A stretch of 64,000 bases of DNA from Halobacterium sp. R2-5 (GTDB taxonomy: Archaea; Halobacteriota; Halobacteria; Halobacteriales; Halobacteriaceae): positions 620,001 through 684,000 of the forward strand of contig NZ_JAANTH010000002.1 of the NCBI RefSeq assembly GCF_011734195.1, written 5' to 3'. Positions 1-64,000 of this stretch are shown piece after piece (positions within the stretch are counted from its first letter, which is position 1; each line of letters opens with the position of its first letter). A model generated the notes under the pieces. It did not search any database, was not told the origin of the DNA, and was given only the letters and a program-made list of their open reading frames with translations. The translations under genes were made by a program, and so were the position numbers.

Positions 1-1073
1 AGGCGGTGCCGTTCGTCGCGAACGAGCTCGCGACCGTCCGCATCCCGCAGGACGACGAGGAGCCGACCGTCCACGAGGAACCGGAGGAGTTGACGGAGTT
101 CTACCGGGCGGACGGCCAGACGGTCCGGAGCTCCCCGGAGGCGGCGTCGCCGACGGACTGGTCGAACGTCGTCAAGCCCGAGGAGACCGACGCCATCGAG
201 CACACGTGGGTCGCAGAGGGGTTCCCGCTCGGCGCGACCAAGACCCGCGTGGAGTCGTACCGCCGGCGGCTAGAGCGGCCGGCCCGCGAACAGGGTTCCA
301 TCAGCATCGACATCGTCTGCAACGAAGACGAGATGAACGAGGAGGACATCGTCGAGCAGTTCTACGGGACCCGAGACATCTTCGAGTTCGACATCACCGT
401 CCACTACGACCTAACCGGCGAGGAGTTCGCGGACGTCCTCCGGAGTGACACGGACTTCCTGCACTACATCGGCCACGTCGACAGAGGCGGGTTCCAGTGT
501 TCGGACGGCATGTTCGACGCGCGGACGCTGGAGGAAGTCAACGTCGACGCGTTCCTGCTGAACGCCTGCAAGTCCTACGAGCAGGGCGACGCGCTCGTCG
601 AGCGCGGGAGCTACGGCGGCATCGTCACGCTCGCGAACATCAGCAACGACCCCGCGGTCCGCATCGGACGCGCGCTCGCTCGCCTACTGAACAGCGGTTT
701 CACGCTGCAGGCGGGGCTGTCCGTCGCGCGGAACGTGACGCTGTTCGGCAGCAAGTACATCACCATCGGCGACGGCACGCTCCAGCTAGTGCAGAGCAAG
801 GACGGGACGCCGGTCGCGACCGAACTCACGGAGACCGCGGACGGCTACGAGTTCACGATACGGGGCTACCCGACGCCCCGGTCGTCCATCGGGTCGCTGT
901 ACTTCCCCCACATCAAGGAGAACACCAAGCAGTACCTGAACTCCGGCGTCATCGACACGTTCGACGTCACGGCGAGCGACCTGCGCGAGTTCTTCAACCG
1001 TGGCGTGGTCCCCGTGCTGTTCGACGGCGAACTCACGTGGAGCGACGAACTACTGCAGAACGAACTCGACTAG
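1..1073 (+). CDS. CHAT-domain (caspase-like) protein, C-terminal part, cut by window start
   Basis: The reading frame is already open at the window edge, so only about the last 357 residues are visible. The segment with HYIGH (His157, counting from the GTG at base 6) is followed about 30 residues later by LNACKSYEQG (Cys188), then a Gly-rich strand and a helix ending in LSVARN. This is the order of the caspase-like CHAT fold: catalytic His-Gly, catalytic Cys, then a helix with a conserved Ala-Arg. CHAT proteins are cysteine proteases or scaffolds in bacterial and archaeal signalling and defence. About 120 residues follow the core. The N-terminal partner domain lies outside the window, so substrate and role cannot be inferred. 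The 3' end overlaps the convergent small gene by 4 bases. Confidence 0.75.
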   Translation, partial: AVPFVANELATVRIPQDDEEPTVHEEPEELTEFYRADGQTVRSSPEAASPTDWSNVVKPEETDAIEHTWVAEGFPLGATKTRVESYRRRLERPAREQGSISIDIVCNEDEMNEEDIVEQFYGTRDIFEFDITVHYDLTGEEFADVLRSDTDFLHYIGHVDRGGFQCSDGMFDARTLEEVNVDAFLLNACKSYEQGDALVERGSYGGIVTLANISNDPAVRIGRALARLLNSGFTLQAGLSVARNVTLFGSKYITIGDGTLQLVQSKDGTPVATELTETADGYEFTIRGYPTPRSSIGSLYFPHIKENTKQYLNSGVIDTFDVTASDLREFFNRGVVPVLFDGELTWSDELLQNELD

Positions 1074-1204
1074 GGGCCGCTCGTCGTGGTTCCGTGTGCT
1101 GCCGCCGCGGCGCCCGTCGTCGACAGGAACACCATCAGGCTGAACAGCACGCCGATCATCCGCGGGTTCTCCTCGAGGAACTGCGTGAACTTGCTGTCTG
1201 TCAT
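1070..1204 (-). CDS. 44-residue single-pass membrane peptide (DUF7503-like)
   Basis: The complement encodes 44 residues: a charged N-terminus (MTDSKFTQFLEENPRMIG), a hydrophobic segment (about residues 17-29), an alanine run and a short polar tail. This pattern, with ENPRMIG just before the membrane segment, matches my memory of a family of tiny haloarchaeal membrane proteins (DUF7503-like). The ATG lies directly downstream of an unusually AT-rich stretch, which fits a promoter. The function is unknown. The alternative is a chance frame, but the family-like sequence and the promoter argue against that. Confidence 0.6.
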   Translation of the reverse strand: MTDSKFTQFLEENPRMIGVLFSLMVFLSTTGAAAAAHGTTTSGP

Positions 1205-1290
1205 CGTCTATCGATACCATTTCACGGTGACATATTCAATCTATTTGAAAATAACAGAGATAAAATATTAGTAATTAGGTCAGTGTAAAT
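1205..1290 (-). promoter_or_regulatory. AT-rich promoter region of the 44-residue gene
   Basis: About 80 bases rich in A and T (for example ATTTGAAAATAACAGAG and TAAAATATTAGTAATTAG) stand out in this G+C-rich DNA. Read on the minus strand they give several TATA-like stretches upstream of the ATG ending at 1204. The exact box cannot be chosen by eye. The rest of the gap up to 1404 shows no gene and probably holds the birA promoter. Confidence 0.45.
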
Positions 1291-1404
1291 TCCCGCGGTG
1301 GTGGCGCGAGACCGAAGCGGCCGTTTCCAGCGACGTAAGCCCGGGTTTTCAGTGTTTCCCGAGAATGGCGAGGCTTTTGACGCCGCGGCGGGTAGTCGGC
1401 GGCG

Positions 1405-2355
1405 ATGAACGAGACGCGCCGCGCGGTCCTGGACGCGCTCGCGGACGGCCCCGTGGCGGGGCCAGTGCTCGCCGAGACCCTCGGCATCTCGCGGACCGCG
1501 GTCTGGAAGCACGTCGAGGCGCTCCGCGACGCCGGCTTCGACGTCGACAGCGAACCAGACGGGTACGCGCTCGCGGGCGTCCCCGACTACGGCGCGGAAG
1601 CCGTCGAATTCGGGCTGGACGCGCCGTTCGACGTGGAGTACCACGACGCGCTCCCGAGCACGAACGACCGCGCGCGTGAACTCGCGGCCGACGGCGCCAG
1701 CGACGTCGTGGTGCTCGCTGACCGCCAGACGGGCGGACGCGGGCGGCGCGGCCGCGAGTGGTCGTCGCCGTCCGGCGGCGTCTGGATGAGCCTCGTGCTC
1801 CGGCCGGAGCTGCCACCCGCGCGCGTGCCGCTGGTGACGCTCGCCGCCGCCGTCGCCGTGACAGACGCCGCCCGCGAGGCGGGCGTGGACGCCGCCATCA
1901 AGTGGCCGAACGACTGCGTCGTCCCCCGCGAGGGCACCGAGCGCGGCGGCGACAAGCTCGCGGGCGTGCTCACGGAGATGGAGGGCGAGGCCAGCCGCGT
2001 CTCCTGGGTCGTCGTCGGCGTCGGCGTGAACGTGGACGTGAATCCGGGCGAACTCGTGGGGGACGCGACGAGCGTTCGCGCGGAGGGCGGCGACGCCGAC
2101 CGCCGGGCGTTCGTCCAGCGCGCGCTCGAACGGTTCGACGCGCTCCGCGCCGACCCCGACGCCGTCCTCGACGCGTGGCGGGAGCGCGCGGCCACGCTCG
2201 GCGAGCGCGTGCGCGTCGAAACCGCGGACGGCGACGTCGTCGGCGACGCCGTCGACGTGACCGAGCACGGCGCGCTCGTCGTCGACACCGGGGACGCGAG
2301 ACGCGTCGTCCACGCCGGCGACTGCCAGCACCTCCGGCCCGTCGACGGGGCCTAA
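1405..2355 (+). CDS. birA: Biotin--[acetyl-CoA carboxylase] ligase with N-terminal HTH
   Basis: The 316-residue protein has the bifunctional BirA layout. A winged helix-turn-helix (about 1-65, GISRTAVWKHVEALRDAGF) is followed by a catalytic ligase domain (about 75-265) and a C-terminal SH3-like domain. The biotinyl-AMP loop is seen as GGRGRRGREW and the second signature as KWPND. It makes biotinyl-AMP and attaches biotin to carboxylase carrier proteins; the HTH suggests it also represses biotin-related genes. The length is normal for the family. Its stop overlaps the end of the convergent uspA by 4 bases. Confidence 0.92.
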   Translation: MNETRRAVLDALADGPVAGPVLAETLGISRTAVWKHVEALRDAGFDVDSEPDGYALAGVPDYGAEAVEFGLDAPFDVEYHDALPSTNDRARELAADGASDVVVLADRQTGGRGRRGREWSSPSGGVWMSLVLRPELPPARVPLVTLAAAVAVTDAAREAGVDAAIKWPNDCVVPREGTERGGDKLAGVLTEMEGEASRVSWVVVGVGVNVDVNPGELVGDATSVRAEGGDADRRAFVQRALERFDALRADPDAVLDAWRERAATLGERVRVETADGDVVGDAVDVTEHGALVVDTGDARRVVHAGDCQHLRPVDGA

Positions 2356-2795
2356 CTGGTCTCGACGCGCACCGTCAGCACCGGTACCGACGACGACCGC
2401 ACGACCTTCTCCGTGACGCTGCCGAGCAGCAGCCGGTCGATGCCGCCGCGGCCGTGCGTCCCCATCACGACGAGGTCGCAGTCCTCGTCCTCGGCGTACC
2501 GGACGATTTCGCGGCTCGGGCTGCCGTCGACGAGCGCGCGCTCGATCGGGACGCCGGCCTCGACGGCAAGCTCCTCGACCTCGTCGAGGGCGGTGGCGCC
2601 CTCCTCGTTCATCATCGCGGCGACGCTCTCCCACGAGGACTCCATGGGGAGCCCGGAGAAGCTCGCGGAGTTGACGACGTACAGCGCGTGGACGGTCGCG
2701 TCGTGTTCGGTGGCGAGGTCGATGGCGTGCTCGACCGCCTGCCGTGTCTCCTCGCTGCCGTCGGTCGGCACGAGGATGCGCTCGTAGCGGCCCAT
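2352..2795 (-). CDS. Universal stress protein, UspA family
   Basis: The 147-residue protein begins with a beta-strand and PTDGSEET and ends with the ATP-binding signature GTHGRGGIDRLLLGSVTEKV, typical of nucleotide-binding UspA proteins. Such proteins are cytosolic dimers that bind ATP and act in stress responses. It is a single-domain, full-length member. Haloarchaea carry many paralogues, so a specific role cannot be assigned. It converges on birA with a 4-base overlap. Confidence 0.9.
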   Translation of the reverse strand: MGRYERILVPTDGSEETRQAVEHAIDLATEHDATVHALYVVNSASFSGLPMESSWESVAAMMNEEGATALDEVEELAVEAGVPIERALVDGSPSREIVRYAEDEDCDLVVMGTHGRGGIDRLLLGSVTEKVVRSSSVPVLTVRVETS

Positions 2796-2865
2796 GTGTG
2801 CTAGCAGTTGTCGGGGGGAGGGCTTAACTTTCGGGGAGGGTTCCCGGCAGGCAGAAAGCGACGGA

Positions 2866-3882
2866 CTACGGAGTGACGACGCGTTTCACGTCGCTGGCGC
2901 CGGCGCGGCGCACGACCGCCCGGACGGGGTCGCGGACGCCCGCGAGGTTGTCCGAGTCGCCGTCCAGCACGAGCAGGCGGGCTTCGCGGCCGGCCTCGAC
3001 GACGCCGTAGTTGCCGCCGATCACCTCGGCGCCCGCGCGAGTCGCCATCCGCAGCACCTCCGGCGCGGAGACGTCGAAGCACTTCGACGCGAACGCCATC
3101 TCGCGGAACATCGACGGGCTGTTCGTCATCACGTTGTCCGTCCCGAGCGCCACCGTCGTGCGGTCGAGCAGCTGCCGCACCGGCGGCGTGCCGACGTCCG
3201 TCACGAGGTTCGACCGCGGGCAGACCGCGACCGGGATGCCGTTGTCCTCGACGCGGTCGAGATGCAGGCCCTCGGCGTGAACCATGTGCACGAGCAGGTC
3301 GGGGTCGAGGTCGAGAGCGGGGTTGATGTCCCGGGCGTCGACCTCGCCGGCGTGGATGGCGAACGGCTTGCCGGCGTCCCGCGCGGCGTTGCGCTCGCGG
3401 CCGAACTCGCCGTCGGCCGCGCCGCTCGCGCCGAACCCGTCAGCGGCGTCGAGGACGTCCGCGGTCTCGCGGCCGAAGACGAACGGGTCGACGTCGACGC
3501 CGTCGGCGGCCTCGCGGAGCGCGTGCACGCCCTCGACGCCGCCCTCGCGGAACTCCAGCGTGACGGTGGTCCCGGTCTGGTGCATGAACCGGAGGCTGCG
3601 GCGCATCCCCGCGACGAGGTCCTCGCGGCTCGCCTCGCGCAGCAGCCGGTGTTTCAGGCCGTCCGGCGGCGCGACGAGCTCTTCGAGCGTGAGCCCGCGG
3701 CCCGCCTCCTTCGCGATGGAGTCGCCGAGGTGCGTGTGCGCGTTCACGAACGCCGGCAACACGATGTCCTCGGAGTCGGTGAGCTCCTCGTCGAGTCGGA
3801 CGACTTCCCCGCCCTCGACGACGAGCGTGCCCTCCACGGGCTCGAAGTCCTCGCCCCAGAGGACGGTTCCGGAGAGTTCCAT
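2866..3882 (-). CDS. Amidohydrolase / cytosine-deaminase-type metal-dependent hydrolase
   Basis: The 338-residue protein has the amidohydrolase pattern: a small N-terminal beta-domain, the metal motif NAHTHLGD, a later His in FAIHAGE, a third in HMVHAEG and the catalytic Asp in LGTDN. The C-terminus returns to the beta-sandwich typical of this superfamily. It resembles the SadH/TrzN/cytosine deaminase-like branch that deaminates or dechlorinates nucleobase-like compounds, but the substrate cannot be read from sequence. It is slightly shorter than most family members (400 or more). It stands alone between UspA and the HD protein with no coupling. Confidence 0.82.
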   Translation of the reverse strand: MELSGTVLWGEDFEPVEGTLVVEGGEVVRLDEELTDSEDIVLPAFVNAHTHLGDSIAKEAGRGLTLEELVAPPDGLKHRLLREASREDLVAGMRRSLRFMHQTGTTVTLEFREGGVEGVHALREAADGVDVDPFVFGRETADVLDAADGFGASGAADGEFGRERNAARDAGKPFAIHAGEVDARDINPALDLDPDLLVHMVHAEGLHLDRVEDNGIPVAVCPRSNLVTDVGTPPVRQLLDRTTVALGTDNVMTNSPSMFREMAFASKCFDVSAPEVLRMATRAGAEVIGGNYGVVEAGREARLLVLDGDSDNLAGVRDPVRAVVRRAGASDVKRVVTP

Positions 3883-3999
3883 ACCGGGTGGTGCGCCCGC
3901 GGCACCGTGAAGGTTACTCGACGCGCGCGGTTACGACATCGCTCGCGCATCGCTGCGCTCCGCGCTCGCCACAACGTGCTCTCCCGCTGGTCGAGCACG

Positions 4000-5226
4000 C
4001 TACTCGAACTCCGCCAGCGACGCGTACCGCCCGGGCGTGTTCACGTCGCTGACGAGCGCGCCGTCGACCTCGAGGCCGAGCACGCGCTCGGCCGCCTGCC
4101 CGACGGCTTCGACGTGCTCGTCGGGCGCGTAGACCCCGAGGCGCCACTGCTCGCGCTGGGCGACCTGGAGCGCGCGCACGAGCGTCGACTGCTCGTCGAG
4201 GCGCCGGACCTCGCCGCCGACGAGCACGCCGGTCGTGGACTCCCGCATCGACGGCTTCCCGGGGACGTCGACGATGACGGCGTCCGGGTCGACGTCGGCG
4301 CTCGCCGCGACCTCGCGCTCGAACTCCCGGATCTCGCCGTGGTCGGCGTCGAGGAGGCGGTCGGGGACGTCGCCCATCTCCGCCCAGACGGCGCGCTTGT
4401 AGAGGTCGCGGTCGGCGAGCCGGCGGCCGAACTCGCGGCTCGCGTCGTGGGTGCGCAGCGCCACCGAGAGCTCGTGGTCGTCCATTCGCCGGAGGGCTTC
4501 GGCGTCGATGCTGGTGGTGTCCAGCAGCGTCTCCGTGCCGCGCCGGAGCATCGACTTGCTGATGCGGGCGACGTGGTGGCTGTAGACAGTCGGATTCATC
4601 AGCGCGCGCGCCAGCAGCAGGGACTCGGCGGTCTGGACGTTCCCCTCGTCGAGCACGAGGTCGCCGTCGATGAACGTCAGCCCGCGCACGAGCCGGCCGT
4701 GGTCGATGGTGCCGTAGGGGACGCCGGTGTGGTGGGCGTCCCGTACGAGGTAGTCCATGCGGTCGACGTCCAGCTCGCCGGCGACGAGCTGCGCGAGCTC
4801 ACCGTCGCCGCGGATCAGCGCGGCGACCTCCTCGGGGTCGACGCCGTACTCTCCGAGGACGCGGGCGACCTCGCCTTCGGTGACGAGCTCGTCGACGTCG
4901 TCGTGCTCCTTGCCGGTGCGGCGGGAGACGACATCCTCGACGTTGTGGCTGAACGGGCTGTGGCCGACGTCGTGGAGGATTGCGGCGGCTCGCACGCGCT
5001 CGGCGTTCGGGCCGGCGACGTCGAGGTGGTCGAGCGCGCGGTCGGCGAGGTGGTAGACGCCCAGCGAGTGCTCGAAGCGCGTGTGGTTCGCGGAGGGGTA
5101 GACGAGCGCGACGGTGCCCAGCTGCTTGATGCGGCGGAGCCGCTGGACGGGCGGGGTGTCCAGCAGGTCGGCGGCGACGCCCGCGACCTCGATGTGGTCG
5201 TGGACGCTGTCCTTGATGGTCGTCAT
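4000..5226 (-). CDS. HD-domain phosphohydrolase (dGTPase/SAMHD1-like)
   Basis: The 408-residue protein carries the HD metal-binding set: HTRFEHSLG, then AAILHDVGHSPFSH (the HD pair), then MDYLVRDA with the closing Asp. This order is typical of archaeal proteins related to dNTP triphosphohydrolases (dGTPase, SAMHD1), which cleave dNTPs to nucleoside and triphosphate. Whether this member is a dNTPase is inference; many archaeal relatives are uncharacterised. The C-terminal 150 residues are a less conserved alpha-beta region. The ATG at 5226 follows a purine-rich leader and begins MTTIKDSVHDHIEV, typical of the family start. Confidence 0.82.
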   Translation of the reverse strand: MTTIKDSVHDHIEVAGVAADLLDTPPVQRLRRIKQLGTVALVYPSANHTRFEHSLGVYHLADRALDHLDVAGPNAERVRAAAILHDVGHSPFSHNVEDVVSRRTGKEHDDVDELVTEGEVARVLGEYGVDPEEVAALIRGDGELAQLVAGELDVDRMDYLVRDAHHTGVPYGTIDHGRLVRGLTFIDGDLVLDEGNVQTAESLLLARALMNPTVYSHHVARISKSMLRRGTETLLDTTSIDAEALRRMDDHELSVALRTHDASREFGRRLADRDLYKRAVWAEMGDVPDRLLDADHGEIREFEREVAASADVDPDAVIVDVPGKPSMRESTTGVLVGGEVRRLDEQSTLVRALQVAQREQWRLGVYAPDEHVEAVGQAAERVLGLEVDGALVSDVNTPGRYASLAEFE

Positions 5227-5349
5227 TTATCGAGGGTTCGCCGTTCTCGCCTAAAAACCCGGGGACCGGCGGGATACGGCCCGTCACCCGACTCCGCGGG
5301 CGGTGTGCTCTTCGGTGGGGTTTTCACCTTCCTCGCCGAACCCGAAACC

Positions 5350-6132
5350 ATGCGAAAACAGATTGCGGCCATCGCCGTCGCGGCGCTGCTCGTCTTCGCC
5401 GGCTGTTCGGCCGGCGGGGACGGCGGAGCGACGACGACCGCGGCGGAGACCACGGGCACGACGGGTGGCGACGCGAGTCCGGTGTACGAGTCACCGCTCG
5501 ACGGGCAGACGGTCGCGGAGAACCACGAGGCCGTCGTTCGGGACGCGGGCACGTTCACGCTCGTCTCGACGTCGAACCAGACACAGGGCGAGCAGTCGTT
5601 CGTCGTGAACTCCACGACGGCCGTGGACCTCGAGTCCGGCGAGTACTTCTCCCGCCAGGAGGCACAGGGCCGGAGCGTCGAGGAGTACGGCTACGGCAAC
5701 GACACGGCGTTCCGGAAGCTCTCCGTGGCGTCGGGCGAGACCCAGTACTCGGTCCCCCAGCAGACCCCGAACACCTCCCAGTTAGCGGGCAGCCAGATCG
5801 CGTCGTTCGTCGACGCGTTCTCGCTCTCGCACACCGGCACTGAGTCCGTCGACGGCACCGAGACGCACGTCTACGAGGCGTCCGGCGTCGAGGACCTCAA
5901 CGACTCCGCGCCCGGCTTCTCCCAGATCGACGCGGACAACGTCACGGCCATCGACGCGCAGGTGTACGTCACCGACGACGGCCTCGTGAAGCGGTTCGCG
6001 TACTCGCTGTCCGTGTCGACCGAGCAGGGCAACGTGAGCCTCGGCGTCGACCAGCGCTACGCCGAGGTCGGCTCCACAACCGTCGAGCAGCCGGCGTGGC
6101 TCGACGACGCGCGCGAGAACACTTCGGCCTGA
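5350..6132 (+). CDS. Secreted lipoprotein, LolA/LppX-like fold possible
   Basis: The 260-residue protein begins with a Sec-type signal sequence and a lipobox (VFAGC), then a threonine-rich linker, as in haloarchaeal lipid-anchored surface proteins. The rest is predominantly beta, with phrases such as DAGTFTLVSTSNQTQGEQS and TAVDLESGEYFSRQEAQG, recalling haloarchaeal lipoproteins with a LolA/LppX-like half-barrel. The function is unknown. The ATG at 5350 was chosen because the signal sequence starts there; the frame stays open far upstream only as an antisense artefact of the genes on the other strand. Confidence 0.75.
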   Translation: MRKQIAAIAVAALLVFAGCSAGGDGGATTTAAETTGTTGGDASPVYESPLDGQTVAENHEAVVRDAGTFTLVSTSNQTQGEQSFVVNSTTAVDLESGEYFSRQEAQGRSVEEYGYGNDTAFRKLSVASGETQYSVPQQTPNTSQLAGSQIASFVDAFSLSHTGTESVDGTETHVYEASGVEDLNDSAPGFSQIDADNVTAIDAQVYVTDDGLVKRFAYSLSVSTEQGNVSLGVDQRYAEVGSTTVEQPAWLDDARENTSA

Positions 6133-6183
6133 TTCTCGACCGGTGACGCAAGCGTTTACCGGACTGCGGACCCACGACCAGTC

Positions 6184-7191
6184 ATGACGACGTTCCTCGC
6201 CGGGGGGACCGGCACCCCCAAGCTCCTCGCGGGCGGCCGCGAGGTCTTCGACCCCGCCGACGCCACGGTCGTCGCGAACACGGGCGACGACGTGGAGCTC
6301 GGCGGCCTGCTCGTCTGCCCCGACGTCGACACCGTGCTCTTCGAGGCCGGCGGCGTGCTCGACCGCGAGACGTGGTGGGGTATCGACGGCGACGACGCGA
6401 CGACCCACGACTACCTCACCGACCTCTCGGCGGCAGCGGGTATCGAGACCGGCCCGCGCTACCTCCCCGACGACCGCCAGACCGCGGGTCGCGACCTCGC
6501 GCGCTGGCGGCGCTTCTCCGCGGCCTCGGAGTTCATGTTCATCGGCGACCGCGACCGCGCGGTCCACGTCCTCCGCACCAGCCTCCTCGACGAGGGCGAC
6601 TCGCTCACGGCGGTCACGCGCACGCTCGCGGACGCCTTCGACGTCACGGAAGACGTCGTGCCGATGAGCGAGGACCCGGTCGCGACCATCGTCCACACGC
6701 CCGACGGCCCCCTCCACTTCCAGGAGTTCTGGGTCGCGGAGGACGGCGAACCGACGGTCGAGGACGTGGAGTTCCGCGGCGCCGAGGACGCCGAACCGAG
6801 CGACGCCGCGCTCGACGCGCTCCGGGACGGCCCCGCCGTCGTCGGGCCGTCGAACCCCGTGACGAGCATCGGCCCGATGCTCGCGCTCGACGGCGTCCGC
6901 GAGGCGCTCGCCGACGCGACCGTGGTCGCCGTCTCGCCGTTCGTGGAGGACGAGGTGTTCTCCGGGCCCGCCGCGAAACTGATGGAGGCAGTCGGCTACG
7001 AGGCGTCGACGGCGGGCGTCGCGGACGCCTACCCGTTCGCCGACGCGTTCGTCCTCGACGACGAGGACGGCACGAATCTCGACAGGCCGGTCGTGCGCAC
7101 GGACACCGAGATGAGCGGCGACGCGGACGCCGAGCGCGTCGCTCGCGCGTGCCGGCGGGCTATCGAGTGCGCGAGCGCGGAGGTGGCGTGA
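6184..7191 (+). CDS. cofD: 2-phospho-L-lactate transferase (coenzyme F420 synthesis)
   Basis: The 335-residue protein starts [14 protein letters not shown], the CofD phosphate-binding loop, followed by [19 protein letters not shown] and [13 protein letters not shown], both CofD signatures. CofD joins the phospholactyl (or related) group to Fo to form F420-0. Length is normal. It is the first gene of a tight cluster: its stop overlaps the next start as TGATG, and the Shine-Dalgarno-like GGAGGTG for the next gene (7179-7185) lies inside its last codons. Transcription probably starts within 6133-6183. Confidence 0.93.
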
Positions 7192-7922
7192 TGTTCGCGC
7201 CGCGCGTCGCGCTCGCGAGTCTCAGCGGCGAGTCCGACGCCGAGTGGGCGAGAGCCTGCGCTCGGCCCGCCGGCGGGGCGTTCCTCGGCGGCATCGCCGT
7301 CGACGAGCCGACCCGCGAGGCCGCCCGCGAGATGGCGGGCCGCGACCGCAGAGAGTTCCTGCCCGACGACCCGGTCGCGTTCGTCGACGACGAGCTCACG
7401 GAGCTCGACGACCAGTTCCTGCGCGCGGGCGTGAACGTCCGCGCGGTCGACCTCGACCCGCTTCGCGAGGCTGCCGCAGTCTGTGCGGACCACGACGCGA
7501 TACTGGAGGTGAACGCGCACTGCCGGCAGGACGAGATGTGCGCCGCCGGCGCCGGCGAGACGCTCCTTCGGGACACCGGCCGGGTCTGCGAGCAGGTCGA
7601 GACCGCGAGCGACGCGGGCGCGCCGGTCTCCGTGAAGGTGCGCGCGGAAGTCGCGGGCGTCCACCTGCCGACGCTCGCGAAGGCGATCGAGCGCGCCGGC
7701 GCGGACGCGATTCACGTCGACGCGATGGACTCGCGGCGCGTCGTCCGCGACGTCGCGGCGGCCACCGACCTGTTCGTCGTCGCGAACAACGGCGTGCGGG
7801 GCCGCGAGGACGTCTTCGAGTACTTCGCGTACGGCGCGGACGCGGTCAGCGTCGGGCGGCCGAGCCGCGACCCCGAGCGGGTCCGGTCGGTGTACGCCGC
7901 GGTCAAGGAGTGGTTCCTGTGA
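7191..7922 (+). CDS. Dihydrouridine-synthase-like TIM-barrel protein, short form
   Basis: The 243-residue protein is a TIM barrel with the DUS-like segment EVNAHC...AAGAGETLLRD (active-site Cys region), then VSVKVRAEV, then AIHVDAMDS, then NNGVRGREDVFEY and GADAVSVGR, which would bind FMN phosphate. Typical tRNA-dihydrouridine synthases are over 300 residues with a C-terminal helical tRNA-binding domain; this one ends right after the barrel. Either it is a minimal DUS or a flavoenzyme with another substrate. Start overlap with cofD (TGATG) and stop overlap with the next gene (GTGA) indicate translational coupling, which favours a role linked to cofactor metabolism. Confidence 0.7.
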   Translation: MFAPRVALASLSGESDAEWARACARPAGGAFLGGIAVDEPTREAAREMAGRDRREFLPDDPVAFVDDELTELDDQFLRAGVNVRAVDLDPLREAAAVCADHDAILEVNAHCRQDEMCAAGAGETLLRDTGRVCEQVETASDAGAPVSVKVRAEVAGVHLPTLAKAIERAGADAIHVDAMDSRRVVRDVAAATDLFVVANNGVRGREDVFEYFAYGADAVSVGRPSRDPERVRSVYAAVKEWFL

Positions 7923-8755
7923 CGCCCGCCGAGCACGCCGAACTCGCGCTGCTGCTGGAGGTCGCGGGCACGCCGAAGCCCGGGAACGTCGACCGCGAGC
8001 GCGACCTCGACGACCTCCGCTTCGAGCAGTTCCTCGCTGGCGCGGTCGGCGCCCGCGAGGGCCTCGAAGCCGCCGCGAACGGCCCCGTCGGCGAGGCGTT
8101 CGAGACGGCCGTCGCTGGGATGGCCGACGCCTCGGGGACGAACACGCAGTTCGGCTGCCTGCTCTTGCTGACGCCGCTCGTGCGCGCCGCGGCACGAAAC
8201 GACCTCTCGCCGGAGGGCGTCAGCGACGTCGTCGAGGCGACGACCGTCGAGGACGCCGCGGCGTTCTACCGCGCGTTCGAGCACACGGACGTCGCCGTCC
8301 CGGACCCACCCGCGGGCGCCGACGCGCTGGACGTGCGCCGCGGCGCGGACGCAGTCTCCGCGCTCCGCGAGCGCGACCTCACGCTGCGCGACGTGCTGGA
8401 ACTGAGCGCCGACCGCGACGCGAACGCGGCCGAGTGGGTCGAGGGCTTCCCGCGAGTGTTCCGCGCGGCCGCCCGCATCGAAGCCGCTCGCGGGCCGGTC
8501 GCGGACCGCGCGGCGTCGGCGTTCCTCGAACTGCTCGCCGAGGAGCCGGACACGCTCGTCGTCACCGAGCACGGCGAGGCCGTCGCCGAGGAACTCCAGG
8601 AGCGCGCGCTCGGCCTGCAAGCGGCGGACCGCGAGGAAGTCGCGGCGTTCGCCGACGACCTCGCGGAGCGCGGCGTCAACCCCGGAACGACCGCGGACCT
8701 CACCGCCGCCGCGCTGTTCGTCGCGCTCGAACGCGGGGTGGCGGTGGATGACTGA
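7919..8755 (+). CDS. Triphosphoribosyl-dephospho-CoA synthase family (CitG/MdcB-like) protein
   Basis: The 278-residue protein starts at a GTG overlapping the previous stop (GTGA), with a Shine-Dalgarno-like AAGGAGT at 7906-7911. Motifs are EVAGTPKPGNVDRERDL near the N-terminus and ASGTNTQFGCLLLLTPL, both typical of CitG-type enzymes, which condense ATP and dephospho-CoA to make the prosthetic group precursor of citrate or malonate lyase. No lyase subunits are nearby. Archaeal CitG homologues lie near coenzyme genes in methanogens, so a different phosphoribosylation role is plausible. It overlaps DUF447 downstream by 8 bases. Confidence 0.75.
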   Translation: MTPAEHAELALLLEVAGTPKPGNVDRERDLDDLRFEQFLAGAVGAREGLEAAANGPVGEAFETAVAGMADASGTNTQFGCLLLLTPLVRAAARNDLSPEGVSDVVEATTVEDAAAFYRAFEHTDVAVPDPPAGADALDVRRGADAVSALRERDLTLRDVLELSADRDANAAEWVEGFPRVFRAAARIEAARGPVADRAASAFLELLAEEPDTLVVTEHGEAVAEELQERALGLQAADREEVAAFADDLAERGVNPGTTADLTAAALFVALERGVAVDD

Positions 8756-9326
8756 GTGGCCGGTCGCACTGCGCGGGACGACCGAGACGGTCGTGACGAC
8801 CCGCGGACCGAACGACCTCTGGAACGTCGCTGCATTGGGCCTGCGGGCACCGGATGGAGGAAATCCCGCGACGGCGACGACGTGGGGGAACACGCGGACG
8901 CGCCGGAACCTCCACCGCGAGGGCGGCGGGTACGTCCAGTTCGTGCGCGACCCCGTGGTGTTCGTAGACGCCGCGCTCTCGATTCGCGAGGAGGCCGACC
9001 CCGTGCTCGACGCGGCGGACGCGTGGGCGGAAGTCGACACCGAGCACGTCGACACGGACGAGTCGGGCGGAACGCGCCGCGAGCACTGGGAACTCCACCC
9101 GGTCGAGACCGAGGTCGTCCGGGAGTCGCCCGCCGCGATAAATCGCGGCTTCAACGCGGTCGTGGAGGCGACCGTCGCGGCCTCGCGGCTGGACGTCGAG
9201 GCCTACGACACGGAGGCGCTGCGCGAGCGCCTGCGGTTCTTCGAGGAGGTCGCGCACACCTGCGGCGGCGACCGCGAGCACGAGGCGATCGAGCGAGTGC
9301 GCGAGCACGCCGACGCCGACTGGTAG
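8748..9326 (+). CDS. DUF447 family protein (split-barrel flavin-binding type)
   Basis: The 192-residue protein fits DUF447: an N-terminal beta-barrel with GTTETVVTTRGPNDLWNVAALG, then TTWGNTRTRRNLHREG, a strand VQFVRDPVVFVDAAL, and a helical C-terminus with ESPAAINRGFNAVVEATVAA. Family members resemble FMN-binding split barrels and are found in archaea and in methylotrophic bacteria with archaeal-type C1 cofactors. The function is not established. The gene overlaps the CitG-like gene by 8 bases and is the last gene of the cofD cluster. Confidence 0.8.
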   Translation: MTEWPVALRGTTETVVTTRGPNDLWNVAALGLRAPDGGNPATATTWGNTRTRRNLHREGGGYVQFVRDPVVFVDAALSIREEADPVLDAADAWAEVDTEHVDTDESGGTRREHWELHPVETEVVRESPAAINRGFNAVVEATVAASRLDVEAYDTEALRERLRFFEEVAHTCGGDREHEAIERVREHADADW

Positions 9327-9385
9327 GCGTCTGCGCGCGTCTGTGTGTGGAGAAGGTACTTACCGGACCCGGTGGAAGCCCGGGT

Positions 9386-10246
9386 ATGCGACGACGCGCC
9401 CTCCTCGCTTCGAGTGCGACCCTCCTCGGCGGCGGGCTCGCCGGCTGTCTCGGCGACTCCGGCGGCGGCGAGCCGGCGACCGGAGCGCCGACGACCGACT
9501 CGACCACCGCAGAGCCGACGGAATCGACGACGTCGCAGACCACGTACGACGCGGGCGTCTCCGCGGCGTTCGAGCGCCTCCAGCCGAACGTCGTCGTGCT
9601 CGGCGTCGACTCCGTAGGCGTCCGACCGGACGGCTCCCAGTACGCGTTCTTCCACGTGGCGGTGGCGGACGGCGACGCGCCAGAGCGGTCCGCGTTCGAG
9701 TTCCGGTTCGACGGCGATAGCTACCCGCCGGGCGTCGACACGTCGGGCACGCTCTGGCGGGACAGCGAGGGCGACGACCGCTACACCGCCGCCCGCGGGG
9801 CCGGCTGGCTCGTCTTCGAGCTCCCGGAGACCGGGGACGCCGGCGACGCCGCGCTCGCGCTCGGTGGCGACGAGTGGAGCGTTGCTGAGCTGGTCCGCGA
9901 GCGCCTCGAAGCGCCGTCGCCGTCGTTGTCCCTGGATTGGGACGCGCCCGAGGAACAGCCCGCGGGTACGTCCACGCTCGGATTCACGGTGACTAACGAC
10001 AGCGAGCGCGACACGTGGTTCGTCGGCGGCGTGAACGCCGTCGAGATTCGGGGGGCGCACGCGCCCGTCGCGGGCCTCGCGCGAGAGATTCCCGCCAGGG
10101 AGACGGTCTCGTGGGAGATAACCCACGAGAACGGGAAAGCGCCCGGCGACGACTCGGTCGGCGACGGGGAACCGGACGGCGAGTACCGACTCACGTGGGC
10201 GCAGGGAGAGCGGGAGCAGGAGGTGTACTTCGTCGCGGGCGAGTAG
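9386..10246 (+). CDS. Twin-arginine lipoprotein of unknown function
   Basis: The 286-residue protein begins MRRRALLASSATLLGGG and has a lipobox LAGC, so it is probably exported by the Tat route and lipid-anchored, as is common in haloarchaea. A Ser/Thr/Pro-rich linker (about 25-55) leads to a beta-rich domain. A segment near residue 200 (TSTLGFTVTNDSERDTWFVGG) looks like an Ig-type or CARDB-like beta-sandwich, with a second beta-domain before it. There is no catalytic motif. The ATG at 9386 places the RR pair at positions 2-3. It follows the cofD cluster with a 59-base gap and is not coupled to it. Confidence 0.7.
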   Translation: MRRRALLASSATLLGGGLAGCLGDSGGGEPATGAPTTDSTTAEPTESTTSQTTYDAGVSAAFERLQPNVVVLGVDSVGVRPDGSQYAFFHVAVADGDAPERSAFEFRFDGDSYPPGVDTSGTLWRDSEGDDRYTAARGAGWLVFELPETGDAGDAALALGGDEWSVAELVRERLEAPSPSLSLDWDAPEEQPAGTSTLGFTVTNDSERDTWFVGGVNAVEIRGAHAPVAGLAREIPARETVSWEITHENGKAPGDDSVGDGEPDGEYRLTWAQGEREQEVYFVAGE

Positions 10247-10292
10247 CCAGTTCGGCAGTCATCGTGAAGGGCGTGAAGCGCGTCTCTGTCGT

Positions 10293-11135
10293 ATGGCGAA
10301 CAACACGCTCGACGACCGCGACCGCGTGATTCTGGAGGCGCTCCACGACGGCCCGGCGGACGCCGAGTCGCTGGCGGACACCGCGAACGCGAGCGCCGAG
10401 GACCTCCAGGACCGGCTCTCTCGCCTCGCGGACAACGGACTGGTGGAGCGCGTCGAGGGCGGGTTCGCGCTCACGGACGGCGGCGAGCGGGTCCTCGCCG
10501 CCTCCCCCGCGGGCGTCCGCGACAACCGCATCGACACGCCCGACGACGTCGACGCCGAAATCGAGGCCCTCGATCTGCGCCCGGACCGCGCGGACGCCGT
10601 CCGCGACGCGTTCGCGTTCCTCCGCTACTGGGGCGAGGCCTCCGGGCGGGAGATCGTGGACGCCGTCCACACGGAGAGCCCCGCGGACTTCGACGACAGC
10701 GAGGCGTGGTGGGGGTTCGTCGCGGGACGGTTGGCCGAGCTGCCGCCCGTCGAGGCGCCCGGTTCCGGGGCGGAAACGTGGCGCTACGACGGCACGCCGG
10801 TCGTCGCCCAGCAGGGCGAGGACGGCAGGCTGATGCTCGGCTCCGAGGGGCAACACAGCAGCGCGAAGTACGCGCTCGAAGCGCTCCCTGTCGATGGCGA
10901 CGAGCGCGGAGCGGTCCGCGCGGCGTTCGACCACCTCTCGCGTGAGGGCGAAGTCGAGGCCGCCGAACTCCGGGAGGCGGTCTTCCCCGACCACGACGCC
11001 GGCTACGATTCTGCCGAGGAGTGGTGGGCGTTCGTCGCAGAGCACCTCGCGTCGCTGCCCGGCGTCGAGCAGCGGGATAGGCACGACGGTAGTGGCGGTG
11101 CCGTCTGGGTGTACCGCGAGACTGACGACGAGTAG
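10293..11135 (+). CDS. Winged-helix-like protein with an internal tandem duplication
   Basis: The 280-residue protein begins with a winged-helix module (about 1-70: LDDRDRVILEALHDGPADAE, DRLSRLADNGLVERVEGGFAL). Two related modules follow, about 95-165 and 198-275. Each has an AVRxAFxxL helix, an E-V-E or G-R-E helix, a D-D/Y-S-x-E-x-WW-x-FVA core, an ExLPxVE turn and a final WRY or VWVY strand. The repeats look like degenerate winged helices or a protein-binding fold. The family and function are not recognised. It stands alone between the lipoprotein and deoxyhypusine synthase. Confidence 0.7.
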   Translation: MANNTLDDRDRVILEALHDGPADAESLADTANASAEDLQDRLSRLADNGLVERVEGGFALTDGGERVLAASPAGVRDNRIDTPDDVDAEIEALDLRPDRADAVRDAFAFLRYWGEASGREIVDAVHTESPADFDDSEAWWGFVAGRLAELPPVEAPGSGAETWRYDGTPVVAQQGEDGRLMLGSEGQHSSAKYALEALPVDGDERGAVRAAFDHLSREGEVEAAELREAVFPDHDAGYDSAEEWWAFVAEHLASLPGVEQRDRHDGSGGAVWVYRETDDE

Positions 11136-11209
11136 CGCGTCCGCGAGCGTCGAACTGCGGGTCGTCGGATGTCGGGACGTTCAAATCGCCGCGCCCACTA
11201 CGCGGGAGC

Positions 11210-12196
11210 ATGACCGACGACGACACCCGCGAGAACGTCCTCCCGGGGTCCGACGGCGAACTGGACACCGCGGACGTCCGCGGCTACGACTTCCGCGGCG
11301 ACTTCGACTTCTTCGAGATGCTGGACGCGTACGCGACCACCGGCTTCCAGGCGACTCACCTCGCAGAGGGCGTCGACATCGTCCGCGACATGCAGGACGA
11401 CGACGCCACCGTCTACCTGACGTTTACGTCGAACATCGTCTCCTCGGGGCTGCGGGAGGTGCTCGCGTACCTCGTCCGCGAGGGCCACGTCGACGTCATC
11501 ATCACCACGTCGGGGTCGCTCACCGAGGACGTCATCAAGACCGCGAAACCGTTCAAGATGGGCGAGTGGGACGCCGACGAGGCCGCGCTCCGCGAGGAGG
11601 GTATCAACCGCCTCGGCAACATCTTCGTGCCCTCGGACCGCTACGTCTGGCTCGAAGAGTACCTCTACGACTTCTTCGACGACTTCTTCGCCGAGGAGAA
11701 GGTCCGCACGCCCACGGAGTTCGCGAAGGAGCTCGGCGAGACTCTCGACGACGAGGACTCCATCCTGAAGAACGCCGCCGACCAGGACGTCCCCGTGTTC
11801 TGTCCGGCGCTCACGGACGCCGAGATCGGGAACTTCCTCTACTACTACCGGCAGGGCTACGACTCCGAGGTCGGCATCGAGATCGTCGACGACTACGACA
11901 CCCTCATCGAGGAAGGCCTGCTCGCGGATACGACGGGGCTCATCGCGGTCGGCGACGGCGTCCCCAAGCACCACGCCATCATGACGAACCTCTTCCGCGG
12001 CGGCGCCGAGTACGCCGTCTACGTCTCCACCGGCATGGAGGGCGACGGCTCGCTGTCGGGCGCTCCGCCCGAGGAAGCCGTCTCCTGGGGGAAGATCAAG
12101 GACGACTCCGAGACCAACTACACGCAGATCGAAGCCGAAGCCACGCTCGTCCTCCCGCTGCTGGTCGCCGGCGCGTTCGAGCGGGACTCGGAGTAG
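11210..12196 (+). CDS. dys: Deoxyhypusine synthase family protein
   Basis: The 328-residue protein aligns with deoxyhypusine synthase along its length: GFQATHLAEGVDIVRDM, LTFTSNIVSSGLREVLAYL, VDVIITTSGSLTEDVIKTAKP, then GDGVPKHHAI and a C-terminal EAVSWGKIK...ATLVLPLLVAGAF. The enzyme transfers an aminobutyl group (from spermidine, or in halophiles probably via agmatine) to a lysine in aIF5A. In my hand alignment the residue matching the human catalytic Lys329 is Gln306 (Thr305 just before), not Lys. Alignment around this two-residue insertion is uncertain. It is monocistronic, followed by the cloverleaf repeat. Confidence 0.85.
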   Translation: MTDDDTRENVLPGSDGELDTADVRGYDFRGDFDFFEMLDAYATTGFQATHLAEGVDIVRDMQDDDATVYLTFTSNIVSSGLREVLAYLVREGHVDVIITTSGSLTEDVIKTAKPFKMGEWDADEAALREEGINRLGNIFVPSDRYVWLEEYLYDFFDDFFAEEKVRTPTEFAKELGETLDDEDSILKNAADQDVPVFCPALTDAEIGNFLYYYRQGYDSEVGIEIVDDYDTLIEEGLLADTTGLIAVGDGVPKHHAIMTNLFRGGAEYAVYVSTGMEGDGSLSGAPPEEAVSWGKIKDDSETNYTQIEAEATLVLPLLVAGAFERDSE

Positions 12197-12244
12197 TTCT
12201 GTTCCGCGGGCGACGTAACGGCCTTCTGCTGTTCGTTCTCCTCG

Positions 12245-12487
12245 GAAGCCCCGAAGCTGTGGACTCGGGAGGCTCGCTGCGCGCTCCCTCCGGTCGCGTG
12301 CTTACTTCGCCTGCCTTCGTCCACAGCTTCGCCCCTTTCAGTCCGCCCGCTACCGGCTGACCGACCGGCTACGGGTGGACTGAAAGGGGCGGGCCGCTCG
12401 CGCTTGCGTGGTCGTCTCGGCGGCCGCTATCTGCGAGCGGAGCGAGCAGATATGCCGGCGAGCGACCGCGAGCGGCCCGGGGCTTTC
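12245..12487. repeat. Cloverleaf inverted-repeat element, copy A
   Basis: In this non-coding stretch I find a short outer stem (AAGCCCC at 12246-12252 with GGGGCTT at 12479-12485) and three consecutive hairpins. Left arm: 12252-12264 with 12319-12331 (13 bp perfect). Central: 12331-12344 with 12377-12390 (14 bp perfect; extends to 19 bp with one G-T pair). Right arm: 12390-12402 with 12467-12479 (13 bp), holding a nested hairpin near 12429-12451. The stems share boundary bases, so not all can form fully at once. A second copy with the same plan is at 40371-40607. It may be a mobile-type repeat or a structured RNA; nothing in it encodes a protein. Confidence 0.75.
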
Positions 12488-12560
12488 GAGGTATCGAGAC
12501 CGAACGTGTCCCCCGTACACCCAGTCCTCCGAAGTGTAGCTGCTGCTCGCGAAACGAATG

Positions 12561-12568
12561 CTTTTAAC
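12561..12568 (+). promoter_or_regulatory. TATA-like box of rps17e
   Basis: CTTTTAAC lies 24-31 bases before the ATG of rps17e. This is the usual spacing for a leaderless or near-leaderless haloarchaeal transcript, in a region otherwise rich in G and C. Confidence 0.55.
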
Positions 12569-12591
12569 GCGAGGCGAATGAACGAATCCGT

Positions 12592-12771
12592 ATGGCCATC
12601 AAGCCCGACTACGTCAAGAAGACGGGGAACATCCTCATGGAGCGGTACCCCGACGCGTTCAGCCGAGAGGACTTCGAGCACAACAAGGAAGCAGTCACGG
12701 AGCTGACGAACGTGGAGTCGAAGCCGGTCCGCAACCGCATCGCGGGCTACATCACGCACAAGCGAAACTAA
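12592..12771 (+). CDS. rps17e: 30S ribosomal protein S17e
   Basis: The 59-residue protein reads [20 protein letters not shown] at the start and ends [12 protein letters not shown], which is archaeal S17e, a small-subunit protein found only in archaea and eukaryotes. Archaeal S17e is about 60 residues, so it is complete. The gene is followed 49 bases later by asd, an arrangement I recall from other haloarchaea. The TATA-like box at 12561 points to a start with almost no leader. Confidence 0.93.
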
Positions 12772-12820
12772 ATTTTCCACGACCCGAAGGGGTTTCACTA
12801 CCCGGTCCTGAGGGGTGGGT

Positions 12821-13852
12821 ATGACCTCTGTAGGCGTACTCGGAGCTACTGGCGCAGTCGGCCAGCGATTCATCCAGCTGCTCGACGGCCACCCCGAATT
12901 CGAACTCTCCGTCCTGACCGCGAGCCCGGACAGCGCGGGGGAGCGATACCGCGACGCGGCGAAGTGGCGACTCGACACGGCGATTCCCGAGGACGTGGCG
13001 GACGTCGAAGTCCGCGAGACCGACCCGGACGCGATTCCGAACGACACCGACCTGCTGTTCTCCGCGCTGCCGTCCAGCGTCGGCGAGCGCGTCGAGCCCG
13101 AGCTCTGCGAGGCGGGGTTCGTGGTGTCCTCGAATTCGAGCAACTCGCGGGCGGCCGACGACGTGCCGCTCGTTGTTCCCGAGGTGAACGCCGACCACCT
13201 CGACCTCATCGACGTGCAGCGCGACGAGCGCGGGTGGGACGGCGCGCTCGTGAAGAACCCGAACTGTTCGACGATCACGATGGTGCCGACGCTCGCGGCG
13301 CTGCGCCAGTTCGGCCTCGAACGCGTGCACGTCTCGACGCTGCAGGCCGTCTCCGGCGCGGGCTACTCCGGCGTGACGTCGATGGAGATCATCGACAACG
13401 CGGTCCCGCACATCGGCGGCGAGGAAGCGAAGATGGAGACCGAGTCCCGCAAGCTCCTCGGTGAGTTCACGGATTCGGAGGTGTCCTGGCACGACGCCAG
13501 CGTCTCAGCGTCGTGTAACCGCATTCCGACCCTCGATGGCCACCTGGAGAACGTCTTCGTGGAAACCCGCGACGAGCCGGCGCCCGAGGAGGTCGCCGAG
13601 GCCTTCGAGAACGCGCCGACGCTGGACCTGCCGAGCGCGCCCGACCAGCTCGTCCACGTCTTCGAGGAGCCCGACCGCCCGCAGCCGCGCCTCGACCGCA
13701 TGCTCGGCGACGGGATGGCGGTCGCGGCGGGCGGCATCCAGGAGACCGACACGGGCATCCAGTACAACTGCCTCGCGCACAACACCATCCGGGGCGCAGC
13801 GGGCGCCAGCCTCCTCAACGGCGAACTGCTCGCCAGCGAGGGCTGGGTCTGA
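12821..13852 (+). CDS. asd: Aspartate-semialdehyde dehydrogenase
   Basis: The 343-residue protein begins with an NADP-binding GATGAVGQRFIQLL and has the active-site NPNCST (Cys149), then VSTLQAVSGAGYSG, and closes with AAGASLLNGELL. It reduces aspartyl phosphate to the semialdehyde, the branch point to threonine, methionine and lysine. The archaeal/fungal-type length is normal. The ATG at 12821 was preferred over an in-frame codon two residues earlier because MTSVGVLGATG places the beta-strand correctly. Confidence 0.93.
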   Translation: MTSVGVLGATGAVGQRFIQLLDGHPEFELSVLTASPDSAGERYRDAAKWRLDTAIPEDVADVEVRETDPDAIPNDTDLLFSALPSSVGERVEPELCEAGFVVSSNSSNSRAADDVPLVVPEVNADHLDLIDVQRDERGWDGALVKNPNCSTITMVPTLAALRQFGLERVHVSTLQAVSGAGYSGVTSMEIIDNAVPHIGGEEAKMETESRKLLGEFTDSEVSWHDASVSASCNRIPTLDGHLENVFVETRDEPAPEEVAEAFENAPTLDLPSAPDQLVHVFEEPDRPQPRLDRMLGDGMAVAAGGIQETDTGIQYNCLAHNTIRGAAGASLLNGELLASEGWV

Positions 13853-13897
13853 GACCGCGACACTCGTTTTAAGCCCCGCTCCCGCGAACCGTCGGTC

Positions 13898-14719
13898 GTG
13901 ACTCGCGTCGAGTGGACGTACACCGCCGAGACGAGCCGGCTGCTGCGCGCGCTCGCGCTCGCCGCGTTCGGTGCCATCGGCGGTCTGTTCGTGCTCGTCG
14001 GCGCCCTCGCGACGTTCGTCGTCGCGAGCTCGCTGCTCGCGGGCGAGTTCGCCGTCCTCGCGGTCCTGCTGGCGTTCGGCCTGCTCGGCGCACGCCGGCT
14101 GGCGACCCACGCCGCGCTCGCGCGCAGCGAGCGCGGGCTCCCCGCGTTCCTCTCGGCCCGCGAACTGCTCGCGGCGAGCGTGGGGTGGGCCGTGTTTCTC
14201 GGCGCACTCCTCGCACTCGACGTGCCGTCCGAAATCGTCTACGCGTGCATCCTCGTCGCCGTGTTCGGCTGCCTCCCGGTCGCCGCGGCGCTCCGGAGCG
14301 AGGGGTACGCAGACACGAATGCGGGCGCGTTCGAGGTGAACGACCACGGGGGACCGCTGTCGGCCGTCGACCGCGTGAGCCGGTACGACCTCGGGCCCGT
14401 CGCCGTGCTCTGGATTCGCTACCACGACGGCGCGGGCGGCGCGTCGGCGCCGCGACTGCTCGGCGTGCCGGCCGAGCGCGCCGACAGCGCCCAGGCGGCG
14501 CTCGAATCGAGCGGCGCTGGCCCGCCCGAGCGCGACCGGAATCCGACGATAACGAGGACGCTGTACGCGTTCGCCGTCGGGTCGTTCGCGCTCGCCGCGG
14601 CGTTCGCGTACTTCGCTGCCAACGAGACGGGCGACGCCGCGTTCCTCGGCGGCTACGTCGCCGTGTTCGTCGCGCTCTTCGGTACGATGTTCGCGTGGCT
14701 CGGCTACGTCGAGGGCTAG
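13898..14719 (+). CDS. Multi-pass membrane protein, function unknown
   Basis: The 273-residue protein starts at GTG; CGTTTTAAGC about 26-31 bases upstream fits a leaderless promoter. There are hydrophobic segments near residues 17-50, 50-65, 95-135, then a soluble part (about 140-205) with YDLGPVAVLWIRYHDG, then two more segments (about 220-270). This suggests a membrane protein of about six passes with one cytosolic domain between segments. I recognise no family. It overlaps the end of the convergent dehydrogenase by 4 bases. Confidence 0.7.
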   Translation: MTRVEWTYTAETSRLLRALALAAFGAIGGLFVLVGALATFVVASSLLAGEFAVLAVLLAFGLLGARRLATHAALARSERGLPAFLSARELLAASVGWAVFLGALLALDVPSEIVYACILVAVFGCLPVAAALRSEGYADTNAGAFEVNDHGGPLSAVDRVSRYDLGPVAVLWIRYHDGAGGASAPRLLGVPAERADSAQAALESSGAGPPERDRNPTITRTLYAFAVGSFALAAAFAYFAANETGDAAFLGGYVAVFVALFGTMFAWLGYVEG

Positions 14720-15663
14720 GCGACGCGGTTGCGCAGCTCCTCGTCCGTATCGAGGCGCGGGACGTTCGTCGCGACGATGTCCGCGAGGCGATCCCAGTAC
14801 TCGGGCGTCTGGCCGGCGTTGTGCGGCGTCACGACGACGTTCTCGAAGTTCCACAGCGGGTGGTCCTCGGGTAGCGGCTCGGGGTCGGTGACGTCGAGGG
14901 CCGCCCCGCGGATGTGTTCGCGGCGAATCGCCGACACCAGCGCGTCCTGGTCGACGACCGGGCCGCGAGCGACGTTCACGAGCACGCTCTCCGGCGGCAG
15001 CGTGTCGAAGGTCGCCTCGTCCACGAGGTTCCGCGTGGTGTCCGTCAGCGGGCACGCCAGCACGAGGTAGTCGGTGCGCGCGAACGCGCCGTGGAGCGCG
15101 TCGTCGTCGAATCCGACGACTTCGTCCGTGGGTCCGCCCTTCTCGGGCGTGTACCGCACGCCGATGGTGTCCACGTCGAACCCCTGGAGGCGCTCGACGA
15201 CGGCCTCGCCGATGGCGCCGAGGCCGACCACGGTCACCGTCGAGCCTTTCAGCTCGTACGCCTGGTAGTGGCGGTACTCGCGGTGCCGCTGGCGTCGAAT
15301 CCCCTCGTGGAGGCGGCGCGCGAACGTCAGCACGTACCCCAGCACTTGCTCGGAGGCGCTCGGCGCGTGCACGCCCGCGGCGTTCGTCACCGGGACGCCA
15401 CGCGATTCGAATTCTTCGAGCGGCAGGTGCTCGTAGCCGGCGTACGCGCCCGCGAACAGCTCGATGTCCTCGGCTTCGGACAGCAGCGCCTCGTCGATGT
15501 CCACGCCTGTCACGACGCGGGCGTCCGCGACGAGTTCGCGCTCCTCGGCGGGCGTCCGCGCCACCGCGACGTCCTGGTCGGGGAGCCGGTCTCGCAGCGC
15601 GTCGGCGTACTCCGACATCCGGGTGCCGTGCGCGCCCGTGCGGAGGACTGTGATGTCTGGCAT
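14716..15663 (-). CDS. D-2-hydroxyacid dehydrogenase (NAD-dependent)
   Basis: The 315-residue protein shows the D-isomer-specific dehydrogenase set: the Rossmann motif VVGLGAIGEAVVERL, catalytic Arg region NVARGPVVDQDALV, catalytic Glu region ALDVTDPEPLPEDHPLW and catalytic His in VVTPHNAGQTPEYW. The N-terminal substrate domain begins PDITVLRTGAHGTRMSEYA. Such enzymes reduce 2-oxoacids (glyoxylate, hydroxypyruvate, 3-phosphoglycerate or lactate types). Substrate cannot be chosen. It stands alone, convergent with the membrane protein. Confidence 0.9.
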   Translation of the reverse strand: MPDITVLRTGAHGTRMSEYADALRDRLPDQDVAVARTPAEERELVADARVVTGVDIDEALLSEAEDIELFAGAYAGYEHLPLEEFESRGVPVTNAAGVHAPSASEQVLGYVLTFARRLHEGIRRQRHREYRHYQAYELKGSTVTVVGLGAIGEAVVERLQGFDVDTIGVRYTPEKGGPTDEVVGFDDDALHGAFARTDYLVLACPLTDTTRNLVDEATFDTLPPESVLVNVARGPVVDQDALVSAIRREHIRGAALDVTDPEPLPEDHPLWNFENVVVTPHNAGQTPEYWDRLADIVATNVPRLDTDEELRNRVA

Positions 15664-15764
15664 CGAGTCGGGCGTCGGCGGCGACCACCCTAAGCGTTGT
15701 GCGACAGCCGTCCTACTCGCCGGTTTACGAAGGGTTTTTGGCCGCTGTCAAGTATCCAGAGACG

Positions 15765-15992
15765 ATGAGTGAGTCCGAGGGGCTGTCGTGCGCGGCGAAG
15801 CTCGCGCGCGTCGTCCTCGACAACTGCGGCCCGCTCTCACCGGCCGAAGTGGCCGAGGAGGCGCGCCTCTCCGAAGCCGACGCCGCCGACGCGCTCGCGG
15901 AGCTCGACGACGCCGACCTCGCGGAGTGCGTCTGCGGGCTCTGCGAGACCCGCGAACAGGTGTACGCGCTCACGGAGACCGCAGAGGCGTAA
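15765..15992 (+). CDS. Small winged-helix-like protein with Cys-x-Cys-x-x-Cys
   Basis: The 75-residue protein reads as an HTH: KLARVVLDNCGPLSPAEVAE, then SEADAADALAELDDADLAEC, then a wing-like end with CVCGLCETREQVYALT. Three closely spaced cysteines in the wing, with others earlier (Cys9, Cys20), could bind a metal or sense redox. Chosen start is the ATG at 15765, giving MSESEGLS; an upstream in-frame start would place residues over the likely promoter of the divergent gene. It resembles small haloarchaeal MarR/TrmB-type HTH proteins. Confidence 0.65.
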   Translation: MSESEGLSCAAKLARVVLDNCGPLSPAEVAEEARLSEADAADALAELDDADLAECVCGLCETREQVYALTETAEA

Positions 15993-16337
15993 CCCTCTTT
16001 CTGCGCGGCCGCCTACGACACGACGCGCGCCGTTTGTCCCCGGCCGAGTCTGTCCATCCGGACGCGATGACCGCTCGGAGAACCCCGGCGTGCGACAGTC
16101 GCGGTTCGGTATTCGGAGTGCTCAGCACTCCCGCCGCGCCGGTTTCACCGGCTCGGCAACTGGCGGCTCCGCAGAAGCCGCCCGCCCGCCACGAGGGTTT
16201 CCCGGCCGACGGGGCACGCCGCCCACGGATGAGGTCGGTCGTTAGTGTCGCGGGCGCACATTGAGCCTCTCAGCGTTCGCTGTGTCCGTTTCTGTGTGCA
16301 GCCAACCCCTTATTCGGCAGGTCGCACTAGCAGTAGC
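15993..16337. other. Gap of about 345 bases with no gene
   Basis: I find no plausible coding frame here. It holds the run of hairpins at 16115-16182 and, near its end, a TATA-like CTTATT (about 16310) 28 bases before the remnant ATG at 16338. The remaining sequence shows no recognised RNA family. Confidence 0.5.
16115..16182. other. Three consecutive short hairpins
   Basis: Within 68 bases: a near-perfect palindrome GGAGTGCT-C-AGCACTCC (16115-16131); GCCGGT-TTC-ACCGGC (16138-16152); and GGCGGCT with AGCCGCC (16162-16168 and 16176-16182, 7-base loop). They lie about 120 bases after the small HTH gene, so they could be its RNA end structure, or part of an untranslated RNA. It does not match any RNA family I know. 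Confidence 0.45.
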
Positions 16338-16673
16338 ATGGCCAGTTCGACCAGAGACGGAGTGGACCACGCCGACGAAATCCGTCTGTGGCGCGAGGAT
16401 GGCTGGTGGGTGGCGACAGGTCACTCGGTCGAACGGAACCATCACCGTTGCAGAGAACTCGGCAGGCGGGAACACGGTGAGCGTAGAACTGCCACGGTGA
16501 CAGTTCGCCTCCGCGTCCGACACTATCTGGAAGATACAGCGATTGGCCAGCACGTCGTAGCCGAACGAGGGGAGCGGCGAGGCATCTCACCGATTGGTCG
16601 GTCTCGACGACGTTCGAAGCGGTCGGCCCCACGCTGTTCCCGGCTGGTTTGCCGCGCTATCGACCCCAGCTAG
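16338..16673 (+). pseudogene. Decayed HicB/HicA-like toxin-antitoxin remnant
   Basis: The ATG at 16338 begins MASSTRDGVDHADEIRLWRE then DGWWVA, which matches the start of haloarchaeal HicB-type antitoxins as I remember them. The expected continuation (the rest of the HicB domain) is absent. Instead the frame runs into TGHS... and then RRTATVTVRL, recalling the TGSH...RTVTVP core of HicA mRNA interferases, after which similarity fades. This looks like a fusion by deletion of a hicBA-type locus. A TATA-like box sits upstream. The match is by eye and partial. Confidence 0.33.
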
Positions 16674-16797
16674 GTTTGCGCGAATCGGCCGTATGGAACC
16701 CGCGACTGTTTCGTGGTGGCGCTTGTGGCGTCTTGTCAGCGGATACACGGACGGTAATTTTATGTCGTTCGTCCATCAGTAACCCGGTGGCTGTTCC

Positions 16798-17097
16798 ATG
16801 AGCGAACAAGATCTGGAGGACTTTCTCATCCTCCGTGAGCTCGATGAACCGATTACGGAAGAAGAGTTGGACGCAGCCGGTGAACAGTCCGGCGAAGCAC
16901 TGCAAGAGCTCCGGGACGAAGGCGTCGGAATCAGATGGGTTGATTCGGAAGTGATGAAAACTGACGACGGCAAAGTGGCGGGAACATTCTGCCACTATCG
17001 AGCGGAAGATGAACAAGCAGTCCGCGAGCACGCCGACCGGGCGGGCCTTCCAGCGACCCGAATTGACCGGCGTGGCGACCCTCTTGACGGTGAATAA
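16798..17097 (+). CDS. DUF4242 / SCO4226-like putative nickel-binding protein
   Basis: The 99-residue protein starts SEQDLEDFLILRELDEPITE, has EALQELRDEGVGIRWVDSEVM in the middle and FCHYRAEDEQAVREHADRAG near the end. The order of a short strand, helix, W-V-x-S strand, Y-x-A turn and REHAxRAGxPxxRI helix is characteristic of DUF4242 (a ferredoxin-like fold; one Streptomyces member binds nickel). The function in halophiles is unknown. It follows the remnant region and has its own promoter-sized gap. Confidence 0.72.
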   Translation: MSEQDLEDFLILRELDEPITEEELDAAGEQSGEALQELRDEGVGIRWVDSEVMKTDDGKVAGTFCHYRAEDEQAVREHADRAGLPATRIDRRGDPLDGE

Positions 17098-17235
17098 CAG
17101 TCACCCCTCACGCCGGCTTCCGCGGGGGCCCCTCTCACCCGACGACATCACTCTCTCACGTCCAGTAGCTCTTCCGTAGTTAGCTCACCCCTCCAATCTG
17201 GTGTCGGGGAACACCGCGTTCGACAGTGCGAGGGG

Positions 17236-17835
17236 TTAGAACCCCCAGCGGAGGCCGGACATGGTGGCGACGATGACGACCATGAGGGCGAGTTCGACCA
17301 GACTCAACATGCCGTACTTCTTGTTCAGGGCGGCGAGTCGCTCGTGGTCGGTGTCGTCGGCGGCGATCTCGTCGAACATCCCGGCGGTGAACTTGTGCAG
17401 CGGGCCGAACCCGAGGGCGAGCAGCGCGACGGCGATGACGAGCGCCGCCCACAGGGACGGCGTCGGCGAGGACCACAGCCCCATCATGCTGGCGAGGCCG
17501 ACGCCAGAACCGACCACGCCGACCGAAACCGGCTCCATCAGCAGATTCATCTTCGGGACGAACCCCTCGGCGAATTCGGCGTTCGCTTCCGCGGAGAGAC
17601 TGCCCATGACCGGGCCGAGCACGACCGCCCCGAGCACTGCCGTCCCGAACCAGAACGCGCCGAGGAAGAGGTGGACGGTGAACATGATTCGAACGTCGCC
17701 CGAGAGATAGCCCAGGGCGGGGAGGACGAGGGGGACGGCGATGGCGCCGGCCGCGAACGGCCGGGACGCCGCAGCAGCCATCAGGCGGTACCGCTCGCGG
17801 GTGTTCGTCGGTCTGTGTGCGTTGCTCAGTGACAT
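17236..17835 (-). CDS. Multi-pass membrane protein, function unknown
   Basis: The 199-residue protein has about five hydrophobic segments (near residues 26-44, 48-75, 96-118, 124-145 and 175-195), with short charged loops such as SAEANAEFAEGFVPKMN. It resembles small CopD/DUF2269-like membrane proteins, but I cannot show the conserved His residues clearly, so I give no function. The ATG at 17835 is preferred; the frame extends upstream through a non-coding region. Direct repeats at 17867-17897 lie just upstream and may be regulatory. From 17098 to 17235 there is no gene. Confidence 0.7.
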   Translation of the reverse strand: MSLSNAHRPTNTRERYRLMAAAASRPFAAGAIAVPLVLPALGYLSGDVRIMFTVHLFLGAFWFGTAVLGAVVLGPVMGSLSAEANAEFAEGFVPKMNLLMEPVSVGVVGSGVGLASMMGLWSSPTPSLWAALVIAVALLALGFGPLHKFTAGMFDEIAADDTDHERLAALNKKYGMLSLVELALMVVIVATMSGLRWGF

Positions 17836-17866
17836 CCGATCACGCTCGTCATGACGCCAAATCAAA

Positions 17867-17897
17867 GTTATCACACAAAAAAGTGGTTGACACACAA
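17867..17897. promoter_or_regulatory. Pair of direct repeats, candidate operator
   Basis: GTTATCACACAA (17867-17878) and GTTGACACACAA (17886-17897) match in 10 of 12 bases and start 19 bases apart, about two helical turns. They lie 32-62 bases upstream of the minus-strand membrane-protein start, in an A-rich patch (ACACAAAAAAGTGG). The spacing suggests a dimeric repressor or activator bound on one face of the DNA. No promoter element has been tested. Confidence 0.4.
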
Positions 17898-18083
17898 CTG
17901 GTCGTGAGTCTGGACGAACGAGGGACGAAACGACAGCGTCGCGTGTAAACGCAGTACTGTCTATCGGGCGCGGCCGGCACAGCCGCTCCCGTGGCCGCGG
18001 ACACCTCGGGCGACTCGTCGCTGAGCCCCCTCGAGCACGCGTTCGACCGGATGGCGGGCCCGGAGCGCCTCGGGCCACCCACA

Positions 18084-18091
18084 GATTTATC
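18084..18091 (+). promoter_or_regulatory. TATA-like box of the SufS-SufU gene
   Basis: GATTTATC is centred about 28 bases before the ATG at 18116. This implies a leaderless transcript and supports 18116 rather than an upstream TTG (18104) as the start. Confidence 0.55.
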
Positions 18092-18115
18092 GGCGAATTC
18101 CGCTTGTTCTCGGAC

Positions 18116-19753
18116 ATGAGCTTCGACGCCGAGGAGGTGCGGGCGGACTTCCCGATTCTCGACCGCGAGGTCGGGGACGGGCAGCCGCTGGTCTACCTCG
18201 ACAACGCGGCGACCACGCAGACCCCCGACCGCGTGTCGTCGGTCGAGAAGGCGTACTACGACGAGTACAACGCGAACGTCCACCGCGGCATCCACACGCT
18301 CAGCCACGAGGCCTCGGTCGCCTACGAGGACGCCCACGACCGGCTCGCGGAGTTCGTGGGGGCGGACGGCCGCGAGGAGATGGTCTTCACGAAGAACGCC
18401 ACGGAGGCCGTGAACCTCGTGGCGTACGGACTCGCGGACCGTCTCGGCCCCGAGGACGCCATCGTCACGACCGAGATGGAGCACCACGCGTCGCTCGTGA
18501 CGTGGCAGCAGCTCGCCGAGCGCACGGGCGCGGACCTCCGGTACGTCGAGGTCGACGACGACGGCACGCTCGACGTGGAGCAGGCCAAAGACGTCGTCGA
18601 CGGCGACGTCGAAATCGTCTCGGTCGCGCACGTCTCGAACGTCCTCGGCACCGTCAACCCCGTCCGCGAGCTCGCTGACCTCGCGCACGACGCGGGCGGC
18701 GTGGTCGTCGTGGACGGCGCCCAGTCGGTGCCCACGCGGCCCGTCGACGTCGAGGAACTGGGGGCGGACTTCCTCGCGTTCTCCGGACACAAGATGGCGG
18801 GCCCCACCGGTATCGGCTGTCTCTACGGCCGCGAGGAACTCCTGGAGGAGATGGAACCGTTCCTGTTCGGCGGGGAGATGATCCGCCACGTCACGTTCGA
18901 CGAGTCGACGTGGAACGAGCTCCCGTGGAAGTTCGAAGCGGGCACGCCGCCCATCGCGGAGGGCATCGCGCTCGCGGAGGCCGCCGACTACCTCGACGAG
19001 CTCGGGATGGACGCGGTCCGCGAGCACGAGAACGAACTCGCGCAGTACCTCCTCCGCGAGCTCGCCGAGCGCGAGAACGCCGAGACGTACGGCCCGCCGC
19101 CGGGCGTCGAGCGCACCGGCCTCGTGGCGTTCAACGTCGACGGCGTCCACGGCCACGACCTCTCCGAACTCCTCGACGACCGCGGTATCGCGGTGCGCGC
19201 GGGCGACCACTGCACCCAGCCGCTGCACGACATCCTCGACGTCCCCGGCTCCGTGCGGGCGTCGTTCTACGTCTACAGCACCCGCCAGGACGTCGACGCG
19301 CTGCTGGACGCCACCGAGGACGCGCCCGCGCGTCGCGACGACCTGCTGGCCTCGGAGCGCTACCACGACAGCGTCCTCGACCACTTCAAGCGCCAGCCGA
19401 ACGCGGGCGGGCTCGCGGACCCGACGTTCAGCAAGCACTCCGCGGAGACCAGCTGCGGCGACGACGGCGAGTTCCACGTCGACGTGGCCGGCGACGGCAC
19501 CATCGCCGAGATCGGGTTCGTGAGCCAGTCGTGTGCGGTCTCCAGCGCGGTCGCGAGCATCCTCGCCGACGACCTCGAAGGGCGGCCCGTGGAAGCGCTA
19601 ACGAACCTGGAGGGACGCATCGAGGAGCTCCTGGAGGGCCAGTACCCGGACATGCGCAAGGAGTGCGTGGTCGGCCCGGAGGACGTCATCCGCGAGGGCG
19701 CGACCGAGCACCTCGACGCCGCTCGCGGCGCGTCGGGGGCGGCGACGGACTGA
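18116..19753 (+). CDS. sufSU: Cysteine desulfurase SufS fused to a SufU/IscU-type scaffold
   Basis: The 545-residue protein joins two enzymes of iron-sulfur assembly. Residues 1-405 are SufS: PLP-Lys226 in FSGHKMAGPTGIG and active Cys366 in AGDHCTQPLHD. Residues about 410-545 are SufU-like: Cys447 (TSCGD), Cys473 (SQSCAVSS) and Cys517 (RKECVVGP), the three residues expected to bind zinc or hold a cluster. SufS takes sulfur from cysteine; SufU accepts it. Fusion removes the need for partner recognition. Other halophiles have separate or fused genes; I cannot say how common it is. HesB/IscA lies 2.7 kb downstream. Confidence 0.93.
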   Translation: MSFDAEEVRADFPILDREVGDGQPLVYLDNAATTQTPDRVSSVEKAYYDEYNANVHRGIHTLSHEASVAYEDAHDRLAEFVGADGREEMVFTKNATEAVNLVAYGLADRLGPEDAIVTTEMEHHASLVTWQQLAERTGADLRYVEVDDDGTLDVEQAKDVVDGDVEIVSVAHVSNVLGTVNPVRELADLAHDAGGVVVVDGAQSVPTRPVDVEELGADFLAFSGHKMAGPTGIGCLYGREELLEEMEPFLFGGEMIRHVTFDESTWNELPWKFEAGTPPIAEGIALAEAADYLDELGMDAVREHENELAQYLLRELAERENAETYGPPPGVERTGLVAFNVDGVHGHDLSELLDDRGIAVRAGDHCTQPLHDILDVPGSVRASFYVYSTRQDVDALLDATEDAPARRDDLLASERYHDSVLDHFKRQPNAGGLADPTFSKHSAETSCGDDGEFHVDVAGDGTIAEIGFVSQSCAVSSAVASILADDLEGRPVEALTNLEGRIEELLEGQYPDMRKECVVGPEDVIREGATEHLDAARGASGAATD

Positions 19754-19754
19754 A

Positions 19755-21041
19755 CTACTCCTCGCCGAGCTCGCGCTCGGCCTCCCGGATCGCCTCCTCG
19801 ATGTCCGCGAGCATCGCGGACTGCTGCTCGTGGGCGGCCGCGAGGCTCGCCGTCTCCTCGGCGACGTGGTCGGCGCGCTCCGCGACGTCGTCGACGACGG
19901 TCGCGATCTCCTCGGCGCTGGCTGCCTGGTCGTCGGTCGCGTTCGCGATCTCGTCCATCCCCTCCGTGGTCTCCCGGACGGCCGTCTCGATGGCGCGCTG
20001 GTTCTCCACGAGCGCCTCGGCGGCCTCGCGGGCGTCTTCGACGAGGTCGGTCGCCTCCGCGACGCTCTCGGTGGTCTCCCGGCTGTCCGCCTGGATGGCC
20101 GCGACCAGCGCCTCGATCTCCTCGACTTCGGACTGGGACTGCTCGGCGAGGTCCTTCACCTCGTCCGCGACGACGGCGAACCCGCTCCCGGCTTCGCCGG
20201 CGCGCGCGGCCTCGATGTTGGCGTTCAGCGCGAGCATGTTCGTCTGCTCGGCGATGTCCGTGATGACGTCCACCACGCGGTCGATCTCGTCGAGGTTCTC
20301 GCGGAGCTCGTCCGTGTTCCCCTCGACGACCTCCGCGGTCGCGGCGAACTCGTCGACGGCGTCGAGGACGTGCTCGGCGGCCTCCCGGGACTCGCGGGCG
20401 CGCTCGACGGCGTCCGCGCTCTGCTCGCGCACCTCGTCGACGCTCGCCGCGACCTCCTCGACGGTCGCGCTGAACGTCGACACCTCCCCGGCGACCTCGT
20501 CGAGGTCGTCGGCCTGCCCCGCCGCGAGCTCCTCGATATCCGCACTGGACTGGGCGACGTTGTCGCTGGCGGCCCGTAGCTCCTCGACGGCGCCCTCGAC
20601 CTCCTCGGAGAGCGTCCGCTGGACGCGCTCGACGCGCTGGCGCTGCTCGACCACGTCGGTGACGAGCGTGAGCACTTCCACCGCGCCGACGACGCCGTCT
20701 TCGGGGTCGTGCAGCGGCGTCGCGGACGCCTGCGCGTGCAGCTCCCGGCCGCCCATCTCCGCGGACCGAACGTCGTCCTCGCGAATCGGCTCGCCGACCC
20801 GCATCACGACGTCCGCGAGCGTCTCGTCTTCGCCCTCCGTCCCGAACACCTCGATGGCGGGGACGCCGACCGCCTGCTCGCGGGGCAGCCCCGTCATCTC
20901 GGCGACGGCGTCGTTCCAGAGCACGATGGTGCCGTCGTCGTCGACGACGAACAGCGGCTCCGGGTAGTCGGCGAAGAACTGTTCGGTCAGCGGCTGCCAG
21001 CCGGCGGCGTCGCCGGCGAGCGCGTCGAGTGTTCCACCCAT
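19755..21041 (-). CDS. Soluble methyl-accepting transducer with PAS domain
   Basis: The 428-residue protein has no transmembrane segment. Residues about 15-130 are a PAS sensor ([32 protein letters not shown]). The rest is a long coiled coil with the signalling tip [20 protein letters not shown] and [18 protein letters not shown], flanked by methylation helices rich in Glu/Gln. It is a cytoplasmic Htr-type transducer that should signal to CheA/CheW. The ligand is unknown; PAS domains often bind haem, flavin or small molecules. The stop follows directly the convergent SufS-SufU gene. Confidence 0.9.
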
Positions 21042-21140
21042 GGCCCGGTCTCGGAGGACCCGGGACAAAACTCCATCGGAGCGGCAGTGCGGCCCTGACG
21101 GGATGGAAACGCCTTTTCGCCGGCCGGCCCAACGGCGCGT

Positions 21141-22415
21141 ATGGACTACGAAGCCGCCGCGGACCTCGGGCCGGACCGCCGCCGCGCGCTGTTCGAGCGC
21201 ACGGCGGGCGTGGAGTCGGTCCGCTCGACGGTCCGGGACATCGTCGACCGGGTCCGCGAGGAGGGCGACGTGGCGCTGCGACAGTACGCCAGCGAGTTCG
21301 ACGACGTGGAGCTCGGGAACGTCGACGTGACCGACGACGCCGAGCGCGCGTACGAGGGACTCGACGACGAGACGCGCGAGGCCATCGAGGCCGCCGCCGA
21401 GAACGTCCGGGAGTTCCACGAGGCCCAGCTCCCCGAGGACTGGCGCCGCGAGTTCTCCGACGGCCGCGAGCTCGGGCGGCGGTTCCGCCCCATCGACCGC
21501 GTCGGCGTGTACGCGCCCGGCGGCACCGCGGCGTACCCGTCGTCGGTGCTGATGGGCGTGATTCCGGCGAAGGTCGCGGGCGTCGAGCAGGTCGCGGTCG
21601 CGACGCCGCCCGCCGAGGAGATGAATCCGGTGACGCTGGCGGCGATGCACGTCGCGGGCGCCGACCGCGTGTACGCCTCCGGCGGCGCGCAGGCCGTCGC
21701 GGCGCTCGCGTACGGCACCGAGACCGTCGACCGCGTGCAGAAGGTCGTCGGCCCGGGCAACAAGTTCGTCACCGCGGCGAAGGCCGAAGTCCGCGGGGAC
21801 GTCGAGATCGACTTCCTCGCCGGGCCCTCCGAACTGCTCGTCGTCGCCGACGAGACGGCCGAACCCGGGTACGTCGCGGCGGACCTGCTCGCGCAGGCCG
21901 AGCACGACCCCGAATCGAGCGTCGTCGCGATTACGGACGACGAGGCGACCGCCGACGCAATCTGCGAGGAAGTCGAGGCGCGCATCGACGACCGGGAGCG
22001 CGAGGACACGATTCGGGAGGCCCTCGGGGGCGACGCCAGCGGCGTGTTCGTCGCGCGCTCGATGAGCGAGGCGGTGCTGTTCGCCGAGGAGTACGCCGCC
22101 GAGCACCTCTCGATTCAGGCCGACGACGACGAGGCGCTGCTCGACCGCATCGACTCGGCGGGGTCGGTGTTCCTCGGGCCGTACGCGCCCGTCGCCGCGG
22201 GCGACTACGCGACCGGGACGAACCACGTGCTCCCGACGAACGGGAAGGCGAAGGTCGCGGGCGGGCTCTCAGTGGACACGTTCCTCCGCTCGACGACCGT
22301 CCAGCGCCTCGACGAGAGCGCGCTCGCGGACCTCCGGGAGACCGTGACGACGCTCGCGGACGCCGAAGGGCTGGACGCGCACGCCGCGAGCGTCGACGCC
22401 CGCTTCGAGGACTGA
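21141..22415 (+). CDS. hisD: Histidinol dehydrogenase
   Basis: The 424-residue protein shows HisD motifs: [56 protein letters not shown] and [20 protein letters not shown]. HisD oxidises L-histidinol to L-histidine in two steps with NAD+ and zinc. It is complete in length. No other his gene is next to it, as in haloarchaea where his genes are scattered. It starts 99 bases upstream-divergent from the transducer. Confidence 0.95.
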
Positions 22416-22475
22416 AACGCGCAACCCTGTGGTGTGGCACCACGCTTATGACTGCGCGACCCGAACGTCTTCGAC

Positions 22476-22841
22476 ATGAGCGCGACCGTCGAGAACGGGG
22501 AGGGAGACGCGGTGGTCACCGCCACCGAGGACGCGGCCGAGCAGGCACGCGACCTCATGGACGGTGAGGACATGGACGCCTCGGAAGCCGGCCTGCGACT
22601 GTACGTCCAGCAGGGCGGCTGCGCGGGGCTGTCCTACGGGATGCGTTTCGAGAACGAGCCCGAGCCCGAGGACCAGATCTTCGAGAGCAACGGCCTGCGG
22701 CTGTTCGTCGACCAGTCCAGTCTGAACTACATCGGCGGCAGCCAGCTCGACTTCGAGGGCGGGTTACAGGGCGCGGGCTTCCACGTCCAGAACCCGAACG
22801 TCGAGAGCGAGTGCGGCTGCGGCGAGTCCTTCCGGACTTAA
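22476..22841 (+). CDS. HesB/IscA-type iron-sulfur assembly protein
   Basis: The 121-residue protein has the A-type carrier pattern: [18 protein letters not shown] with the first Cys and SECGCGESF with the two C-terminal Cys, the usual three metal ligands. A-type carriers deliver clusters to apoproteins. An N-terminal acidic extension (about 20 residues) is typical of halophile proteins. Its stop overlaps the convergent dodecin gene by 4 bases. The SufS-SufU fusion nearby suggests a local Fe-S assembly neighbourhood. Confidence 0.9.
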
Positions 22842-23038
22842 TCCTCTAGCTCGAACGCGACCTCGACCTCGACCTGGTACTGTCGGTTGTCGACGCTCGC
22901 TATCTCGACGCCCTGTTCGACGACTTCCGCCCACTTCACGTTGTCCAGGGTGTCGTCCGCGCGGTCGATCGCGTCGTCCGCGGCGGCGTCGAAGCTCTCC
23001 TCGCTCGTGCCGATGAGCCGTATCTTCTTGTATACCAT
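22838..23038 (-). CDS. Dodecin, flavin-binding dodecamer subunit
   Basis: The 66-residue protein ([20 protein letters not shown], then [14 protein letters not shown]) is very like Halobacterium salinarum dodecin. Trp36 and Gln55, which stack and hydrogen-bond the flavin in that protein, are both present, as is Glu45. Dodecin stores riboflavin or lumichrome in a 12-subunit hollow shell and quenches light-induced damage. It is a complete gene with its own TATA-like box. Confidence 0.93.
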
Positions 23039-23062
23039 CGTCCGACAGTTCTCCGGCTGCCC

Positions 23063-23071
23063 GGATAAAGT
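23063..23071 (-). promoter_or_regulatory. TATA-like box of dodecin
   Basis: Read on the minus strand, ACTTTATCC lies 25-33 bases before the ATG at 23038. This fits a leaderless or near-leaderless transcript. Confidence 0.5.
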
Positions 23072-23098
23072 TACTCGCTAGGTACAGGTCCCGGACGC

Positions 23099-24028
23099 TT
23101 ACGCGATGCCGGTGGCGTACGCGATCGCGTACGCGACGCCTGCGAGCGTGACGGCCGTCAGGCCGGTGAGGAGCGCGGTGGGCGCCGAGGGCAGCGTCAG
23201 CGAGCGCTGGCGGAGCTTCGGCGCGGGGACGGCGCCGACGAACCCCACGGCGACGACGCTGAACACGAACTGGTAGGAGGCGTCGACGGTCGGCGGCGGC
23301 AGCACGAGCACGGCGAGGGCGTACGCCGCGCCGACGGTCGCCCGCGAGTTCACGTGGTCGGTGAGCCGCCGACCGGTCAGCCAGAACGCGGCGACGACGC
23401 CGAGCCAGATCGCGAACAGCTCGACGCCGAACGCGCCGAGCAGGTGGAGCGTCGGGTCCGCGGACAGCGCGACGCGGCCGTCGAAGGCGTTGGCGCCGAG
23501 CGGGTAGAACAGCTCCGGGGGCTGGCCCGTGAGCAGGTCGCCGAACGGGTGGCTGACGAGGCCGAACAGCGCGACGGCGAACAGGCTCGTGCCGCGGACA
23601 TCGTGCGCGTGGGCAGCGCGCGCGACGAGCCAGCCGCCCGCGGCGAACAGGCCGACGATGACTGCGGGGAGCGGGCCGGACGCAGCGGCGACGACGCCGA
23701 CGAGCGTCGCGAGCGCGGCGGCCGCGGTCCGGCGGTGTGTGGGCGCGAGCGCGAACGCCGCGGCCGCCGGCACGGCCACCGCGAGCGAGTGCGTGACCGC
23801 GCGGTGGACGACGGTGGAGGCTCCCCAGAACGACTGCGCGACGGCCATCGGGCTGGTGGGGTCGACGGCGACCAGCCCGACGAGCGCGTACGCCATGTCG
23901 ACGTCGGGGACAGCGGCGAACAGGCCGGCGGCGACGCCGAGCGCGAGCGCGCGCTCCCGGGACGCCCCCAGCCGGACCGCAGCGAGCGCGACGGCGCCGA
24001 ACGCGAACGTCGCGTGCCCTACGAACAT
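23099..24028 (-). CDS. Membrane-bound metal-dependent hydrolase (DUF457/YdjM-like)
   Basis: The 309-residue protein begins FVGHATFAFGAVALAAVRLG and has AAVPDVDMAYALVG, HRAVTHSLAV and LVSHPFGDLLTG. The conserved His/Asp set in hydrophobic context is that of the YdjM family (inner-membrane-associated metal-dependent hydrolase). Eight or so hydrophobic segments span the sequence. The substrate is unknown in any relative I know. It lies between dodecin and the MscS-like channel on the same strand, spaced about 55-60 bases, probably separate units. Confidence 0.82.
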   Translation of the reverse strand: MFVGHATFAFGAVALAAVRLGASRERALALGVAAGLFAAVPDVDMAYALVGLVAVDPTSPMAVAQSFWGASTVVHRAVTHSLAVAVPAAAAFALAPTHRRTAAAALATLVGVVAAASGPLPAVIVGLFAAGGWLVARAAHAHDVRGTSLFAVALFGLVSHPFGDLLTGQPPELFYPLGANAFDGRVALSADPTLHLLGAFGVELFAIWLGVVAAFWLTGRRLTDHVNSRATVGAAYALAVLVLPPPTVDASYQFVFSVVAVGFVGAVPAPKLRQRSLTLPSAPTALLTGLTAVTLAGVAYAIAYATGIA

Positions 24029-24083
24029 ACGCTACGTACCGGGCGCGACGGCATAAACTCGCGGGTGAGGTGGTAGCACGCCC

Positions 24084-24629
24084 CTACTGGTCGGGCTTCT
24101 TGGTCCACTTCTTCTCGACGTCGGCGTTCGCGCGCACGATGGTGTCGCCCTCCGAGCGGAAGCGCGTCTTCCGGAGCTCGATGGCGGTGACGGTGCCGCT
24201 GACGTCGCCCGCGACGACCGTGTCGCCGGGGTTGAAGTCGGGGTCGCGGAGGAGGTAGATGCCGGCGACGGCGTCCGCGAGCATCCCGGAGAGCGCGTAG
24301 GAGACGCCGAGCGCGAGGAAGCCGGAGGCGGTACCGAGGGCGGCCGCGATTTCGGGGAGGCCGACCGCCGAGAGGAACCCGAGCAGCGCGCCGAACCACA
24401 GGACGATAGAGACGAGCGTGCCGCCGAGCTGGACGTAGATCGGCTGGTCGGCGTAGACGCGCCGCAGCACGACGCGGACGGCGGCCACGAGCGCGCGGAT
24501 CAGAACCGCGGCGAGCGCGAGGAAGACGAGGCCGGTGAGCACGCGCGGAATCGCGGCGGCGACGTTCCCGACGAACTCGTCGACGGTGCTGTTCAGGAGG
24601 CCGGACAGCGACGACGGCGGCTCGGACAT
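24084..24629 (-). CDS. Short MscS-like mechanosensitive channel
   Basis: The 181-residue protein has three hydrophobic segments and the pore-lining helix ALGTASGFLALGVSYALSGM, followed by a small beta-domain with DFNPGDTVVAGDVSGTVTAI and RFRSEGDTIVRANADV. These are MscS signatures. It is about 100 residues shorter than E. coli MscS (286) and ends at the beta-domain, without the alpha-beta cage. Short haloarchaeal relatives like this are common in my memory. It should gate ions or osmolytes under osmotic down-shock. A start at 24629 gives MSEPPSSLSGLL. Confidence 0.85.
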   Translation of the reverse strand: MSEPPSSLSGLLNSTVDEFVGNVAAAIPRVLTGLVFLALAAVLIRALVAAVRVVLRRVYADQPIYVQLGGTLVSIVLWFGALLGFLSAVGLPEIAAALGTASGFLALGVSYALSGMLADAVAGIYLLRDPDFNPGDTVVAGDVSGTVTAIELRKTRFRSEGDTIVRANADVEKKWTKKPDQ

Positions 24630-24716
24630 ACCGGCCCAAGAGACGCCGGGTACGTAACTCCTGTCGCCGGTGCCGATTCCCGAACCTTCTTGCGCGCGCC
24701 CGTCTGCGAGTCGCAC

Positions 24717-25901
24717 ATGGACGCGCCAGACGTCGGAGAGTTGAATCCGCCGCAGCGAACGCTGATGGGTCCGGGGCCGAGCCCGGTCCACCCGCGCGTG
24801 CTGAAAGCGATGAGCACGCCGCTCGTGGGCCACCTCGACCCGTCGTTCGTCGACATCATGGACGAGACCCAGGAGCTGCTTCGGTACACGTTCCGCACGG
24901 ACAACGAGTGGACGATTCCCGTCTCCGGGACGGGGTCGGCCGCGATGGAGGCCGCCATCGGCAACCTCACGGAACCCGGTGACACGTTCCTCGCGCCGAC
25001 GAACGGCTACTTCGGCGACCGCATGGCGGAGATGGCGCGCCGCGCGGGCGGCGACGTCGTGCGCGTGGACGCGCCGTGGGGCGAGCCGCTCCAGCCCGAG
25101 GACGTGGAGGCGGCGTTCGACGAGCACCAGCCCGACGTCTTCGGGTTCGTGCACGCGGAGACGTCGACGGGCGCCAAGCAGACGAACGTCCCGGAGCTCA
25201 CGGACATCGCCCACGAGCACGACGCGCTCGTCGTCGCGGACACCGTGACGAGCCTCGGCGGCGTCGAGTTGCGCGTCGACGAGTGGGGCATCGACGCGGC
25301 GTACTCCGGCCCGCAGAAGTGCCTGTCCTGTCCGCCGGGCGCGAGCCCGCTGACCCTGAACGACGACGCGATGGACAAAGTGCTCTCCCGGGAGGAGGAC
25401 CCGCGGTCGTGGTACCTCGACCTCTCCCTGCTGGAGGGGTACTGGGGCGACGAGCGCGCGTACCACCACACGGCGCCCGTCTCGAACGTGTACGCGCTCC
25501 GCGAGGCGCTGCGGCTGGTCGCCGAGGAAGGCATCGAGTCCCGCTGGGAGCGCCACGAGCGCGTCGCGGGCGCGCTGAAGGCGGGCGTCGAGGCGATGGG
25601 GCTCGGCCTCAACCCCGAGGACGACTACTGGCTGCCGAGCCTGAACGCCGTCCGGGTGCCCGACGGCGTCGACGACGGCGACGTCATCGACTACGTGCTC
25701 GCGAACTACGACCTCGAGATCGCGTCCGGGCTCGGCGACCTGGAGGGCGACGTGTTCCGCATCGGCTGTATGGGCCACGGCGCCCGACCGGGGAACGTCA
25801 CGCTCGTGGTCGCGGCGCTCGCGGACGCGTTCGAGGCGCTCGGCGCAGACGTGGACGCGGCCGCCGGGCTGGCGGCGACGCGCGGCGCGCTCAGAGAATG
25901 A
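24717..25901 (+). CDS. Alanine-glyoxylate / serine-pyruvate aminotransferase family
   Basis: The 394-residue protein is a class-V PLP aminotransferase: LMGPGPSPVHPRVLKAMS, PVSGTGSAAMEAAIGNL, the Asp before PLP in VVADTVTSLGG, and PLP-Lys in YSGPQKCLSCPPG. Members swap alanine or serine with glyoxylate or pyruvate; some haloarchaeal ones act in 3-phosphoglycerate or purine-catabolic routes. ATG at 24717 was chosen over an in-frame TTG at 24690, which would overlap the promoter. Neighbours do not suggest a pathway. Confidence 0.9.
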   Translation: MDAPDVGELNPPQRTLMGPGPSPVHPRVLKAMSTPLVGHLDPSFVDIMDETQELLRYTFRTDNEWTIPVSGTGSAAMEAAIGNLTEPGDTFLAPTNGYFGDRMAEMARRAGGDVVRVDAPWGEPLQPEDVEAAFDEHQPDVFGFVHAETSTGAKQTNVPELTDIAHEHDALVVADTVTSLGGVELRVDEWGIDAAYSGPQKCLSCPPGASPLTLNDDAMDKVLSREEDPRSWYLDLSLLEGYWGDERAYHHTAPVSNVYALREALRLVAEEGIESRWERHERVAGALKAGVEAMGLGLNPEDDYWLPSLNAVRVPDGVDDGDVIDYVLANYDLEIASGLGDLEGDVFRIGCMGHGARPGNVTLVVAALADAFEALGADVDAAAGLAATRGALRE

Positions 25902-25914
25902 ACCGCGGGCGCCC

Positions 25915-26220
25915 CTACGCCGGCGGGGCGCGCGCTACTTCGTAGTCACCGTCCTCCTCGACGCCCATCACCGCCCACTCGTAGGGCGGGTCGAGCCGAC
26001 GCAACTGCCGTTCGAGCGCGTCGGCGTTGTCGGCCCACGTGACGAAGCATCGATAGCCCGCCTCGTCGTCGGCGTCTACGTGGTCCGTGACGGCTGTCAC
26101 GCGTATCTCCTTCCAGTCGCGCGTGGCGGAGAACTCCGCGCCGTCTCCTGCGAGGCTGTACCCGAGGTCGTCGAATATCGACCGGGCCTGCTCGTCGGGA
26201 GGGGTGGTAACAGTCCCCAT
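25915..26220 (-). CDS. Haloarchaeal protein of unknown function
   Basis: The 101-residue protein has GYSLAGDGAEFSATRDWKEI, then RCFVTWADNADALERQLRRL and ends with DPPYEWAVMGVEEDGDYEV. It is soluble, acidic and probably a small alpha-beta fold (I recall similar haloarchaeal DUF7116-like proteins, uncertain). GCTTATTACC on the minus strand about 26-35 bases before the ATG fits a TATA box. The stretch 26221-26338 has no gene; it contains an inverted repeat GCCGTTC...GAACGGC. Confidence 0.65.
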   Translation of the reverse strand: MGTVTTPPDEQARSIFDDLGYSLAGDGAEFSATRDWKEIRVTAVTDHVDADDEAGYRCFVTWADNADALERQLRRLDPPYEWAVMGVEEDGDYEVARAPPA

Positions 26221-26338
26221 GCAATCGTAGCTTCACCGGCCTAGGTAATAAGCTTTCCCGCCGTTCCCGAACGCGGGCAAAAGCAGAACGGCCGTGCGAA
26301 AACCCCCGATAGAGGGATGCGTACGACTAGCTCTCGGC

Positions 26339-26575
26339 CTATTCGTGGGCGGAGTCCCACTCGTCGGGCTTCGTGAAGTTCCCGCAGACGTTGCACTTGA
26401 TGCGGCGCATCGAGTCCATCGCGACGTCCACGGACTCGCAGTTCGAGCAGAAGTAGCCGTAGCGTCGCTCCCGGTCCTCGGTACGGTAGACCACGTAGAA
26501 CGTGCCCTCCTGGCCGCGCTGCCCCTCGTCCTCGGCGACGTACAGGGTTTCGTCGTCGCTCGCCACCGTGCGCAT
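26339..26575 (-). CDS. DUF5816-like small zinc-ribbon protein
   Basis: The 78-residue protein begins MRTVASDDETLYVAEDEGQR and has GYFCSNCESVD and then IKCNVCGNFTKPDEWDSAHE. Two CxxC pairs about 20 residues apart suggest a zinc ribbon. The sequence matches my memory of DUF5816, a haloarchaeal family. Function unknown, maybe nucleic-acid or protein binding. It is an isolated gene. Confidence 0.75.
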   Translation of the reverse strand: MRTVASDDETLYVAEDEGQRGQEGTFYVVYRTEDRERRYGYFCSNCESVDVAMDSMRRIKCNVCGNFTKPDEWDSAHE

Positions 26576-26666
26576 GTCTCCCAGTAGCCGACTCCCGCAT
26601 TTAGCCCTGTCCGTCCGGCCGCCGCCATCGAAGCGCTCTTCCCCGCTGCGGGACTCCGGTCGCCCA

Positions 26667-28013
26667 ATGGCGGTCCGGATTTTCCACTACTCCGATCTGG
26701 AGAACGTCTACGACACGCCCGCGCAGGCGGGCCGGCTGGCGTCCGTGCTCCGGAACCGGGGTGCGGCGCTGGCGGCCGGCTCCGGGGACAACACGGCGCC
26801 GGGCGTGCTCTCACTGGTGAGCGAGGGCCGGCAGGCCTTGGACCTCTACGACGCCGTCGAGCCCGACGTGGAGACGTTCGGCAACCACGACTTCGACTAC
26901 GGCGCCGACGTCACGAGCGAGGTCGTCGCCGACTCCCCGCAGACGTGGGTGTCCGCGAACGTCTACCGGGACGGCGACCGCGTCGGCGGCGTCGACCCGT
27001 GGACGATTGTCGACGTGGGCGGCGCGCACGTCGGCTTCCTCGGCGTGCTCGACGACGCCACGCCGTCGCTGAACCCGATGGCGAGCGACCTCACCGTCAC
27101 CGACCCCGTCGCGGCCACCCGGGAGGCCGCCGCCGAGCTCCGGGACGCGGGCGCGGACTACGTGGTCGTGCTCTCCCACCTCGGTCGCGGGGACGAGGAG
27201 CTCGCTGCCGCGACCGACGTGGACGCCGTGCTCGGCGGCCACATCCCCGCCGAGCGCGTCGAGCGCCTCGACGACACCCTGCTCACGCGACCCGGCTCCG
27301 GCGGCGAGGTCGTCCTCGAAGTCGACCTCGACGCGGGCGAGGTCACGCGTCACGTCGTCGCGGACGCCCCGATCTACGAGCCGGTCGCCGAGCGCCTCCG
27401 CGAGCGGATGGCCGAGACCGGCCTGAACGACACCGTCGGCCACGTCGCCGACCCGATGGAGCGCACGGAGTCGACGCTGTTCCGCGGGGAGTCCCGCATC
27501 GGGAACTTCGTCGCGGACGCCTACCGGTGGGCCGCGGGCGCGGACGTCGCGCTCCAGAACTCCGGCGGCGTCCGCGACGGCCCCGCCATCGAGGGCGACG
27601 TCACCGTCGCGGACCTCGTCAGCGTCGTGCCGTTCGAGGAACCCGTCTCCGTCGCCGAGCTCTCGGGCGCCGAACTGCTGGACGTGTTCCGCGGCGCGAA
27701 GGGCGGGTCGCTCGGGTTCGCGGAGCCGGACTGGTGGCACGCGCACGTCTCCGGCGCGGAACTCGCGTGGGACGACGCCGCCAGCGAACTCGCGGCGGCG
27801 CGCGTCGGCGGCGAGCCGGTCGACCCGGACGCCACGTACACGCTCGCGACCACGGACTACCTCTTCTACACGGACGACGAGTTCCCCGCGCTCGACGAGG
27901 CCCACCGCGTCGAGCGTCTCGACGTCCAGCACCAGGTGCTCGCGGAGTACGCGCGGAAGCGCGGCATCGACCCCGAAATCGAGGGGCGGGTCACGATGCA
28001 CGCCGACGACTGA
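26667..28013 (+). CDS. 5'-nucleotidase-type metallophosphoesterase
   Basis: The 448-residue protein has an N-terminal calcineurin-like core beginning FHYSDLENVYDTP, then GSGDNTAPG, the GNHDFDYG metal motif, VLSHLGRGDEE and VLGGHIPAE. The C-terminal half (about 260-440) has GNFVADAYRWAAGADVALQN and SGGVRDG, the nucleotide-binding domain of the UshA/5'-nucleotidase family. Unlike classical members it lacks a signal peptide, so it is predicted to act inside the cell. It precedes the PAC2 gene by 40 bases. Confidence 0.85.
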   Translation: MAVRIFHYSDLENVYDTPAQAGRLASVLRNRGAALAAGSGDNTAPGVLSLVSEGRQALDLYDAVEPDVETFGNHDFDYGADVTSEVVADSPQTWVSANVYRDGDRVGGVDPWTIVDVGGAHVGFLGVLDDATPSLNPMASDLTVTDPVAATREAAAELRDAGADYVVVLSHLGRGDEELAAATDVDAVLGGHIPAERVERLDDTLLTRPGSGGEVVLEVDLDAGEVTRHVVADAPIYEPVAERLRERMAETGLNDTVGHVADPMERTESTLFRGESRIGNFVADAYRWAAGADVALQNSGGVRDGPAIEGDVTVADLVSVVPFEEPVSVAELSGAELLDVFRGAKGGSLGFAEPDWWHAHVSGAELAWDDAASELAAARVGGEPVDPDATYTLATTDYLFYTDDEFPALDEAHRVERLDVQHQVLAEYARKRGIDPEIEGRVTMHADD

Positions 28014-28053
28014 CCGCGACAACGGATAAGGGGCTGGTCGCCGTCGTTCCCGT

Positions 28054-28818
28054 ATGGCAGACGACGCCTCTCCGCCGGCTCCGAAGGCGCGCCGCGACCC
28101 CGAGTTCAGGTTCTCCCACGACGCGAACCCCAGCGACGCGCTCGTCTGCGGGTTCTCCGAGTTCGGGCTCGCCGGGCTCACGGCCGCGGACTTCCTCGTC
28201 GACCACCTCGAACTCGAACAGAGCGGTCACGTCGCCGTCGACGGCCTGCCCGCGATCACGCCGTTCGAGAACGGCACGCCCCGCCACCACACGCGCTTCT
28301 TCTCGAAGCCGGACGTCGACGTCACCGTCCTCGTCGGCGAACTGTTCGTCCCGGTGTCGGTGTCGGCCGCGCTCAGCGACGCGCTCTCGTCGTGGCTCGA
28401 CGAGAACGGCGTCAGGGAGACCGCGGTGCTGTCGGGCGTCCCGGTCGCGCACGGCCCGGACGAGCACCGCACGTTCTACGTCGCGACCGACGACTACCGC
28501 GAAGCGCGGCTCACCGAGACGGACGTCCCGCCGATGGGCAACGGCTTCCTCGACGGCCTGAAGGCCGAACTGCTCGCGCAGGGCATCGACAGCGACCGCC
28601 GGGCGTGCGTGTTCACGACGCCCGTCCACGCGCAGGCGCCGGACGTCGAGGCCGCGATTCGACTCGTCGACGCCGTCAGCGGCGTCTACGACCTCGACGT
28701 CGACACCGGACCCCTGGAGGCGTTCGCCGAGGAAGTCGCCCAGCACTACGCGGAGCTGAGCGAGCGCGTCGAGCGCGCCGCCGACGAGGAGCGCCCCGAC
28801 GACCGGATGTACATGTAG
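28054..28818 (+). CDS. PAC2 family (proteasome-assembly-chaperone-like) protein
   Basis: The 254-residue protein has the archaeal PAC2 outline: ALVCGFSEFGLAGLTAADFL, then GHVAVDGLPAITPFENG, a strand VTVLVGELFVPVSV and ETAVLSGVPVAHGPDEHRTFYVATDDY, and MGNGFLDGLKAELLAQGIDS. Such proteins are thought to be proteasome-assembly relatives or ATP-grasp-linked; the role in archaea is not settled. It is single-domain and complete. It follows the phosphoesterase by 40 bases and may be cotranscribed. Confidence 0.85.
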   Translation: MADDASPPAPKARRDPEFRFSHDANPSDALVCGFSEFGLAGLTAADFLVDHLELEQSGHVAVDGLPAITPFENGTPRHHTRFFSKPDVDVTVLVGELFVPVSVSAALSDALSSWLDENGVRETAVLSGVPVAHGPDEHRTFYVATDDYREARLTETDVPPMGNGFLDGLKAELLAQGIDSDRRACVFTTPVHAQAPDVEAAIRLVDAVSGVYDLDVDTGPLEAFAEEVAQHYAELSERVERAADEERPDDRMYM

Positions 28819-28877
28819 GGTGAAGCGCGCGCCGAACTCTCCACGAGACACTTTACGCCGGGCGTCCCACACCGCGT

Positions 28878-29873
28878 ATGAAGCGCCGCGCCCTCCTCGG
28901 CACGCTCGCCTCGCTCGCACTCGCCGGCTGCACCAGCAGCGGCCCCGGCGAGCGCGTCACGGAGACGACGCGAACGACGACTCCGCCGACGACGGACGCG
29001 ACCACGACCGAGCCGAGCGCGACGCCGCCGGAGATACGCGACCTCGGTGTCCCCGTCGACGACGCGGACTGCCCGTTCGACGGGGACGGCGTCGAGCGCG
29101 TCGTCTGCTACCCGGAACAGACGGACGTGCCGCTCTCGCTGACGCCCGACAGCGACGAACTCGACCTGCCGACCGACCAGACGACGTTCGCCCTCGAGAA
29201 CGACACCGAGCACGCGTTCTCGTTGAACTTCTACGACTGGGGGCTGCACAAGCGCGTGGACGGCCGCTGGTACTACATCACGCCACAGGAGATTCCGGAG
29301 CCGCTGCACACGCTGCCCGCGGGCGAGACTCACGAGTGGACGTTCGCCGTAGATGACAGCGACGAGCCCTCCTCGGGGCCGGCCAGCGAGTCCGCGATCG
29401 ACGTCGTGGGGCTCGGCGGCGGAGCGTACGCCTTCGAGACGTCGGGGTGGTTCGACTCCGGCGACCACGAGCATCGAGTCGGGCTCGGCGCGCGCTTCCG
29501 CGTGAAGGGCGCCCCACTCGAACTGACCGCGCCCGAGGGACTCTCCGGGGCCCGAGACGGCGACTCGGTCGTAGTCACGCGCGACGGCGAGGACGCCGAG
29601 CCGACCGAAGCGTTCGTCGTCGCGCGCGTCGGGGAGGCCGGCGTCCCGTTCGAGAAACAGATCCACCAGCACGTCGCCGAACAGCTCGTCCGGCCGGAAC
29701 CGGGCCGGAGTCGGCCGCTACTCCGAGACGCGCTCGCGTTCTTCGAGGACGGCGTCGAGACAGTTCGCCTCGAGGAGGCCGGCGAGTTCGACCCGCCGTT
29801 CCCCCGCGACGAGCGCTACTACTTCGAGTACCGCGGCGCAATCTACGAGGCGGCGGTCGAATCTGTCGAGTAG
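28878..29873 (+). CDS. Twin-arginine lipoprotein of unknown function
   Basis: The 331-residue protein starts MKRRALLGTLASLALAGC, a Tat signal with lipobox, then a Thr/Pro-rich linker. The mature part is beta-rich, including LPTDQTTFALENDTEHAFSLNFY and a second part from about residue 185 (ALELT... regions) with GEFDPPFPRDERYYFEYRG at the end. No catalytic motif. Two Ig-like or related domains are the simplest reading. It probably sits on the cell surface, anchored by lipid. It is separated from the TrmB regulator by 49 bases. Confidence 0.72.
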   Translation: MKRRALLGTLASLALAGCTSSGPGERVTETTRTTTPPTTDATTTEPSATPPEIRDLGVPVDDADCPFDGDGVERVVCYPEQTDVPLSLTPDSDELDLPTDQTTFALENDTEHAFSLNFYDWGLHKRVDGRWYYITPQEIPEPLHTLPAGETHEWTFAVDDSDEPSSGPASESAIDVVGLGGGAYAFETSGWFDSGDHEHRVGLGARFRVKGAPLELTAPEGLSGARDGDSVVVTRDGEDAEPTEAFVVARVGEAGVPFEKQIHQHVAEQLVRPEPGRSRPLLRDALAFFEDGVETVRLEEAGEFDPPFPRDERYYFEYRGAIYEAAVESVE

Positions 29874-29922
29874 CCGACCGACGACCGCAGGCTAAAAGAC
29901 CGGGGTCACCGTGGGTGGCCGT

Positions 29923-30978
29923 ATGAGCGACGAGAACCTCCGCGAGACCGTACAGCGAGTCGGCGCGGGGTTCGACCTCGGCGAGTACGAGATCGAGGCG
30001 TACCTCACGGTCCTCCGGCACGGCGAACTCACCGCCAGCGAGATCGCGGACCGAACCGACATCCCCCAGCCCCGGGTGTACGACACGGTGCGCAGCCTCG
30101 GCGACCGCGGGCTCGTCGAACTCCGGGAGTCCAGGCCGATGAAGGTCGTCGCCATCGACCCCGAGGAGGCGTTCGCGGACCTCCAGTCGCAGTTCGCGTC
30201 GATGGTCGCCGACCTCGAAGACGCCTACACCACGCCAGCCCGCGACACCGAAGCCGTCTCGCTGGTGAAGTCCCGGTCGACGATTCTCCGGTACTTCGCG
30301 GACGTCATCGAGAGCGCGGAGTTCGAGCTCGTCTGCTCGCTCACGCCGGGGCTGCTGGAGCGCTTCGCCGACGACCTCGCGGCCGCCCGCGACCGCGGCG
30401 TCAGCATCGACCTCGTAGTCGCGCCGGCCGGCGACGCGCCAAGCCCCGACGGGTTCGACTACGACCGCGTCGCGACGAACGCCCGCGCGCGCCGGGGCGT
30501 CACCACGCCCGTCATCGCGGTCGCCGACGGTCAGTACTCCGTCTACGCGACCCAGGGCGCGGTCCGGGACGACCCCGAGAAGTACGGCGTCATCTTCAAC
30601 CGCTCCGCGCTCGGCTTCCTCGTCTCCGGGTTCTTCGGCACCGTCATCTGGTCGACCGCCAACGACGACCTCGCCGAGCGCGACGCCGCCGACATCGGCC
30701 TCCCGCGGACGTACGCGTCCATCCGGCGCTGCGTGAAGGACCTGCGCGCGCTCGACGGCGACGTGTACGCGACCGTCCGCGGCCGCGACGTGCTCACCGG
30801 CGACGCGCGCACCGACAGCGGCCGCGTCGTCGAAACGAAGTTCGTGGAGACCGAGGAAGTCGCGACGCTCGTCCTCGACACCGGCGACGGCGAGGTGGAG
30901 GTCGGCGGCCGCGTCGCCGCCTACGAGGACGTGGAAGCCCACGAAATCGCAATCGGGCGAGACAGCCCGCCGCAGTAA
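29923..30978 (+). CDS. TrmB-family transcriptional regulator
   Basis: The 351-residue protein has an N-terminal winged helix (about 15-85: [40 protein letters not shown]) then a phospholipase-D-like central domain (about 100-260) and a C-terminal beta-domain, as in archaeal TrmB sugar-responsive regulators. It would bind sugars or phosphates and control sugar uptake or glycolysis genes. No sugar transporter is nearby. The ATG at 29923 was chosen over a GTG four codons earlier because it begins [12 protein letters not shown], the usual family start. Confidence 0.85.
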
Positions 30979-30994
30979 GCGCCAGCTCGCTCGT

Positions 30995-31846
30995 TCAGTA
31001 CTCGCGGACGCCCTCGTCCGTGACGACGACGTCCAGCAGCCGCGTCGGGGTCGCGTCGTACGCCGGGTTCTTCACGTCGAAGCCCTCCGGCGGCTCGCGG
31101 ATGACCTCGCTGGCGTCCCGGTAGTCGTTCTCGAAGCGGAACCCCTCGTCGACGAGCTTCGCGCTCGACCCCGTCACCGTCACCGGCGTCCCGGTGTCGG
31201 CCGCCGTCGCCACCAGCGGGTACGTCCCCACGCGGTTGTAGTACGTGTCCTCGACGATGCAGTCCATCCCCAGCAGCACGCGGTCGCACTCGCCGAGGTA
31301 GTACCCGGACGCGCCGTCCACGATGAGCGTCACGTCGATGCGGTCGATGGCCGCCAGCGTCCGCGCCGTCTTCCGACCGAGGTGCCGCGGCCGCGCCTCC
31401 GTCACGAACACCTCGAAGTGCTTGCCCTCCTGCGCCGCCGTCTCTAGGGCCTCCAGCACCGTCGACGAGTAGTCGTGCGTCAGCAGCGTCTGGCCGTCCT
31501 CGATGCGCTCGGCGGCCGCGGCCGCCGCCTCGTGCTTCCCCGACTCCACGCGCTCGACCACGTCGTCGATGGCCGCGGCCGTCACCTCCTTCGCCTCCGC
31601 GACCGACGCCGGCTCCGCGTCCCGCACGCGCTCCACGACCGCCCGCTGGGTCGTCACCAGCGACGCGTGCGACGGGCTCGCCCGCCGCAGCGCGTTGCTG
31701 TTCCGCTCCAGCGCCCGCACGTACTCCTCGACAGTCGGATAGTCGTTGTCGATGAGCTCCCGGAGCGCGCGAGCGGCCTTCACGGCGACGACCGAGGAGG
31801 AGTGCGTCCGCATCTCGCGAATCTCCTCGGCAGTCTCGTCTATCAT
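30995..31846 (-). CDS. eIF2B/ribose-1,5-bisphosphate isomerase-like protein
   Basis: The 283-residue protein follows the eIF-2B fold: an N-terminal helical part, then LLTHDYSSTVLEALETAAQ, then FEVFVTEARPRHLGRKTART and LGMDCIVEDTYYNRVGTYPLVA. In archaeal ribose-1,5-bisphosphate isomerases and MtnA the residue after THR/TH is a catalytic Cys; here it is Asp125, while Asp195 (GMDC) is kept. This argues for a regulatory eIF2B-like or non-isomerase role. The ATG at 31846 (MIDETAEEIREMRTHSSS) is preferred over a GTG at 31861. Confidence 0.8.
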   Translation of the reverse strand: MIDETAEEIREMRTHSSSVVAVKAARALRELIDNDYPTVEEYVRALERNSNALRRASPSHASLVTTQRAVVERVRDAEPASVAEAKEVTAAAIDDVVERVESGKHEAAAAAAERIEDGQTLLTHDYSSTVLEALETAAQEGKHFEVFVTEARPRHLGRKTARTLAAIDRIDVTLIVDGASGYYLGECDRVLLGMDCIVEDTYYNRVGTYPLVATAADTGTPVTVTGSSAKLVDEGFRFENDYRDASEVIREPPEGFDVKNPAYDATPTRLLDVVVTDEGVREY

Positions 31847-31974
31847 ACTGGATGCATCCACAGGTCAGTCCTAAGGTCTTCCGAAGTGAGCCCTCCTCCC
31901 TCTCGAGCGGCGCTGTGCGCCGCTCGCTCGGTCGTCGCCCTCACAGTCCACCAGGCCGTCGGCTGGCCGGTCGA

Positions 31975-32040
31975 CCACTGTACTATCGGCTGATTGGGCG
32001 GCCATCGTACTATCAGCCGGTGCGGCGGCCACTGCACTCG
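31975..32040. repeat. 27-base imperfect tandem repeat, about 2.4 units
   Basis: Unit 1 is 31975-32001 and unit 2 is 32002-32028, agreeing at 20 of 27 positions (shared core GTACTATC, GGCGG end). A partial third unit starts CCACTGCACT at 32029. It overlaps the 3' end of the short secreted-peptide gene. The repeat lies upstream of the zinc-finger gene and downstream of the eIF2B-like gene promoter. No other copy was noticed. Confidence 0.5.
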
Positions 32041-32168
32041 GTGTAGTTGCGGTCCGCGGTGGTGGAGTCGACTTCTGGTCCGAGCGGTTCGTCCGGCGAC
32101 GCCACCGGGCTGGCCAGCGGGAGCGCGAACAGCGATACGCCGAGGAGGACGCGGGGGGACGGACGCAT
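32013..32168 (-). CDS. 51-residue putative secreted peptide
   Basis: The complement encodes 51 residues: MRPSPRVLLGVSLFALPLAS is a good signal peptide (positive N-terminus, hydrophobic core), followed by PVASPDEPLGPEVDSTTADR and a short end with one Cys. It is small and may be chance, since the frame is only weakly supported by codon usage and the 3' end lies in a tandem repeat. A promoter for it would have to lie in 32169-32230, which also serves the divergent gene at 32264. Confidence 0.35.
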   Translation of the reverse strand: MRPSPRVLLGVSLFALPLASPVASPDEPLGPEVDSTTADRNYTECSGRRTG

Positions 32169-32263
32169 GGTCGCGGGTGCACGACCCACGGCTCGACCGT
32201 TTTAATGGGAGGTGTCCGCCATGTTCCGCGGCCGATTTACGACTGCACGTCGAACACTCCAGT

Positions 32264-32683
32264 ATGGTCGCCGTGTCGTACTACTGCCCGCGCTGTGGCG
32301 CCGTCGCCGAACTGGACCGCGACGCGTACCTCGCGGACAAGTCCGTGACGCCGTTCCCGCTGGAGGGGTGGACGTACGTCTCGCCGAGCGACGATTACGA
32401 GAGCGAGGGCGCGGACGGCGTGAAGTTCGTCTGCGGGCGCGATTCGGCGGACTGGTCGCATCCGCCGCGCGAGGCGGAGCGCGGCGAGGCCTCGACTGAC
32501 GGAGCGCGGAGCGACGCGACCCGCGACGAACCGGGCTGCGGGGAGCCGTTCTACCTGAACTTCGTGCGCTACGAAGACGGCGAGGAGGTTAGCGGGCAGC
32601 CCGAGTCCGAGTTCGTGCAGCTCGCGGAGGGGATGGCCCCCAGCGGACCGCAGGGGCCGTCCGGACCGGAGTTCTCGCGGTAA
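32264..32683 (+). CDS. Haloarchaeal Cys-rich zinc-finger protein
   Basis: The 139-residue protein begins MVAVSYYCPRCGAVAELDRD, has FVCGRDSADWSHPPREAE in the middle and GCGEPFYLNFVRYEDGEEV, then a Pro/Gly/Ser tail. Cys residues at CxxC, C..C and CGEP positions suggest one or two zinc sites. The family is haloarchaeal and uncharacterised as far as I know. A TATA-like CGATTTACG lies about 30 bases before the ATG. Confidence 0.65.
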   Translation: MVAVSYYCPRCGAVAELDRDAYLADKSVTPFPLEGWTYVSPSDDYESEGADGVKFVCGRDSADWSHPPREAERGEASTDGARSDATRDEPGCGEPFYLNFVRYEDGEEVSGQPESEFVQLAEGMAPSGPQGPSGPEFSR

Positions 32684-32773
32684 CGAGCCACCGAAACCGA
32701 CGCCGGGCGGCGGAAGAAGGCACTGGCCTGCGCCAGCCCGGACGTTATGCGCAACCGTCACGTCTTGTTATCC

Positions 32774-34135
32774 ATGGAGGCCGTCGACCCAGCGACCGGT
32801 GAGCGAATCGAGACGTACGACGACCACACCGAGCGCGACGTCGACGACGCGCTGGCGACGGCGACAGAGACGTTCGCGGAGTGGCGCGAGCGACCGATGC
32901 GCGAGCGCGAGGAACTGCTCGCAGCCGCGGGCGACGTGCTCCGGGAGAACACCGACGAGTACGCCGAGACCATCACCGAGGAGATGGGCAAACCCCTCGA
33001 CCAGTCCGTCTCGGAGGTCCAGAAGTGCGCGACGGCCTGCGACCACTACGCGGAGAACGCGAGCGCGTACCTGCAGGCCGACGGCCACCCGAGCCCGCCC
33101 GGCGCGGACGTCCAGACGGTGTACGAGCCGCTCGGCCCCGTTCTCGCGGTGATGCCGTGGAACTTCCCGTTCTGGCAGGTGTTCCGGTTCGCCGCGCCGT
33201 ACGTGACGGCGGGCAACGTCGGCCTGCTGAAGCACGCGTCGAACGTCCCGGGGTGTGCGCTCGCCATCGAGGACGTGTTCCGGGAGGCGGGCTACCCGGA
33301 GGGCGTCTTCCAGTCGCTCCTGATCTCCTCGGATCTCGTGGACGGCGTCATCGAGGACGACCGCGTACGCGCCGCGACGGTCACGGGCAGCGGCCCCGCC
33401 GGGCAGGCGGTCGCGTCCACCGCGGGCGAGAACGTCAAGAAGTCGGTGCTGGAACTGGGCGGTAGCGACCCGTTCGTCGTGCTCGACGACGCGGACGTCG
33501 CGGCGGCGGCCGAGACCGGCGCGTGGGCGCGCAACCAGAACGCCGGGCAGTCCTGCATCGCGGCGAAGCGCTTCGTCGTCCACGCGGACGTCTACGACGA
33601 GTTCGTCGAGGCGTTCGTCGAGGAGACGGAGGCGCTGACCGTCGGCGACCCGACCGACGACGACACCGACGTCGGCCCGCAGGCCCGCGAGGACCTCATG
33701 CAGGACCTCCACGAGCAGGTGGAGGCGAGCGTGAACGAGGGCGCGACCCTCGTCACGGGCGGCGAGCCGCTGGACCGCGAGGGATACTTCTACCCGCCGA
33801 CCGTGCTCACGGACGTCCCGGAGGGCTGCCCCGCGGACGCCGAGGAGACGTTCGGCCCGGTCGCGGCCATCTGGGAGGTCGAGGACGAGTCGGCCGCGAT
33901 CGAGAAGGCCAACGACACGCAGTTCGGGCTCGGCGCGAGTGTCTGGACGCGGGACCGCGAGCGCGGTGAACGCGTCGCACGGGCAGTCGACGCAGGCTGC
34001 GTCTACGTGAACCAGCTCGTGAAGTCCGACCCGCGCGTGCCGTTCGGCGGCGTCAAGGAGTCGGGCTACGGCCGCGAGCTCTCCGGAGCGGGCATCAAGG
34101 AGTTCGTCAACCGCAAGACGGTGTGGGTGGAGTGA
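32774..34135 (+). CDS. Aldehyde dehydrogenase, succinate-semialdehyde type
   Basis: The 453-residue protein starts MEAVDPATGERIETYDDH and has the NAD-dependent ALDH signatures: VLAVMPWNFPFWQVFRFAAP, the Glu in LELGGSDPFVV and catalytic Cys261 in QNAGQSCIAAKR, then PFGGVKESGYGREL. The start was put at 32774, as in related SSADHs; an in-frame ATG at 32747 would add nine residues before the family start. It probably oxidises succinate semialdehyde or a related aldehyde. Its stop overlaps the next start (TGATG). Confidence 0.9.
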   Translation: MEAVDPATGERIETYDDHTERDVDDALATATETFAEWRERPMREREELLAAAGDVLRENTDEYAETITEEMGKPLDQSVSEVQKCATACDHYAENASAYLQADGHPSPPGADVQTVYEPLGPVLAVMPWNFPFWQVFRFAAPYVTAGNVGLLKHASNVPGCALAIEDVFREAGYPEGVFQSLLISSDLVDGVIEDDRVRAATVTGSGPAGQAVASTAGENVKKSVLELGGSDPFVVLDDADVAAAAETGAWARNQNAGQSCIAAKRFVVHADVYDEFVEAFVEETEALTVGDPTDDDTDVGPQAREDLMQDLHEQVEASVNEGATLVTGGEPLDREGYFYPPTVLTDVPEGCPADAEETFGPVAAIWEVEDESAAIEKANDTQFGLGASVWTRDRERGERVARAVDAGCVYVNQLVKSDPRVPFGGVKESGYGRELSGAGIKEFVNRKTVWVE

Positions 34136-35715
34136 TGCGGGCGTCGGACCTCCTCGTCGAGTGCCTCGAACGCGAGGGCGTCGAGCACGTCTTCGGCGTG
34201 CCGGGCGAGGAGATGGAGGACCTGCTGTTCTCGCTACGCGATTCGGGGGTGTCGTTCGTCCCGGTGCGCCACGAGCAGGGCGCGGCATTCATGGCAGACG
34301 TCCACGGCCGGCTCACGGGCAACGCCGGGGTCTGCCTGTCGACGCTCGGGCCGGGCGCGACGAACCTCCTGACGGGGGTCGCGGACGCCCACCTCGACAA
34401 GAGCCCGCTGGTCGCGATAACCGCGCAGGGCGGGCTCGAACGACTCCACAAGGAGAGCCACCAGGCGCTCGACGTGGTCGGGCTGTTCGCGCCCGTCACG
34501 AAGTGGAACACCCAGCTCTCGGACCCGAACATCGTCCACGAGTCCGTGCGGAAGGCGTTCAAGCTCGCGCAGTACGAGAAGCCGGGCGCCACCCACCTCG
34601 AACTCCCGGAGGACGTCGCCGCCGAGGAGACGGAGACGCAGCCGCTCCCGCACCGCGAGCGCGTCGGCTACGGCGTCCCCGACGAGGCCTCGCTGGCGCG
34701 CGTCGAGGACCTGCTGGCAGCCGCCGAGCGACCGCTGCTCGTGGCCGGAAACGGCGCGGTCCGTACCGGTGCGGCGGCGGAGCTCCGCGACCTCGTCGCG
34801 GCCACCGACCTCCCGGTCGTCTCGACGTACAGCGGGAAGGGCGCTGTCTCGGACGCCGACGAGCACTCCCTGATGACCCTCGACTCGGGCGCGCACGAGG
34901 AAGCCAAGAGCGCGCTCGCCGAGGCCGACCTCGTGATTACAGTCGGCTACGACATCGCCGAGCACGACCCCGCGGAGTGGGGGCTCGGCGACGCCGGCGT
35001 CGTCCACGTGGACAGCGAGCCCGCGGAGGTCTACGAGGCGTACACGCCGGACGTCGAGGTGGTCGCGGACATCGGCGAGACGCTGTGCGCGCTCACGGAG
35101 TGGTTCGAGGCCGTCGACCGCACGTTCGACGCGGACTGGTTCGCCGACCGTCGCGAGCACATAGTGGAGGATGTCTCCGGCGAGCCCGCAGACGAGGCGC
35201 CGTTCACCGTCGAGGGCGTGCTGCCCGCGCTCCGGGGCGCGATGGCCGACGAGGACGTTCTGATATCGGACGTGGGAAGCCACAAGATGGCCATCGCGCA
35301 GAACTTCCCGACGTACGAGCCCAACACCTGCATCATCTCGAACGGGTTGGCGTCGATGGGCATCGCGGTCCCGGGCGGGCTCGCCGCGGACCTCGCGGTG
35401 GACGGGAACGTCGTCGCGGCGACCGGCGACGGCGGCTTCCTGATGAACGCCGCCGAGCTGGAGACCGCGACCCGCGTCGGCTGCGGGTACACCGTCGTCG
35501 TGTTCGTCGACGACGACTACGGCCTCATCTCCGAGAAACAGGAGGCGAACACCGGCGAGTCGTTCGGCACCGGACTAACGAACCCGGACCTCGTCGCGTT
35601 CGCCGAGAGCTTCGGCATCGACGGCTACCGACCCGAGACGGCCGACGAGCTCCGGGACGCGCTCGACGACGCCGTCGGCAGCGACATGGCGCTGATTGCG
35701 GTGTCCGTCGCGTAG
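34135..35715 (+). CDS. Acetolactate-synthase-like thiamine-diphosphate enzyme
   Basis: The 526-residue protein has the TPP-enzyme order: the catalytic Glu region in VRHEQGAAFMADVHGRL, the central FAD/helical domain with VAGNGAVRTGAAAEL, and the ThDP/Mg motif GDGGFLMNAAELETATR near the C-terminus. Similarity is to catabolic acetolactate synthase (AlsS) without its own regulatory subunit. It joins two pyruvates or acts on other 2-oxoacids. It is translationally coupled (TGATG) to the aldehyde dehydrogenase, so the two probably work in one aldehyde-producing and -oxidising route. Confidence 0.85.
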   Translation: MRASDLLVECLEREGVEHVFGVPGEEMEDLLFSLRDSGVSFVPVRHEQGAAFMADVHGRLTGNAGVCLSTLGPGATNLLTGVADAHLDKSPLVAITAQGGLERLHKESHQALDVVGLFAPVTKWNTQLSDPNIVHESVRKAFKLAQYEKPGATHLELPEDVAAEETETQPLPHRERVGYGVPDEASLARVEDLLAAAERPLLVAGNGAVRTGAAAELRDLVAATDLPVVSTYSGKGAVSDADEHSLMTLDSGAHEEAKSALAEADLVITVGYDIAEHDPAEWGLGDAGVVHVDSEPAEVYEAYTPDVEVVADIGETLCALTEWFEAVDRTFDADWFADRREHIVEDVSGEPADEAPFTVEGVLPALRGAMADEDVLISDVGSHKMAIAQNFPTYEPNTCIISNGLASMGIAVPGGLAADLAVDGNVVAATGDGGFLMNAAELETATRVGCGYTVVVFVDDDYGLISEKQEANTGESFGTGLTNPDLVAFAESFGIDGYRPETADELRDALDDAVGSDMALIAVSVA

Positions 35716-35735
35716 GCGCGCGGACCGGCCGCTGC

Positions 35736-36623
35736 TCACTCCCTGTTGAGAATCACGACGGCGGCGAGCACCATCGCGCCGCCGGCCACGGTGACGACGG
35801 TGACGGGCTCGCCGAACAGGAGCGCGCCGAACGCGACCGTCGTCGGCGGCTCGACGGTGCTGACGATGCTGCTCCGACTCGCGCCGATCCGCTGTAGCCC
35901 CGCGAAGAACGCGAACACCGGGATCACGGTCGACAGTATCGCGATGCCCGCGACGACCGCCCACGCGGACGGTGTCGACGGCACCGCGAGCGTCCCGGTC
36001 GCGAGCCCGAAGCCCGCGAACGAGACGCCGGCCGCCGGGACGACGTGTGCGGTCAGCACGACGGGGTCCGTGTCGCGGAGCAGCTGGCGAGAGACCGTGA
36101 TGTAGGCCGCGTAGGCGACGGACGCGCCGAGCACCACGAGGACGCCGGGGACGGACGCGCCCGCCGCGTTCGCGCCGACGGCGAGCGCGACGCCGCCCAG
36201 CGAGAGCGCGAGCGCGAGAACGGTCGTTCGAGTGATTCGCTCGCCGACGACCAGCAGCGCGAGCACGACGACGAACGCCGGGTACGTGTAGAGGACGATG
36301 GCGACCATCCCCGCGGTCATGAACTCCAGTCCGTAGAAGTAGAGGCCGTTCATCGCGGCGTACCCGAGCCCGCCGAGCGCGAGCCCCGCCGCGAGCGCTC
36401 GCCCGCGGAGCAGCCGCGCCCGGCCGGTCGCCGCGAGCAGCGCCCAGACGACGACCGACGCCACCGCGAACCGCCCGGCGAGCAGCGTCGGGACGGAGAG
36501 GCCGGCCTGCTGGGCGTACACGCCGAAGATGCCGAGCAGCCCGAAGCAGACCGCGGAGAGACAGACGAGGGCGACGCCGGCGGTGTCCTCGGAGACCGAC
36601 GGGAGCCGCTCGTGGACGCGCAC
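35736..36623 (-). CDS. EamA-type drug/metabolite transporter
   Basis: The 295-residue protein has about ten hydrophobic helices in two repeats, with the EamA signatures GLGYAAMNGLYFYGLEFMTA and ILSTVIPVFAFFAGLQRIGA. DMT transporters export metabolites, amino acids or drugs; the substrate cannot be given. It converges on the acetolactate-synthase-like gene at a 20-base gap. The ATG follows a charged segment (RVHERLPSVSEDTAG). Confidence 0.88.
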   Translation of the reverse strand: MRVHERLPSVSEDTAGVALVCLSAVCFGLLGIFGVYAQQAGLSVPTLLAGRFAVASVVVWALLAATGRARLLRGRALAAGLALGGLGYAAMNGLYFYGLEFMTAGMVAIVLYTYPAFVVVLALLVVGERITRTTVLALALSLGGVALAVGANAAGASVPGVLVVLGASVAYAAYITVSRQLLRDTDPVVLTAHVVPAAGVSFAGFGLATGTLAVPSTPSAWAVVAGIAILSTVIPVFAFFAGLQRIGASRSSIVSTVEPPTTVAFGALLFGEPVTVVTVAGGAMVLAAVVILNRE

Positions 36624-36677
36624 GGCCGTTCGTTTCGGGGCGGCGGTAATAACTCCCGGGACGAGCGAGCCGAGGCG

Positions 36678-38177
36678 CTACCCCTTGATGTTCGCGACCG
36701 GGAACGTGCGCACGACGAGGTCGCCGATGCCGAGCGCGTCGGAGACGCCCACGACCTCGTCGACGTCCTTGTAGACGCCGGGGGCCTCCTCCGCGATGGT
36801 TTCTCCCGATGCCGCCTTCACGTAGATCTCGTTGCGCTCGCGGAGGTCCGTCTGGACCTGCCCGCCGCCGTACTCGCGCTTGGCCTGCGTGCGGCTCATC
36901 AGCCGGCCGGCGCCGTGCGCGGTCGAGCCGAACGACCGCGCCATCGACTCCTCGCCGCCCTTCAGGACGTAGCTGCCCGCGCCCATGCTCCCGGGGATGA
37001 TGATCGGCTGGCCGACGTCGCGGTACGCCGTCGGCACTTCGGGGTGGCCCGCGGGGAACGCCCGCGTCGCGCCCTTCCGGTGGACGTAGAGCTCGCGCTC
37101 GACGCGGCCGCCGTCGCCGTGGAGGCTGTAGCCGTCCTCAGTGACGTACACGTCGTGGGCCTCCTTCTTCGCGATGTTGTGCGCGACGTCGTACAGGAGA
37201 TCCATCTCCAGGGCCTCCCACGACGTATCGAAGACGTCCGCGAACGTCTCGCGGACGGCGTGCGTGATGAGCTGGCGGTTCACCCACGCGAAGTTGATGG
37301 CCGCGCACATCGCGCCGTAGTAGTCGTCGGCGAGCTCCGAGCCCGCGGGCGCCGCCGCGAGGTCCTTGTCCGGGAGCTCCTCGGTGAGCTCCGGGTACTC
37401 CTGCTCGATGCGCCGGAGGTAGTCCGAGCACACCTGGTGGCCGAGCCCGCGGGACCCGCAGTGAATCAGGACGACGACCTGGTCCTCCCCGAGGCCGAAC
37501 GACTCCGCGGTCTCGTCGTCGTAGACGTCGGTGACGCGCTGGATCTCGAGGAAGTGGTTGCCCGAGCCCAGCGACCCCATCTGGTTGGCGCCGCGGTCCT
37601 TGGCCTTCTTCGAGACGGCGGAGGGATCGGCGTCCGGGCGGCGCCCCTCGTCCTCGCAGTGCAGGCGGTCCTCGCGGACCGCGTACCCCTCCTCGACGCA
37701 CCAGTCGACGCCGCGTTCGAGCGCGGCTTCGAGGTCGGTGTGCGACATCTCGTGGACGCCGCCGCCGCCCAGACCCGTCGGCACGGCGTCGAACAGCGCG
37801 TCCACGAGCTCCTCCTCGCGGCCGCGCACGTCCTCGTACGTGAGGTTCGTTTTCACCATCCTGACGCCGCAGTTGATGTCGAATCCCACGGCGCCGGGCG
37901 AGATGTAGCCGTCCTCGGCGTCGAACGCGGCGACGCCGCCCACGGGGAAGCCGTACCCCTGGTGGCCGTCGGGCATGCAGAGCGCGGGCGCGACCACGCC
38001 CGGCATGCACGCGACGTTCCGGAGCTGCTGGAGGGTCCTGTCGTTCTGGATGTCTTCGAGGAGCGTCTCGTTGGCGAACACGCGGGCGGGCACCCGCATC
38101 TCGTCGTCGCGTTCGAGCTCCCAGACGTCGTCCTCGACCTCCCGGAGCGTGACGCCGTCGGCGTCGAACGTGTTCAT
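36678..38177 (-). CDS. rtcB: tRNA-splicing ligase RtcB
   Basis: The 499-residue protein has RtcB motifs: MPDGHQGYGFPVGGVAAFDA, DINCGVRMVKTN, the GSLGSGNHFLEIQ metal site, IHCGSRGLGHQVC, PGSMGAGSYVL and SFGSTAHGAGRLMSR. RtcB seals 2',3'-cyclic phosphate and 5'-hydroxyl RNA ends with GTP and Mn2+, joining tRNA halves after intron removal. No intein is present. Archease is 1.1 kb upstream on the same strand, a well-known functional pair. It lies 45 bases after DoxX. Confidence 0.95.
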   Translation of the reverse strand: MNTFDADGVTLREVEDDVWELERDDEMRVPARVFANETLLEDIQNDRTLQQLRNVACMPGVVAPALCMPDGHQGYGFPVGGVAAFDAEDGYISPGAVGFDINCGVRMVKTNLTYEDVRGREEELVDALFDAVPTGLGGGGVHEMSHTDLEAALERGVDWCVEEGYAVREDRLHCEDEGRRPDADPSAVSKKAKDRGANQMGSLGSGNHFLEIQRVTDVYDDETAESFGLGEDQVVVLIHCGSRGLGHQVCSDYLRRIEQEYPELTEELPDKDLAAAPAGSELADDYYGAMCAAINFAWVNRQLITHAVRETFADVFDTSWEALEMDLLYDVAHNIAKKEAHDVYVTEDGYSLHGDGGRVERELYVHRKGATRAFPAGHPEVPTAYRDVGQPIIIPGSMGAGSYVLKGGEESMARSFGSTAHGAGRLMSRTQAKREYGGGQVQTDLRERNEIYVKAASGETIAEEAPGVYKDVDEVVGVSDALGIGDLVVRTFPVANIKG

Positions 38178-38222
38178 ACTCGGTGATGGGCGTGGAACCC
38201 GGGAATACGTTTCGTCTGGCCG

Positions 38223-39248
38223 CTAGTCGGTGGTCGTCGCGAGCGGCGAGCGCTCCCGGACGTCCGCGAGGCGCTCGTCCAGCGAGAGCGGCCCGGCGCC
38301 CGTGACGAACAGCGCCGAGGACAGCCCGAACAGCGTGATGTGCGCGAGCACGGGGTCGTCCGGCAGGCCGAACAGCGTCGTCGTCAGCACGACGAACGCC
38401 ACGGCGGCGGTGGCGCGCGTGAACAGTCCGAGCAAGAGGAACACGCCGACCGCGAGCTCCGTGAGACCCGCGCCGACGACCCACAGGCCGGCGTCGACCG
38501 GGACGACCGCCGTGAGGTCGTACTTCTCGACGACTTCCAGCGCCATCCCGGGGTTCGCGAGCTTCTCCCAGAACCCCAGCAGCGCGAAGTTGAACCCGAC
38601 GCCGAGCCGCATGGCGGTCGGCGCGTACTGCTCGTACGGACCGACGACGTCGTTGAACTTCGAGACCAGCGGGTGCAGCGGGTCGAAGCGGCCGTAGAGG
38701 CTGCCGTCGGTGGCCGCGACTCGCTGGAGCAGGTGGTCGGCGCTGGGCTTCCCCGACCCCAGGAGGAGGATGCCGAGGAACCCGCCGACGTACTCGCTGG
38801 CGAGCACGAGCTCCGGGCGGACGGCGAGCCCGCCGAGGTACGCCAGCAGGCCGACGAGCGCGACCGTGCGGGTCGCCAGCCCGAACAGCAGCAGGAACCC
38901 GACCACGACCTGGAAGATCCGGGTCGGCGCGACCACGGACGGCGAGAAGAAGTAGCCCGCGAACCCCGCGCCGACCAGCGGCAGGCCGACCGCCAGCCGG
39001 AGCATCCACGGCAGGAACGTGTGGTAGCCCCGCAGCGTCTCGCGGAGCGCGCGCACGTCCGCCGCCGCCGGCCGGTACCGGAGGTAGCCCGCCATCGCGG
39101 CGACGACCGCGAGCGCGCCGCCCGTGAGGAGCGCGGCGTTCAGGGGGTTCGAGAGCACCGCCGCGAGGAACTCCAGCGCGCGTACCGTCGGCGCGCCGTC
39201 GACCACGTAGTCGACGTGGCCGGGAGCGCCACCGCTGCCTGTGTCCAT
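38223..39248 (-). CDS. DoxX-like membrane protein
   Basis: The 341-residue protein has an N-terminal acidic stretch and about eight hydrophobic segments in two halves: WMLRLAVGLPLVGAGFAGYF, FQVVVGFLLLFGLATRTVAL, then RLGVGFNFALLGFWEKLANP, TELAVGVFLLLGLFTRATAA. Both halves have the DoxX-type GLATRT/GLFTRA pattern, so it is probably a duplicated DoxX fold, related to thiosulfate:quinone oxidoreductase subunits or redox regulators. The start at 39248 is preferred over an upstream in-frame ATG. It sits between archease and RtcB in what may be an operon. Confidence 0.8.
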   Translation of the reverse strand: MDTGSGGAPGHVDYVVDGAPTVRALEFLAAVLSNPLNAALLTGGALAVVAAMAGYLRYRPAAADVRALRETLRGYHTFLPWMLRLAVGLPLVGAGFAGYFFSPSVVAPTRIFQVVVGFLLLFGLATRTVALVGLLAYLGGLAVRPELVLASEYVGGFLGILLLGSGKPSADHLLQRVAATDGSLYGRFDPLHPLVSKFNDVVGPYEQYAPTAMRLGVGFNFALLGFWEKLANPGMALEVVEKYDLTAVVPVDAGLWVVGAGLTELAVGVFLLLGLFTRATAAVAFVVLTTTLFGLPDDPVLAHITLFGLSSALFVTGAGPLSLDERLADVRERSPLATTTD

Positions 39249-39299
39249 AGCAGGGGACAGGAACCCCGAGTGCAAAAACCCCGGCACGTCCCGGCGGAC

Positions 39300-39710
39300 T
39301 CAGACGTCGAAGACGACGTACGCGTGCCAGCCCGACTCCCGTTCCGAGAGGTCCATCTCGGAGTACGTCACGGCTTTCAGGTCGCGCGCGTGGACCTCGT
39401 CGAGCGGAACGCCGCGCGCGCTCCCCTCCGCGACCCACTCGCCGTCCGTTTCGCGCACGGTCGCCTCGTGGTCGACCGGGAGGACGCCGCGCACGTCCCG
39501 CTCGTAGATGAGCCGGTCGAGGAAGTCGTAGAGGAGGGCTTCCCGGCTCTCCGCGCGCTCCTCGAACGCGAACCGCTCGCCCGTCCCGGGGTCCTCGTCG
39601 GTCATCGCCGCCGCCATCCCGTCCGCGACGGCCGCGAACACCGCGCCGAGGCTCTCTCCAGTCGCCTCCACCGCCACGTCGGCGGTGTGTTCGCGTAACT
39701 CGAAGCTCAT
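39300..39710 (-). CDS. Archease, RtcB cofactor
   Basis: The 136-residue protein has the archease pattern: ELREHTADVAVEATGESLG, then ESREALLYDFLDRLIYERD and AVTYSEMDLSERE with conserved Asp/Glu for metal binding. Archease helps RtcB turn over by guanylylation. The ATG at 39710 gives MSFELREHTADV. Together with RtcB 1.1 kb downstream on the same strand it supplies tRNA-splicing ligase function, with the DoxX gene in between. Confidence 0.93.
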   Translation of the reverse strand: MSFELREHTADVAVEATGESLGAVFAAVADGMAAAMTDEDPGTGERFAFEERAESREALLYDFLDRLIYERDVRGVLPVDHEATVRETDGEWVAEGSARGVPLDEVHARDLKAVTYSEMDLSERESGWHAYVVFDV

Positions 39711-39796
39711 CCCGGATTCCCCCAAGTGGCCCTCAGCATCGTTCGCCGAGACGCCGACGACCCGGGAAAGCGTTACGGCGTCCGGCGACGGTGGAA

Positions 39797-39803
39797 TTAT
39801 ATT
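39797..39803 (+). promoter_or_regulatory. TATA-like box of GNAT gene
   Basis: TTATATT lies 24-30 bases before the GTG start at 39827, a strong TATA-like match in G+C-rich sequence. It supports the GTG and a leaderless transcript. Confidence 0.6.
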
Positions 39804-39826
39804 CGCTGGCCTGCTACCCCCTTCCA

Positions 39827-40306
39827 GTGAGTGTCACGGTCGACGAGCGCGTGGTGCCCCCGGGCAGCGACGACCACCTCGACGCTGCCTGGGAGCTGAA
39901 AGAGCGAATCCGCGACAGCGAGAGCCTCCTCAAGCAGCGGCGGGGCTTCTTCGCGAACGCCTACCGCCGCTCGTCGGTCTACTGCTTCCTCGACGGCGAC
40001 GACATGGTCGGGTTCGCCGCGGCGCGCTCGGACGGCTACATCCTCTTCCTCGCGGTCGCCCCCGAGTACCGCGGCGAGGGCTACGGCGAACGCCTCGTCG
40101 CCCGCGTCACCGAGGACGCCGGCAAAGCATCCTGTCACGCCCGCCAGAGCAACGACAGCGCCGTCGCGTTCTACGAACACCTCGGCTTCAGCGTCGAGCG
40201 CGAGATCGCGAACTACTACGAGGACGGCGAGGGCGCCTACTACCTCCGCCTCGGCGACCGCGCCCGAATTCGGGACCGGATTTCCGAGCTGTTGCGCGGT
40301 CGGTAG
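39827..40306 (+). CDS. GNAT-family N-acetyltransferase
   Basis: The 159-residue protein shows GNAT motifs: LFLAVAPEYRGEGYGERLVA (acetyl-CoA loop region RGEGYG), then NDSAVAFYEHLGFSVEREI, as in RimI-type enzymes. It starts VSVTVDERVVPPG at a GTG. It probably acetylates an amino-terminal or small-molecule amine; the substrate is unknown. It stands alone between archease (divergent) and the cloverleaf repeat B. Confidence 0.82.
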   Translation: MSVTVDERVVPPGSDDHLDAAWELKERIRDSESLLKQRRGFFANAYRRSSVYCFLDGDDMVGFAAARSDGYILFLAVAPEYRGEGYGERLVARVTEDAGKASCHARQSNDSAVAFYEHLGFSVEREIANYYEDGEGAYYLRLGDRARIRDRISELLRGR

Positions 40307-40370
40307 TACGCGGTTCTGACTGCGGAGTCTGGGTTTTGAGCAGTGACGACTTCGAGGATGTGAACACTTC

Positions 40371-40607
40371 GAAAGCCCCGGCGGGCTCGCTGCCTGCGGC
40401 TCGCTGCGCTGCGGTGCTTACTTCGCCTCGACTAGCGAGCCCGCCGCCCCTTTCAGTCCACCCGTGCTGGCTGACCAACCGGTAGCTGGATGGACTGAAA
40501 GGGGCGAGGCTGTAGACGAAGGCGCGCGACGTAAGCACCGCAGGAACGAGCAGAGCGAGTGACGAGGAGCACAGCGAGCGCACCGAGTCTACAGCCTCGA
40601 GGCTTTC
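40371..40607. repeat. Cloverleaf inverted-repeat element, copy B
   Basis: The same plan as copy A: outer stem GAAAGCC (40371-40377) with GGCTTTC (40601-40607); left arm 40379-40391 with 40434-40446 (13 bp perfect); central stem 40446-40460 with 40491-40505 (15 bp perfect); right arm 40505-40517 with 40587-40599 (13 bp perfect). The central stem is nearly identical to copy A. The left-arm stem sequence is unlike that of A, yet both pair perfectly. The right arm read in reverse resembles the left arm of A. It lies between the GNAT gene and priS. It encodes nothing recognisable. Confidence 0.75.
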
Positions 40608-40704
40608 CGGGGTATCGAAACCGACAGAGTACGTGATGCGGGACGTGTCGACGCGGTGCCGTTTCTAGGCCGAACTTACCACGAGCCACGAGAGAGACGA
40701 CACG

Positions 40705-40712
40705 CATTTACC
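40705..40712 (+). promoter_or_regulatory. TATA-like box of priS
   Basis: CATTTACC lies about 27-34 bases before the priS ATG at 40739, the spacing of a leaderless promoter. Confidence 0.5.
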
Positions 40713-40738
40713 CGCGGTGGGCGTACGCGTTTCCCGCT

Positions 40739-41914
40739 ATGGAGGAACGGACCCGCGCGTATCTCCGGGGGCGGTTCGGGGACTTCTACCGCCGCTCGGA
40801 GGTCGAGCTCCCGCCGCGCGCCGACGACCGCGAGTGGGGGTACATTCCGTGGACGTCGGGGCCGGACACGACGATGGTCCGGCACAAGTCCACGCTCGAC
40901 CTGGGGAACACGTCGGCGTTCCTCGAACGGGAGCGACCCCGCCACGTCTACTTCTCGGCGGGGTTCTACGAGACGCCGGGTGCGGCGACGATGGAGCAGA
41001 AGAACTGGCAGGGGTCGGACCTCGTCTTCGACCTGGACGCCGACCACCTGCCGAGCGTGACGCTCGGCGAGGACACGTACGCGCAGATGCTCGCGAAGTG
41101 CAAGGACGCGCTCTACCGGCTGCTGGACTTCCTCGAACGGGACTTCGGGTTCGAGGACCTGACGGTGACGTTCTCCGGGGGCCGAGGGTACCACGTGCAC
41201 GTCCGGGACGACGGCGTCCACGACCTCGAACGCGAGCAGCGCCGGGAGATCGTGGACTACGTGCGCGGGAACGAACTCGACCTCGACTCGCTCGTTCGCG
41301 AGGAGACCGTCGAGGGGCTCGGGCTGAAGAATCCGACGAACAAGCGCGTGCTGCCCGCTGACGGCGGCTGGGGGCGGCGGGTGACCGAGCGCCTCGGAGC
41401 GTTCGCGGACGACCTTCTCGAACGCGGCGAGGACGACGCCGTCGAGTACCTCTCCGGGATGGACGGCGTCGGCGAGAAGTCCGCACGCGCCATCTACAAC
41501 GCCGTCGCGAACAACACGGAGGCGGTCAGGCGGGGGAACGTCGACGTGCACCCGGCGTTCCTCAAAGTCGCGCGGAAGCACGTCGAGGAGACCGTCGAGG
41601 CGGAGAACGCGCCCATCGACGAGCCCGTGACGACGGACACGAACCGCCTGATTCGGCTACCGGGGACGCTGCACGGCGGTAGCGGGCTGCGCGTGCGTCG
41701 GCTCACTCGGGAGCAGCTCGACGACTTCGACCCGCTCGCCGACGCCGTCCCCGAGACGTTCGTCGGCCACGACATCACCGTCGAAGTCGAGGGCGAGCAC
41801 ACGCTGGAGCTGCTCGGGGAAACGCTTACGGTACGACCGGGCGTCGTATCGGTCCCAGAGTACGCGGGCGTCTTCCTGATGGCCCGCGGGAACGCGGAGA
41901 AAGCCAAGCAATGA
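40739..41914 (+). CDS. priS: DNA primase small (catalytic) subunit
   Basis: The 391-residue protein has the archaeal/eukaryotic primase catalytic motif DLVFDLDADHLPS, then VTFSGGRGYHVHVRDDG, and ends in a C-terminal domain with TDTNRLIRLPGTLHGGSG. PriS makes RNA primers, working with PriL (not in the window). It is full length, with no intein. The next gene starts in a 4-base overlap (ATGA), so GINS is co-translated with PriS, as reported for archaeal replication genes. Confidence 0.95.
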   Translation: MEERTRAYLRGRFGDFYRRSEVELPPRADDREWGYIPWTSGPDTTMVRHKSTLDLGNTSAFLERERPRHVYFSAGFYETPGAATMEQKNWQGSDLVFDLDADHLPSVTLGEDTYAQMLAKCKDALYRLLDFLERDFGFEDLTVTFSGGRGYHVHVRDDGVHDLEREQRREIVDYVRGNELDLDSLVREETVEGLGLKNPTNKRVLPADGGWGRRVTERLGAFADDLLERGEDDAVEYLSGMDGVGEKSARAIYNAVANNTEAVRRGNVDVHPAFLKVARKHVEETVEAENAPIDEPVTTDTNRLIRLPGTLHGGSGLRVRRLTREQLDDFDPLADAVPETFVGHDITVEVEGEHTLELLGETLTVRPGVVSVPEYAGVFLMARGNAEKAKQ

Positions 41915-42786
41915 ACCTCGAAGACCTGCGAGCGGCCCAGACGCGCGAGCGCGCGACCGACGGCCTCCAGGAGCTGCGGGACTCGTTCTACGGCGACGTC
42001 GCCGCGTACATCTCGGACCTCAAAGAGCAGCGTGAAGCGGCGGCGAGCGCGGCCGACGACCCGTTCGGCGACCCCGAGGTCCAGGAGCTGACGGACAAGA
42101 TCGAGACCGCCGAGCAGGTCGCGGAGGCCATCTACGAGCGACGCATGGGCAAACTCGTGAAGCAGGCGAGCCTCGCTGCCGCGGGGATGCCCGACGACGC
42201 GGAGGGGCTCACGGACGAGGAGCGCGCGCTGTACGGCGACCTCGTCGAGCGCATCGAGGCGAACAAGAACCACGTCCTCGACGTCATCGCGGGGGACGCC
42301 GACCCCGAGAGTGACGACGAGCGCGCGGCGCCCGACAACGCGGAGAGCGCGCCGCTCGGGGACGCTCCGACCACCGAGACGCCGGCGCCGAACGACACGC
42401 CCGCCGATTCGTCCGCGGCGGCCGCGATGGGCGGGGGTCTGGACGCCGACGAGGAGTCGGAGCCCGCCGGCGCGGACTCCGAACCCGACCGCCAGCCCGC
42501 GGAGCCGGTGCCGCCGGAGGCAGTCGCGGAGGACCTGCAACGCGTCGCCGGCGACGAGGAGGAAGACGATGCTGGCGAGGAGGGAGCCACCGACAGCACG
42601 GACGCCGGCGGCGACGTGGACCGAACCCGGGTGCGCGTGACCGACGACGTCGGCGAGATTTTCGGCGTCGACGAGCGGCCGTACACGCTCGAAGCAGAGG
42701 ACGTGGTGACGCTGCCCGAGGAGAACGCCGCGCCGCTCGTCGAGAAGGGCGCCGCCGAGGAGCTGGACGCCGGGAAGCGGGACTGA
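41911..42786 (+). CDS. GINS complex subunit (GINS51/15-type)
   Basis: The 291-residue protein has the alpha-helical GINS A-domain (about 1-125: LRAAQTRERATDGLQELRDS, KLVKQASLAAAGMPDDAEGL) and a short beta-domain at the C-terminus (about 240-291: RVRVTDDVGEIFGVDERPYT). They are joined by a very acidic, Ala/Pro-rich linker of over 100 residues (about 130-235), unusually long compared with other archaeal GINS (about 180 residues in total). GINS bridges MCM and primase at the fork. The overlap with priS supports the partnership. Confidence 0.88.
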   Translation: MNLEDLRAAQTRERATDGLQELRDSFYGDVAAYISDLKEQREAAASAADDPFGDPEVQELTDKIETAEQVAEAIYERRMGKLVKQASLAAAGMPDDAEGLTDEERALYGDLVERIEANKNHVLDVIAGDADPESDDERAAPDNAESAPLGDAPTTETPAPNDTPADSSAAAAMGGGLDADEESEPAGADSEPDRQPAEPVPPEAVAEDLQRVAGDEEEDDAGEEGATDSTDAGGDVDRTRVRVTDDVGEIFGVDERPYTLEAEDVVTLPEENAAPLVEKGAAEELDAGKRD

Positions 42787-42905
42787 TGCGTCGCTGCCGA
42801 GATCCGAACTGGTCGATACGGTGAACGTACGCGACACGTAACCGCCGTCGACCTGTATTCACCTGGTAACAATTCACTAAGTGCGCCTCTCCGTTAGTCG
42901 GAGCG

Positions 42906-43583
42906 ATGGCCATCGAAGCGTCGTTCACGGTCCCGCGGGACGACTTCCCGATGGGTGTCGTCTTCGAGGAATTCGCCGACGCCACCGTCGAACTCGACAG
43001 GGTCGTGCCGACGACGGAGGCCGTCGTCCCCTACTTCTGGATTCGCGCCGACGACCTCCCGGACGCCGACGCGATCGCGGCGAGCCTGGCCGACGACGCC
43101 GGCATCAGCGACGCCCACGTCGTCGACGAGGTGGACGAACAGCTGTTCGTTCGCATCGACTGGAACCTCGACCACGAGAGCGTGCTGACCGCGATCGTCG
43201 ACACGGACGTCACGCTGCTGTCCGGCGTCGGCACCGGCAGCCAGTGGACGTTCGAGGTCCGCGCGAGCGAGCAACGCGAGCTCTCGGAGTTCCAGACGTA
43301 CTGCCGGCGGCGGGACATCCCTATCGACCTGACGCAACTGCACGCGCTCTCCCGATTGGAGGGCGACCACGAGTACGACCTGACGGAGGGACAGCAGGAG
43401 GCGTTAGAGCTTGCGTACTCCCGCGGGTACTTCGACTCGCCGCGGGAGGCAACGCAGGACGACCTCGCCGACGAACTCGGTATCAGCCGTCAGGCCGTGT
43501 CCTCGCGCCTGCAGCGAGGTATGCGACGCATACTCGCGAACACGCTCGTCGCTCCCGGCGGGCGGGGCTCCGGGAAACGGTAA
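42906..43583 (+). CDS. Bat-type transcriptional regulator with HTH_10
   Basis: The 225-residue protein has an N-terminal sensor-like domain (about 1-150) and a C-terminal HTH of the bacterio-opsin-activator kind: TEGQQEALELAYSRGYFDSP, then DDLADELGISRQAVSSRLQR. This is the halophile family whose prototype is Bat. Target genes cannot be predicted. Upstream at 42787-42905 is a promoter-sized gap containing ATTCACTAAG. It is followed 60 bases later by the HalOD1 gene. Another member of the family lies at 55035. Confidence 0.85.
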   Translation: MAIEASFTVPRDDFPMGVVFEEFADATVELDRVVPTTEAVVPYFWIRADDLPDADAIAASLADDAGISDAHVVDEVDEQLFVRIDWNLDHESVLTAIVDTDVTLLSGVGTGSQWTFEVRASEQRELSEFQTYCRRRDIPIDLTQLHALSRLEGDHEYDLTEGQQEALELAYSRGYFDSPREATQDDLADELGISRQAVSSRLQRGMRRILANTLVAPGGRGSGKR

Positions 43584-43642
43584 AAAAGGTGTTGCGCGAG
43601 CAAAAATCACGCTCTAACGGCACGCTCCCTTTCGTCTGGTCG

Positions 43643-44068
43643 ATGGCATCCTCTCAGGTAATTTCGCAGGGACTCGACATCGTCGACTCCATCGACGCGG
43701 TCCGGTTCGACACCACACACCACGTCTTCCGCGCGGACTACGACGCGTCCCGGGAATCCGTGGCGCTGGCGACCGTCGCGGTCGTCGCGACCGCCGAAGA
43801 CCGCGACCCGGCGGACCTCGCGCCGCTCCAGTCGGCCATCGACACGGACGCCCTCGAATCGCTGTTCGCCGCATCCGACGACGTCTCGAACGGCTGCCGG
43901 CTGACCTTCGAGTACGAGGGGTTCGAAGTGACCGTCTTCAGCGGCGGCGTCATCGAGGCCGTCCCGATGGACGCGCCCAACCCCCGCCTCGACGCGGCTG
44001 CCGGCGTCGAACCGACGATAGAGGACGCCTCGCAGGCGAACACCGTCCCGGAGCACGCCGACGACTAG
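43643..44068 (+). CDS. HalOD1 output-domain protein
   Basis: The 141-residue protein shows the HalOD1 core: VALATVAVVATAEDRDPADL, DALESLFAAS and RLTFEYEGFEVTVFSGGVIE. In haloarchaea this domain is the common output module of two-component or stress-related pathways, often next to Bat-like regulators, as here. The start ATG at 43643 is preceded by non-coding sequence, so the frame opened upstream is not real. From 44069 to 44223 there is no gene. Confidence 0.8.
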   Translation: MASSQVISQGLDIVDSIDAVRFDTTHHVFRADYDASRESVALATVAVVATAEDRDPADLAPLQSAIDTDALESLFAASDDVSNGCRLTFEYEGFEVTVFSGGVIEAVPMDAPNPRLDAAAGVEPTIEDASQANTVPEHADD

Positions 44069-44223
44069 CGACCCGTCGACCGACAGAACGCGGTTTTGCT
44101 GCGCGCGAACGGCACACAGCGACGCGTCTCGGGGTTCGTGCGGACCCTCGTGCTGCAGCTACGCGTGAATCAGCAATCGCGAAAAAGCGCTAGCAGTGCG
44201 GCCGCGGCGGCAGTAGGACGGTC

Positions 44224-46497
44224 CTACTGGAACGCGCCGGGGACGTGTTCTTCTTCCTCGTCCGGGGTCGCAGCCTTCTCGAACTTCTCTTCGAGTTCCT
44301 CGTACTGCTCGCGGACCTCCTCGTCGACGCTCGGCGAGATGTCCGAGAGCGCCTCCTCGAAGTGCTCGGCGGTGACGCGGACGTTGCCGACGGAGTCGGC
44401 GGCCTCCTCGGCGTCGACGGAGTTGATGAACTCCCGGGTGGCGTTCATCGTCGCCTCGCGGACGAGCGCCTCGATGTCCGCGCCGACGAAGTTCTCCGTC
44501 TCCGCGGCGAGGTCGTCGAGGTCGACGTCGTCGGCCAGCGGCTTGTTCCGCGTGTGGACTTCGAGGATGGCGCGGCGCGCCTCCTCGTCCGGGACGGGCA
44601 CGTGGACGTGGCGGTCCAGGCGGCCCGGCCGGAGCAGGGCGTTGTCGATGAGGTCGGGGCGGTTCGTGGTCGCGACGACCACGACGTCCTCGAGCTCCTC
44701 GATGCCGTCGAGCTCGGTGAGCAGCTGGCTGACGACGCGTTCGCCGACGCCGGAGTCACCCATGCCGCGGCCGCGTTCGCCCGCGATGGAGTCGATCTCG
44801 TCGAAGAACACCACGGTCGGCGCATTCGACCGCGCCTTCTCGAAGACCTCGCGGACGCCCTTCTCGGACTCCCCGACGTACTTGTTGAGGAGTTCCGGGC
44901 CCTTCACCGAGATGAAGTTCGAGTTCGCCTCGTTGGCGACGGCCTTCGCCATCAGCGTCTTCCCGGTGCCCGGCGGGCCGTACAGCAGCACGCCCTTCGC
45001 GGACTCGAGGTCCATGGACTCGAAGACCTCGGGGTAGTCGAGCGGCCACTGGATGGTCTCGCGGAGGCGTTCCTTGGTGTCTTCGAGGCCGCCGACCTGG
45101 TCCCACGTGACGTCCGGGACCTCGACGAAGACCTCGCGGAGCGCCGAGGGCTCGATGCCCTTCAGCGCGTTCTTGAAGTCCTTCTCGGTGACGCGGATGG
45201 ACTCTAGGAGCTCGGCGTCGATCTCGTCGGATTCGAGGTCGATCTCCGGGCGGATGCGCCGGAGCGCGTTCATCGCGGCCTCCTTCGCGAGGCTCTCGAT
45301 GTCCGCGCCGACGAAGCCGTGCGTGGACTCGGCGAACGCCTCGATGTCGACCTCGTCGGCGAGCGGCATGCCGCGGGTGTGGACCTGGAGGATCTCCTTG
45401 CGGCCGTCCTGGTCGGGGACGCCGATCTCGATCTCGCGGTCGAAGCGGCCGCCGCGCCGGAGCGCGGGGTCGATGGCGTCGACGCGGTTGGTCGCGGCGA
45501 TGACGGTGACGTCGCCGCGCTCCTCGAGCCCGTCCATGAGGCTCAGGAGCTGGGCGACGACGCGGCGCTCGACGTCGCCCTGGGTCTCACCGCGCTTGGG
45601 CGCGATGGAGTCGATCTCGTCGATGAAGACGATGGCTGGCGCGTTCTCCTCGGCCTCGTCGAAGACCTCGCGGAGCTTCTCCTCGGACTCCCCGTAGTAC
45701 TTCGACATGATCTCGGGGCCGGAGATGGTCTGGAAGTTCGCGTCGATCTCGTTGGCGACGGCCTTCGCGATGAGCGTCTTCCCGGTGCCCGGCGGGCCGT
45801 GGAGGAGGACGCCCTTCGGCGGCTCGATGCCGAGCTGTTGGAACAGCTCGGGGTGGCGCATCGGCAGCTCGATCATCTCCCGGACCTGTTCGAGTTCGCG
45901 GTCGAGGCCGCCGATGTCCTCGTAGGCGACGTTCGGCGTGCCGTCGCCGCCCTCGCCGCCGGGGCCGCCCGCGGCGATCTCCTCGGCGGGCTGCTCAGAT
46001 ACCTGGATGTCGGTGTCGTTGCTCACGACGACCGTCCCGTCGGGGTCGGTGTCGGCGATCTTGACGGGAATCTGCTGGCCGGAGACCGTGCTCATCCCGC
46101 CGAAGCCGAAGGAGATGGGGATGGTCTGGCCCGTGGTGACGGGGCGGCCGCTCAGGCGGTCGCGCACCATCGGCGTGATGTCGCCGCGAACGCGGAGGTT
46201 CTGGGGGAGCGCGACCGTGACGGCGGCCGCGGGCTTGATGTCCGCGGGCTCGACGGCGACGGCGTCGTCGATGCCGACGTCGGCCTGCTGGCGGAGGCGG
46301 CCGTCGATGCGGACGATGCCCTCGCCCTCGTCCTCGGGGTAGCCCGGCCAGACGCGCGCGACGGCGCGGCCCTGGTCGCTGTTGAGGACGACGTAGTCGC
46401 CGTTCTCGAGGTCGAGTTCGTCCATCGCCGCGCGGTCGATGGCGGCCAATCCGCGGCCTGCGTCCTTCTGCTTGAGCGGCTTGACCGTGAGTTTCAT
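44224..46497 (-). CDS. cdc48: AAA ATPase Cdc48/VAT
   Basis: The 757-residue protein has the Cdc48 layout: an N-domain (about 1-190, starting [20 protein letters not shown]), then D1 and D2 AAA domains with Walker A motifs ([17 protein letters not shown] and [17 protein letters not shown]), Walker B motifs ([24 protein letters not shown]) and a C-terminal tail GAFQ. It unfolds ubiquitin-like- or SAMP-tagged or damaged proteins and feeds the proteasome. It is complete and shows no intein. It overlaps the upstream small gene by 4 bases. Confidence 0.96.
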
Positions 46498-46745
46498 CGT
46501 TCCACCTCGACAGTGACGACGCCGTTGTTGATAAGCGCTTTCGCGACGGAGCCCTCGGGGACGTCGAACTCGTGCTGGACGGGCTCGCCGTCGTTCTCCA
46601 CGACGACGACTACCGTGTCGTCGACGACGTCCACGGAGACGTCGTCGTCGCCGATGCCGAGGTCCGCGACGAGGACCGTCTCGTCGCCGTAGTCGAAGCG
46701 ACGCGCCGGCGCGTCGAGTTGCTCGGTGAAGGTGTTCGGATTCAT
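46494..46745 (-). CDS. Hsp20-fold-like small protein coupled to cdc48
   Basis: The 83-residue protein reads [20 protein letters not shown], then [20 protein letters not shown] and [14 protein letters not shown], an all-beta pattern similar to small heat-shock/alpha-crystallin proteins (I recall a haloarchaeal family, DUF7127-like). The coupled ATGA overlap with cdc48 suggests it acts as a chaperone or adaptor for Cdc48. The TATA-like box at 46774 is upstream, so this gene probably starts the transcript for both. Confidence 0.75.
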
Positions 46746-46773
46746 TTGACTAACCTAAAGTAATCCGTCTACA

Positions 46774-46781
46774 CTTATAAA
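46774..46781 (-). promoter_or_regulatory. TATA-like box of the cdc48 operon
   Basis: Read on the minus strand TTTATAAG lies 29-36 bases before the ATG at 46745. It is one of the clearest TATA matches in the window, with a leader of only a few bases. Confidence 0.65.
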
Positions 46782-46884
46782 CTCTTCGCCGATTGGTGGG
46801 GGACGGTACGGGGATAGCGCTACAGGTAGAATTGCGGTTCACACCGCCGTAGGTGTTTTGGCGCTGGTCGTCCTCGCCGGAACC

Positions 46885-47673
46885 ATGCAGACGGTCACCC
46901 ACGACGGTCGGACGACCGCCTACCGGGTCGAGGACCGCGGCGGCGACGGCGCGCCGGTGCTCTGCGTCCACGGCAGCGGCGGCACGCACGCGGTCTGGAA
47001 GTCACAGCTCGCGCGACTCTCCCGCGAGCGCCCGATCGCCGCCCTCGACCTCAGCGGCCACGGCGACAGCGACGACGTCGACACCGAACCCGGGCCGGAG
47101 ACGCTCGACGCGTACGTCGCGGACGTGCGAGCCGTCGCCGACGAGGTGGGCGCGAGCGTCCTCGTCGGGAACAGTCTCGGCGGCGCTGTCGTCCTCACCG
47201 CCGTCCTCGACGGCGGCTTCGACGCGGACGCGCTCGTGCTCCCGGGCTCCGGCGCGAAGCTCGCTGTCCTCGACGAGCTCCGGGGCTGGCTCGCCGGTGA
47301 GGACGGCGGCTTCGCTCGTGCGGTCGAGTTCCTCCACCGCGAGGACATGCTGTTCCGCGACCCGAGCGAGCGCGAACTCGAGTTCTCCAAGGAGGCGATG
47401 CGCGAGGCCGGCCGCGGAGTCGTCGAACGCGACTTCCTCTCGTGTGACGACTTCGACGTCCGCGACCGACTCGGCGAAATCGAAGCGCCGACGCTCGCGC
47501 TCACGGGCGAACACGACCGTCTCACGCCCCCAGAGTACCACGAGTACGTCGCAGAACACGTGCAAGACGGGGCGTGGACGACCCTCCCCAACGCCGCCCA
47601 CCTCTCGATGCTCGAAGCTCCCGACGCGTTCAACGGAGCGGTTTCGGGGTTCCTCGACGAGCGAGGGCTCTAG
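46885..47673 (+). CDS. Alpha/beta-hydrolase
   Basis: The 262-residue protein shows the alpha/beta-hydrolase order: LCVHGSGGTHAVWKSQLARL (oxyanion region), LDLSGHGDSD, nucleophile in VLVGNSLGGAVVLTA, Asp in LALTGEHDRLTPPEY and catalytic His in LPNAAHLSMLEAPDAF. The elbow GNSLG has Ser as the nucleophile. Substrate is unknown. The ATG at 46885 is preferred over an upstream in-frame start. It is divergent from the cdc48 operon. Confidence 0.88.
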   Translation: MQTVTHDGRTTAYRVEDRGGDGAPVLCVHGSGGTHAVWKSQLARLSRERPIAALDLSGHGDSDDVDTEPGPETLDAYVADVRAVADEVGASVLVGNSLGGAVVLTAVLDGGFDADALVLPGSGAKLAVLDELRGWLAGEDGGFARAVEFLHREDMLFRDPSERELEFSKEAMREAGRGVVERDFLSCDDFDVRDRLGEIEAPTLALTGEHDRLTPPEYHEYVAEHVQDGAWTTLPNAAHLSMLEAPDAFNGAVSGFLDERGL

Positions 47674-47689
47674 CAGGCCATATTTCGAT

Positions 47690-47859
47690 ACGAGCATTCG
47701 CGGCCCGAGCGGTTGGAAGAACCCGAGGGCCGCGATTCACCGAGCGCGGTGAGCGCTCGGGCCGACGACTGAGGGACGCGAAGCGGACTGAAGGAGGAGT
47801 GCTTTTAGTGCAGGTTTTGCCGAGGGGCGCCTGCGGCGCCCCGCAGCGCAAAACGTGCG
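47690..47859. repeat. Intergenic palindromic repeat region before the panB stop
   Basis: Between the hydrolase and panB (convergent) are palindromic pieces: CCGAGCGCGGTGAGCGCTCGG, GGGGCGCCTGCGGCGCCCC with GCAGCGCAAAAC and TGCTTTTAGTGCAGGTTTTGC. The same kind of GACTGAAGGAG...TTTTGCCGAG...GCGCAAAA sequence is scattered in many haloarchaeal intergenic regions in my memory. It may provide termination for both genes. It encodes nothing. Confidence 0.55.
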
Positions 47860-48672
47860 TTAGTAGAGGTCGTCCACGTCGTCTTCGACGTGGCTGTGCT
47901 CGTCGGCCGGGAACTCCCCGCCCTCGACGGCGTCGACGTAGCCCTCGACGGCGTTCTCCATCTCCGACCTGACGTCGCCGAACTGCTCGGCGAACGGCGG
48001 GCTGCGCTCCGAGAGCCCGACGACGTCGTCCACGACGAGCACCTGGCCGTCGGTGTCCGGGCCGGCGCCGATGCCGATGGTCGGGATGTCGAGGGCGTCG
48101 GTGACGTCCGCGGCGACGTTCGCGGGGACGTGTTCGAGCACGAGCGAGAACGCGCCCGCCTCCTCGTGCTCGCGTGCGAGGTCGAGCATGCGCTCGGCGG
48201 TGCTCTGGTCGGTGCCCTGCCGGAAGTAGCCGCCGAGTTGGTTGACGTGCTGGGGAGTCAGCCCGAGGTGAGCCATCACGGGAATCCCGAGGTCCGTCAG
48301 CCGGTCGGTGAGTTCGACCGTGTGCGGGCCCGATTCCAGTTTCACGGCGTCGGCGTTCTCCTCTTTCAGCATTCGGCCGCAGTGCTCGACGCTCTCCGCT
48401 ACGTCCTTCCCGAAGCTCAGGAACGGCATGTCTGCGACGACGACGGCGTCCTCGGCGGCTCGCGAGACGGCGCCCGTCGCGCTCGCGATCTCGTCGACGG
48501 TCACCGGGAGTGTGGTGTCGTAGCCGAGCTTCGCGTTCCCCAGGCTGTCCCCGACGAGAATCACGTCGACGCCCGCGTCGTCGACGACGCTCGCGGTCGG
48601 CGCGTCGTACGCGGTCAGCATCGTCAGCGGCTCCTCGCCCGCGTTTCTGCGGACGTCTCGGACGGTCGGCAT
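47860..48672 (-). CDS. panB: 3-methyl-2-oxobutanoate hydroxymethyltransferase
   Basis: The 270-residue protein has PanB motifs: LTMLTAYDAPTASVVDDAGV, LVGDSLGNAKLGYDTTLPVT, VVADMPFLSFG, KLESGPHTVEL, and PVMAHLGLTPQHVNQLGGY. PanB adds a hydroxymethyl group from a folate or C1 donor to ketoisovalerate, the first step of pantothenate and CoA synthesis. Complete length. An acidic tail (EHSHVEDDVDDLY) is typical of halophiles. It is alone in the window; other pan genes are elsewhere. Confidence 0.94.
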   Translation of the reverse strand: MPTVRDVRRNAGEEPLTMLTAYDAPTASVVDDAGVDVILVGDSLGNAKLGYDTTLPVTVDEIASATGAVSRAAEDAVVVADMPFLSFGKDVAESVEHCGRMLKEENADAVKLESGPHTVELTDRLTDLGIPVMAHLGLTPQHVNQLGGYFRQGTDQSTAERMLDLAREHEEAGAFSLVLEHVPANVAADVTDALDIPTIGIGAGPDTDGQVLVVDDVVGLSERSPPFAEQFGDVRSEMENAVEGYVDAVEGGEFPADEHSHVEDDVDDLY

Positions 48673-48736
48673 ACCTCGTGGTCTCTCTCGCGTCGTGTTA
48701 AACGTACGCGAACCGGCGCCGCACAACGGGGAAGTT

Positions 48737-49000
48737 ATGGCGGGGGCCGCCGTGCTGTCGGCCGTGCCGGAGCTACAGGAGAAGACCGACCCCGAGGGGG
48801 TCGACTACGGCTGGGTGATGCAGACGACGTTCGTGCTCACGATCGTCGTCGGCGCGCCCGCCGTGGTCGCGCTCTCGCTGTTCTACACGCTCCCGTCGTG
48901 GGAGTCCCGCGTCTCGTTCGCGGTCCGCGTCGGCGCGGTCGTCTGGATGATCACCGCGCTGTCGACGTACTGGTACGCGCGGCGGAACGTCGAGGAGTGA
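48737..49000 (+). CDS. DUF5822-like two-pass membrane protein
   Basis: The 87-residue protein starts MAGAAVLSAVPELQEKTDPE, then VDYGWVMQTTFVLTIVVGAP, then a hydrophobic stretch and RVGAVVWMITALSTYWYARR. It fits a small haloarchaeal membrane family (DUF5822, by memory) with two or three helices. The function is not known. It lies between panB (divergent) and the HAD hydrolase (convergent). Confidence 0.75.
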   Translation: MAGAAVLSAVPELQEKTDPEGVDYGWVMQTTFVLTIVVGAPAVVALSLFYTLPSWESRVSFAVRVGAVVWMITALSTYWYARRNVEE

Positions 49001-49522
49001 CTACACCCAGCGGAACGCCGCGCCAGCGCGTTCGGCGGTCACCTCGTCCGACGGCGAGTCACCGACGAACAGCGCGTCCTCGGGCGCGACGCCGAGCTCG
49101 TCCAGCACCCACGTCAGCGCGCGCGGGTCGGGCTTGCGCGCGGGCACCGTGTCACGGCCGGCGACCACGCGGAACGAGTCCAGCAATTCGTGGCGCTCCA
49201 GTGCGGTGCGACACGCCGCCTCGCAGTTCAGCGAGCAGACCGCTACGGGAACGTCCAGGGTCGCGAGCTCGTCTGCGCTCGACAGCCGCTCCGCGCGGGT
49301 CGCGCCGTCGCGCTCGTGGCTCGCGATGAGGTCGTCGACGTCGGCGCCGACGCCCGCGTCCTCCGCGGCGTCCAGCATCTCCCAGGTGTCGTGGGCCGCC
49401 GGGTCGACGCCGGCCTCGCGGAGCCGCTCGGCGACGTCGCGCTCGACCGCTTCCCAGTCGACGGGGAGCCGGACGAGCGTCCCGTCGAGGTCGTAGACCA
49501 CAGCGTCGTAGTCGTCGGTCAC
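49001..49522 (-). CDS. HAD-superfamily hydrolase
   Basis: The 173-residue protein shows the HAD order: YDLDGTLVRLPVDWEAVERD (nucleophile Asp), VAVCSLNCEAACRTALERHE (motif II), RKPDPRALTWVL (Lys) and ALFVGDSPSDEVTAERAGAAFRW (motif III/IV). It is a small phosphatase of the phosphoglycolate/pyrophosphatase group, substrate unknown. Complete. Confidence 0.88.
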   Translation of the reverse strand: MTDDYDAVVYDLDGTLVRLPVDWEAVERDVAERLREAGVDPAAHDTWEMLDAAEDAGVGADVDDLIASHERDGATRAERLSSADELATLDVPVAVCSLNCEAACRTALERHELLDSFRVVAGRDTVPARKPDPRALTWVLDELGVAPEDALFVGDSPSDEVTAERAGAAFRWV

Positions 49523-49570
49523 GGCAGAAGGTTGTCCGCCCCGGGAGTTAGGGACTTCGGTGGTCGCGGG

Positions 49571-49855
49571 TCAACCGACGAACCCGAACCCCTCCTCGTC
49601 GAGTTCCGTGCTCACGTGCGCGCTGCCGCGGTCCGTGATCACGTAGTACTCGTCGGTGTCCGCGAACAGCCGCACGAGGTCGTCTTCCGCCAGCGCGGCG
49701 AGTTCGTCGGCCACTTCCGCGGTCGTCGGTTCGTCGTCCAGCGCCGCCGCGAGGTTCGTCGCGACCACGTCCGCGGTGACAGCGACCCCAGCCTGGTGGA
49801 GCACCCGCAGCACCGCCTCTGCGACCTCCCCGTGTCCGTTCGCTGCGTCTGTCAT
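49571..49855 (-). CDS. Haloarchaeal winged-helix-like protein
   Basis: The 94-residue protein has GHGEVAEAVLRVLHQAGVAV, then DDEPTTAEVADELAALAEDD and a strand EYYVITDRGSAHVSTELDEE, an HTH-like helix pair and wing. The start was put at 49855 (MTDAANGH), though an in-frame start at 49882 would add nine residues. Function unknown. It lies 42 bases downstream of the acyl-CoA dehydrogenase on the same strand and may be cotranscribed. Confidence 0.65.
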   Translation of the reverse strand: MTDAANGHGEVAEAVLRVLHQAGVAVTADVVATNLAAALDDEPTTAEVADELAALAEDDLVRLFADTDEYYVITDRGSAHVSTELDEEGFGFVG

Positions 49856-49897
49856 GTGCTCGTTGTCGGCGCGCTCGCCCAAAGGTCGTGGGGCCGT

Positions 49898-51022
49898 TCA
49901 GTCCAGCAGGCCGCGCGCGATGACTTCCTTCTGAATCTCGGAGGTGCCCTCGTAGATGGTCGTGATCTTCGAGTCGCGGTAGAAGCGCTCGACGTCGAAG
50001 TCCGTCGTGTAGCCGTAGCCGCCGTGGATCTGGACGGCCTCGCTAGTGACGTCGACGGCGGCCTCGCTCGCGAAGTACTTCGCCTTCGCCGCGGCGTCGC
50101 GGTGGTCCTCGCCCGCGTCGGCCTTCCGCGCGGCGTCCCGGGCGAGCAGCCGCGCCGCCTGCGTCTGCGTCTCCATGTCCGCGAGCTTGTGCCGAATCGT
50201 CTGTATCTCCGAGAGCTGCTGGTCGAACTGCTCGCGCTCGTCGGCGTACGCGACGGCGGCGTCGAGGCCCGCCTGCGCGAGCCCGACCGCCTGCGACGCG
50301 ATGCCGATGCGGCCGCCCGTGAGGATGTGCAGCGCCGCCGACATCCCGCGGCCCTCCTCGGTGAGCCGGTACGCCGCGGGAATCCGGCAGTCGTCGAACA
50401 GCAGCGCGGTCGTGTCGCTGGCCCGCAACCCGAGCTTGTCCTCCTTCTTCCCGACCTCGACGCCCTCGGTGTCCTCGGGCACGAGGAACTGGGTTATCTT
50501 GTCGTCGTCGCCGTCGACCTTCGCGAACACGACCGCGACGCCCGAGCGCTGGCCGTTCGTGATCCACTGCTTCTTCCCGTTCAGCACGTACTCGTCGCCG
50601 TCGCGGACCGCCTCGGTCGTCATCTGCGCGGGGTTCGAGCCCGCCTCGGGCTCGGAGAGCGCGAACGCGCCCACGGGCCGGCCGTCGGCCATCTCCGGCA
50701 GCCACTCCTCCTTCTGGTCGTCGCTGCCGAACTCCGCGATACACGAGGTCGCGAGGCAGTGCACGGACAACGCGGTTGCGACCGACAGCGCGCCGTACGC
50801 CAGCTCCTCGTTGACGACGCTGTACGTCAGCGAGTCCACGTCGAGGCCGCCGTATGCCTCCGGCGTGGTCATCGCGGTCACGCCCAGGTCGCCGAGGCCG
50901 TCCCAGACGTCCTCGGGGAACTCCTGCTCGCGGTCCGCGTCGGCCGCCGTCGGGCGGATCTCTTCGGCCGCGAACTCCCTGACGGCGTCCCGCATCTGGC
51001 GCTGCTCGGCGGAGAGGTCCAT
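49898..51022 (-). CDS. Acyl-CoA dehydrogenase
   Basis: The 374-residue protein has FAD-dependent ACAD features: AMTTPEAYGGLDVDSLTYSV, ALSEPEAGSNPAQMTTEA, YVLNGKKQWITNGQRSGVAV, QIHGGYGYTTDFDVERFYRD and IYEGTSEIQKEVIARGLLD, the Glu in the last segment being catalytic. It oxidises acyl-CoA in fatty-acid or branched-chain amino-acid breakdown. Substrate range cannot be told from sequence. Complete. Confidence 0.93.
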   Translation of the reverse strand: MDLSAEQRQMRDAVREFAAEEIRPTAADADREQEFPEDVWDGLGDLGVTAMTTPEAYGGLDVDSLTYSVVNEELAYGALSVATALSVHCLATSCIAEFGSDDQKEEWLPEMADGRPVGAFALSEPEAGSNPAQMTTEAVRDGDEYVLNGKKQWITNGQRSGVAVVFAKVDGDDDKITQFLVPEDTEGVEVGKKEDKLGLRASDTTALLFDDCRIPAAYRLTEEGRGMSAALHILTGGRIGIASQAVGLAQAGLDAAVAYADEREQFDQQLSEIQTIRHKLADMETQTQAARLLARDAARKADAGEDHRDAAAKAKYFASEAAVDVTSEAVQIHGGYGYTTDFDVERFYRDSKITTIYEGTSEIQKEVIARGLLD

Positions 51023-51067
51023 ACCCCGACTTCGCGTCTCGCCTGAAAAAAGATGAGTGATTCTCCG

Positions 51068-52261
51068 TTACGCGTCGCGGAGGTACTCGGCGACTGCGTC
51101 GGGGTCCGTGGAGAGCCCGCCGCCCTGCGCGAACGACGGTCGGCCGCCGCCACCGCCGCCGAACTCGCCGGTCACGTCGTCCACGACGTCGCCCGCGTCG
51201 GCCGCGTCCTCGCCCGCGGCCACCACGACGAACGTCCCGCCGTCGCCGCCCGCGACCGCGACGACCTCGTCTCCGCTCACGGTTTCCTTCGCGGCCTCGC
51301 CGACGTCGTTCGCGTCGAAGCCGTCGACGGTGCCGACGCGCCACGTCGCGCCGTCGCGCTCCACCGCGTCGAGGCCCGCCACGCGCGAGGTGAGGACTTC
51401 CTGCTTGAGGTCCGCGAGCTCGCTCTCCAGTTCGTCCGCGTCGCTCTGCAGGCGGGAGACGGCGTCGCCGAGTTCGTCCTCGGGGACGCCGAGCGCGGCC
51501 GCCGCGTCGAGGCTCGCACGGCGCACGCCCGCGCGCTCCTCGATTGCCGACGGGCCGACCGCGAACTCCACGCGCGTCAGTCCCTCGCCGGGGTTCGACC
51601 GCGAGAGCACGGAGACGGGACCGATTTCGCGCGTGTTGCGGACGTGCGTGCCGCCGCAGGCCGCGACGTCCCAGTCCTCGACGGTGACGATGCGGACGGC
51701 GTCGGCGTCGCTCATTACGCCCTCCTCGGTCTTCGTGTTGAACGCGACCTCCTCGCGGCTGCGCGCCTCCTCGGCCGGAATCTCCTCCCACGTCACGTCG
51801 TGGGCGTCCCAGACCGCGCGGTTCGTCAGCCGTTCGAGTTCGACGAGCACCTCGTCGTCGATGTCCGTGCTCGTCTCGAAGTCCACGCGAACCTTCTCCG
51901 CGGAGATGTCGAAACCGCCGTAGCCGAGGTCCTCCAGCAGGCGGCGGCCCGCGCCGTAGAGCACGTGGCTCGCGGTGTGCGCGCGGCGGCAGTACCGCCG
52001 GAACTCGGGGTCGACTTCCGCCTGTACCTCGTCGCCTTCCGCGAAGTCGGGCTCGGCGTCGAGGTAGTGGACGACGCCGTCGTCGGTGGACGCGACGTGT
52101 TCGACAGTGACGCCGCCGAGCGTGCCGCGGTCGGCGGGCTGGCCGCCGCCCTCCGGGTAGAAGTACGTCTCGTCGAGCGTCACCTCGTCGCCGTCCACGG
52201 CTGTCACCGTCGCCGCGAACGACGTGGCGTACGGTTCCTGCGGAGCGAGTGAGTCTGCCAT
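51068..52261 (-). CDS. Alanyl-tRNA editing protein, long AlaX type
   Basis: The 397-residue protein begins with an AlaRS-like beta-domain (FYPEGGGQPADRGTL), then the HxxxH editing site RRAHTASHVLYGAG and CGGTHVRNTREIG, a coiled region and a Gly-rich DHHA1 domain (GGGGGGRPSFAQGGG). It removes mischarged Ser or Gly from tRNA-Ala. AlaX-L with DHHA1 is larger than the minimal AlaX (about 160). The ATG at 52261 gives MADSLAPQEPYATSF. Confidence 0.9.
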   Translation of the reverse strand: MADSLAPQEPYATSFAATVTAVDGDEVTLDETYFYPEGGGQPADRGTLGGVTVEHVASTDDGVVHYLDAEPDFAEGDEVQAEVDPEFRRYCRRAHTASHVLYGAGRRLLEDLGYGGFDISAEKVRVDFETSTDIDDEVLVELERLTNRAVWDAHDVTWEEIPAEEARSREEVAFNTKTEEGVMSDADAVRIVTVEDWDVAACGGTHVRNTREIGPVSVLSRSNPGEGLTRVEFAVGPSAIEERAGVRRASLDAAAALGVPEDELGDAVSRLQSDADELESELADLKQEVLTSRVAGLDAVERDGATWRVGTVDGFDANDVGEAAKETVSGDEVVAVAGGDGGTFVVVAAGEDAADAGDVVDDVTGEFGGGGGGRPSFAQGGGLSTDPDAVAEYLRDA

Positions 52262-52301
52262 ACGCGTCGGCACTCGCTCCCGGTAGAAAAGCGAACTGCC
52301 G

Positions 52302-52796
52302 CTACTCGTCGCTGAGTTCGACGTCGAGGTACTCCTCGAGGGCCGCGATGACGGAGCCGCCGACGCTCGCCTGCGTCGCCCGGCCCTGTTCGACGGCGAG
52401 CAGGTCCGACTCGTCGATGTCGAGCTCCTCGGCGAGCTCCTCGCGCTGCAGACCGGCGTCCTGGCGGGCGCGGACGACGCGCTCGCCGTAGTCCGAGACG
52501 AGGTACGGGAGCTGGTCGCGCTCGTAGTCCGTCCCGTTCTCCTCCCAGTGACTGGAGTCGCCGGTCGCCCGGTCGAGCGCGCGCGCCGTGTTCTGGGCGG
52601 CCTGCTTCTTTCGCTGCTGGTCTTCGTCCGGCCCGTCGTCCGGGCTCTCGTCGTGGCTGCTCGCGCAGTCGGGGCAGACCGTGAGCTCCGCCCCCGCGAC
52701 GTCCGCCGACCGCAGCGAGTCCGACGTCGACCCGCAGAGCTCGCAGGTCTGGCCGCCCCCGCCGCCGCTGGCGCCGCCGGTCGAGTACTTCGGCAT
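52302..52796 (-). CDS. Multiprotein-bridging-factor-1-like HTH protein
   Basis: The 164-residue protein has a zinc ribbon (TCELCGSTS... VCPDCASSHDES), a charged linker and a C-terminal Cro/C1-type HTH with RVVRARQDAGLQREELAEEL. This is the architecture of archaeal MBF1, which binds the ribosome or transcription factors. A Gly-rich start follows MPKYSTGGAS. It is a single gene on the minus strand. Confidence 0.88.
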   Translation of the reverse strand: MPKYSTGGASGGGGGQTCELCGSTSDSLRSADVAGAELTVCPDCASSHDESPDDGPDEDQQRKKQAAQNTARALDRATGDSSHWEENGTDYERDQLPYLVSDYGERVVRARQDAGLQREELAEELDIDESDLLAVEQGRATQASVGGSVIAALEEYLDVELSDE

Positions 52797-52881
52797 ACCT
52801 CGGCGTATGGAGGCGCCTACATTTTAATACCCCGCTTGCCGGCTGGATACGCCTAAGTACCCGGGGGACAACTCCCACCCC

Positions 52882-54150
52882 ATGCCCGCCGACTTCGCCG
52901 ACAGCGTCTACCTCGCCTCACTGTCCAGCGGGGACCTCGTCGACGCCTTCGGGGACGGCTACGAGACCGCCGCGGAGCCGCCGGCGGTGTCCGACCTCCT
53001 CCGCAGTCTCGCGGACACGCACGCGTGGGCGACCCGCGAGACGGACGTGCTCGCGACCCTCGACCGCGGCGACTACGTCTGTTTCCACCGCGAGTTCGGC
53101 CTGCGCTGCGTCGGCCAGGTGTGGGCGACCACCGCCGACAGCGACGAGGTCGCCCGGTACACGGACATCGAGACCCCCGCGGGCGAGTGGGGCGTCGTCA
53201 CGCTGACGAACGTCCAGCCCGCCCTCGACCACGTCTCCCTGCTCTCGCTCGGGATGGACGACGCGCGCCGCAACGACTCCCTCTACCGGCTGAGCGACGA
53301 CGTCGCCCGCGACCTCCGCGAGACGTACACGACGCCCGCGCGGCTCGTCGAGGACGCCGTCGCCGACCCGCTGTCCTTCGACGTGCCGCCCGGCGGCACG
53401 CCCGCCGACCGCCGCCCCGAAGCCGACTCGTTCGAACAGAACGCACCTCCCGTCACCGGCACCGAAACCGTCCTCGACGCCCACCTGGACGCGCTCGACG
53501 GCGTCCGCACCGCGGCGTGGCGCGTGCTCGGCCTCGCGGCGTTCCTGCTCGCCGCGACGCTCGCCGTCGTCGCGCGCTACCGGCCGCCCGACGGCTCCCG
53601 GCTCGTGCTCACGCCGCCCGTCAGCGCGGGCGTCGCCGCAGTGCTCGCGGGCGCGGCCATCGCGACCGGGGTCGCCGTCCACGCCGCCGTCGCGCCCCGG
53701 CCCGGGCTCTCGACGTTCACGCGCGAGCAGACCGCGGCCGTCCAGCGAGCCGGCGCGACCGAGTCCCGCGGGGACGCCGCCGCGCACGTCGCCGAGAAGG
53801 TGGCGGCGTTCTGCTCGCACCTCGACGCACGCACGCGCCGGCTCGGGCTCGCCGTCGCCGCCGCCACCGTCGCCGTCCTCGTCGGTTGCGTCTACGTCGC
53901 GTACGGCCTCGGCGCGCAGGTGTCGCCGTCCGTCGAGCCGCTGTCGCTCGTCGCGCTCGTCGGCTTCCCCGCGCTCGCCGTGCTCGCGGCGCTCGTCGCC
54001 GCCCGCCACCACGTCCGCGCGCTCCTCCCCGAGTCCGTCGGAGACGACGTGCCGTCGCTGTCCGTCACCGACCGCCTCGGCTCCGTCAGACGGCGCCTCT
54101 CTGGCCTCGCGGGCAGATTCTCCGGGATGGCGGACCGGCGGCGTCAGTAG
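52882..54150 (+). CDS. Membrane protein with cytosolic N-terminal domain, unknown
   Basis: The 422-residue protein has a soluble N-terminal part (about 1-200) with DYVCFHREFGLRCVGQVWAT and SPLGMDDARRN-like loops, which recalls a small beta-barrel such as an EVE/PUA-type domain, though I cannot prove that. A membrane part (about 215-265 and 310-370) has four hydrophobic helices. A Ser/Arg-rich tail follows. I recognise no family. The promoter is likely within 52797-52881. A possible membrane-bound nucleic-acid sensor is speculation. Confidence 0.62.
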   Translation: MPADFADSVYLASLSSGDLVDAFGDGYETAAEPPAVSDLLRSLADTHAWATRETDVLATLDRGDYVCFHREFGLRCVGQVWATTADSDEVARYTDIETPAGEWGVVTLTNVQPALDHVSLLSLGMDDARRNDSLYRLSDDVARDLRETYTTPARLVEDAVADPLSFDVPPGGTPADRRPEADSFEQNAPPVTGTETVLDAHLDALDGVRTAAWRVLGLAAFLLAATLAVVARYRPPDGSRLVLTPPVSAGVAAVLAGAAIATGVAVHAAVAPRPGLSTFTREQTAAVQRAGATESRGDAAAHVAEKVAAFCSHLDARTRRLGLAVAAATVAVLVGCVYVAYGLGAQVSPSVEPLSLVALVGFPALAVLAALVAARHHVRALLPESVGDDVPSLSVTDRLGSVRRRLSGLAGRFSGMADRRRQ

Positions 54151-54212
54151 TTCCCAGACGTTTGGAAACAGGGAGGTTCATTTACCGGGAGCGAGCATAC
54201 GCTTAGGTAGCG

Positions 54213-54371
54213 ATGAGCGCCAGTGAGGAGTTCACCTTCGTCTGCCCGAGCTGTGGGGAGTCCATGGAGGTCAACCCCGCGATGCGGGACGCCCTCGTGG
54301 AGAACGGGTGCGTCGTCTGCGGGGCCTCCGTCGGCACCGCGGCGTTCTCCCCCGTCGACACCCCCGAGTAG
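54213..54371 (+). CDS. 52-residue zinc-ribbon protein
   Basis: The protein MSASEEFTFVCPSCGESMEV...VENGCVVCGASVGTAAFSP has two CxxC pairs (Cys11/14 and Cys34/37), a minimal zinc ribbon. Length and layout match small haloarchaeal zinc-ribbon proteins (DUF7560-like in memory). The ATG is preceded by AGGTAG. No function can be assigned. It lies just after the membrane protein and 110 bases before the PPOX gene. Confidence 0.72.
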   Translation: MSASEEFTFVCPSCGESMEVNPAMRDALVENGCVVCGASVGTAAFSPVDTPE

Positions 54372-54480
54372 CGCCCGCGTTCGGCGCGCGACGCTCCTCA
54401 CTGGCCGCGCGCCGTCTCTCCTGCCGCCGAACTCCAGATGAGCAAGTATAAAGATACGCCCGAACAAGCTCGGACTGTCT

Positions 54481-54936
54481 ATGGCCCTGGAGAAGCAGAC
54501 CGAGATGACGCCGTCGGACACCGACGCGCTCCTCGGCCGCCACGAGACCGGCGTACTCTCGCTCGCCCGCGACGACGACCCGTACGCGATCCCCATCTCG
54601 TACGGCTACGACGCCGACGAACGCAAGTTCTACCTCCGTCTGGTCTCCACGCCCGACAGCGAGAAGCGCCAGTTCCTCTCCTCGAACCCGGACGCCCGCC
54701 TCGTCGTCTACGAGGAGGACGAGCCCACCTACCAGAGCGTCGTCGTCACCGGCACGCTCACCGAGATTTCCCGCGACGAGATGACCGTCGAGCACGTCGA
54801 GCAGTACGGCGACGCCAAGCGCCCGCTGTTCGAGATTTGGGGCGAGTCCAAGCCCGACCTCGACATCAAGCTGTACGAGCTCCGCGCCGACAGCATCAGC
54901 GGTCGCCACATCGAGCTCTCCGACCGCCACGACTGA
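54481..54936 (+). CDS. Pyridoxamine-5'-phosphate-oxidase-like FMN-binding protein
   Basis: The 151-residue protein has a split-barrel pattern: LLGRHETGVLSLARDDDPYAIPISY, LRLVSTPDSEKRQFLSSN and VVVTGTLTEISRDEMTVEHV. It binds FMN or F420 in related proteins; the lack of residues for PNPOx activity suggests a different role. The start at 54481 follows an upstream in-frame stretch that is antisense noise. A TATA-like AAGTATAAAGATA lies about 26-38 bases upstream. Confidence 0.78.
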   Translation: MALEKQTEMTPSDTDALLGRHETGVLSLARDDDPYAIPISYGYDADERKFYLRLVSTPDSEKRQFLSSNPDARLVVYEEDEPTYQSVVVTGTLTEISRDEMTVEHVEQYGDAKRPLFEIWGESKPDLDIKLYELRADSISGRHIELSDRHD

Positions 54937-55034
54937 GTCTCCCGACCTGGGGCCACCGCTTCCCTCGTTCCCGCTTCTGCGCCAGTACGCCGAGACCCGC
55001 ACGCTCAAGTACGGAGCCGGCCAACGCAAGCCCA

Positions 55035-55679
55035 ATGTCTGGCGGGATTCGCGTCACTGTCGAGTTCCCCGCGCCGCCGGTCTGTCCGATCGCGGACCTC
55101 TCCGAGCGCGCGAACACCACCATCAGTGACGTCTCCACGAGCGTCGCGGCCCCCGACGCCAACTGCGTCACGGAGTTCCTCGTCGACGCCGACGCCGTCC
55201 CCGAGGACTACGGCGACCCCGTCTTCGAGTACGCCGACCGCCACCTCTACCGGGTCACCCACGACGCCGACGCGGACTGCCCCTGCGTCTGCCTCGGCGA
55301 GTTCGAGACGCCCGTCGACCGCTTCTTCGCGAACGCCGGCGACCTCGAAGTCGTCTTCCACGCGCGGGACTTCGAGGAGCTCCAGACCATCGTCGGCGAG
55401 TTCCGCGACCGCTACCCCGAGGTTGACATCCAGCGGCTCGTCCGCGCGCCCACCGGCGGCACCTCCCGTGATACCGTCTTCGTGGACCGCGGCACGCTCA
55501 CCGAACGCCAGCTCGAAGCCCTCCAGACCGCCTACGACATGGGGTACTTCGAGAAGCCCCGCGGGGCCAACGCCACCGACGTCGCCGACGAACTCGACAT
55601 CACGGCGTCGACGTTCACCGAGCACCTCGCCGCCGCCCAGCGCAAGCTCTTCGCGGACGTCCTCGAAGAAGACGCCTGA
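55035..55679 (+). CDS. Bat-type HTH_10 transcriptional regulator
   Basis: The 214-residue protein has a Cys-containing sensor-like domain (ISDVSTSVAAPDANCVTEFL, then CPCVCLGEFETPVDRFFANA) and a C-terminal HTH_10: TERQLEALQTAYDMGYFEKP, then DVADELDITASTFTEHLAAA. The closely spaced Cys pair (CPCVC) may sense redox or metal. It is a second member of the family at 42906. It precedes the small HTH gene at 55773. Confidence 0.85.
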   Translation: MSGGIRVTVEFPAPPVCPIADLSERANTTISDVSTSVAAPDANCVTEFLVDADAVPEDYGDPVFEYADRHLYRVTHDADADCPCVCLGEFETPVDRFFANAGDLEVVFHARDFEELQTIVGEFRDRYPEVDIQRLVRAPTGGTSRDTVFVDRGTLTERQLEALQTAYDMGYFEKPRGANATDVADELDITASTFTEHLAAAQRKLFADVLEEDA

Positions 55680-55772
55680 GTCCGGCTGCGAGCCGCTTCC
55701 CCGCCACCCTACTTAAACCCCCCTCGATACAGGGGTCGTACACTCCTCCCCCCGGAGTGCCTTCCAAGAAGT

Positions 55773-56189
55773 ATGAGCCAGAGTTCGCTGCCCGCCGGCA
55801 TCCGCACCGACCGCGACGACCCCACCACGCACACCGACGCCGACGACGTTCAGGACGTCCTCGACGCGCTCGACGACGCCGACTGCCGCGACATTCTGGA
55901 AGCCACCCGCGACGCCACGCTCACCGTCGGCGAGATCTCGGACGCCTGCGACCTCCCCCAGTCGACGGCCTACCGCAAGGTCGACATCCTCGCGGACGCC
56001 GGCCTCCTCGAGGAGTCCCTGCGCGTGCGCCGCTCCGGCAAGCACGTCAGCGAGTACGACTGCGGCGTCGAAGACGTCACGCTCTCCGTCGGCCAGAGCG
56101 GCGTCGCGCTCACCGTCGACCACGCCGACACCGGCGCCGACGCCACGTTCGCGAACTCCCTCGCCCAGACCGGCGTCGCCGACGACTGA
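55773..56189 (+). CDS. ArsR-like winged-helix regulator
   Basis: The 138-residue protein has DDVQDVLDALDDADCRDILE, then TVGEISDACDLPQSTAYRKV and a wing with LLEESLRVRRSGKHVSEY and DCGVEDVTLSV. This is an ArsR/helix-turn-helix type, found commonly next to Bat-like genes in haloarchaea. It may have one Cys in the HTH (Cys38). The ATG at 55773 follows TACTTAAACCC-like sequence about 60 bases upstream. Confidence 0.78.
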   Translation: MSQSSLPAGIRTDRDDPTTHTDADDVQDVLDALDDADCRDILEATRDATLTVGEISDACDLPQSTAYRKVDILADAGLLEESLRVRRSGKHVSEYDCGVEDVTLSVGQSGVALTVDHADTGADATFANSLAQTGVADD

Positions 56190-56495
56190 ACGACTCGCCG
56201 CGCCGTCGCCGACCAACGGTAACCCAGCCCGGCGGGGCGCCGACTTCCCGTGCGTCGAAACCGACCGCCACGACTGACTCTTCTCCACCGTGTTCGTCGC
56301 GCTCGATTTAGAACCGACCGACAGCGCCGCCGCTGTCGAGTGTGTTACGCGTCTTCACACAGCACCGTCGCTGTTCGGTGTCGGGTCAGCAGGATTGTGC
56401 GTGGGTGATGTCCCTTGCGAGGGAATCACCGTGCATCGCGTTGGCCTCGACGGCGGAGCCGTCTCGGCGTTCGGTGGACTCGTCCACCCTAGCGA
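56190..56495. other. Gene-free gap before tRNA-Leu, with small hairpins
   Basis: No believable protein here; a 74-codon frame at 56290 runs through the tRNA and is rejected. Hairpins include GGTGGACTCGTCCACC (about 56474-56489), GACGGCGGAGCCGTC and GGGTGAT...ATCACC nearby. They lie downstream of the minus-strand tRNA and may serve its 3' processing or be another small RNA. Confidence 0.4.
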
Positions 56496-56580
56496 TGCGT
56501 GGGACCGGATTTGAACCGGCGAACCTCTACAGGACAGCGCCCTCAACGCTGCGCCTTTGACCTAGCTTGGCTACCCACGC
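56496..56580 (-). tRNA. tRNA-Leu (anticodon GAG)
   Basis: The complement folds as an 85-base class II tRNA: acceptor GCGTGGG/CCCACGC, D-arm GCC...GGC with GGTCAAA, anticodon arm CAGCG-TTGAGGG-CGCTG giving anticodon GAG (reads CUU/CUC), a 14-base variable arm and T-arm GCCGG-TTCAAAT-CCGGT, then discriminator A. CCA is not encoded. No intron. It is alone, opposite in direction to its neighbours. Confidence 0.95.
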
Positions 56581-56701
56581 TCGCTACGTGTGTTTGCAAT
56601 TCACCGTATCCGCCGACCAATTAAAACCCCTACGATTTTGCGGCCGCCTGCGAGTCGCCGACACGGAAACCGCTATGGGGCGGGCGTTCGAATCGCCGCC
56701 C

Positions 56702-57265
56702 ATGTCAGACGGGTTCGCGCGGCGGCACGTCGGGTCGCTGACCGCGGTGCTCTCGGTGGCGTCGCTCGCGCTCGTAATCGCCGCAGTCCGCGGGTTCGTG
56801 CCCGCGTCCGCGGTGCCGCACGCGCCCGAGGCGTTCCTCGAACTCCTCCCGACGCTGAACGCCGCGCTGAGCGCGGCCGCCATCGTCACAATCACCGTCG
56901 GCTGGCGCGCGATTCGTGACGGGAACGTCGACCGCCACCGCGCGGCGATGCTGGCGTCGACGCTGCTGTTCGCGCTGTTCCTCGCCTTCTACCTCTACCG
57001 CATCGTCGTCGAGGGCACGACCGAATTCGCCGGGCCGGAGGCCGTCTACACGTACGTCTACCTCCCCGTGCTCGTCATTCACATGGGGCTGGCGATGCTG
57101 GCGATTCCGCTCGTCTACTACGCGCTGCTGCTCGCTGGCACGCGGGACGTCCGCGAGATCCCGCGGACGAACCACGCCACAGTCGGCCGCGTCGCGGCGT
57201 CGCTGTGGCTGGTGTCGTTCGCGCTCGGTATCGTCGTCTACCTCCTGCTGTACGTCCTCTACTGA
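56702..57265 (+). CDS. DUF420 membrane protein
   Basis: The 187-residue protein has about five hydrophobic helices: SLTAVLSVASLALVIAAVRG, AFLELLPTLNAALSAAAIVT, RHRAAMLASTLLFALFLAFY, YLPVLVIHMGLAMLAIPLVY and VGRVAASLWLVSFALGIVVY. Conserved His in DRHRA and VIHMGLA are typical of DUF420, a family often near cytochrome oxidase assembly genes. No oxidase gene is visible. The start at 56702 gives MSDGFARRHVGSL. Confidence 0.85.
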   Translation: MSDGFARRHVGSLTAVLSVASLALVIAAVRGFVPASAVPHAPEAFLELLPTLNAALSAAAIVTITVGWRAIRDGNVDRHRAAMLASTLLFALFLAFYLYRIVVEGTTEFAGPEAVYTYVYLPVLVIHMGLAMLAIPLVYYALLLAGTRDVREIPRTNHATVGRVAASLWLVSFALGIVVYLLLYVLY

Positions 57266-57279
57266 GCGAGAATCGCGCG

Positions 57280-58749
57280 TCAGTCGTCGGCTGGCGTCTC
57301 GACGGACCTGTCGACGTCGCGGTCGGCGGCCTCGCCGGGCACGTCGTAGGGGTACTCGCCGGTCACGCAGCCCGCACAGAGGTCGAGCTCGGACTTCCCG
57401 ATGGCTTCCGTGACGGCGGAAAGCGAGAGGTACGAGAGGCTGTCCGCGCCGATCTCCTCGGCGATCTCCGCCGGGGTTCGGTCGGCGGCGATGAGCTCGT
57501 CGCGGGTCGCCATGTCGATGCCCATGTAGCAGGGCGCGCTGATCGGCGGCGCGCCGATTCGCACGTGGACTTCCTCCGCGCCGGCCTCCCGCAGCAGGTC
57601 GACGAGCTGGCTGCTCGTGGTGCCGCGCACGATGGAGTCGTCGATGACGGTGACGGTGCGGCCCTCGACGGTGGACTTGATGGGGTTGAGCTTCAGGCGG
57701 ACGGCCTGCTCGCGGCCCTCCTGAGTGGGCATGATGAACGTGCGGCCGACGTACCGGTTCTTCATCAGGCCCTCCGCGAACTCCACGCCCGCGCCGTCGT
57801 CCTGTGCGGCCTCCGCGTACCCCGACGCGAACGCGCGCCCGGAGTCCGGGACCGGCATCACGACGTCCGTGTCGACGCCGGTCTCCGCCCAGACCTGGCG
57901 GCCGAGCTCGCGGCGCACCTCGTAGACGAGCTCCTCGTCGATGACCGAGTCCGGGCGCGCGAAGTAGACGTACTCGAAGAAGCAGTGGGCGGTGTGGTCG
58001 GTCTCCACGAGCTGGTGGGAGTCGAAGCCGCCGCCGTCCTCGTGGAGGACGATGAGCTCGCCCGGCCGGACGTCGCGGACGAGTTCGCCGCCGAGCGTGT
58101 CGATAGCCGCGGACTCGCTGGCGAGCACGTAGCCGTCGTCGAGTTCGCCGATGACGAGCGGGCGGTTTCCGAGCGGGTCCCGGAGCCCGAGGACGGTGTC
58201 GTCGTGCATGATGGTCAGCGAGTACGACCCGTGGATGCGGTTCATCGTCGTCTCGACGGCGTCGACGATGTCCGCGTCGAGGAGGTTCCGCGCGAGGTCG
58301 TGAGCGATGACCTCGGTGTCGCCGTCGCTGGTGAACGCGTGCCCGCTGCTCGCGAGGTCGTCGCGGATCTCGTCGGCGTTCACGAGGTTGCCGTTGTGGC
58401 TCAGCCCGAGCGCGCCGCCCTTGAACGAGACGGAGAACGGCTGCGCGCAGGACTTGTCGACGCTCCCCGCGGTCGGGTAGCGGACGTGGCCGATGCCCGC
58501 GCTCCCGACGAGGTCCTCGACGTCGGACTCGTCGAACGCCTCGCCGACGAGCCCCATGCTGACGTGCTGGTGCTGCTGGAAGCCGTCGTGGGTGACGATG
58601 CCCGCGGACTCCTGGCCGCGGTGCTGGAGCGCGTACAGCGCGTAGTACGTCGGGTAGGCGGCGTCGCGCTCCGTGAGGGAGACGCCGACGACGCCGCATT
58701 TCTCCGTGGGGTGGTCGAACTCGGAGCCGTCCTCGCGCCCGGAAGACAT
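57280..58749 (-). CDS. purF: Amidophosphoribosyltransferase
   Basis: The 489-residue protein has a glutaminase domain with the nucleophile at Cys18 (EKCGVVGVSL), then ALYALQHRGQESAGI and LSHNGNLVN, and a PRTase domain with the PRPP loop VTVIDDSIVRGTTSSQ. It transfers amide nitrogen from glutamine to PRPP, the first purine step. The 17-residue stretch before the Cys must be processed, as in Bacillus-type PurF. A CxxC near the end (LCAGC) may bind a cluster. ATG at 58749 is preferred. Confidence 0.95.
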   Translation of the reverse strand: MSSGREDGSEFDHPTEKCGVVGVSLTERDAAYPTYYALYALQHRGQESAGIVTHDGFQQHQHVSMGLVGEAFDESDVEDLVGSAGIGHVRYPTAGSVDKSCAQPFSVSFKGGALGLSHNGNLVNADEIRDDLASSGHAFTSDGDTEVIAHDLARNLLDADIVDAVETTMNRIHGSYSLTIMHDDTVLGLRDPLGNRPLVIGELDDGYVLASESAAIDTLGGELVRDVRPGELIVLHEDGGGFDSHQLVETDHTAHCFFEYVYFARPDSVIDEELVYEVRRELGRQVWAETGVDTDVVMPVPDSGRAFASGYAEAAQDDGAGVEFAEGLMKNRYVGRTFIMPTQEGREQAVRLKLNPIKSTVEGRTVTVIDDSIVRGTTSSQLVDLLREAGAEEVHVRIGAPPISAPCYMGIDMATRDELIAADRTPAEIAEEIGADSLSYLSLSAVTEAIGKSELDLCAGCVTGEYPYDVPGEAADRDVDRSVETPADD

Positions 58750-58980
58750 GGGCGTCCGTACCCCGCCGGGCAGGGTAAAACTTCCGCAACCGTGTGGAAC
58801 TCGACGATCCACTAGTCAGTTGTATACACGAACGTGACCAGATAGGGCCGTGGACCGGCGCCCTCCGGGGGCGCGTGACGGCGGGCGTGTCGCTACACGG
58901 TCAGTCGGAACGAGACGAGAGAACGCAGCACGGTCGCAGCGCTACGCGATTTCGAGAACGGCGAGAGAACTACAGAGCCG

Positions 58981-59157
58981 TCAGTTGTCGCCGGTCTTCT
59001 CCTGCCAGCTGTAGCTCCGGCGCTTGGCCGTCTTGCCGAAGCCGCAGCTCGAACAGACCTTCTTCTTCGTGTGGTAGGACTTCTCGCCGCAGCGGCGGCA
59101 CTTCGTGTGCGTCGTCGTGTTCTTCTTCCCTTGGCTCGGGGTCCCAGCTCCCGTCAT
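58981..59157 (-). CDS. rpl37e: 50S ribosomal protein L37e
   Basis: The 58-residue protein begins [20 protein letters not shown] and has [20 protein letters not shown], a four-Cys zinc finger of archaeal/eukaryotic L37e. It overlaps the upstream LSm gene by 4 bases (ATGA), the common archaeal LSm-L37e pair. The 58750-58980 stretch just downstream has no gene, only the purF promoter. Confidence 0.95.
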
Positions 59158-59336
59158 GGTTTGATTGTGACGACGTTGTCGCCACGGATAATCGTTGTGT
59201 CTTCGCCCTCCAGCACGATGTTCATGTGCTGGTCGTAGCCCGTGAGGACGCCGGTGAACTCCTCGCCGTCCTTGAGTCGGACCGTGACGGTCTCCTCCAG
59301 TGACGCCTCGAGTACGTCGAGTGGTCGGCCGCTCAT
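59154..59336 (-). CDS. LSm (Sm-like) archaeal RNA-binding protein
   Basis: The 60-residue protein has Sm1 ([20 protein letters not shown] with [11 protein letters not shown]) and Sm2 ([10 protein letters not shown]). It forms rings that bind U-rich RNA; in halophiles deletion affects growth or motility. At 60 residues it is shorter than other LSm proteins (about 70-80), missing the N-terminal helix and most of the C-terminus, which is usual in haloarchaea. It is coupled with L37e. Confidence 0.95.
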
Positions 59337-59421
59337 ACACCAACGGCCGCGGGTCGCGTCTATAAGCGTACCGGACCGAGGCCGCAGGCGGCGAGTTCGC
59401 CCGCCCGGACCCCCGGCCGCG

Positions 59422-60480
59422 TCAGACGTCCACCGCGAACGACTCCCGGTCGACCTCGCGGACCGCGAACGCCGCCAGCAGGTCCGCGGTGTCCTCGACG
59501 TCCTCGGTGTCGACGACCTCCGCGGGCGTGTGCATGTACCGGTTCGGGATGCCGACCGCGGCCGTCGGGATGCCGCCGCGCTCCCGGAAGAACCGGTCCG
59601 CGTCCGTGCCCGTCGTCGTGGACATCGCCTCGACCTGCACGTCGATGTCCTCTGTGTGCCCGACCTCGCGGAGCGCGCGCACGACCTCGGGGTGGCTGGA
59701 CCCGCCCCGGGTCACGGTCGGGCCGCCACCCAGTTCGACTTCGCTGGCGTGGCTGTTCGGGTACGCGGGATTGTCGGCGGCGTGTGTGACGTCCGCGACG
59801 AGCGCGACGTCCGGGTCGAGGTCGAACGCGACCATGCTCGCGCCCCGCGTGCCGAGCTCCTCCTGGACGGTGTTGACGGCGTACACCGTGCAGTCGGCGT
59901 CCCGCTCGGCCGCGCGTCGCAGCGCCTCAGCAGCGACCCACGAGCCCACGCGGTTGTCGAGCCCGCGTCCCGCGATGCGCGTCCCGGCGAGGTCGTGGAC
60001 GCCCGCCGCGAGCGTCGCGGGGTCGCCGACCTCCACGAGCTCGCGGGCGTGTCCCTCGTCCTCGGCGCCGATGTCGACGTGCTGCTCGGTGACGTCGTCC
60101 GGGTCGTCCTCGCCGGCCTCGCGGAGGTGGACCGCGGTCTGGCCGACGACGCCGTTGACGGCGCCGTCGCCCGTGTGGACCTCGATCTGGGTGCCCTCCG
60201 TGACCGACCGGTCGACGCCGCCCAGCGGCCGCACGCGCAGGAAGCCGTCCTCGGTGATGGCGGTCACGACGAATCCGAGCTCGTCCGCGTGACCGGTGAA
60301 CGCTACCTCGGTCTCGCCGCCCTCGTAGGCGGCGACCGCGTTGCCGTACGCGTCCGTGCGGACCTCGTCCGCGAACCCTTCGACGTAGTCAACCCACACC
60401 CGCTGGCCCGCCGTCTCGAACCCCGAGGGGCTGGGCGCGTCCAACAGCCGGCGCAGGAACGCCGCTCGCGTCTCGTCCAT
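59422..60480 (-). CDS. M42-family aminopeptidase
   Basis: The 352-residue protein has the M42 order: FTGHADELGFVVTAITEDGF, GRGLDNRVGSWVAAEALRR, VNTVQEELGTRGASMVAF (catalytic Glu pair), VADVTHAAD and SSHPEVVRALREVG. These metallo-aminopeptidases form tetrahedral complexes and take short peptides left by the proteasome. Start at 60480 gives MDETRAAFLRRLL. It stands alone, close to the LSm operon. Confidence 0.9.
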   Translation of the reverse strand: MDETRAAFLRRLLDAPSPSGFETAGQRVWVDYVEGFADEVRTDAYGNAVAAYEGGETEVAFTGHADELGFVVTAITEDGFLRVRPLGGVDRSVTEGTQIEVHTGDGAVNGVVGQTAVHLREAGEDDPDDVTEQHVDIGAEDEGHARELVEVGDPATLAAGVHDLAGTRIAGRGLDNRVGSWVAAEALRRAAERDADCTVYAVNTVQEELGTRGASMVAFDLDPDVALVADVTHAADNPAYPNSHASEVELGGGPTVTRGGSSHPEVVRALREVGHTEDIDVQVEAMSTTTGTDADRFFRERGGIPTAAVGIPNRYMHTPAEVVDTEDVEDTADLLAAFAVREVDRESFAVDV

Positions 60481-60576
60481 ACGCCCGCTGGCGACGGCGC
60501 GGCCAAGAATCCTCCGGGACGCCGGCAGGAGCCAGCTGCCCAAACGGCTAAATGTGTTCTCGGCGAACTACCTCGT

Positions 60577-60840
60577 ATGGGAATCCTCGAACTTCACTTC
60601 CACGACTCCAACTTCGACGTCTCGCCCTCCGTGGGCGGCAAAAGCGACAAGAAGAAAGCCGCCGAGAAGATGAGCTGGGGGAGCAGTAGCAGCGACGACA
60701 CCGACGAGGAGTCCGAGTCCGGCGGGCCGGGCGTCGGCGCGCTCGTCGCCCTCGTCGTCCTCGTCGCCATCGCCGCGGTCGTCGGCATGAAGCGCCGCGG
60801 CGGCAGCGAGGAGAGCGAAGACGTCACGCTCGAAGCGTAA
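60577..60840 (+). CDS. 87-residue membrane-anchored acidic protein
   Basis: The protein begins MGILELHFHDSNFDVSPSVG, then a charged Ser/Asp/Glu-rich stretch (SDKKKAAEKMSWGSSSSDDT) and a hydrophobic helix (VGALVALVVLVAIAAVVGMK) and a short charged tail. Probably a single-pass membrane protein with cytosolic or surface N-terminus. No family recognised. TATA-like AAATGTGTT is upstream. It is followed by the zincin gene 42 bases later. Confidence 0.62.
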   Translation: MGILELHFHDSNFDVSPSVGGKSDKKKAAEKMSWGSSSSDDTDEESESGGPGVGALVALVVLVAIAAVVGMKRRGGSEESEDVTLEA

Positions 60841-60882
60841 TCCGGCAGAAGGGCTTTTGCGTTCCGTACCGGACTTTTCCTC

Positions 60883-61842
60883 ATGACACTCATCGAGAGC
60901 GCGCGCCACGTCGCGGACGCCAGCGGCGACGGCGCCATCGACTGGACCGCCGTCGCCGACGCCGCGAAGGCAGCCACCGCGCCCGGCAGCCTCGACCTCT
61001 CGGAGGCGGAAGCCGAGGCGTACGCTGCCGACATCCGCGAGGCCCGCGCGCAGCTCCGGGACGTCTCCGGGCTGGAGTTCAACGTCCCCGACACCGTCGA
61101 GATCCAGAACCGCCACCACTGGGTGGACGCCAACGTCGAGACGTTCCGGCGCGCGTTCGAGCCGCTGAACGAGCGCGCGAGCTACCTCCCGGGGGTCGCG
61201 CGCTCGCTGAACACGGCGACCACCGCGGGCGCGCTCGCGTTCGTCTCCCGGCACGTCCTCGGGCAGTACGACCCGCTGCTCCTCGCCGACAACACCGACC
61301 ACGCGCTCTACTTCGTCCACCCGAACGTCGTCCGGGTGGCGGACAGCCTCGACGTCGCGTTCCCGCGGTTCCGCCGCTGGATCGCGTTCCACGAGGTCAC
61401 GCACGCCGCCGAGTTCGGCGCCGCCCCGTGGCTCGCCGACCACCTCGAAGAACGCCTCGAGGACGGTGTCGAAGCGCTCGGCGACGGCGACATCCGACGG
61501 GAGGCGTTCCAAGAGCTGAACGTCGCGATGACTGCCGTCGAGGGGTACGCGGAGCTGCTGATGGACGAGGCGTTCGACGGCGAGTACGCCGACCTGCGCG
61601 CGAAACTCGACGCCCGCCGGAAGGGCGGCAGCCCGCTGACGAAGCTCGTCAAGCGCGCGCTCGGCCTCCAGCTCAAGCGCGAGCAGTACGAGCGCGGCCG
61701 GCGGTTCTTCCAGGCGGTCGCCGCAGAACGCGGCGTCGCCGGCGCCGGCCGCGTCTGGGACGACCCCGAATTCCTCCCGACAGACGAGGAGCTCGACGCG
61801 CCCCGGCTGTGGCTCGCCCGCGTCCCCGAGCGCGCCGAGTAG
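60883..61842 (+). CDS. Zincin-type protein (DUF2342), F420-associated
   Basis: The 319-residue protein has the metalloprotease-like motif AFHEVTHAAEF (HExxH) and a Glu helix with EGYAELLMDEAFDG downstream, the third ligand being plausible. It starts IESARHVADASGDGAIDWTA. It matches a zincin family, DUF2342, often labelled coenzyme-F420-biosynthesis-associated in actinobacteria and halophiles. Whether it is an active peptidase is unknown. It is close to the membrane-anchored small gene. Confidence 0.8.
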   Translation: MTLIESARHVADASGDGAIDWTAVADAAKAATAPGSLDLSEAEAEAYAADIREARAQLRDVSGLEFNVPDTVEIQNRHHWVDANVETFRRAFEPLNERASYLPGVARSLNTATTAGALAFVSRHVLGQYDPLLLADNTDHALYFVHPNVVRVADSLDVAFPRFRRWIAFHEVTHAAEFGAAPWLADHLEERLEDGVEALGDGDIRREAFQELNVAMTAVEGYAELLMDEAFDGEYADLRAKLDARRKGGSPLTKLVKRALGLQLKREQYERGRRFFQAVAAERGVAGAGRVWDDPEFLPTDEELDAPRLWLARVPERAE

Positions 61843-61873
61843 ATTTATCAGTCGTCGCGCCCAACTGTCGGGT

Positions 61874-62107
61874 ATGAGTCGTCTCAAGCGAGTGTTCAGT
61901 CGTGCGAAGTACGCAGCAATCGGCGCAGCGGTCGGCGGAGCCCTCGGTGGCCTCGTGAGCCGGAACGCGGCCAGCACGGCTGCGGGCGTGGGTGGCCTCC
62001 TCGGCGCCATTCTCGGGGAGAAACGCGTCGACGTCGGCACGATCGTCGACGACGTGAAAGAGCGCAAGCCCGACGCCGACGTCGTCTCCGGCTCCGGCGA
62101 CAACTAG
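61874..62107 (+). CDS. Glycine-zipper-type small protein
   Basis: The 77-residue protein begins MSRLKRVFSRAKYAAIGAAV, then GGALGGLVSRNAASTAAGVGG, a GxxxG-rich hydrophobic part that could span a membrane or assemble, and a charged tail KRVDVGTIVDDVKERKPDAD. Small Gly-zipper proteins occur in many prokaryotes; the function is unknown. It follows the zincin by 31 bases and may be in the same transcript. Confidence 0.65.
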   Translation: MSRLKRVFSRAKYAAIGAAVGGALGGLVSRNAASTAAGVGGLLGAILGEKRVDVGTIVDDVKERKPDADVVSGSGDN

Positions 62108-62208
62108 CGGCTCCTCGGTCCTTCTCGCGACGACTGTCGGCTCCGTGAACAGTCACGGCTGCGCCTGTCGATCCAGATAGGGAGGAATCGCGGCGCTGTT
62201 CGCGTGCG

Positions 62209-62757
62209 CTACTGGAAGCCGCGCCCGACCCCGTCGTCATCGACGAGGTCGTCGAGCTCGGCGTCGAGCAGCTCTTCCGCGTCCGCGAACTCGTCGGCGA
62301 GGTCGTCCATCGCGTCCGGCCGGCCGTACGGGTCGTACTCCATCGGCCCGAACGCCGGGCTCTCCAGGGCGTCCATCACGTCGTCGAAGAAGTCCTCCGG
62401 GGTCGTCGGCGCGTCCGCGTGCGCCCGCACGACCTGCTCCAGCTCGCTCGCGCGGTCCTCCGCCTCGTCCTCGTCCTCGACGGGCTGCTGGACGGCGAAC
62501 CGGCCCGAGTCGCCGTCCGGGAGGTAGTCCGCGAGCCCGCCGTCGACCTTCCGCGCGACCCGGGCGCCCACCCCGCGCACCTCGAAGGGGTTCTTCGCGT
62601 ACGTCTTCAGGTGGTAGACGCCCCGCGACGGGTGCCCGAGGTAGAAATCCTCCCCGACGCCCGACGCCCGGTCGCCGGCGAGCGCGCGCCACTCGTCCGG
62701 GTCGGCGTTCGACTCCACCACGTCAGAGACGATGTCCTCCCAGTCCCGTACTCGCAT
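62209..62757 (-). CDS. Haloarchaeal protein of unknown function
   Basis: The 182-residue protein has DWEDIVSDVVESNADPDEWR, then DFYLGHPSRGVYHLKTYAKN and SPAFGPMEYDPYGRPDAMDD. It is acidic and probably alpha-beta with a helical C-terminus. I recall haloarchaeal homologues but no function. It lies between the glycine-zipper gene (convergent) and the L21e operon (divergent). Confidence 0.65.
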   Translation of the reverse strand: MRVRDWEDIVSDVVESNADPDEWRALAGDRASGVGEDFYLGHPSRGVYHLKTYAKNPFEVRGVGARVARKVDGGLADYLPDGDSGRFAVQQPVEDEDEAEDRASELEQVVRAHADAPTTPEDFFDDVMDALESPAFGPMEYDPYGRPDAMDDLADEFADAEELLDAELDDLVDDDGVGRGFQ

Positions 62758-62902
62758 TGCTCACGTCTAACGCACAGGCCGACTTGAGTGCGTCGCACGC
62801 CGAACGGCTGCTGACTGCTTCAGTTGCGTGGCTCACGGGTCGCTTCGCTCCCCGCTCGCATTAACGTGGCCTCACTCCGTTCGGCCACGCGCGTAACGTG
62901 CG

Positions 62903-62911
62903 TTTTATAAC
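62903..62911 (+). promoter_or_regulatory. TATA-like box of the L21e-rpoF operon
   Basis: TTTTATAAC lies about 29-37 bases before the ATG at 62940, implying a leader of at most a few bases. Just upstream the hairpin GTGGCC...GGCCAC (about 62862-62886) lies in 62758-62902, which is otherwise empty. Confidence 0.6.
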
Positions 62912-62939
62912 TTCGACGGGAGTAATCGGGCGTACGACT

Positions 62940-63233
62940 ATGCCGAGCTCCAACGGACCCCTCAACAGCTCACGCGAGAAGCTCTCGAACGACCCGCGCG
63001 ACCGCGGCACGTCCCCGCCCCAGCGCGCCATCGCCGAGTTCGACGAAGGACAGAAGGTCCACCTGAAGACCGACCCGAGCACGGCCGACGGCCGCTTCCA
63101 CCCACGATTCGACGGGCTCACGGGCGAAGTCATCGGCAAGCAGGGCGACGCGTTCAAGGTCGAGATCAACGACAACGGCAAGGACAAGGTCGTCATCGCG
63201 TCGGCGTCGCACCTCCGCGCCCAGCAGGACTAG
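62940..63233 (+). CDS. rpl21e: 50S ribosomal protein L21e
   Basis: The 97-residue protein begins [20 protein letters not shown] and has [20 protein letters not shown], then [20 protein letters not shown], the archaeal L21e. The ATG at 62940 is preferred to an in-frame start at 62898, which overlaps the TATA box. It is the first gene of the conserved L21e-rpoF-DUF655 set, with a 1-base gap to rpoF. Confidence 0.94.
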
Positions 63234-63234
63234 C

Positions 63235-63594
63235 ATGACCATCTTCAAGGAAACGCTCGACGAGGAGTTCCTCACCGTCTCCGAGGCCAAGGAGCTGCTG
63301 GCCGACGTCGAGGCCGAGCGCGCCGCCGACGAGGACCGCGAACTCCGCTTCGAGCTCGCGCGCGCGGTCGAACACGTCAACCGGTTCGCCGTCCTCGAAC
63401 CCGAGGAGTCCCGCGAGCTCGTCGACGAGCTGCTCGCGCTCGACCACCTCGACGACGAGGCCGTCGCGTACAAGATCGCGGACCTCCTCCCGCGGACGCG
63501 AACCGAACTCCGCGCCGTCTTCGCGCAGGAGCGGTACGCGCTCTCCGGCGACGAACTCGACGACGTTCTCGACGTCGTCGCGAAGTACGCCTGA
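63235..63594 (+). CDS. rpoF: RNA polymerase Rpb4/RpoF subunit
   Basis: The 119-residue protein starts MTIFKETLDEEFLTVSEAKE and has EELVDELLALDHLDDEAVAY-like helices and IADLLPRTRTELRAVFAQER, as in archaeal RpoF. With RpoE it forms the RNA polymerase stalk. It follows L21e by one base. Confidence 0.93.
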   Translation: MTIFKETLDEEFLTVSEAKELLADVEAERAADEDRELRFELARAVEHVNRFAVLEPEESRELVDELLALDHLDDEAVAYKIADLLPRTRTELRAVFAQERYALSGDELDDVLDVVAKYA

Positions 63595-63654
63595 CTCGGC
63601 GACGGCCGGCCGCAGTGCCGACGTTTAAGTGTCGGCTGGGCGTACCGGTTGCAC

Positions 63655-64000
63655 ATGAGTGATACGTCTTCGACGGACGACGAGGAGTACGCCGTCGTCC
63701 TCGATTTCCTCGCGCACGGCCGCTCCGACAGCGGCCGCGGCTACGGCGACGGCCCGCTCGCGTACGCCGTCTCTACGGACCGGTTCGTGCTCTACGAGCT
63801 GAGCCTCGACCCGACCGCGGACATCTCGATTCTCGACCGCGTGCGCATCCGCCCGGACTTCGAGGACGGCGTCGAGCGCGGGCACGTCGTCGACTACGAG
63901 GACCTCTCGGACGGCGCGCGCTCGGAGCTCGACTACGTCGTCGAGGACGTCGTGGAAGCGAACGAGCAGCGCTTCGTGGACTTCTACAACGACGCCCAGC
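63655..64000 (+). CDS. DUF655 protein, cut by window end
   Basis: The first 115 residues begin MSDTSSTDDEEYAVVLDFLA, then HGRSDSGRGYGDGPLAYAVS and VRIRPDFEDGVERGHVVDYE. This is the archaeal DUF655 (nucleic-acid-binding, RNA-linked), usually followed by ksgA. The 3' end lies outside the window. A TATA-like CGTTTAAGTG is about 26-35 bases upstream, so it may have its own promoter. Confidence 0.88.
   Translation, partial: MSDTSSTDDEEYAVVLDFLAHGRSDSGRGYGDGPLAYAVSTDRFVLYELSLDPTADISILDRVRIRPDFEDGVERGHVVDYEDLSDGARSELDYVVEDVVEANEQRFVDFYNDAQ

Follow-up and report, generated by a model that had tools for sequence, protein, structure and literature searches.

The window analysed here, a 64,000-nucleotide stretch of the genome of Halobacterium sp. 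R2-5, contains two copies of a composite element of about 250 bp, copy A at about 12236-12495 and copy B at 40363-40615. Copy A is flanked by a deoxyhypusine-synthase-like ORF, whose end is at 12196, and by a small ORF that begins at 12592. Neither copy is overlapped by a credible gene, in agreement with the first-pass annotation, which had described a non-coding element whose arms are unrelated to genes. In both copies, a terminal inverted repeat of 17 bp (consensus AACANCNN-GAAAGCCCC) leads into a hairpin arm; the conserved central hairpin (GCCCCTTTCAGTCC.../...GGACTGAAAGGGGC) comes next, and beyond it stand another arm and the terminal repeat in inverted form.

In copy A, the left terminal inverted repeat, placed by its sequence and the consensus of 121 elements, occupies 12236-12252, with the inner part GGAAGCCCC at 12244-12252. 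The sequence, the fold and the arm register locate the 12-bp stem of the left arm at 12253-12264 (5' half, GAAGCTGTGGAC) and 12319-12330 (3' half, GTCCACAGCTTC). The core scan places the core CCCCTTTCAGTCC, which is the left half of the central hairpin, at 12332-12344 on the plus strand, and the inverted core GGACTGAAAGGGG, which is the right half, at 12377-12389 on the minus strand; from sequence and fold, the spacer between them (12345-12376) makes up the end of the central stem and the loop. The stem halves of the right arm, located in the same way as those of the left, are at 12391-12402 (5' half, GGGCCGCTCGCG) and 12467-12478 (3' half, CGCGAGCGGCCC); its interior, 12403-12466, holds a conserved ATATC-type nested hairpin, recognised by the fold and by the types of arm interior. 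The right terminal inverted repeat GGGGCTTTCGAGGTATC follows at 12479-12495 (sequence and consensus). Similarly, in copy B, sequence and consensus place the left terminal inverted repeat AACACTTCGAAAGCCCC at 40363-40379 and the right one at 40599-40615. The left arm (40380-40445, stem GGCGGGCTCGCT/AGCGAGCCCGCC) and the right arm (40506-40598, stem GAGGCTGTAGAC/GTCTACAGCCTC) are defined by sequence and fold, and the central hairpin (40447-40504), with cores at 40447-40459 and 40492-40504, by the core scan and the fold.

The predicted fold of 12236-12500 consists of an outer stem, a left hairpin, a central hairpin, and a right hairpin with a nested hairpin, which is the three-hairpin layout that had been read from the letters. 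The minimum free energy of this segment is -181.6 kcal/mol, against -125.2 ± 5.4 kcal/mol for 200 dinucleotide shuffles (z = -10.4), none of which folds as well; for copy B (40365-40625) the corresponding z is -6.9. Pairing beyond chance, as originally claimed, is thus seen in both copies. Some details of the first description have to be revised. The three hairpins are there, but the arm stems, given as 13 bp, are really 12 bp long in a fixed register. The 7-bp outer stem is real, but it is only a piece of the longer terminal repeat, so copy A extends to about 12495. The recurrence reported at 40371-40607 is copy B, but a plan credited with two copies is in fact found in hundreds of places.

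Anatomy and stem covariation of the family

The unit of the family is a half-element of about 111 bp (9 + 88 + 14 nt at the median arm length), which is made up of a terminal repeat, a hairpin arm with a 12-bp stem, and a core. Two inverted half-elements with a common central hairpin form the cloverleaf of about 250 bp; half-elements also frequently stand alone, most of all in the genus to which G188 and G386 belong. Both terminal repeats are present in 101 of the 121 facing-pair elements. Each end is about 17 bp long, with conservation that fades farther out, and between the ends lie an arm, the core, a spacer of 25-37 nt, the inverted core, and the other arm. The arm begins directly after GAAAGCCCC and stops one G short of the core. 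An identical register and a 12-bp stem are seen in 318 of 336 arms, and the hairpin foot is GAAAGCCCC / GCCCCTTTC in nearly all of them.

Watson-Crick pairing in the arm stems reaches 0.87 in register, compared to 0.20-0.28 when the two halves are slid out of register. Stems of at least 8 bp are found in 62% of arms, compared to 1% after the arm halves are shuffled between elements. Most stem positions show three or four pair types; the sole near-invariant pair is the eighth, which is nearly always T-A (298 arms). The pairing of the arms is probably under selection, and the sequence of the stems is nearly free. When stem mismatches are read from the end toward the core, A.C is commoner than G.T (p = 0.014 over the outer ten pairs, and more strongly at the inner two), as scored per half-element in a sample whose related sequences are not independent. 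This asymmetry hints that the opposite strand of each unit acts as the fold. Among the arm interiors, two types are seen, a common GTGCTTGCGTCG type and one of ATATC type, in which a nested hairpin is conserved; the right arm of copy A belongs to the latter. No element among 96, or among 37 in a second set, had the same arm on its two sides; with about 2.9 such cases expected in the second set, an avoidance of identical arms is only suggestive.

Several lineages show local variants of this plan. In genome G044, 5 of the 30 copies listed are armless, and the consensus end is matched only 4 times, so the end in this genome differs from the consensus. At the G044 loci L378-L407, an extra conserved GC-rich module of roughly 40-160 bp stands after the core, and the family thus has lineage-specific extensions. 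Many copies (L086, L087, L097, L104, L118 and others) have a small GGAAGACTCACTGCGTTCGTCTTCC-related hairpin at one fixed point behind the core. At L133 (500-850), and also at L128, L131 and L134, single units are immediately preceded by tandem repeats of the left end, up to seven of them, spaced 54-57 bp apart.

Distribution and genomic context

The exact core CCCCTTTCAGTCC occurs 17 times in the R2-5 genome and is present in 12 of 13 Halobacterium genomes; it was found in none of 13 genomes from other genera of the same family. A wider search of haloarchaeal genomes, which the first-pass annotation had proposed, detected the exact core in 219 of 391 Halobacteria genomes, belonging to 63 of the 86 genera, and counted as many as 85 cores in a single genome; these counts use exact cores and are minima. 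The core pattern read backwards, which served as a control, is almost absent across the class. A facing core pair was found in at least 120 stretches of named genomes, all of them haloarchaeal. The carriers include Haloarcula, Halonotius, Halorarius, Haloterrigena and others, and plasmids also carry the element. A viral origin was considered and rejected: the viral contigs together yielded only 8 exact matches.

By a simple ORF call, 61 of 70 usable elements are intergenic. The neighbouring genes are arranged in tandem in 36 cases, divergently in 19 and convergently in 5, so that convergent pairs are depleted, and a predicted start codon typically follows an element at a distance of 80-120 bp. 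Near the 121 elements there is no recurrent gene family or transposase; the sites are ordinary intergenic ones. In the Halobacterium genomes G010 and G011, and also in G008, a chromosome zone of about 1 Mb is free of any element (736-1780 kb in G010, p = 0.005; 757-1757 kb in G011, p = 0.0006).

The first-pass annotation knew no named element with this layout, and the searches agree with it. Rfam gave no match at its gathering score within the window, and no Rfam family, transposase or recurrent neighbouring gene accounts for the element. Of the outcomes that the first-pass annotation had set as refuting its reading, none was seen: further copies are many, the folding exceeds that of shuffled sequence by far, and none of these searches ties the element to a known insertion sequence. 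Open-access literature searched by sequence and subject held nothing that describes the element, the nearest being work on SMR and PATEs, and a full-text match to four pieces of element sequence returned no haloarchaeal paper among the matches listed, 20 out of 42. The repeat family is large and, apparently, undescribed and unnamed, although it is present in most haloarchaeal genera and reaches dozens of copies in some genomes.

Arm turnover, dispersal and rearrangement

The arm and orthology statistics come mostly from Halobacterium. An orthologous locus often holds the element in several species and lacks it in others; many copies are common to several species, and element-free orthologous sites exist. 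In the close Halobacterium clade, 132 of 147 same-side arms at orthologous loci are less than 0.85 identical, which means that about 90% have been replaced; the flanks of the compared loci are recognisably orthologous, at 82% or more. Some arms have changed sides. The right arm of copy A matches the left arm of G015 at the same locus with 0.97 identity, a flip at locus B between G015 and G016 has an identity of 0.96, and other flips reach 0.92 and 0.99.

Near-identical arms are also found at unrelated loci. The arm pair of copy B recurs at other Halobacterium loci, and the same arm pair is found with unrelated flanks in Halonotius, in the MAG QS_6_64_34 (L323) and in Halobacterium. In addition, the two bases that precede GAAAG in the terminal repeat are near-fixed within each genome (26/26 AA, 24/26 CA, 9/9 TC and 5/5 AC) and differ between genera, so the copies within a genome have been homogenised or have recently spread.

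Other repeats lie within or around some copies. At L323 (~450-530), the core of one copy is interrupted by a palindromic insert, about 75 bp long and ending in TACGGATTATTGTAG..., which is probably a different small mobile element. At L295, two larger repeats with ends GTGTTTAGTTAGGCGATT / AACTAAACAC (about 160-460 and 5560-5800) lie 5.5 kb apart, and each holds a cloverleaf element, or part of one, inside.

Several chromosome rearrangement breakpoints sit at elements. One junction in G011 connects the right flanks of loci A and B. The R2-5 loci L003 and L004 are reciprocally rejoined in G011 and G017, the left side of one leading into the right side of the other, with a truncated element at one junction in G011 and a hybrid element at the corresponding junction in G017. 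The original neighbours of L003 and L004 are kept in more distant species.

Interpretation and comparison with known systems

The search for a mobilising enzyme gave negative results. Y1_Tnp (PF01797) has no match in the R2-5 genome (G000), G010, G012, G016 or G044, the last of which has 69 cores, and genomes with Y1 are often without the element; a Y1/RAYT transposase was therefore rejected as a necessary partner. The serine recombinase PF00239 is missing from the R2-5 genome, G010, G014 and G016, and was rejected as well. No transposase with matching ends, parent transposon or autonomous, gene-carrying version was found in 0.93 Mb around elements, and terminal repeats lead to a core in 218 of 226 cases, with 8 of 226 lacking one. 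Long-range stem matches, considered as signs of an autonomous version or of an ORF in the arm, proved to be two neighbouring copies. No clear target duplication was seen, direct repeats beside the ends being hardly better than in shuffled flank pairs, and none of the loci compared showed a recent insertion matched by an entirely clean empty site.

The observations to be accommodated are the conserved anatomy, the dispersal, the repeated arm pairs, the lineage-fixed ends, the replacement and flipping of arms, and the breakpoints. It is likely, with a probability of roughly 0.64, that the repeat is non-autonomous and structure-conserved, and that it moves and recombines at the DNA level. A putative enzyme would recognise the terminal repeat and the hairpin foot, and would copy or move the element into intergenic DNA without target duplication; element copies may also recombine with one another, by which arms would be swapped as whole hairpin cassettes.

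The breakpoints, the arm exchange and the armless copies, which resemble hairpin collapse, would also suit old palindromic repeats that have no dedicated enzyme and are kept alike by homologous recombination, template switching within palindromes and genome rearrangement. This account is unlikely, since the lineage-fixed terminal dinucleotides and the whole copies at unrelated loci require copying to new sites, and ends of 17 bp and cores of 13-14 bp offer little length for efficient homologous recombination. Plain homologous recombination or template switching could nevertheless lie behind part of the arm turnover. Purely as a hypothesis, the matched, lineage-fixed dinucleotide may be likened to the overlap of a site-specific recombinase. 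A dedicated DNA-shuffling system, in which the terminal repeat would be a recombination site, the species-fixed dinucleotide its crossover overlap, and an archaeal recombinase would flip and exchange arm cassettes between loci and rearrange the chromosome, is an improbable extension of this analogy.

The strong folding and covariation, and the position of elements between genes and upstream of start codons, might instead suggest a structured non-coding or cis-regulatory RNA, transcribed and acting through its hairpins on termination, on the stability of the mRNA or on the control of the gene downstream. Such a role is quite improbable. The element is symmetric and also found as half-elements, few copies lie between convergent genes, where a terminator would be expected, whole arms are exchanged between unrelated loci with no recurring neighbour gene, and Rfam gives no match. 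Moreover, the mismatch asymmetry of both halves of a composite element cannot come from a single transcript, as the halves are on opposite strands. The first-pass annotation had hinted at an RNA, for which support has not emerged so far; the evolution of the elements fits a DNA-level repeat better. An archaeal REPIN/BIME, whose single-stranded hairpins would be the substrate by which a Y1 (RAYT-like) transposase spreads it, would match the two inverted hairpin units in a larger fold, the high copy number, the intergenic sites and the recognition of one strand suggested by the mismatch asymmetry, but is very doubtful given the lack of PF01797 matches in the R2-5 genome, G010, G012, G016 and G044, the Y1 genomes that are often element-free, and a hairpin foot with no evident GTAG/CGTC tag.

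The family holds its shape while its sequence changes more rapidly than its position in the genome, the opposite of how ordinary mobile elements behave. Its elements coincide with chromosome rearrangements. With it one can test which enzyme would recognise the structured DNA, in what way gene order in haloarchaea is reshuffled, and whether the enigmatic SMR share the system.

Among known systems, MITEs are likewise short, non-coding and dispersed, with terminal inverted repeats (here the 17-bp AACANCNNGAAAGCCCC); unlike them, the present family shows no target duplication, and its arms differ greatly between copies. A parent transposon with these ends was not found in the 0.93 Mb covered. Integron attC sites have short conserved ends that flank a variable palindrome recognised by its shape. 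The ends around a variable palindrome resemble attC in this general respect; no integrase, cassette gene or core motif of attC is known for the repeat. REPINs and BIMEs are bacterial and RAYT-dependent, with units of 20-40 bp and a GTAG/CGTC tag. The cloverleaf repeat shares with them the inverted pairs of hairpin-forming units, the intergenic location and the many copies, but its units are about 111 bp long, several element genomes have no Y1, there is no GTAG/CGTC tag, and the stems are hypervariable.

Closer parallels are found in haloarchaea. PATEs are IS605 derivatives defined as being without terminal inverted repeats (PMC3119063); the cloverleaf repeat is similarly non-coding with palindromes near its ends, but has terminal inverted repeats. 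SMR-A of Haloquadratum walsbyi is about 110 bp long, has prominent terminal inverted repeats, does not duplicate its target and reaches tens of copies per genome; its mobilising enzyme is likewise not known, and it strongly targets the palindromes of IS605-type elements and PATEs (PMC3119063). Set against the published description of SMR-A (HqIRS42, 43 and 55), the half-element of about 111 bp is alike in size, terminal inverted repeats, lack of target duplication and tens of copies. The cloverleaf repeat differs in that it lies in ordinary intergenic DNA, not in IS605-type or PATE palindromes, and the published account of SMR-A (PMC3119063) describes no facing-pair cloverleaf, no fixed stem of 12 bp and no exchange of arms. 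Since insertion into IS605-type palindromes was not seen, and REPINs need a RAYT, the family is placed among small non-autonomous palindromic repeats, outside both SMR-A and REPINs. The best reading is that it stands nearest to SMR and REPINs and falls under the definition of neither.

Follow-up and report, generated by a model that had tools for sequence, protein, structure and literature searches.

Copy B upstream of priS in Halobacterium sp. R2-5 is an inverted twin of a hairpin repeat widespread in haloarchaea and probably selected as a folded single strand

Two palindromic intergenic stretches, copy A and copy B, are found in the window, i.e., the 64,000 nucleotides of Halobacterium sp. 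R2-5 analysed here (contig NZ_JAANTH010000002.1, positions 620,001 to 684,000). The sequence-only reading had described copy B as a cloverleaf with nearly the same central stem as copy A and a left arm that differs wholly in sequence while remaining perfectly paired, and took this as covariation suggesting selection on, or copying of, structure. This raises the question of what kind of element copy B is, and whether its structure is what has been maintained. The features concerned are as follows (window positions).

12244 to 12487, no strand assigned: copy A, inverted twin, upstream of the S17e gene
12253-12264 with 12319-12330, and 12391-12402 with 12467-12478: stems of copy A
12332-12344 and 12377-12389: inner boxes of copy A
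39791-40306: acetyltransferase-like ORF before copy B, which from reading the ORF we take to be a GNAT
40371 to 40607, no strand assigned: copy B, an inverted twin made up of two hairpin units, intergenic, stems and fold checked
40371 to 40464, minus strand: left unit on its G-rich strand, 5' CGGGTGGACTGAAAGGGGC ... GGGGCTTTC 3', a conserved hairpin by folding
40371 to 40379, no strand assigned: outer box of the left unit, GAAAGCCCC, which is GGGGCTTTC on the G-rich strand
40380 to 40391, no strand assigned: outer half of the 12-bp stem of the left unit, GGCGGGCTCGCT
40413 to 40425, no strand assigned: conserved loop motif of the left unit, GGTGCTTACTTCG
40434 to 40445, no strand assigned: inner half of the left unit stem, AGCGAGCCCGCC
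40447 to 40459, plus strand: inner box and left half of the central stem, CCCCTTTCAGTCC
40487 to 40607, plus strand: right unit on its G-rich strand
40492 to 40504, plus strand: inner box and right half of the central stem, the 5' box of the right unit on the G-rich strand, GGACTGAAAGGGG
40506 to 40517, plus strand: 5' half of the 12-bp stem of the right unit, GAGGCTGTAGAC
40527 to 40539, plus strand: conserved loop motif of the right unit, CGACGTAAGCACC
40587 to 40598, plus strand: 3' half of the right unit stem, GTCTACAGCCTC
40599 to 40607, plus strand: outer box of the right unit, GAGGCTTTC, a variant of GGGGCTTTC
40739-41914: ORF beyond copy B, presumably the primase small subunit gene priS (named by reading the ORF)
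56496-56580, minus strand: tRNA-Leu (GAG) gene

All the stems described for copy B were found in place, with the left and the right arm each consisting of 12 perfect base pairs and the central stem pairing GCCCCTTTCAGTCCA with TGGACTGAAAGGGGC. Folded as RNA, the plus strand of copy B gives a closing stem with three arms, i.e., a cloverleaf, at -137.5 kcal/mol (z -7.68, none of 200 shuffles reaching this value), and the z value for copy A was -10.32. When DNA parameters are used instead, copy B folds best in another way, with the loops of both arms paired with each other (z -5.18). The box CCCCTTTCAGTCC occurs in the window at six sites when up to two mismatches are allowed, where 1.0 would be expected; the four sites with an exact match are the ends of the central stems of copies A and B.

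The cloverleaf is not the basic unit, since units with a single hairpin are found both in the genome of the window and in further families. Whole and partial copies were located by a genome search at some twenty places in the window genome, and units are dispersed in intergenic DNA as singles or as inverted twins. The unit is one hairpin of about 110 nt, which reads on one strand GAAAGCCCC, a 12-nt stem half, the loop, the complementary stem half, a G and CCCCTTTCAGTCC; the cloverleaf arises where two inverted units share a central palindrome. On the G-rich strand the base is made of the constant boxes GGGACTGAAAGGGGC and GGGGCTTTC, followed by a GAAAG/CTTTC helix that has an internal loop of the form GGG x GGG, a main stem of 12-13 bp whose sequence is nearly free while its pairing is kept, and above it an upper helix, a tandem G.A step and conserved loop segments. 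Units from four other genera have the same fold. Among 214 distinct candidates delimited by the boxes, 181 have at least 8 of 12 Watson-Crick pairs in one register, a level reached by 14.7% of controls in which halves were swapped between units; where two outer boxes were possible the one giving the longer stem was kept, a choice that the control did not have, and the gap is far too large to come from this cause. Pairing amounts to 82-97% at stem positions 1-12 and falls to 33% at position 13, and 126 of the 214 units combine at least 10 of 12 pairs with a length of 95-126 nt and inverted ends. Outside the unit, an outer helix between the flanks of singles showed no excess over swapped flanks (z -0.4). 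A chance palindrome was discarded on the box excess in the window, the stem pairing compared to swapped halves and the fold compared to shuffles.

The repeat is not peculiar to Halobacterium. A covariance model of the unit (R1), which matches the right unit of copy B at 40486-40607 with an E value of 2.2e-18, found it in 150 of the 195 genomes examined from the order (in 130 of the 157 good ones), with per-genome counts that are lower bounds, at most 18 candidates being scored in each genome. In a sample of the whole phylum 21 of 148 genomes matched, and all 21 belonged to the same order. An exact 19-mer was present in at least 120 stretches of named genomes, the 80 matches listed being haloarchaeal records except for one ‘uncultured archaeon’, and one genome (G031) has 69 occurrences of the 13-mer box by itself. 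Units are also carried by plasmids of several genera, and the genes next to them at four annotated plasmid loci had no family in common. Spread by viruses or phages was rejected, the exact 19-mer being absent from viral contigs and phages giving no match to the unit. The mean distance between stems within a genome was 5.2 of 12 positions. Haloparvum sedimenti (L084, L113, L117, L123, L142, L153) has homogenised stems, unlike other genomes: nearly all are alike, AGCCGGCTCGAC, with 22 identical pairs among nine stems.

The covariation test with further copies from related genomes, proposed by the sequence-only reading, was carried out as follows. We aligned 73 units on their G-rich strand, chosen by hand from the above 126. 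RNAalifold predicted 20 pairs, every one of them changed on both sides; with two additions made by hand, a C-G pair and the constant GAAAG/CTTTC helix, the model has 26 pairs, over which 413 cells were changed on both sides compared to 126 ± 11.5 after shuffling (none of 500 shuffles as high) and at most 94 when partners were slid. The paired percentage of the main stem is inflated, as this stem had served in choosing the units. The upper helix (columns 44-50/130-136) is independent of that choice, and there double-sided changes were detected in all six pairs, with 89% of cells paired. A further helix covaries as well (columns 71-117: CG 50, TA 15, GC 2; columns 59-120: CG 64, GC 6). At two adjacent columns, 66 units out of 73 have G.A and 63 have A.G, respectively. 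The aligned family shows covariation beyond shuffles, as would be expected of a structured non-coding RNA, in the helix independent of the selection as well.

Which strand folds can be approached through the imperfect pairs. In the main stems of 177 units with at least 9 of 12 pairs, the non-Watson-Crick cells read on the G-rich strand were 74 G.U, 14 A.C and 59 others. When only independent events were counted in each stem cluster, there were 56 G.U compared to 13 A.C, with 50 others (p 1.7e-7); transitions at conserved unpaired columns, taken as a control, showed no excess of this kind (44 vs 67). The bias comes from the named units from across the class (61 vs 5) and is weak in the genus of the window and its relatives alone (13 vs 9); in the upper helix it is absent (about 9 vs 10), and in the next one it reappears (about 21 vs 3). 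We take such a strand-specific excess of G.U as pointing to selection on a folded G-rich strand. Judged from these sequences that strand is most likely RNA, and folded single-stranded DNA, which could produce a similar wobble bias, is possible. The reading that we favour, and hold to be probable by a modest measure, is that copy B consists of two inverted units of a haloarchaeal hairpin repeat, about 110 nt long and found across the order, which has been selected as a folded G-rich single strand, most likely RNA. Sequence comparison itself supplies the structure, the covariation, the strand bias, the distribution and the arm swaps described next.

The left arms on which the sequence-only reading had built its case do not bear it out. 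The left arm of copy A (GAAGCTGTGGAC) is homologous to the right arm of copy B (GAGGCTGTAGAC), with 10 of 12 pairs identical and both differences compensated, and the right arm of copy A (GGGCCGCTCGCG) is nearest to the left arm of copy B (GGCGGGCTCGCT), with 8 of 12 identical. By this comparison the arms of copies A and B have swapped sides. What had looked like wholly different, still paired left arms are non-homologous arms and not compensatory change within one arm, so that the left-to-left comparison was dropped as covariation. Copying, the other half of that proposal, fared better, as entire arms are found again at other loci and have been inverted in place. Selection on, or copying of, structure thus stands on pairing that outlasts full turnover of the stem, on the G.U strand bias and on arms recopied or flipped, and has lost its left-arm example.

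Orthologous sites give the history of single units. Over 35 unit comparisons, which share loci and are not independent, the boxes were 97 and 94% identical, a conservation partly due to the boxes being the search key that defines the units, the stems 58% and the loops 62%. The long flanks were 88% identical, the near flanks 62 and 69%, and 94% of stem pairs were kept. The stem turns over faster than the neighbouring genes. At one locus followed in five genomes the unit has been kept between the same two genes and in the same orientation, with constant boxes and five different stems, and orthologous loci of different species and genera have retained their units. Compensation of a single pair can be followed at the S17e locus, where the stem half is GAGGCTGTGGAC in L220, GAAGCTGTGGAC in L006 and GAGGCTGTAGAC in L222. 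At three loci, S17e (L219/L006), priS (L206/L208) and a second locus (L060/L065), the arm has been inverted in place, i.e., identical arms are found on opposite sides while both flanks are at least 88% homologous. The one form in which recombination among copies is seen is arm exchange. The element is missing at the S17e site of G009, with a junction at TCGA-type homology, and only a right-end remnant is left at the priS site of G004; both sites look like deletions with short TCGA homology, no clean target duplication being apparent at them.

Whole-arm swaps and inversions of this kind, together with the homogenised stems of Haloparvum, are what would be expected of passive repeats of the REP/BIME type, whose pairing would be maintained through mutation and repair (palindrome template switching, gene conversion) with no selection on structure. 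Template switching is strand-symmetric, however, so that it would give no excess of G.U on one strand, and the loop segments and the G.A step are conserved across the order. We hold this explanation to be improbable. REP, BIME and REPIN sequences are dispersed intergenic palindromes, single or in inverted pairs, and mosaic. The units resemble them in being dispersed intergenic palindromes found as singles or inverted pairs, and differ in their greater length, conserved internal loops, hypervariable stem and the many carriers without a RAYT-type Y1 transposase.

The filled and the empty or deleted orthologous sites, the size of about 110 bp, the inverted ends and the tens of intergenic copies would also suit a mobile DNA element of the SMR, MITE or PATE type, with an enzyme recognising a single-stranded DNA hairpin and stem pairing and strand bias as a consequence. 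The nearest description of the repeat is that of the Haloquadratum SMR-A elements, compared by description: their report gives a length of about 110 bp, terminal repeats in inverted orientation, tens of copies and no target duplication, and calls their mobilisation enigmatic (PMC3119063). The units are of the same class in size, inverted ends (126 of 214 at 95-126 nt) and copy number as SMR-A in that report, which also describes ‘SwitchRepeats’, sites with different repeats or with one repeat in opposite orientations. It gives SMR copies of one type as commonly more than 95% identical, and their targets as near-terminal palindromes of PATE/IS605 elements (PMC3119063). The units, by contrast with what is described there, have hypervariable stems and long-lived intergenic loci, and fall short of 95% identity (stem distance 5.2 of 12, orthologous loops 62%). 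Against a DNA element stand the persistence of units at orthologous loci across species and genera, the two element-free sites, which resemble deletions and show no evident clean target duplication, and the many unit-rich genomes without Y1 transposase, among them that of the window. The Y1 transposase (PF01797) was found in 115 of the 195 genomes and is absent from G000 (the window genome), G008, G009, G027, G031 and G041, all rich in units. A longer carrier transposon was discarded, the longest shared flanks in a flank screen being orthologous loci. We regard the mobile DNA element as unlikely, though a serious candidate. PATEs are palindrome-associated transposable elements, one of which, in Halobacterium, is reported to be active as ncRNA (PMC10544981). 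The units are likewise haloarchaeal, non-coding and palindromic; they end in inverted GAAAGCCCC / GGGGCTTTC, whereas PATEs lack inverted ends and derive from IS605-type transposons, and, unlike PATE and IS200-IS605 elements, many of their carriers lack the Y1 transposase.

RNA-like structure combined with dispersal would also be found in the guide RNA of a TnpB-type transposon or in a retroelement spread by reverse transcriptase, explanations to which we give almost no credence. In 28 genomes chosen for high or zero unit counts, reverse transcriptase (PF00078) was found in none and TnpB in 26, with a presence that does not follow the units: G048 is unit-rich and has no TnpB, while G033 and G034 have 34-51 TnpB matches and no units. 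As agents of spread Y1 transposase, TnpB and reverse transcriptase were all set aside, no association with the units having been found for any of them in the genomes covered (195 for Y1 transposase, 28 for the other two).

The positions of copies A and B, upstream of S17e and priS respectively, together with the locus where five genomes keep the unit in the same orientation between the same two genes, would be compatible with a cis-acting RNA regulator of adjacent genes (a leader, a terminator or an mRNA-stability element). With a crude gene caller, the genes upstream of 100 single units were oriented 50:50 and those downstream 60:40, and the lack of a fixed orientation to the neighbouring genes argues against a simple role as leader or 3'-UTR. 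There is no gene family common to the neighbours at the four annotated plasmid loci, and the element has been lost at some orthologous sites. A regulator of this kind seems very improbable to us, even counting in its favour the absence of twins from convergent gaps. Crude gene calling placed none of 47 twin units between convergent genes, compared to 16 of 100 singles.

Is the repeat already known under another name? Neither the window nor 10 unit loci contained a match at the gathering score of any Rfam 15 family. All hits of a permissive scan of 40300-40700 lay below threshold; most were to miRNA models, with one to a CRISPR repeat and one to an sRNA model. The units share covarying helices and conserved internal loops with the structured RNAs of Rfam, from which this lack of a gathering-score match sets them apart. 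The literature searched, which leaves out most subscription journals, contained no description of the repeat and none of the box sequences. The attC sites of integrons are strand-specific hairpins read by structure, with a constant base, an unpaired step and a variable stem; the units are built in the same way and differ in that they follow no order of gene cassettes and keep no fixed orientation to genes (50:50 for 100 singles). This is a real and widespread structured repeat family that is apparently undescribed. Roughly three in four of the haloarchaeal genomes examined have it, often as tens of copies, and Rfam 15 has no entry for it. Its signature is unusual in joining constant boxes and inner loops to a stem that turns over fast and keeps its pairing, with wobbles mostly of the kind expected on one strand.

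If the repeat is selected as a folded G-rich strand, as we favour, the strand would be produced as RNA by neighbouring transcription, and a protein or RNP would read the boxes, the internal loops and the length of the stem, not its sequence. Over time single pairs change with compensation, often by way of G.U, and whole arms are exchanged between copies or inverted in place; copies may be spread and remodelled by recombination or by a mobilising enzyme. A bolder form, which we put forward only as a speculation and think rather doubtful, is an order-wide new class of mobile structured RNA elements, in which an enzyme would act on the folded RNA (or single-stranded DNA). This enzyme would recognise the G-rich boxes, the 12-bp length of the stem and the G3 x G3 loop, which at the high salt of these cells might be a quadruplex stabilised by potassium. 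Arm exchange would keep renewing the stem sequence, which would serve as a free barcode. In 48 of 63 units that had been found without using CCC, the inner box is followed by a CCC run, counts that are no more than suggestive of a quadruplex at this loop. If RNA, the repeat would be a large new archaeal RNA family; if single-stranded DNA, it would be a mobile system that reads hairpins and lacks the transposase expected of it. Cultivated haloarchaea allow a direct test of either reading, and the annotation of haloarchaeal intergenic DNA would change.

Further variants of the unit were seen. Some units have a double-hairpin insert after the CAGTCC box (GGAAGAC..GTCTTCC plus a second hairpin), ending in a second CAGTCC; it was detected in L222, L057, L077, L082 and at C1:677397 and C2:300136 of the window genome, i.e., in the genus of the window and in another family (L082). 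Two distant copies in the window genome (C2:738830-739250 and C2:822460-822900) have in common a long loop insert with nested hairpins, a resemblance that suggests recent copying between loops. At C2:826330-826500 of the same genome we found a deletion form, in which the left end of one unit is fused directly to the right end of a unit of another type.
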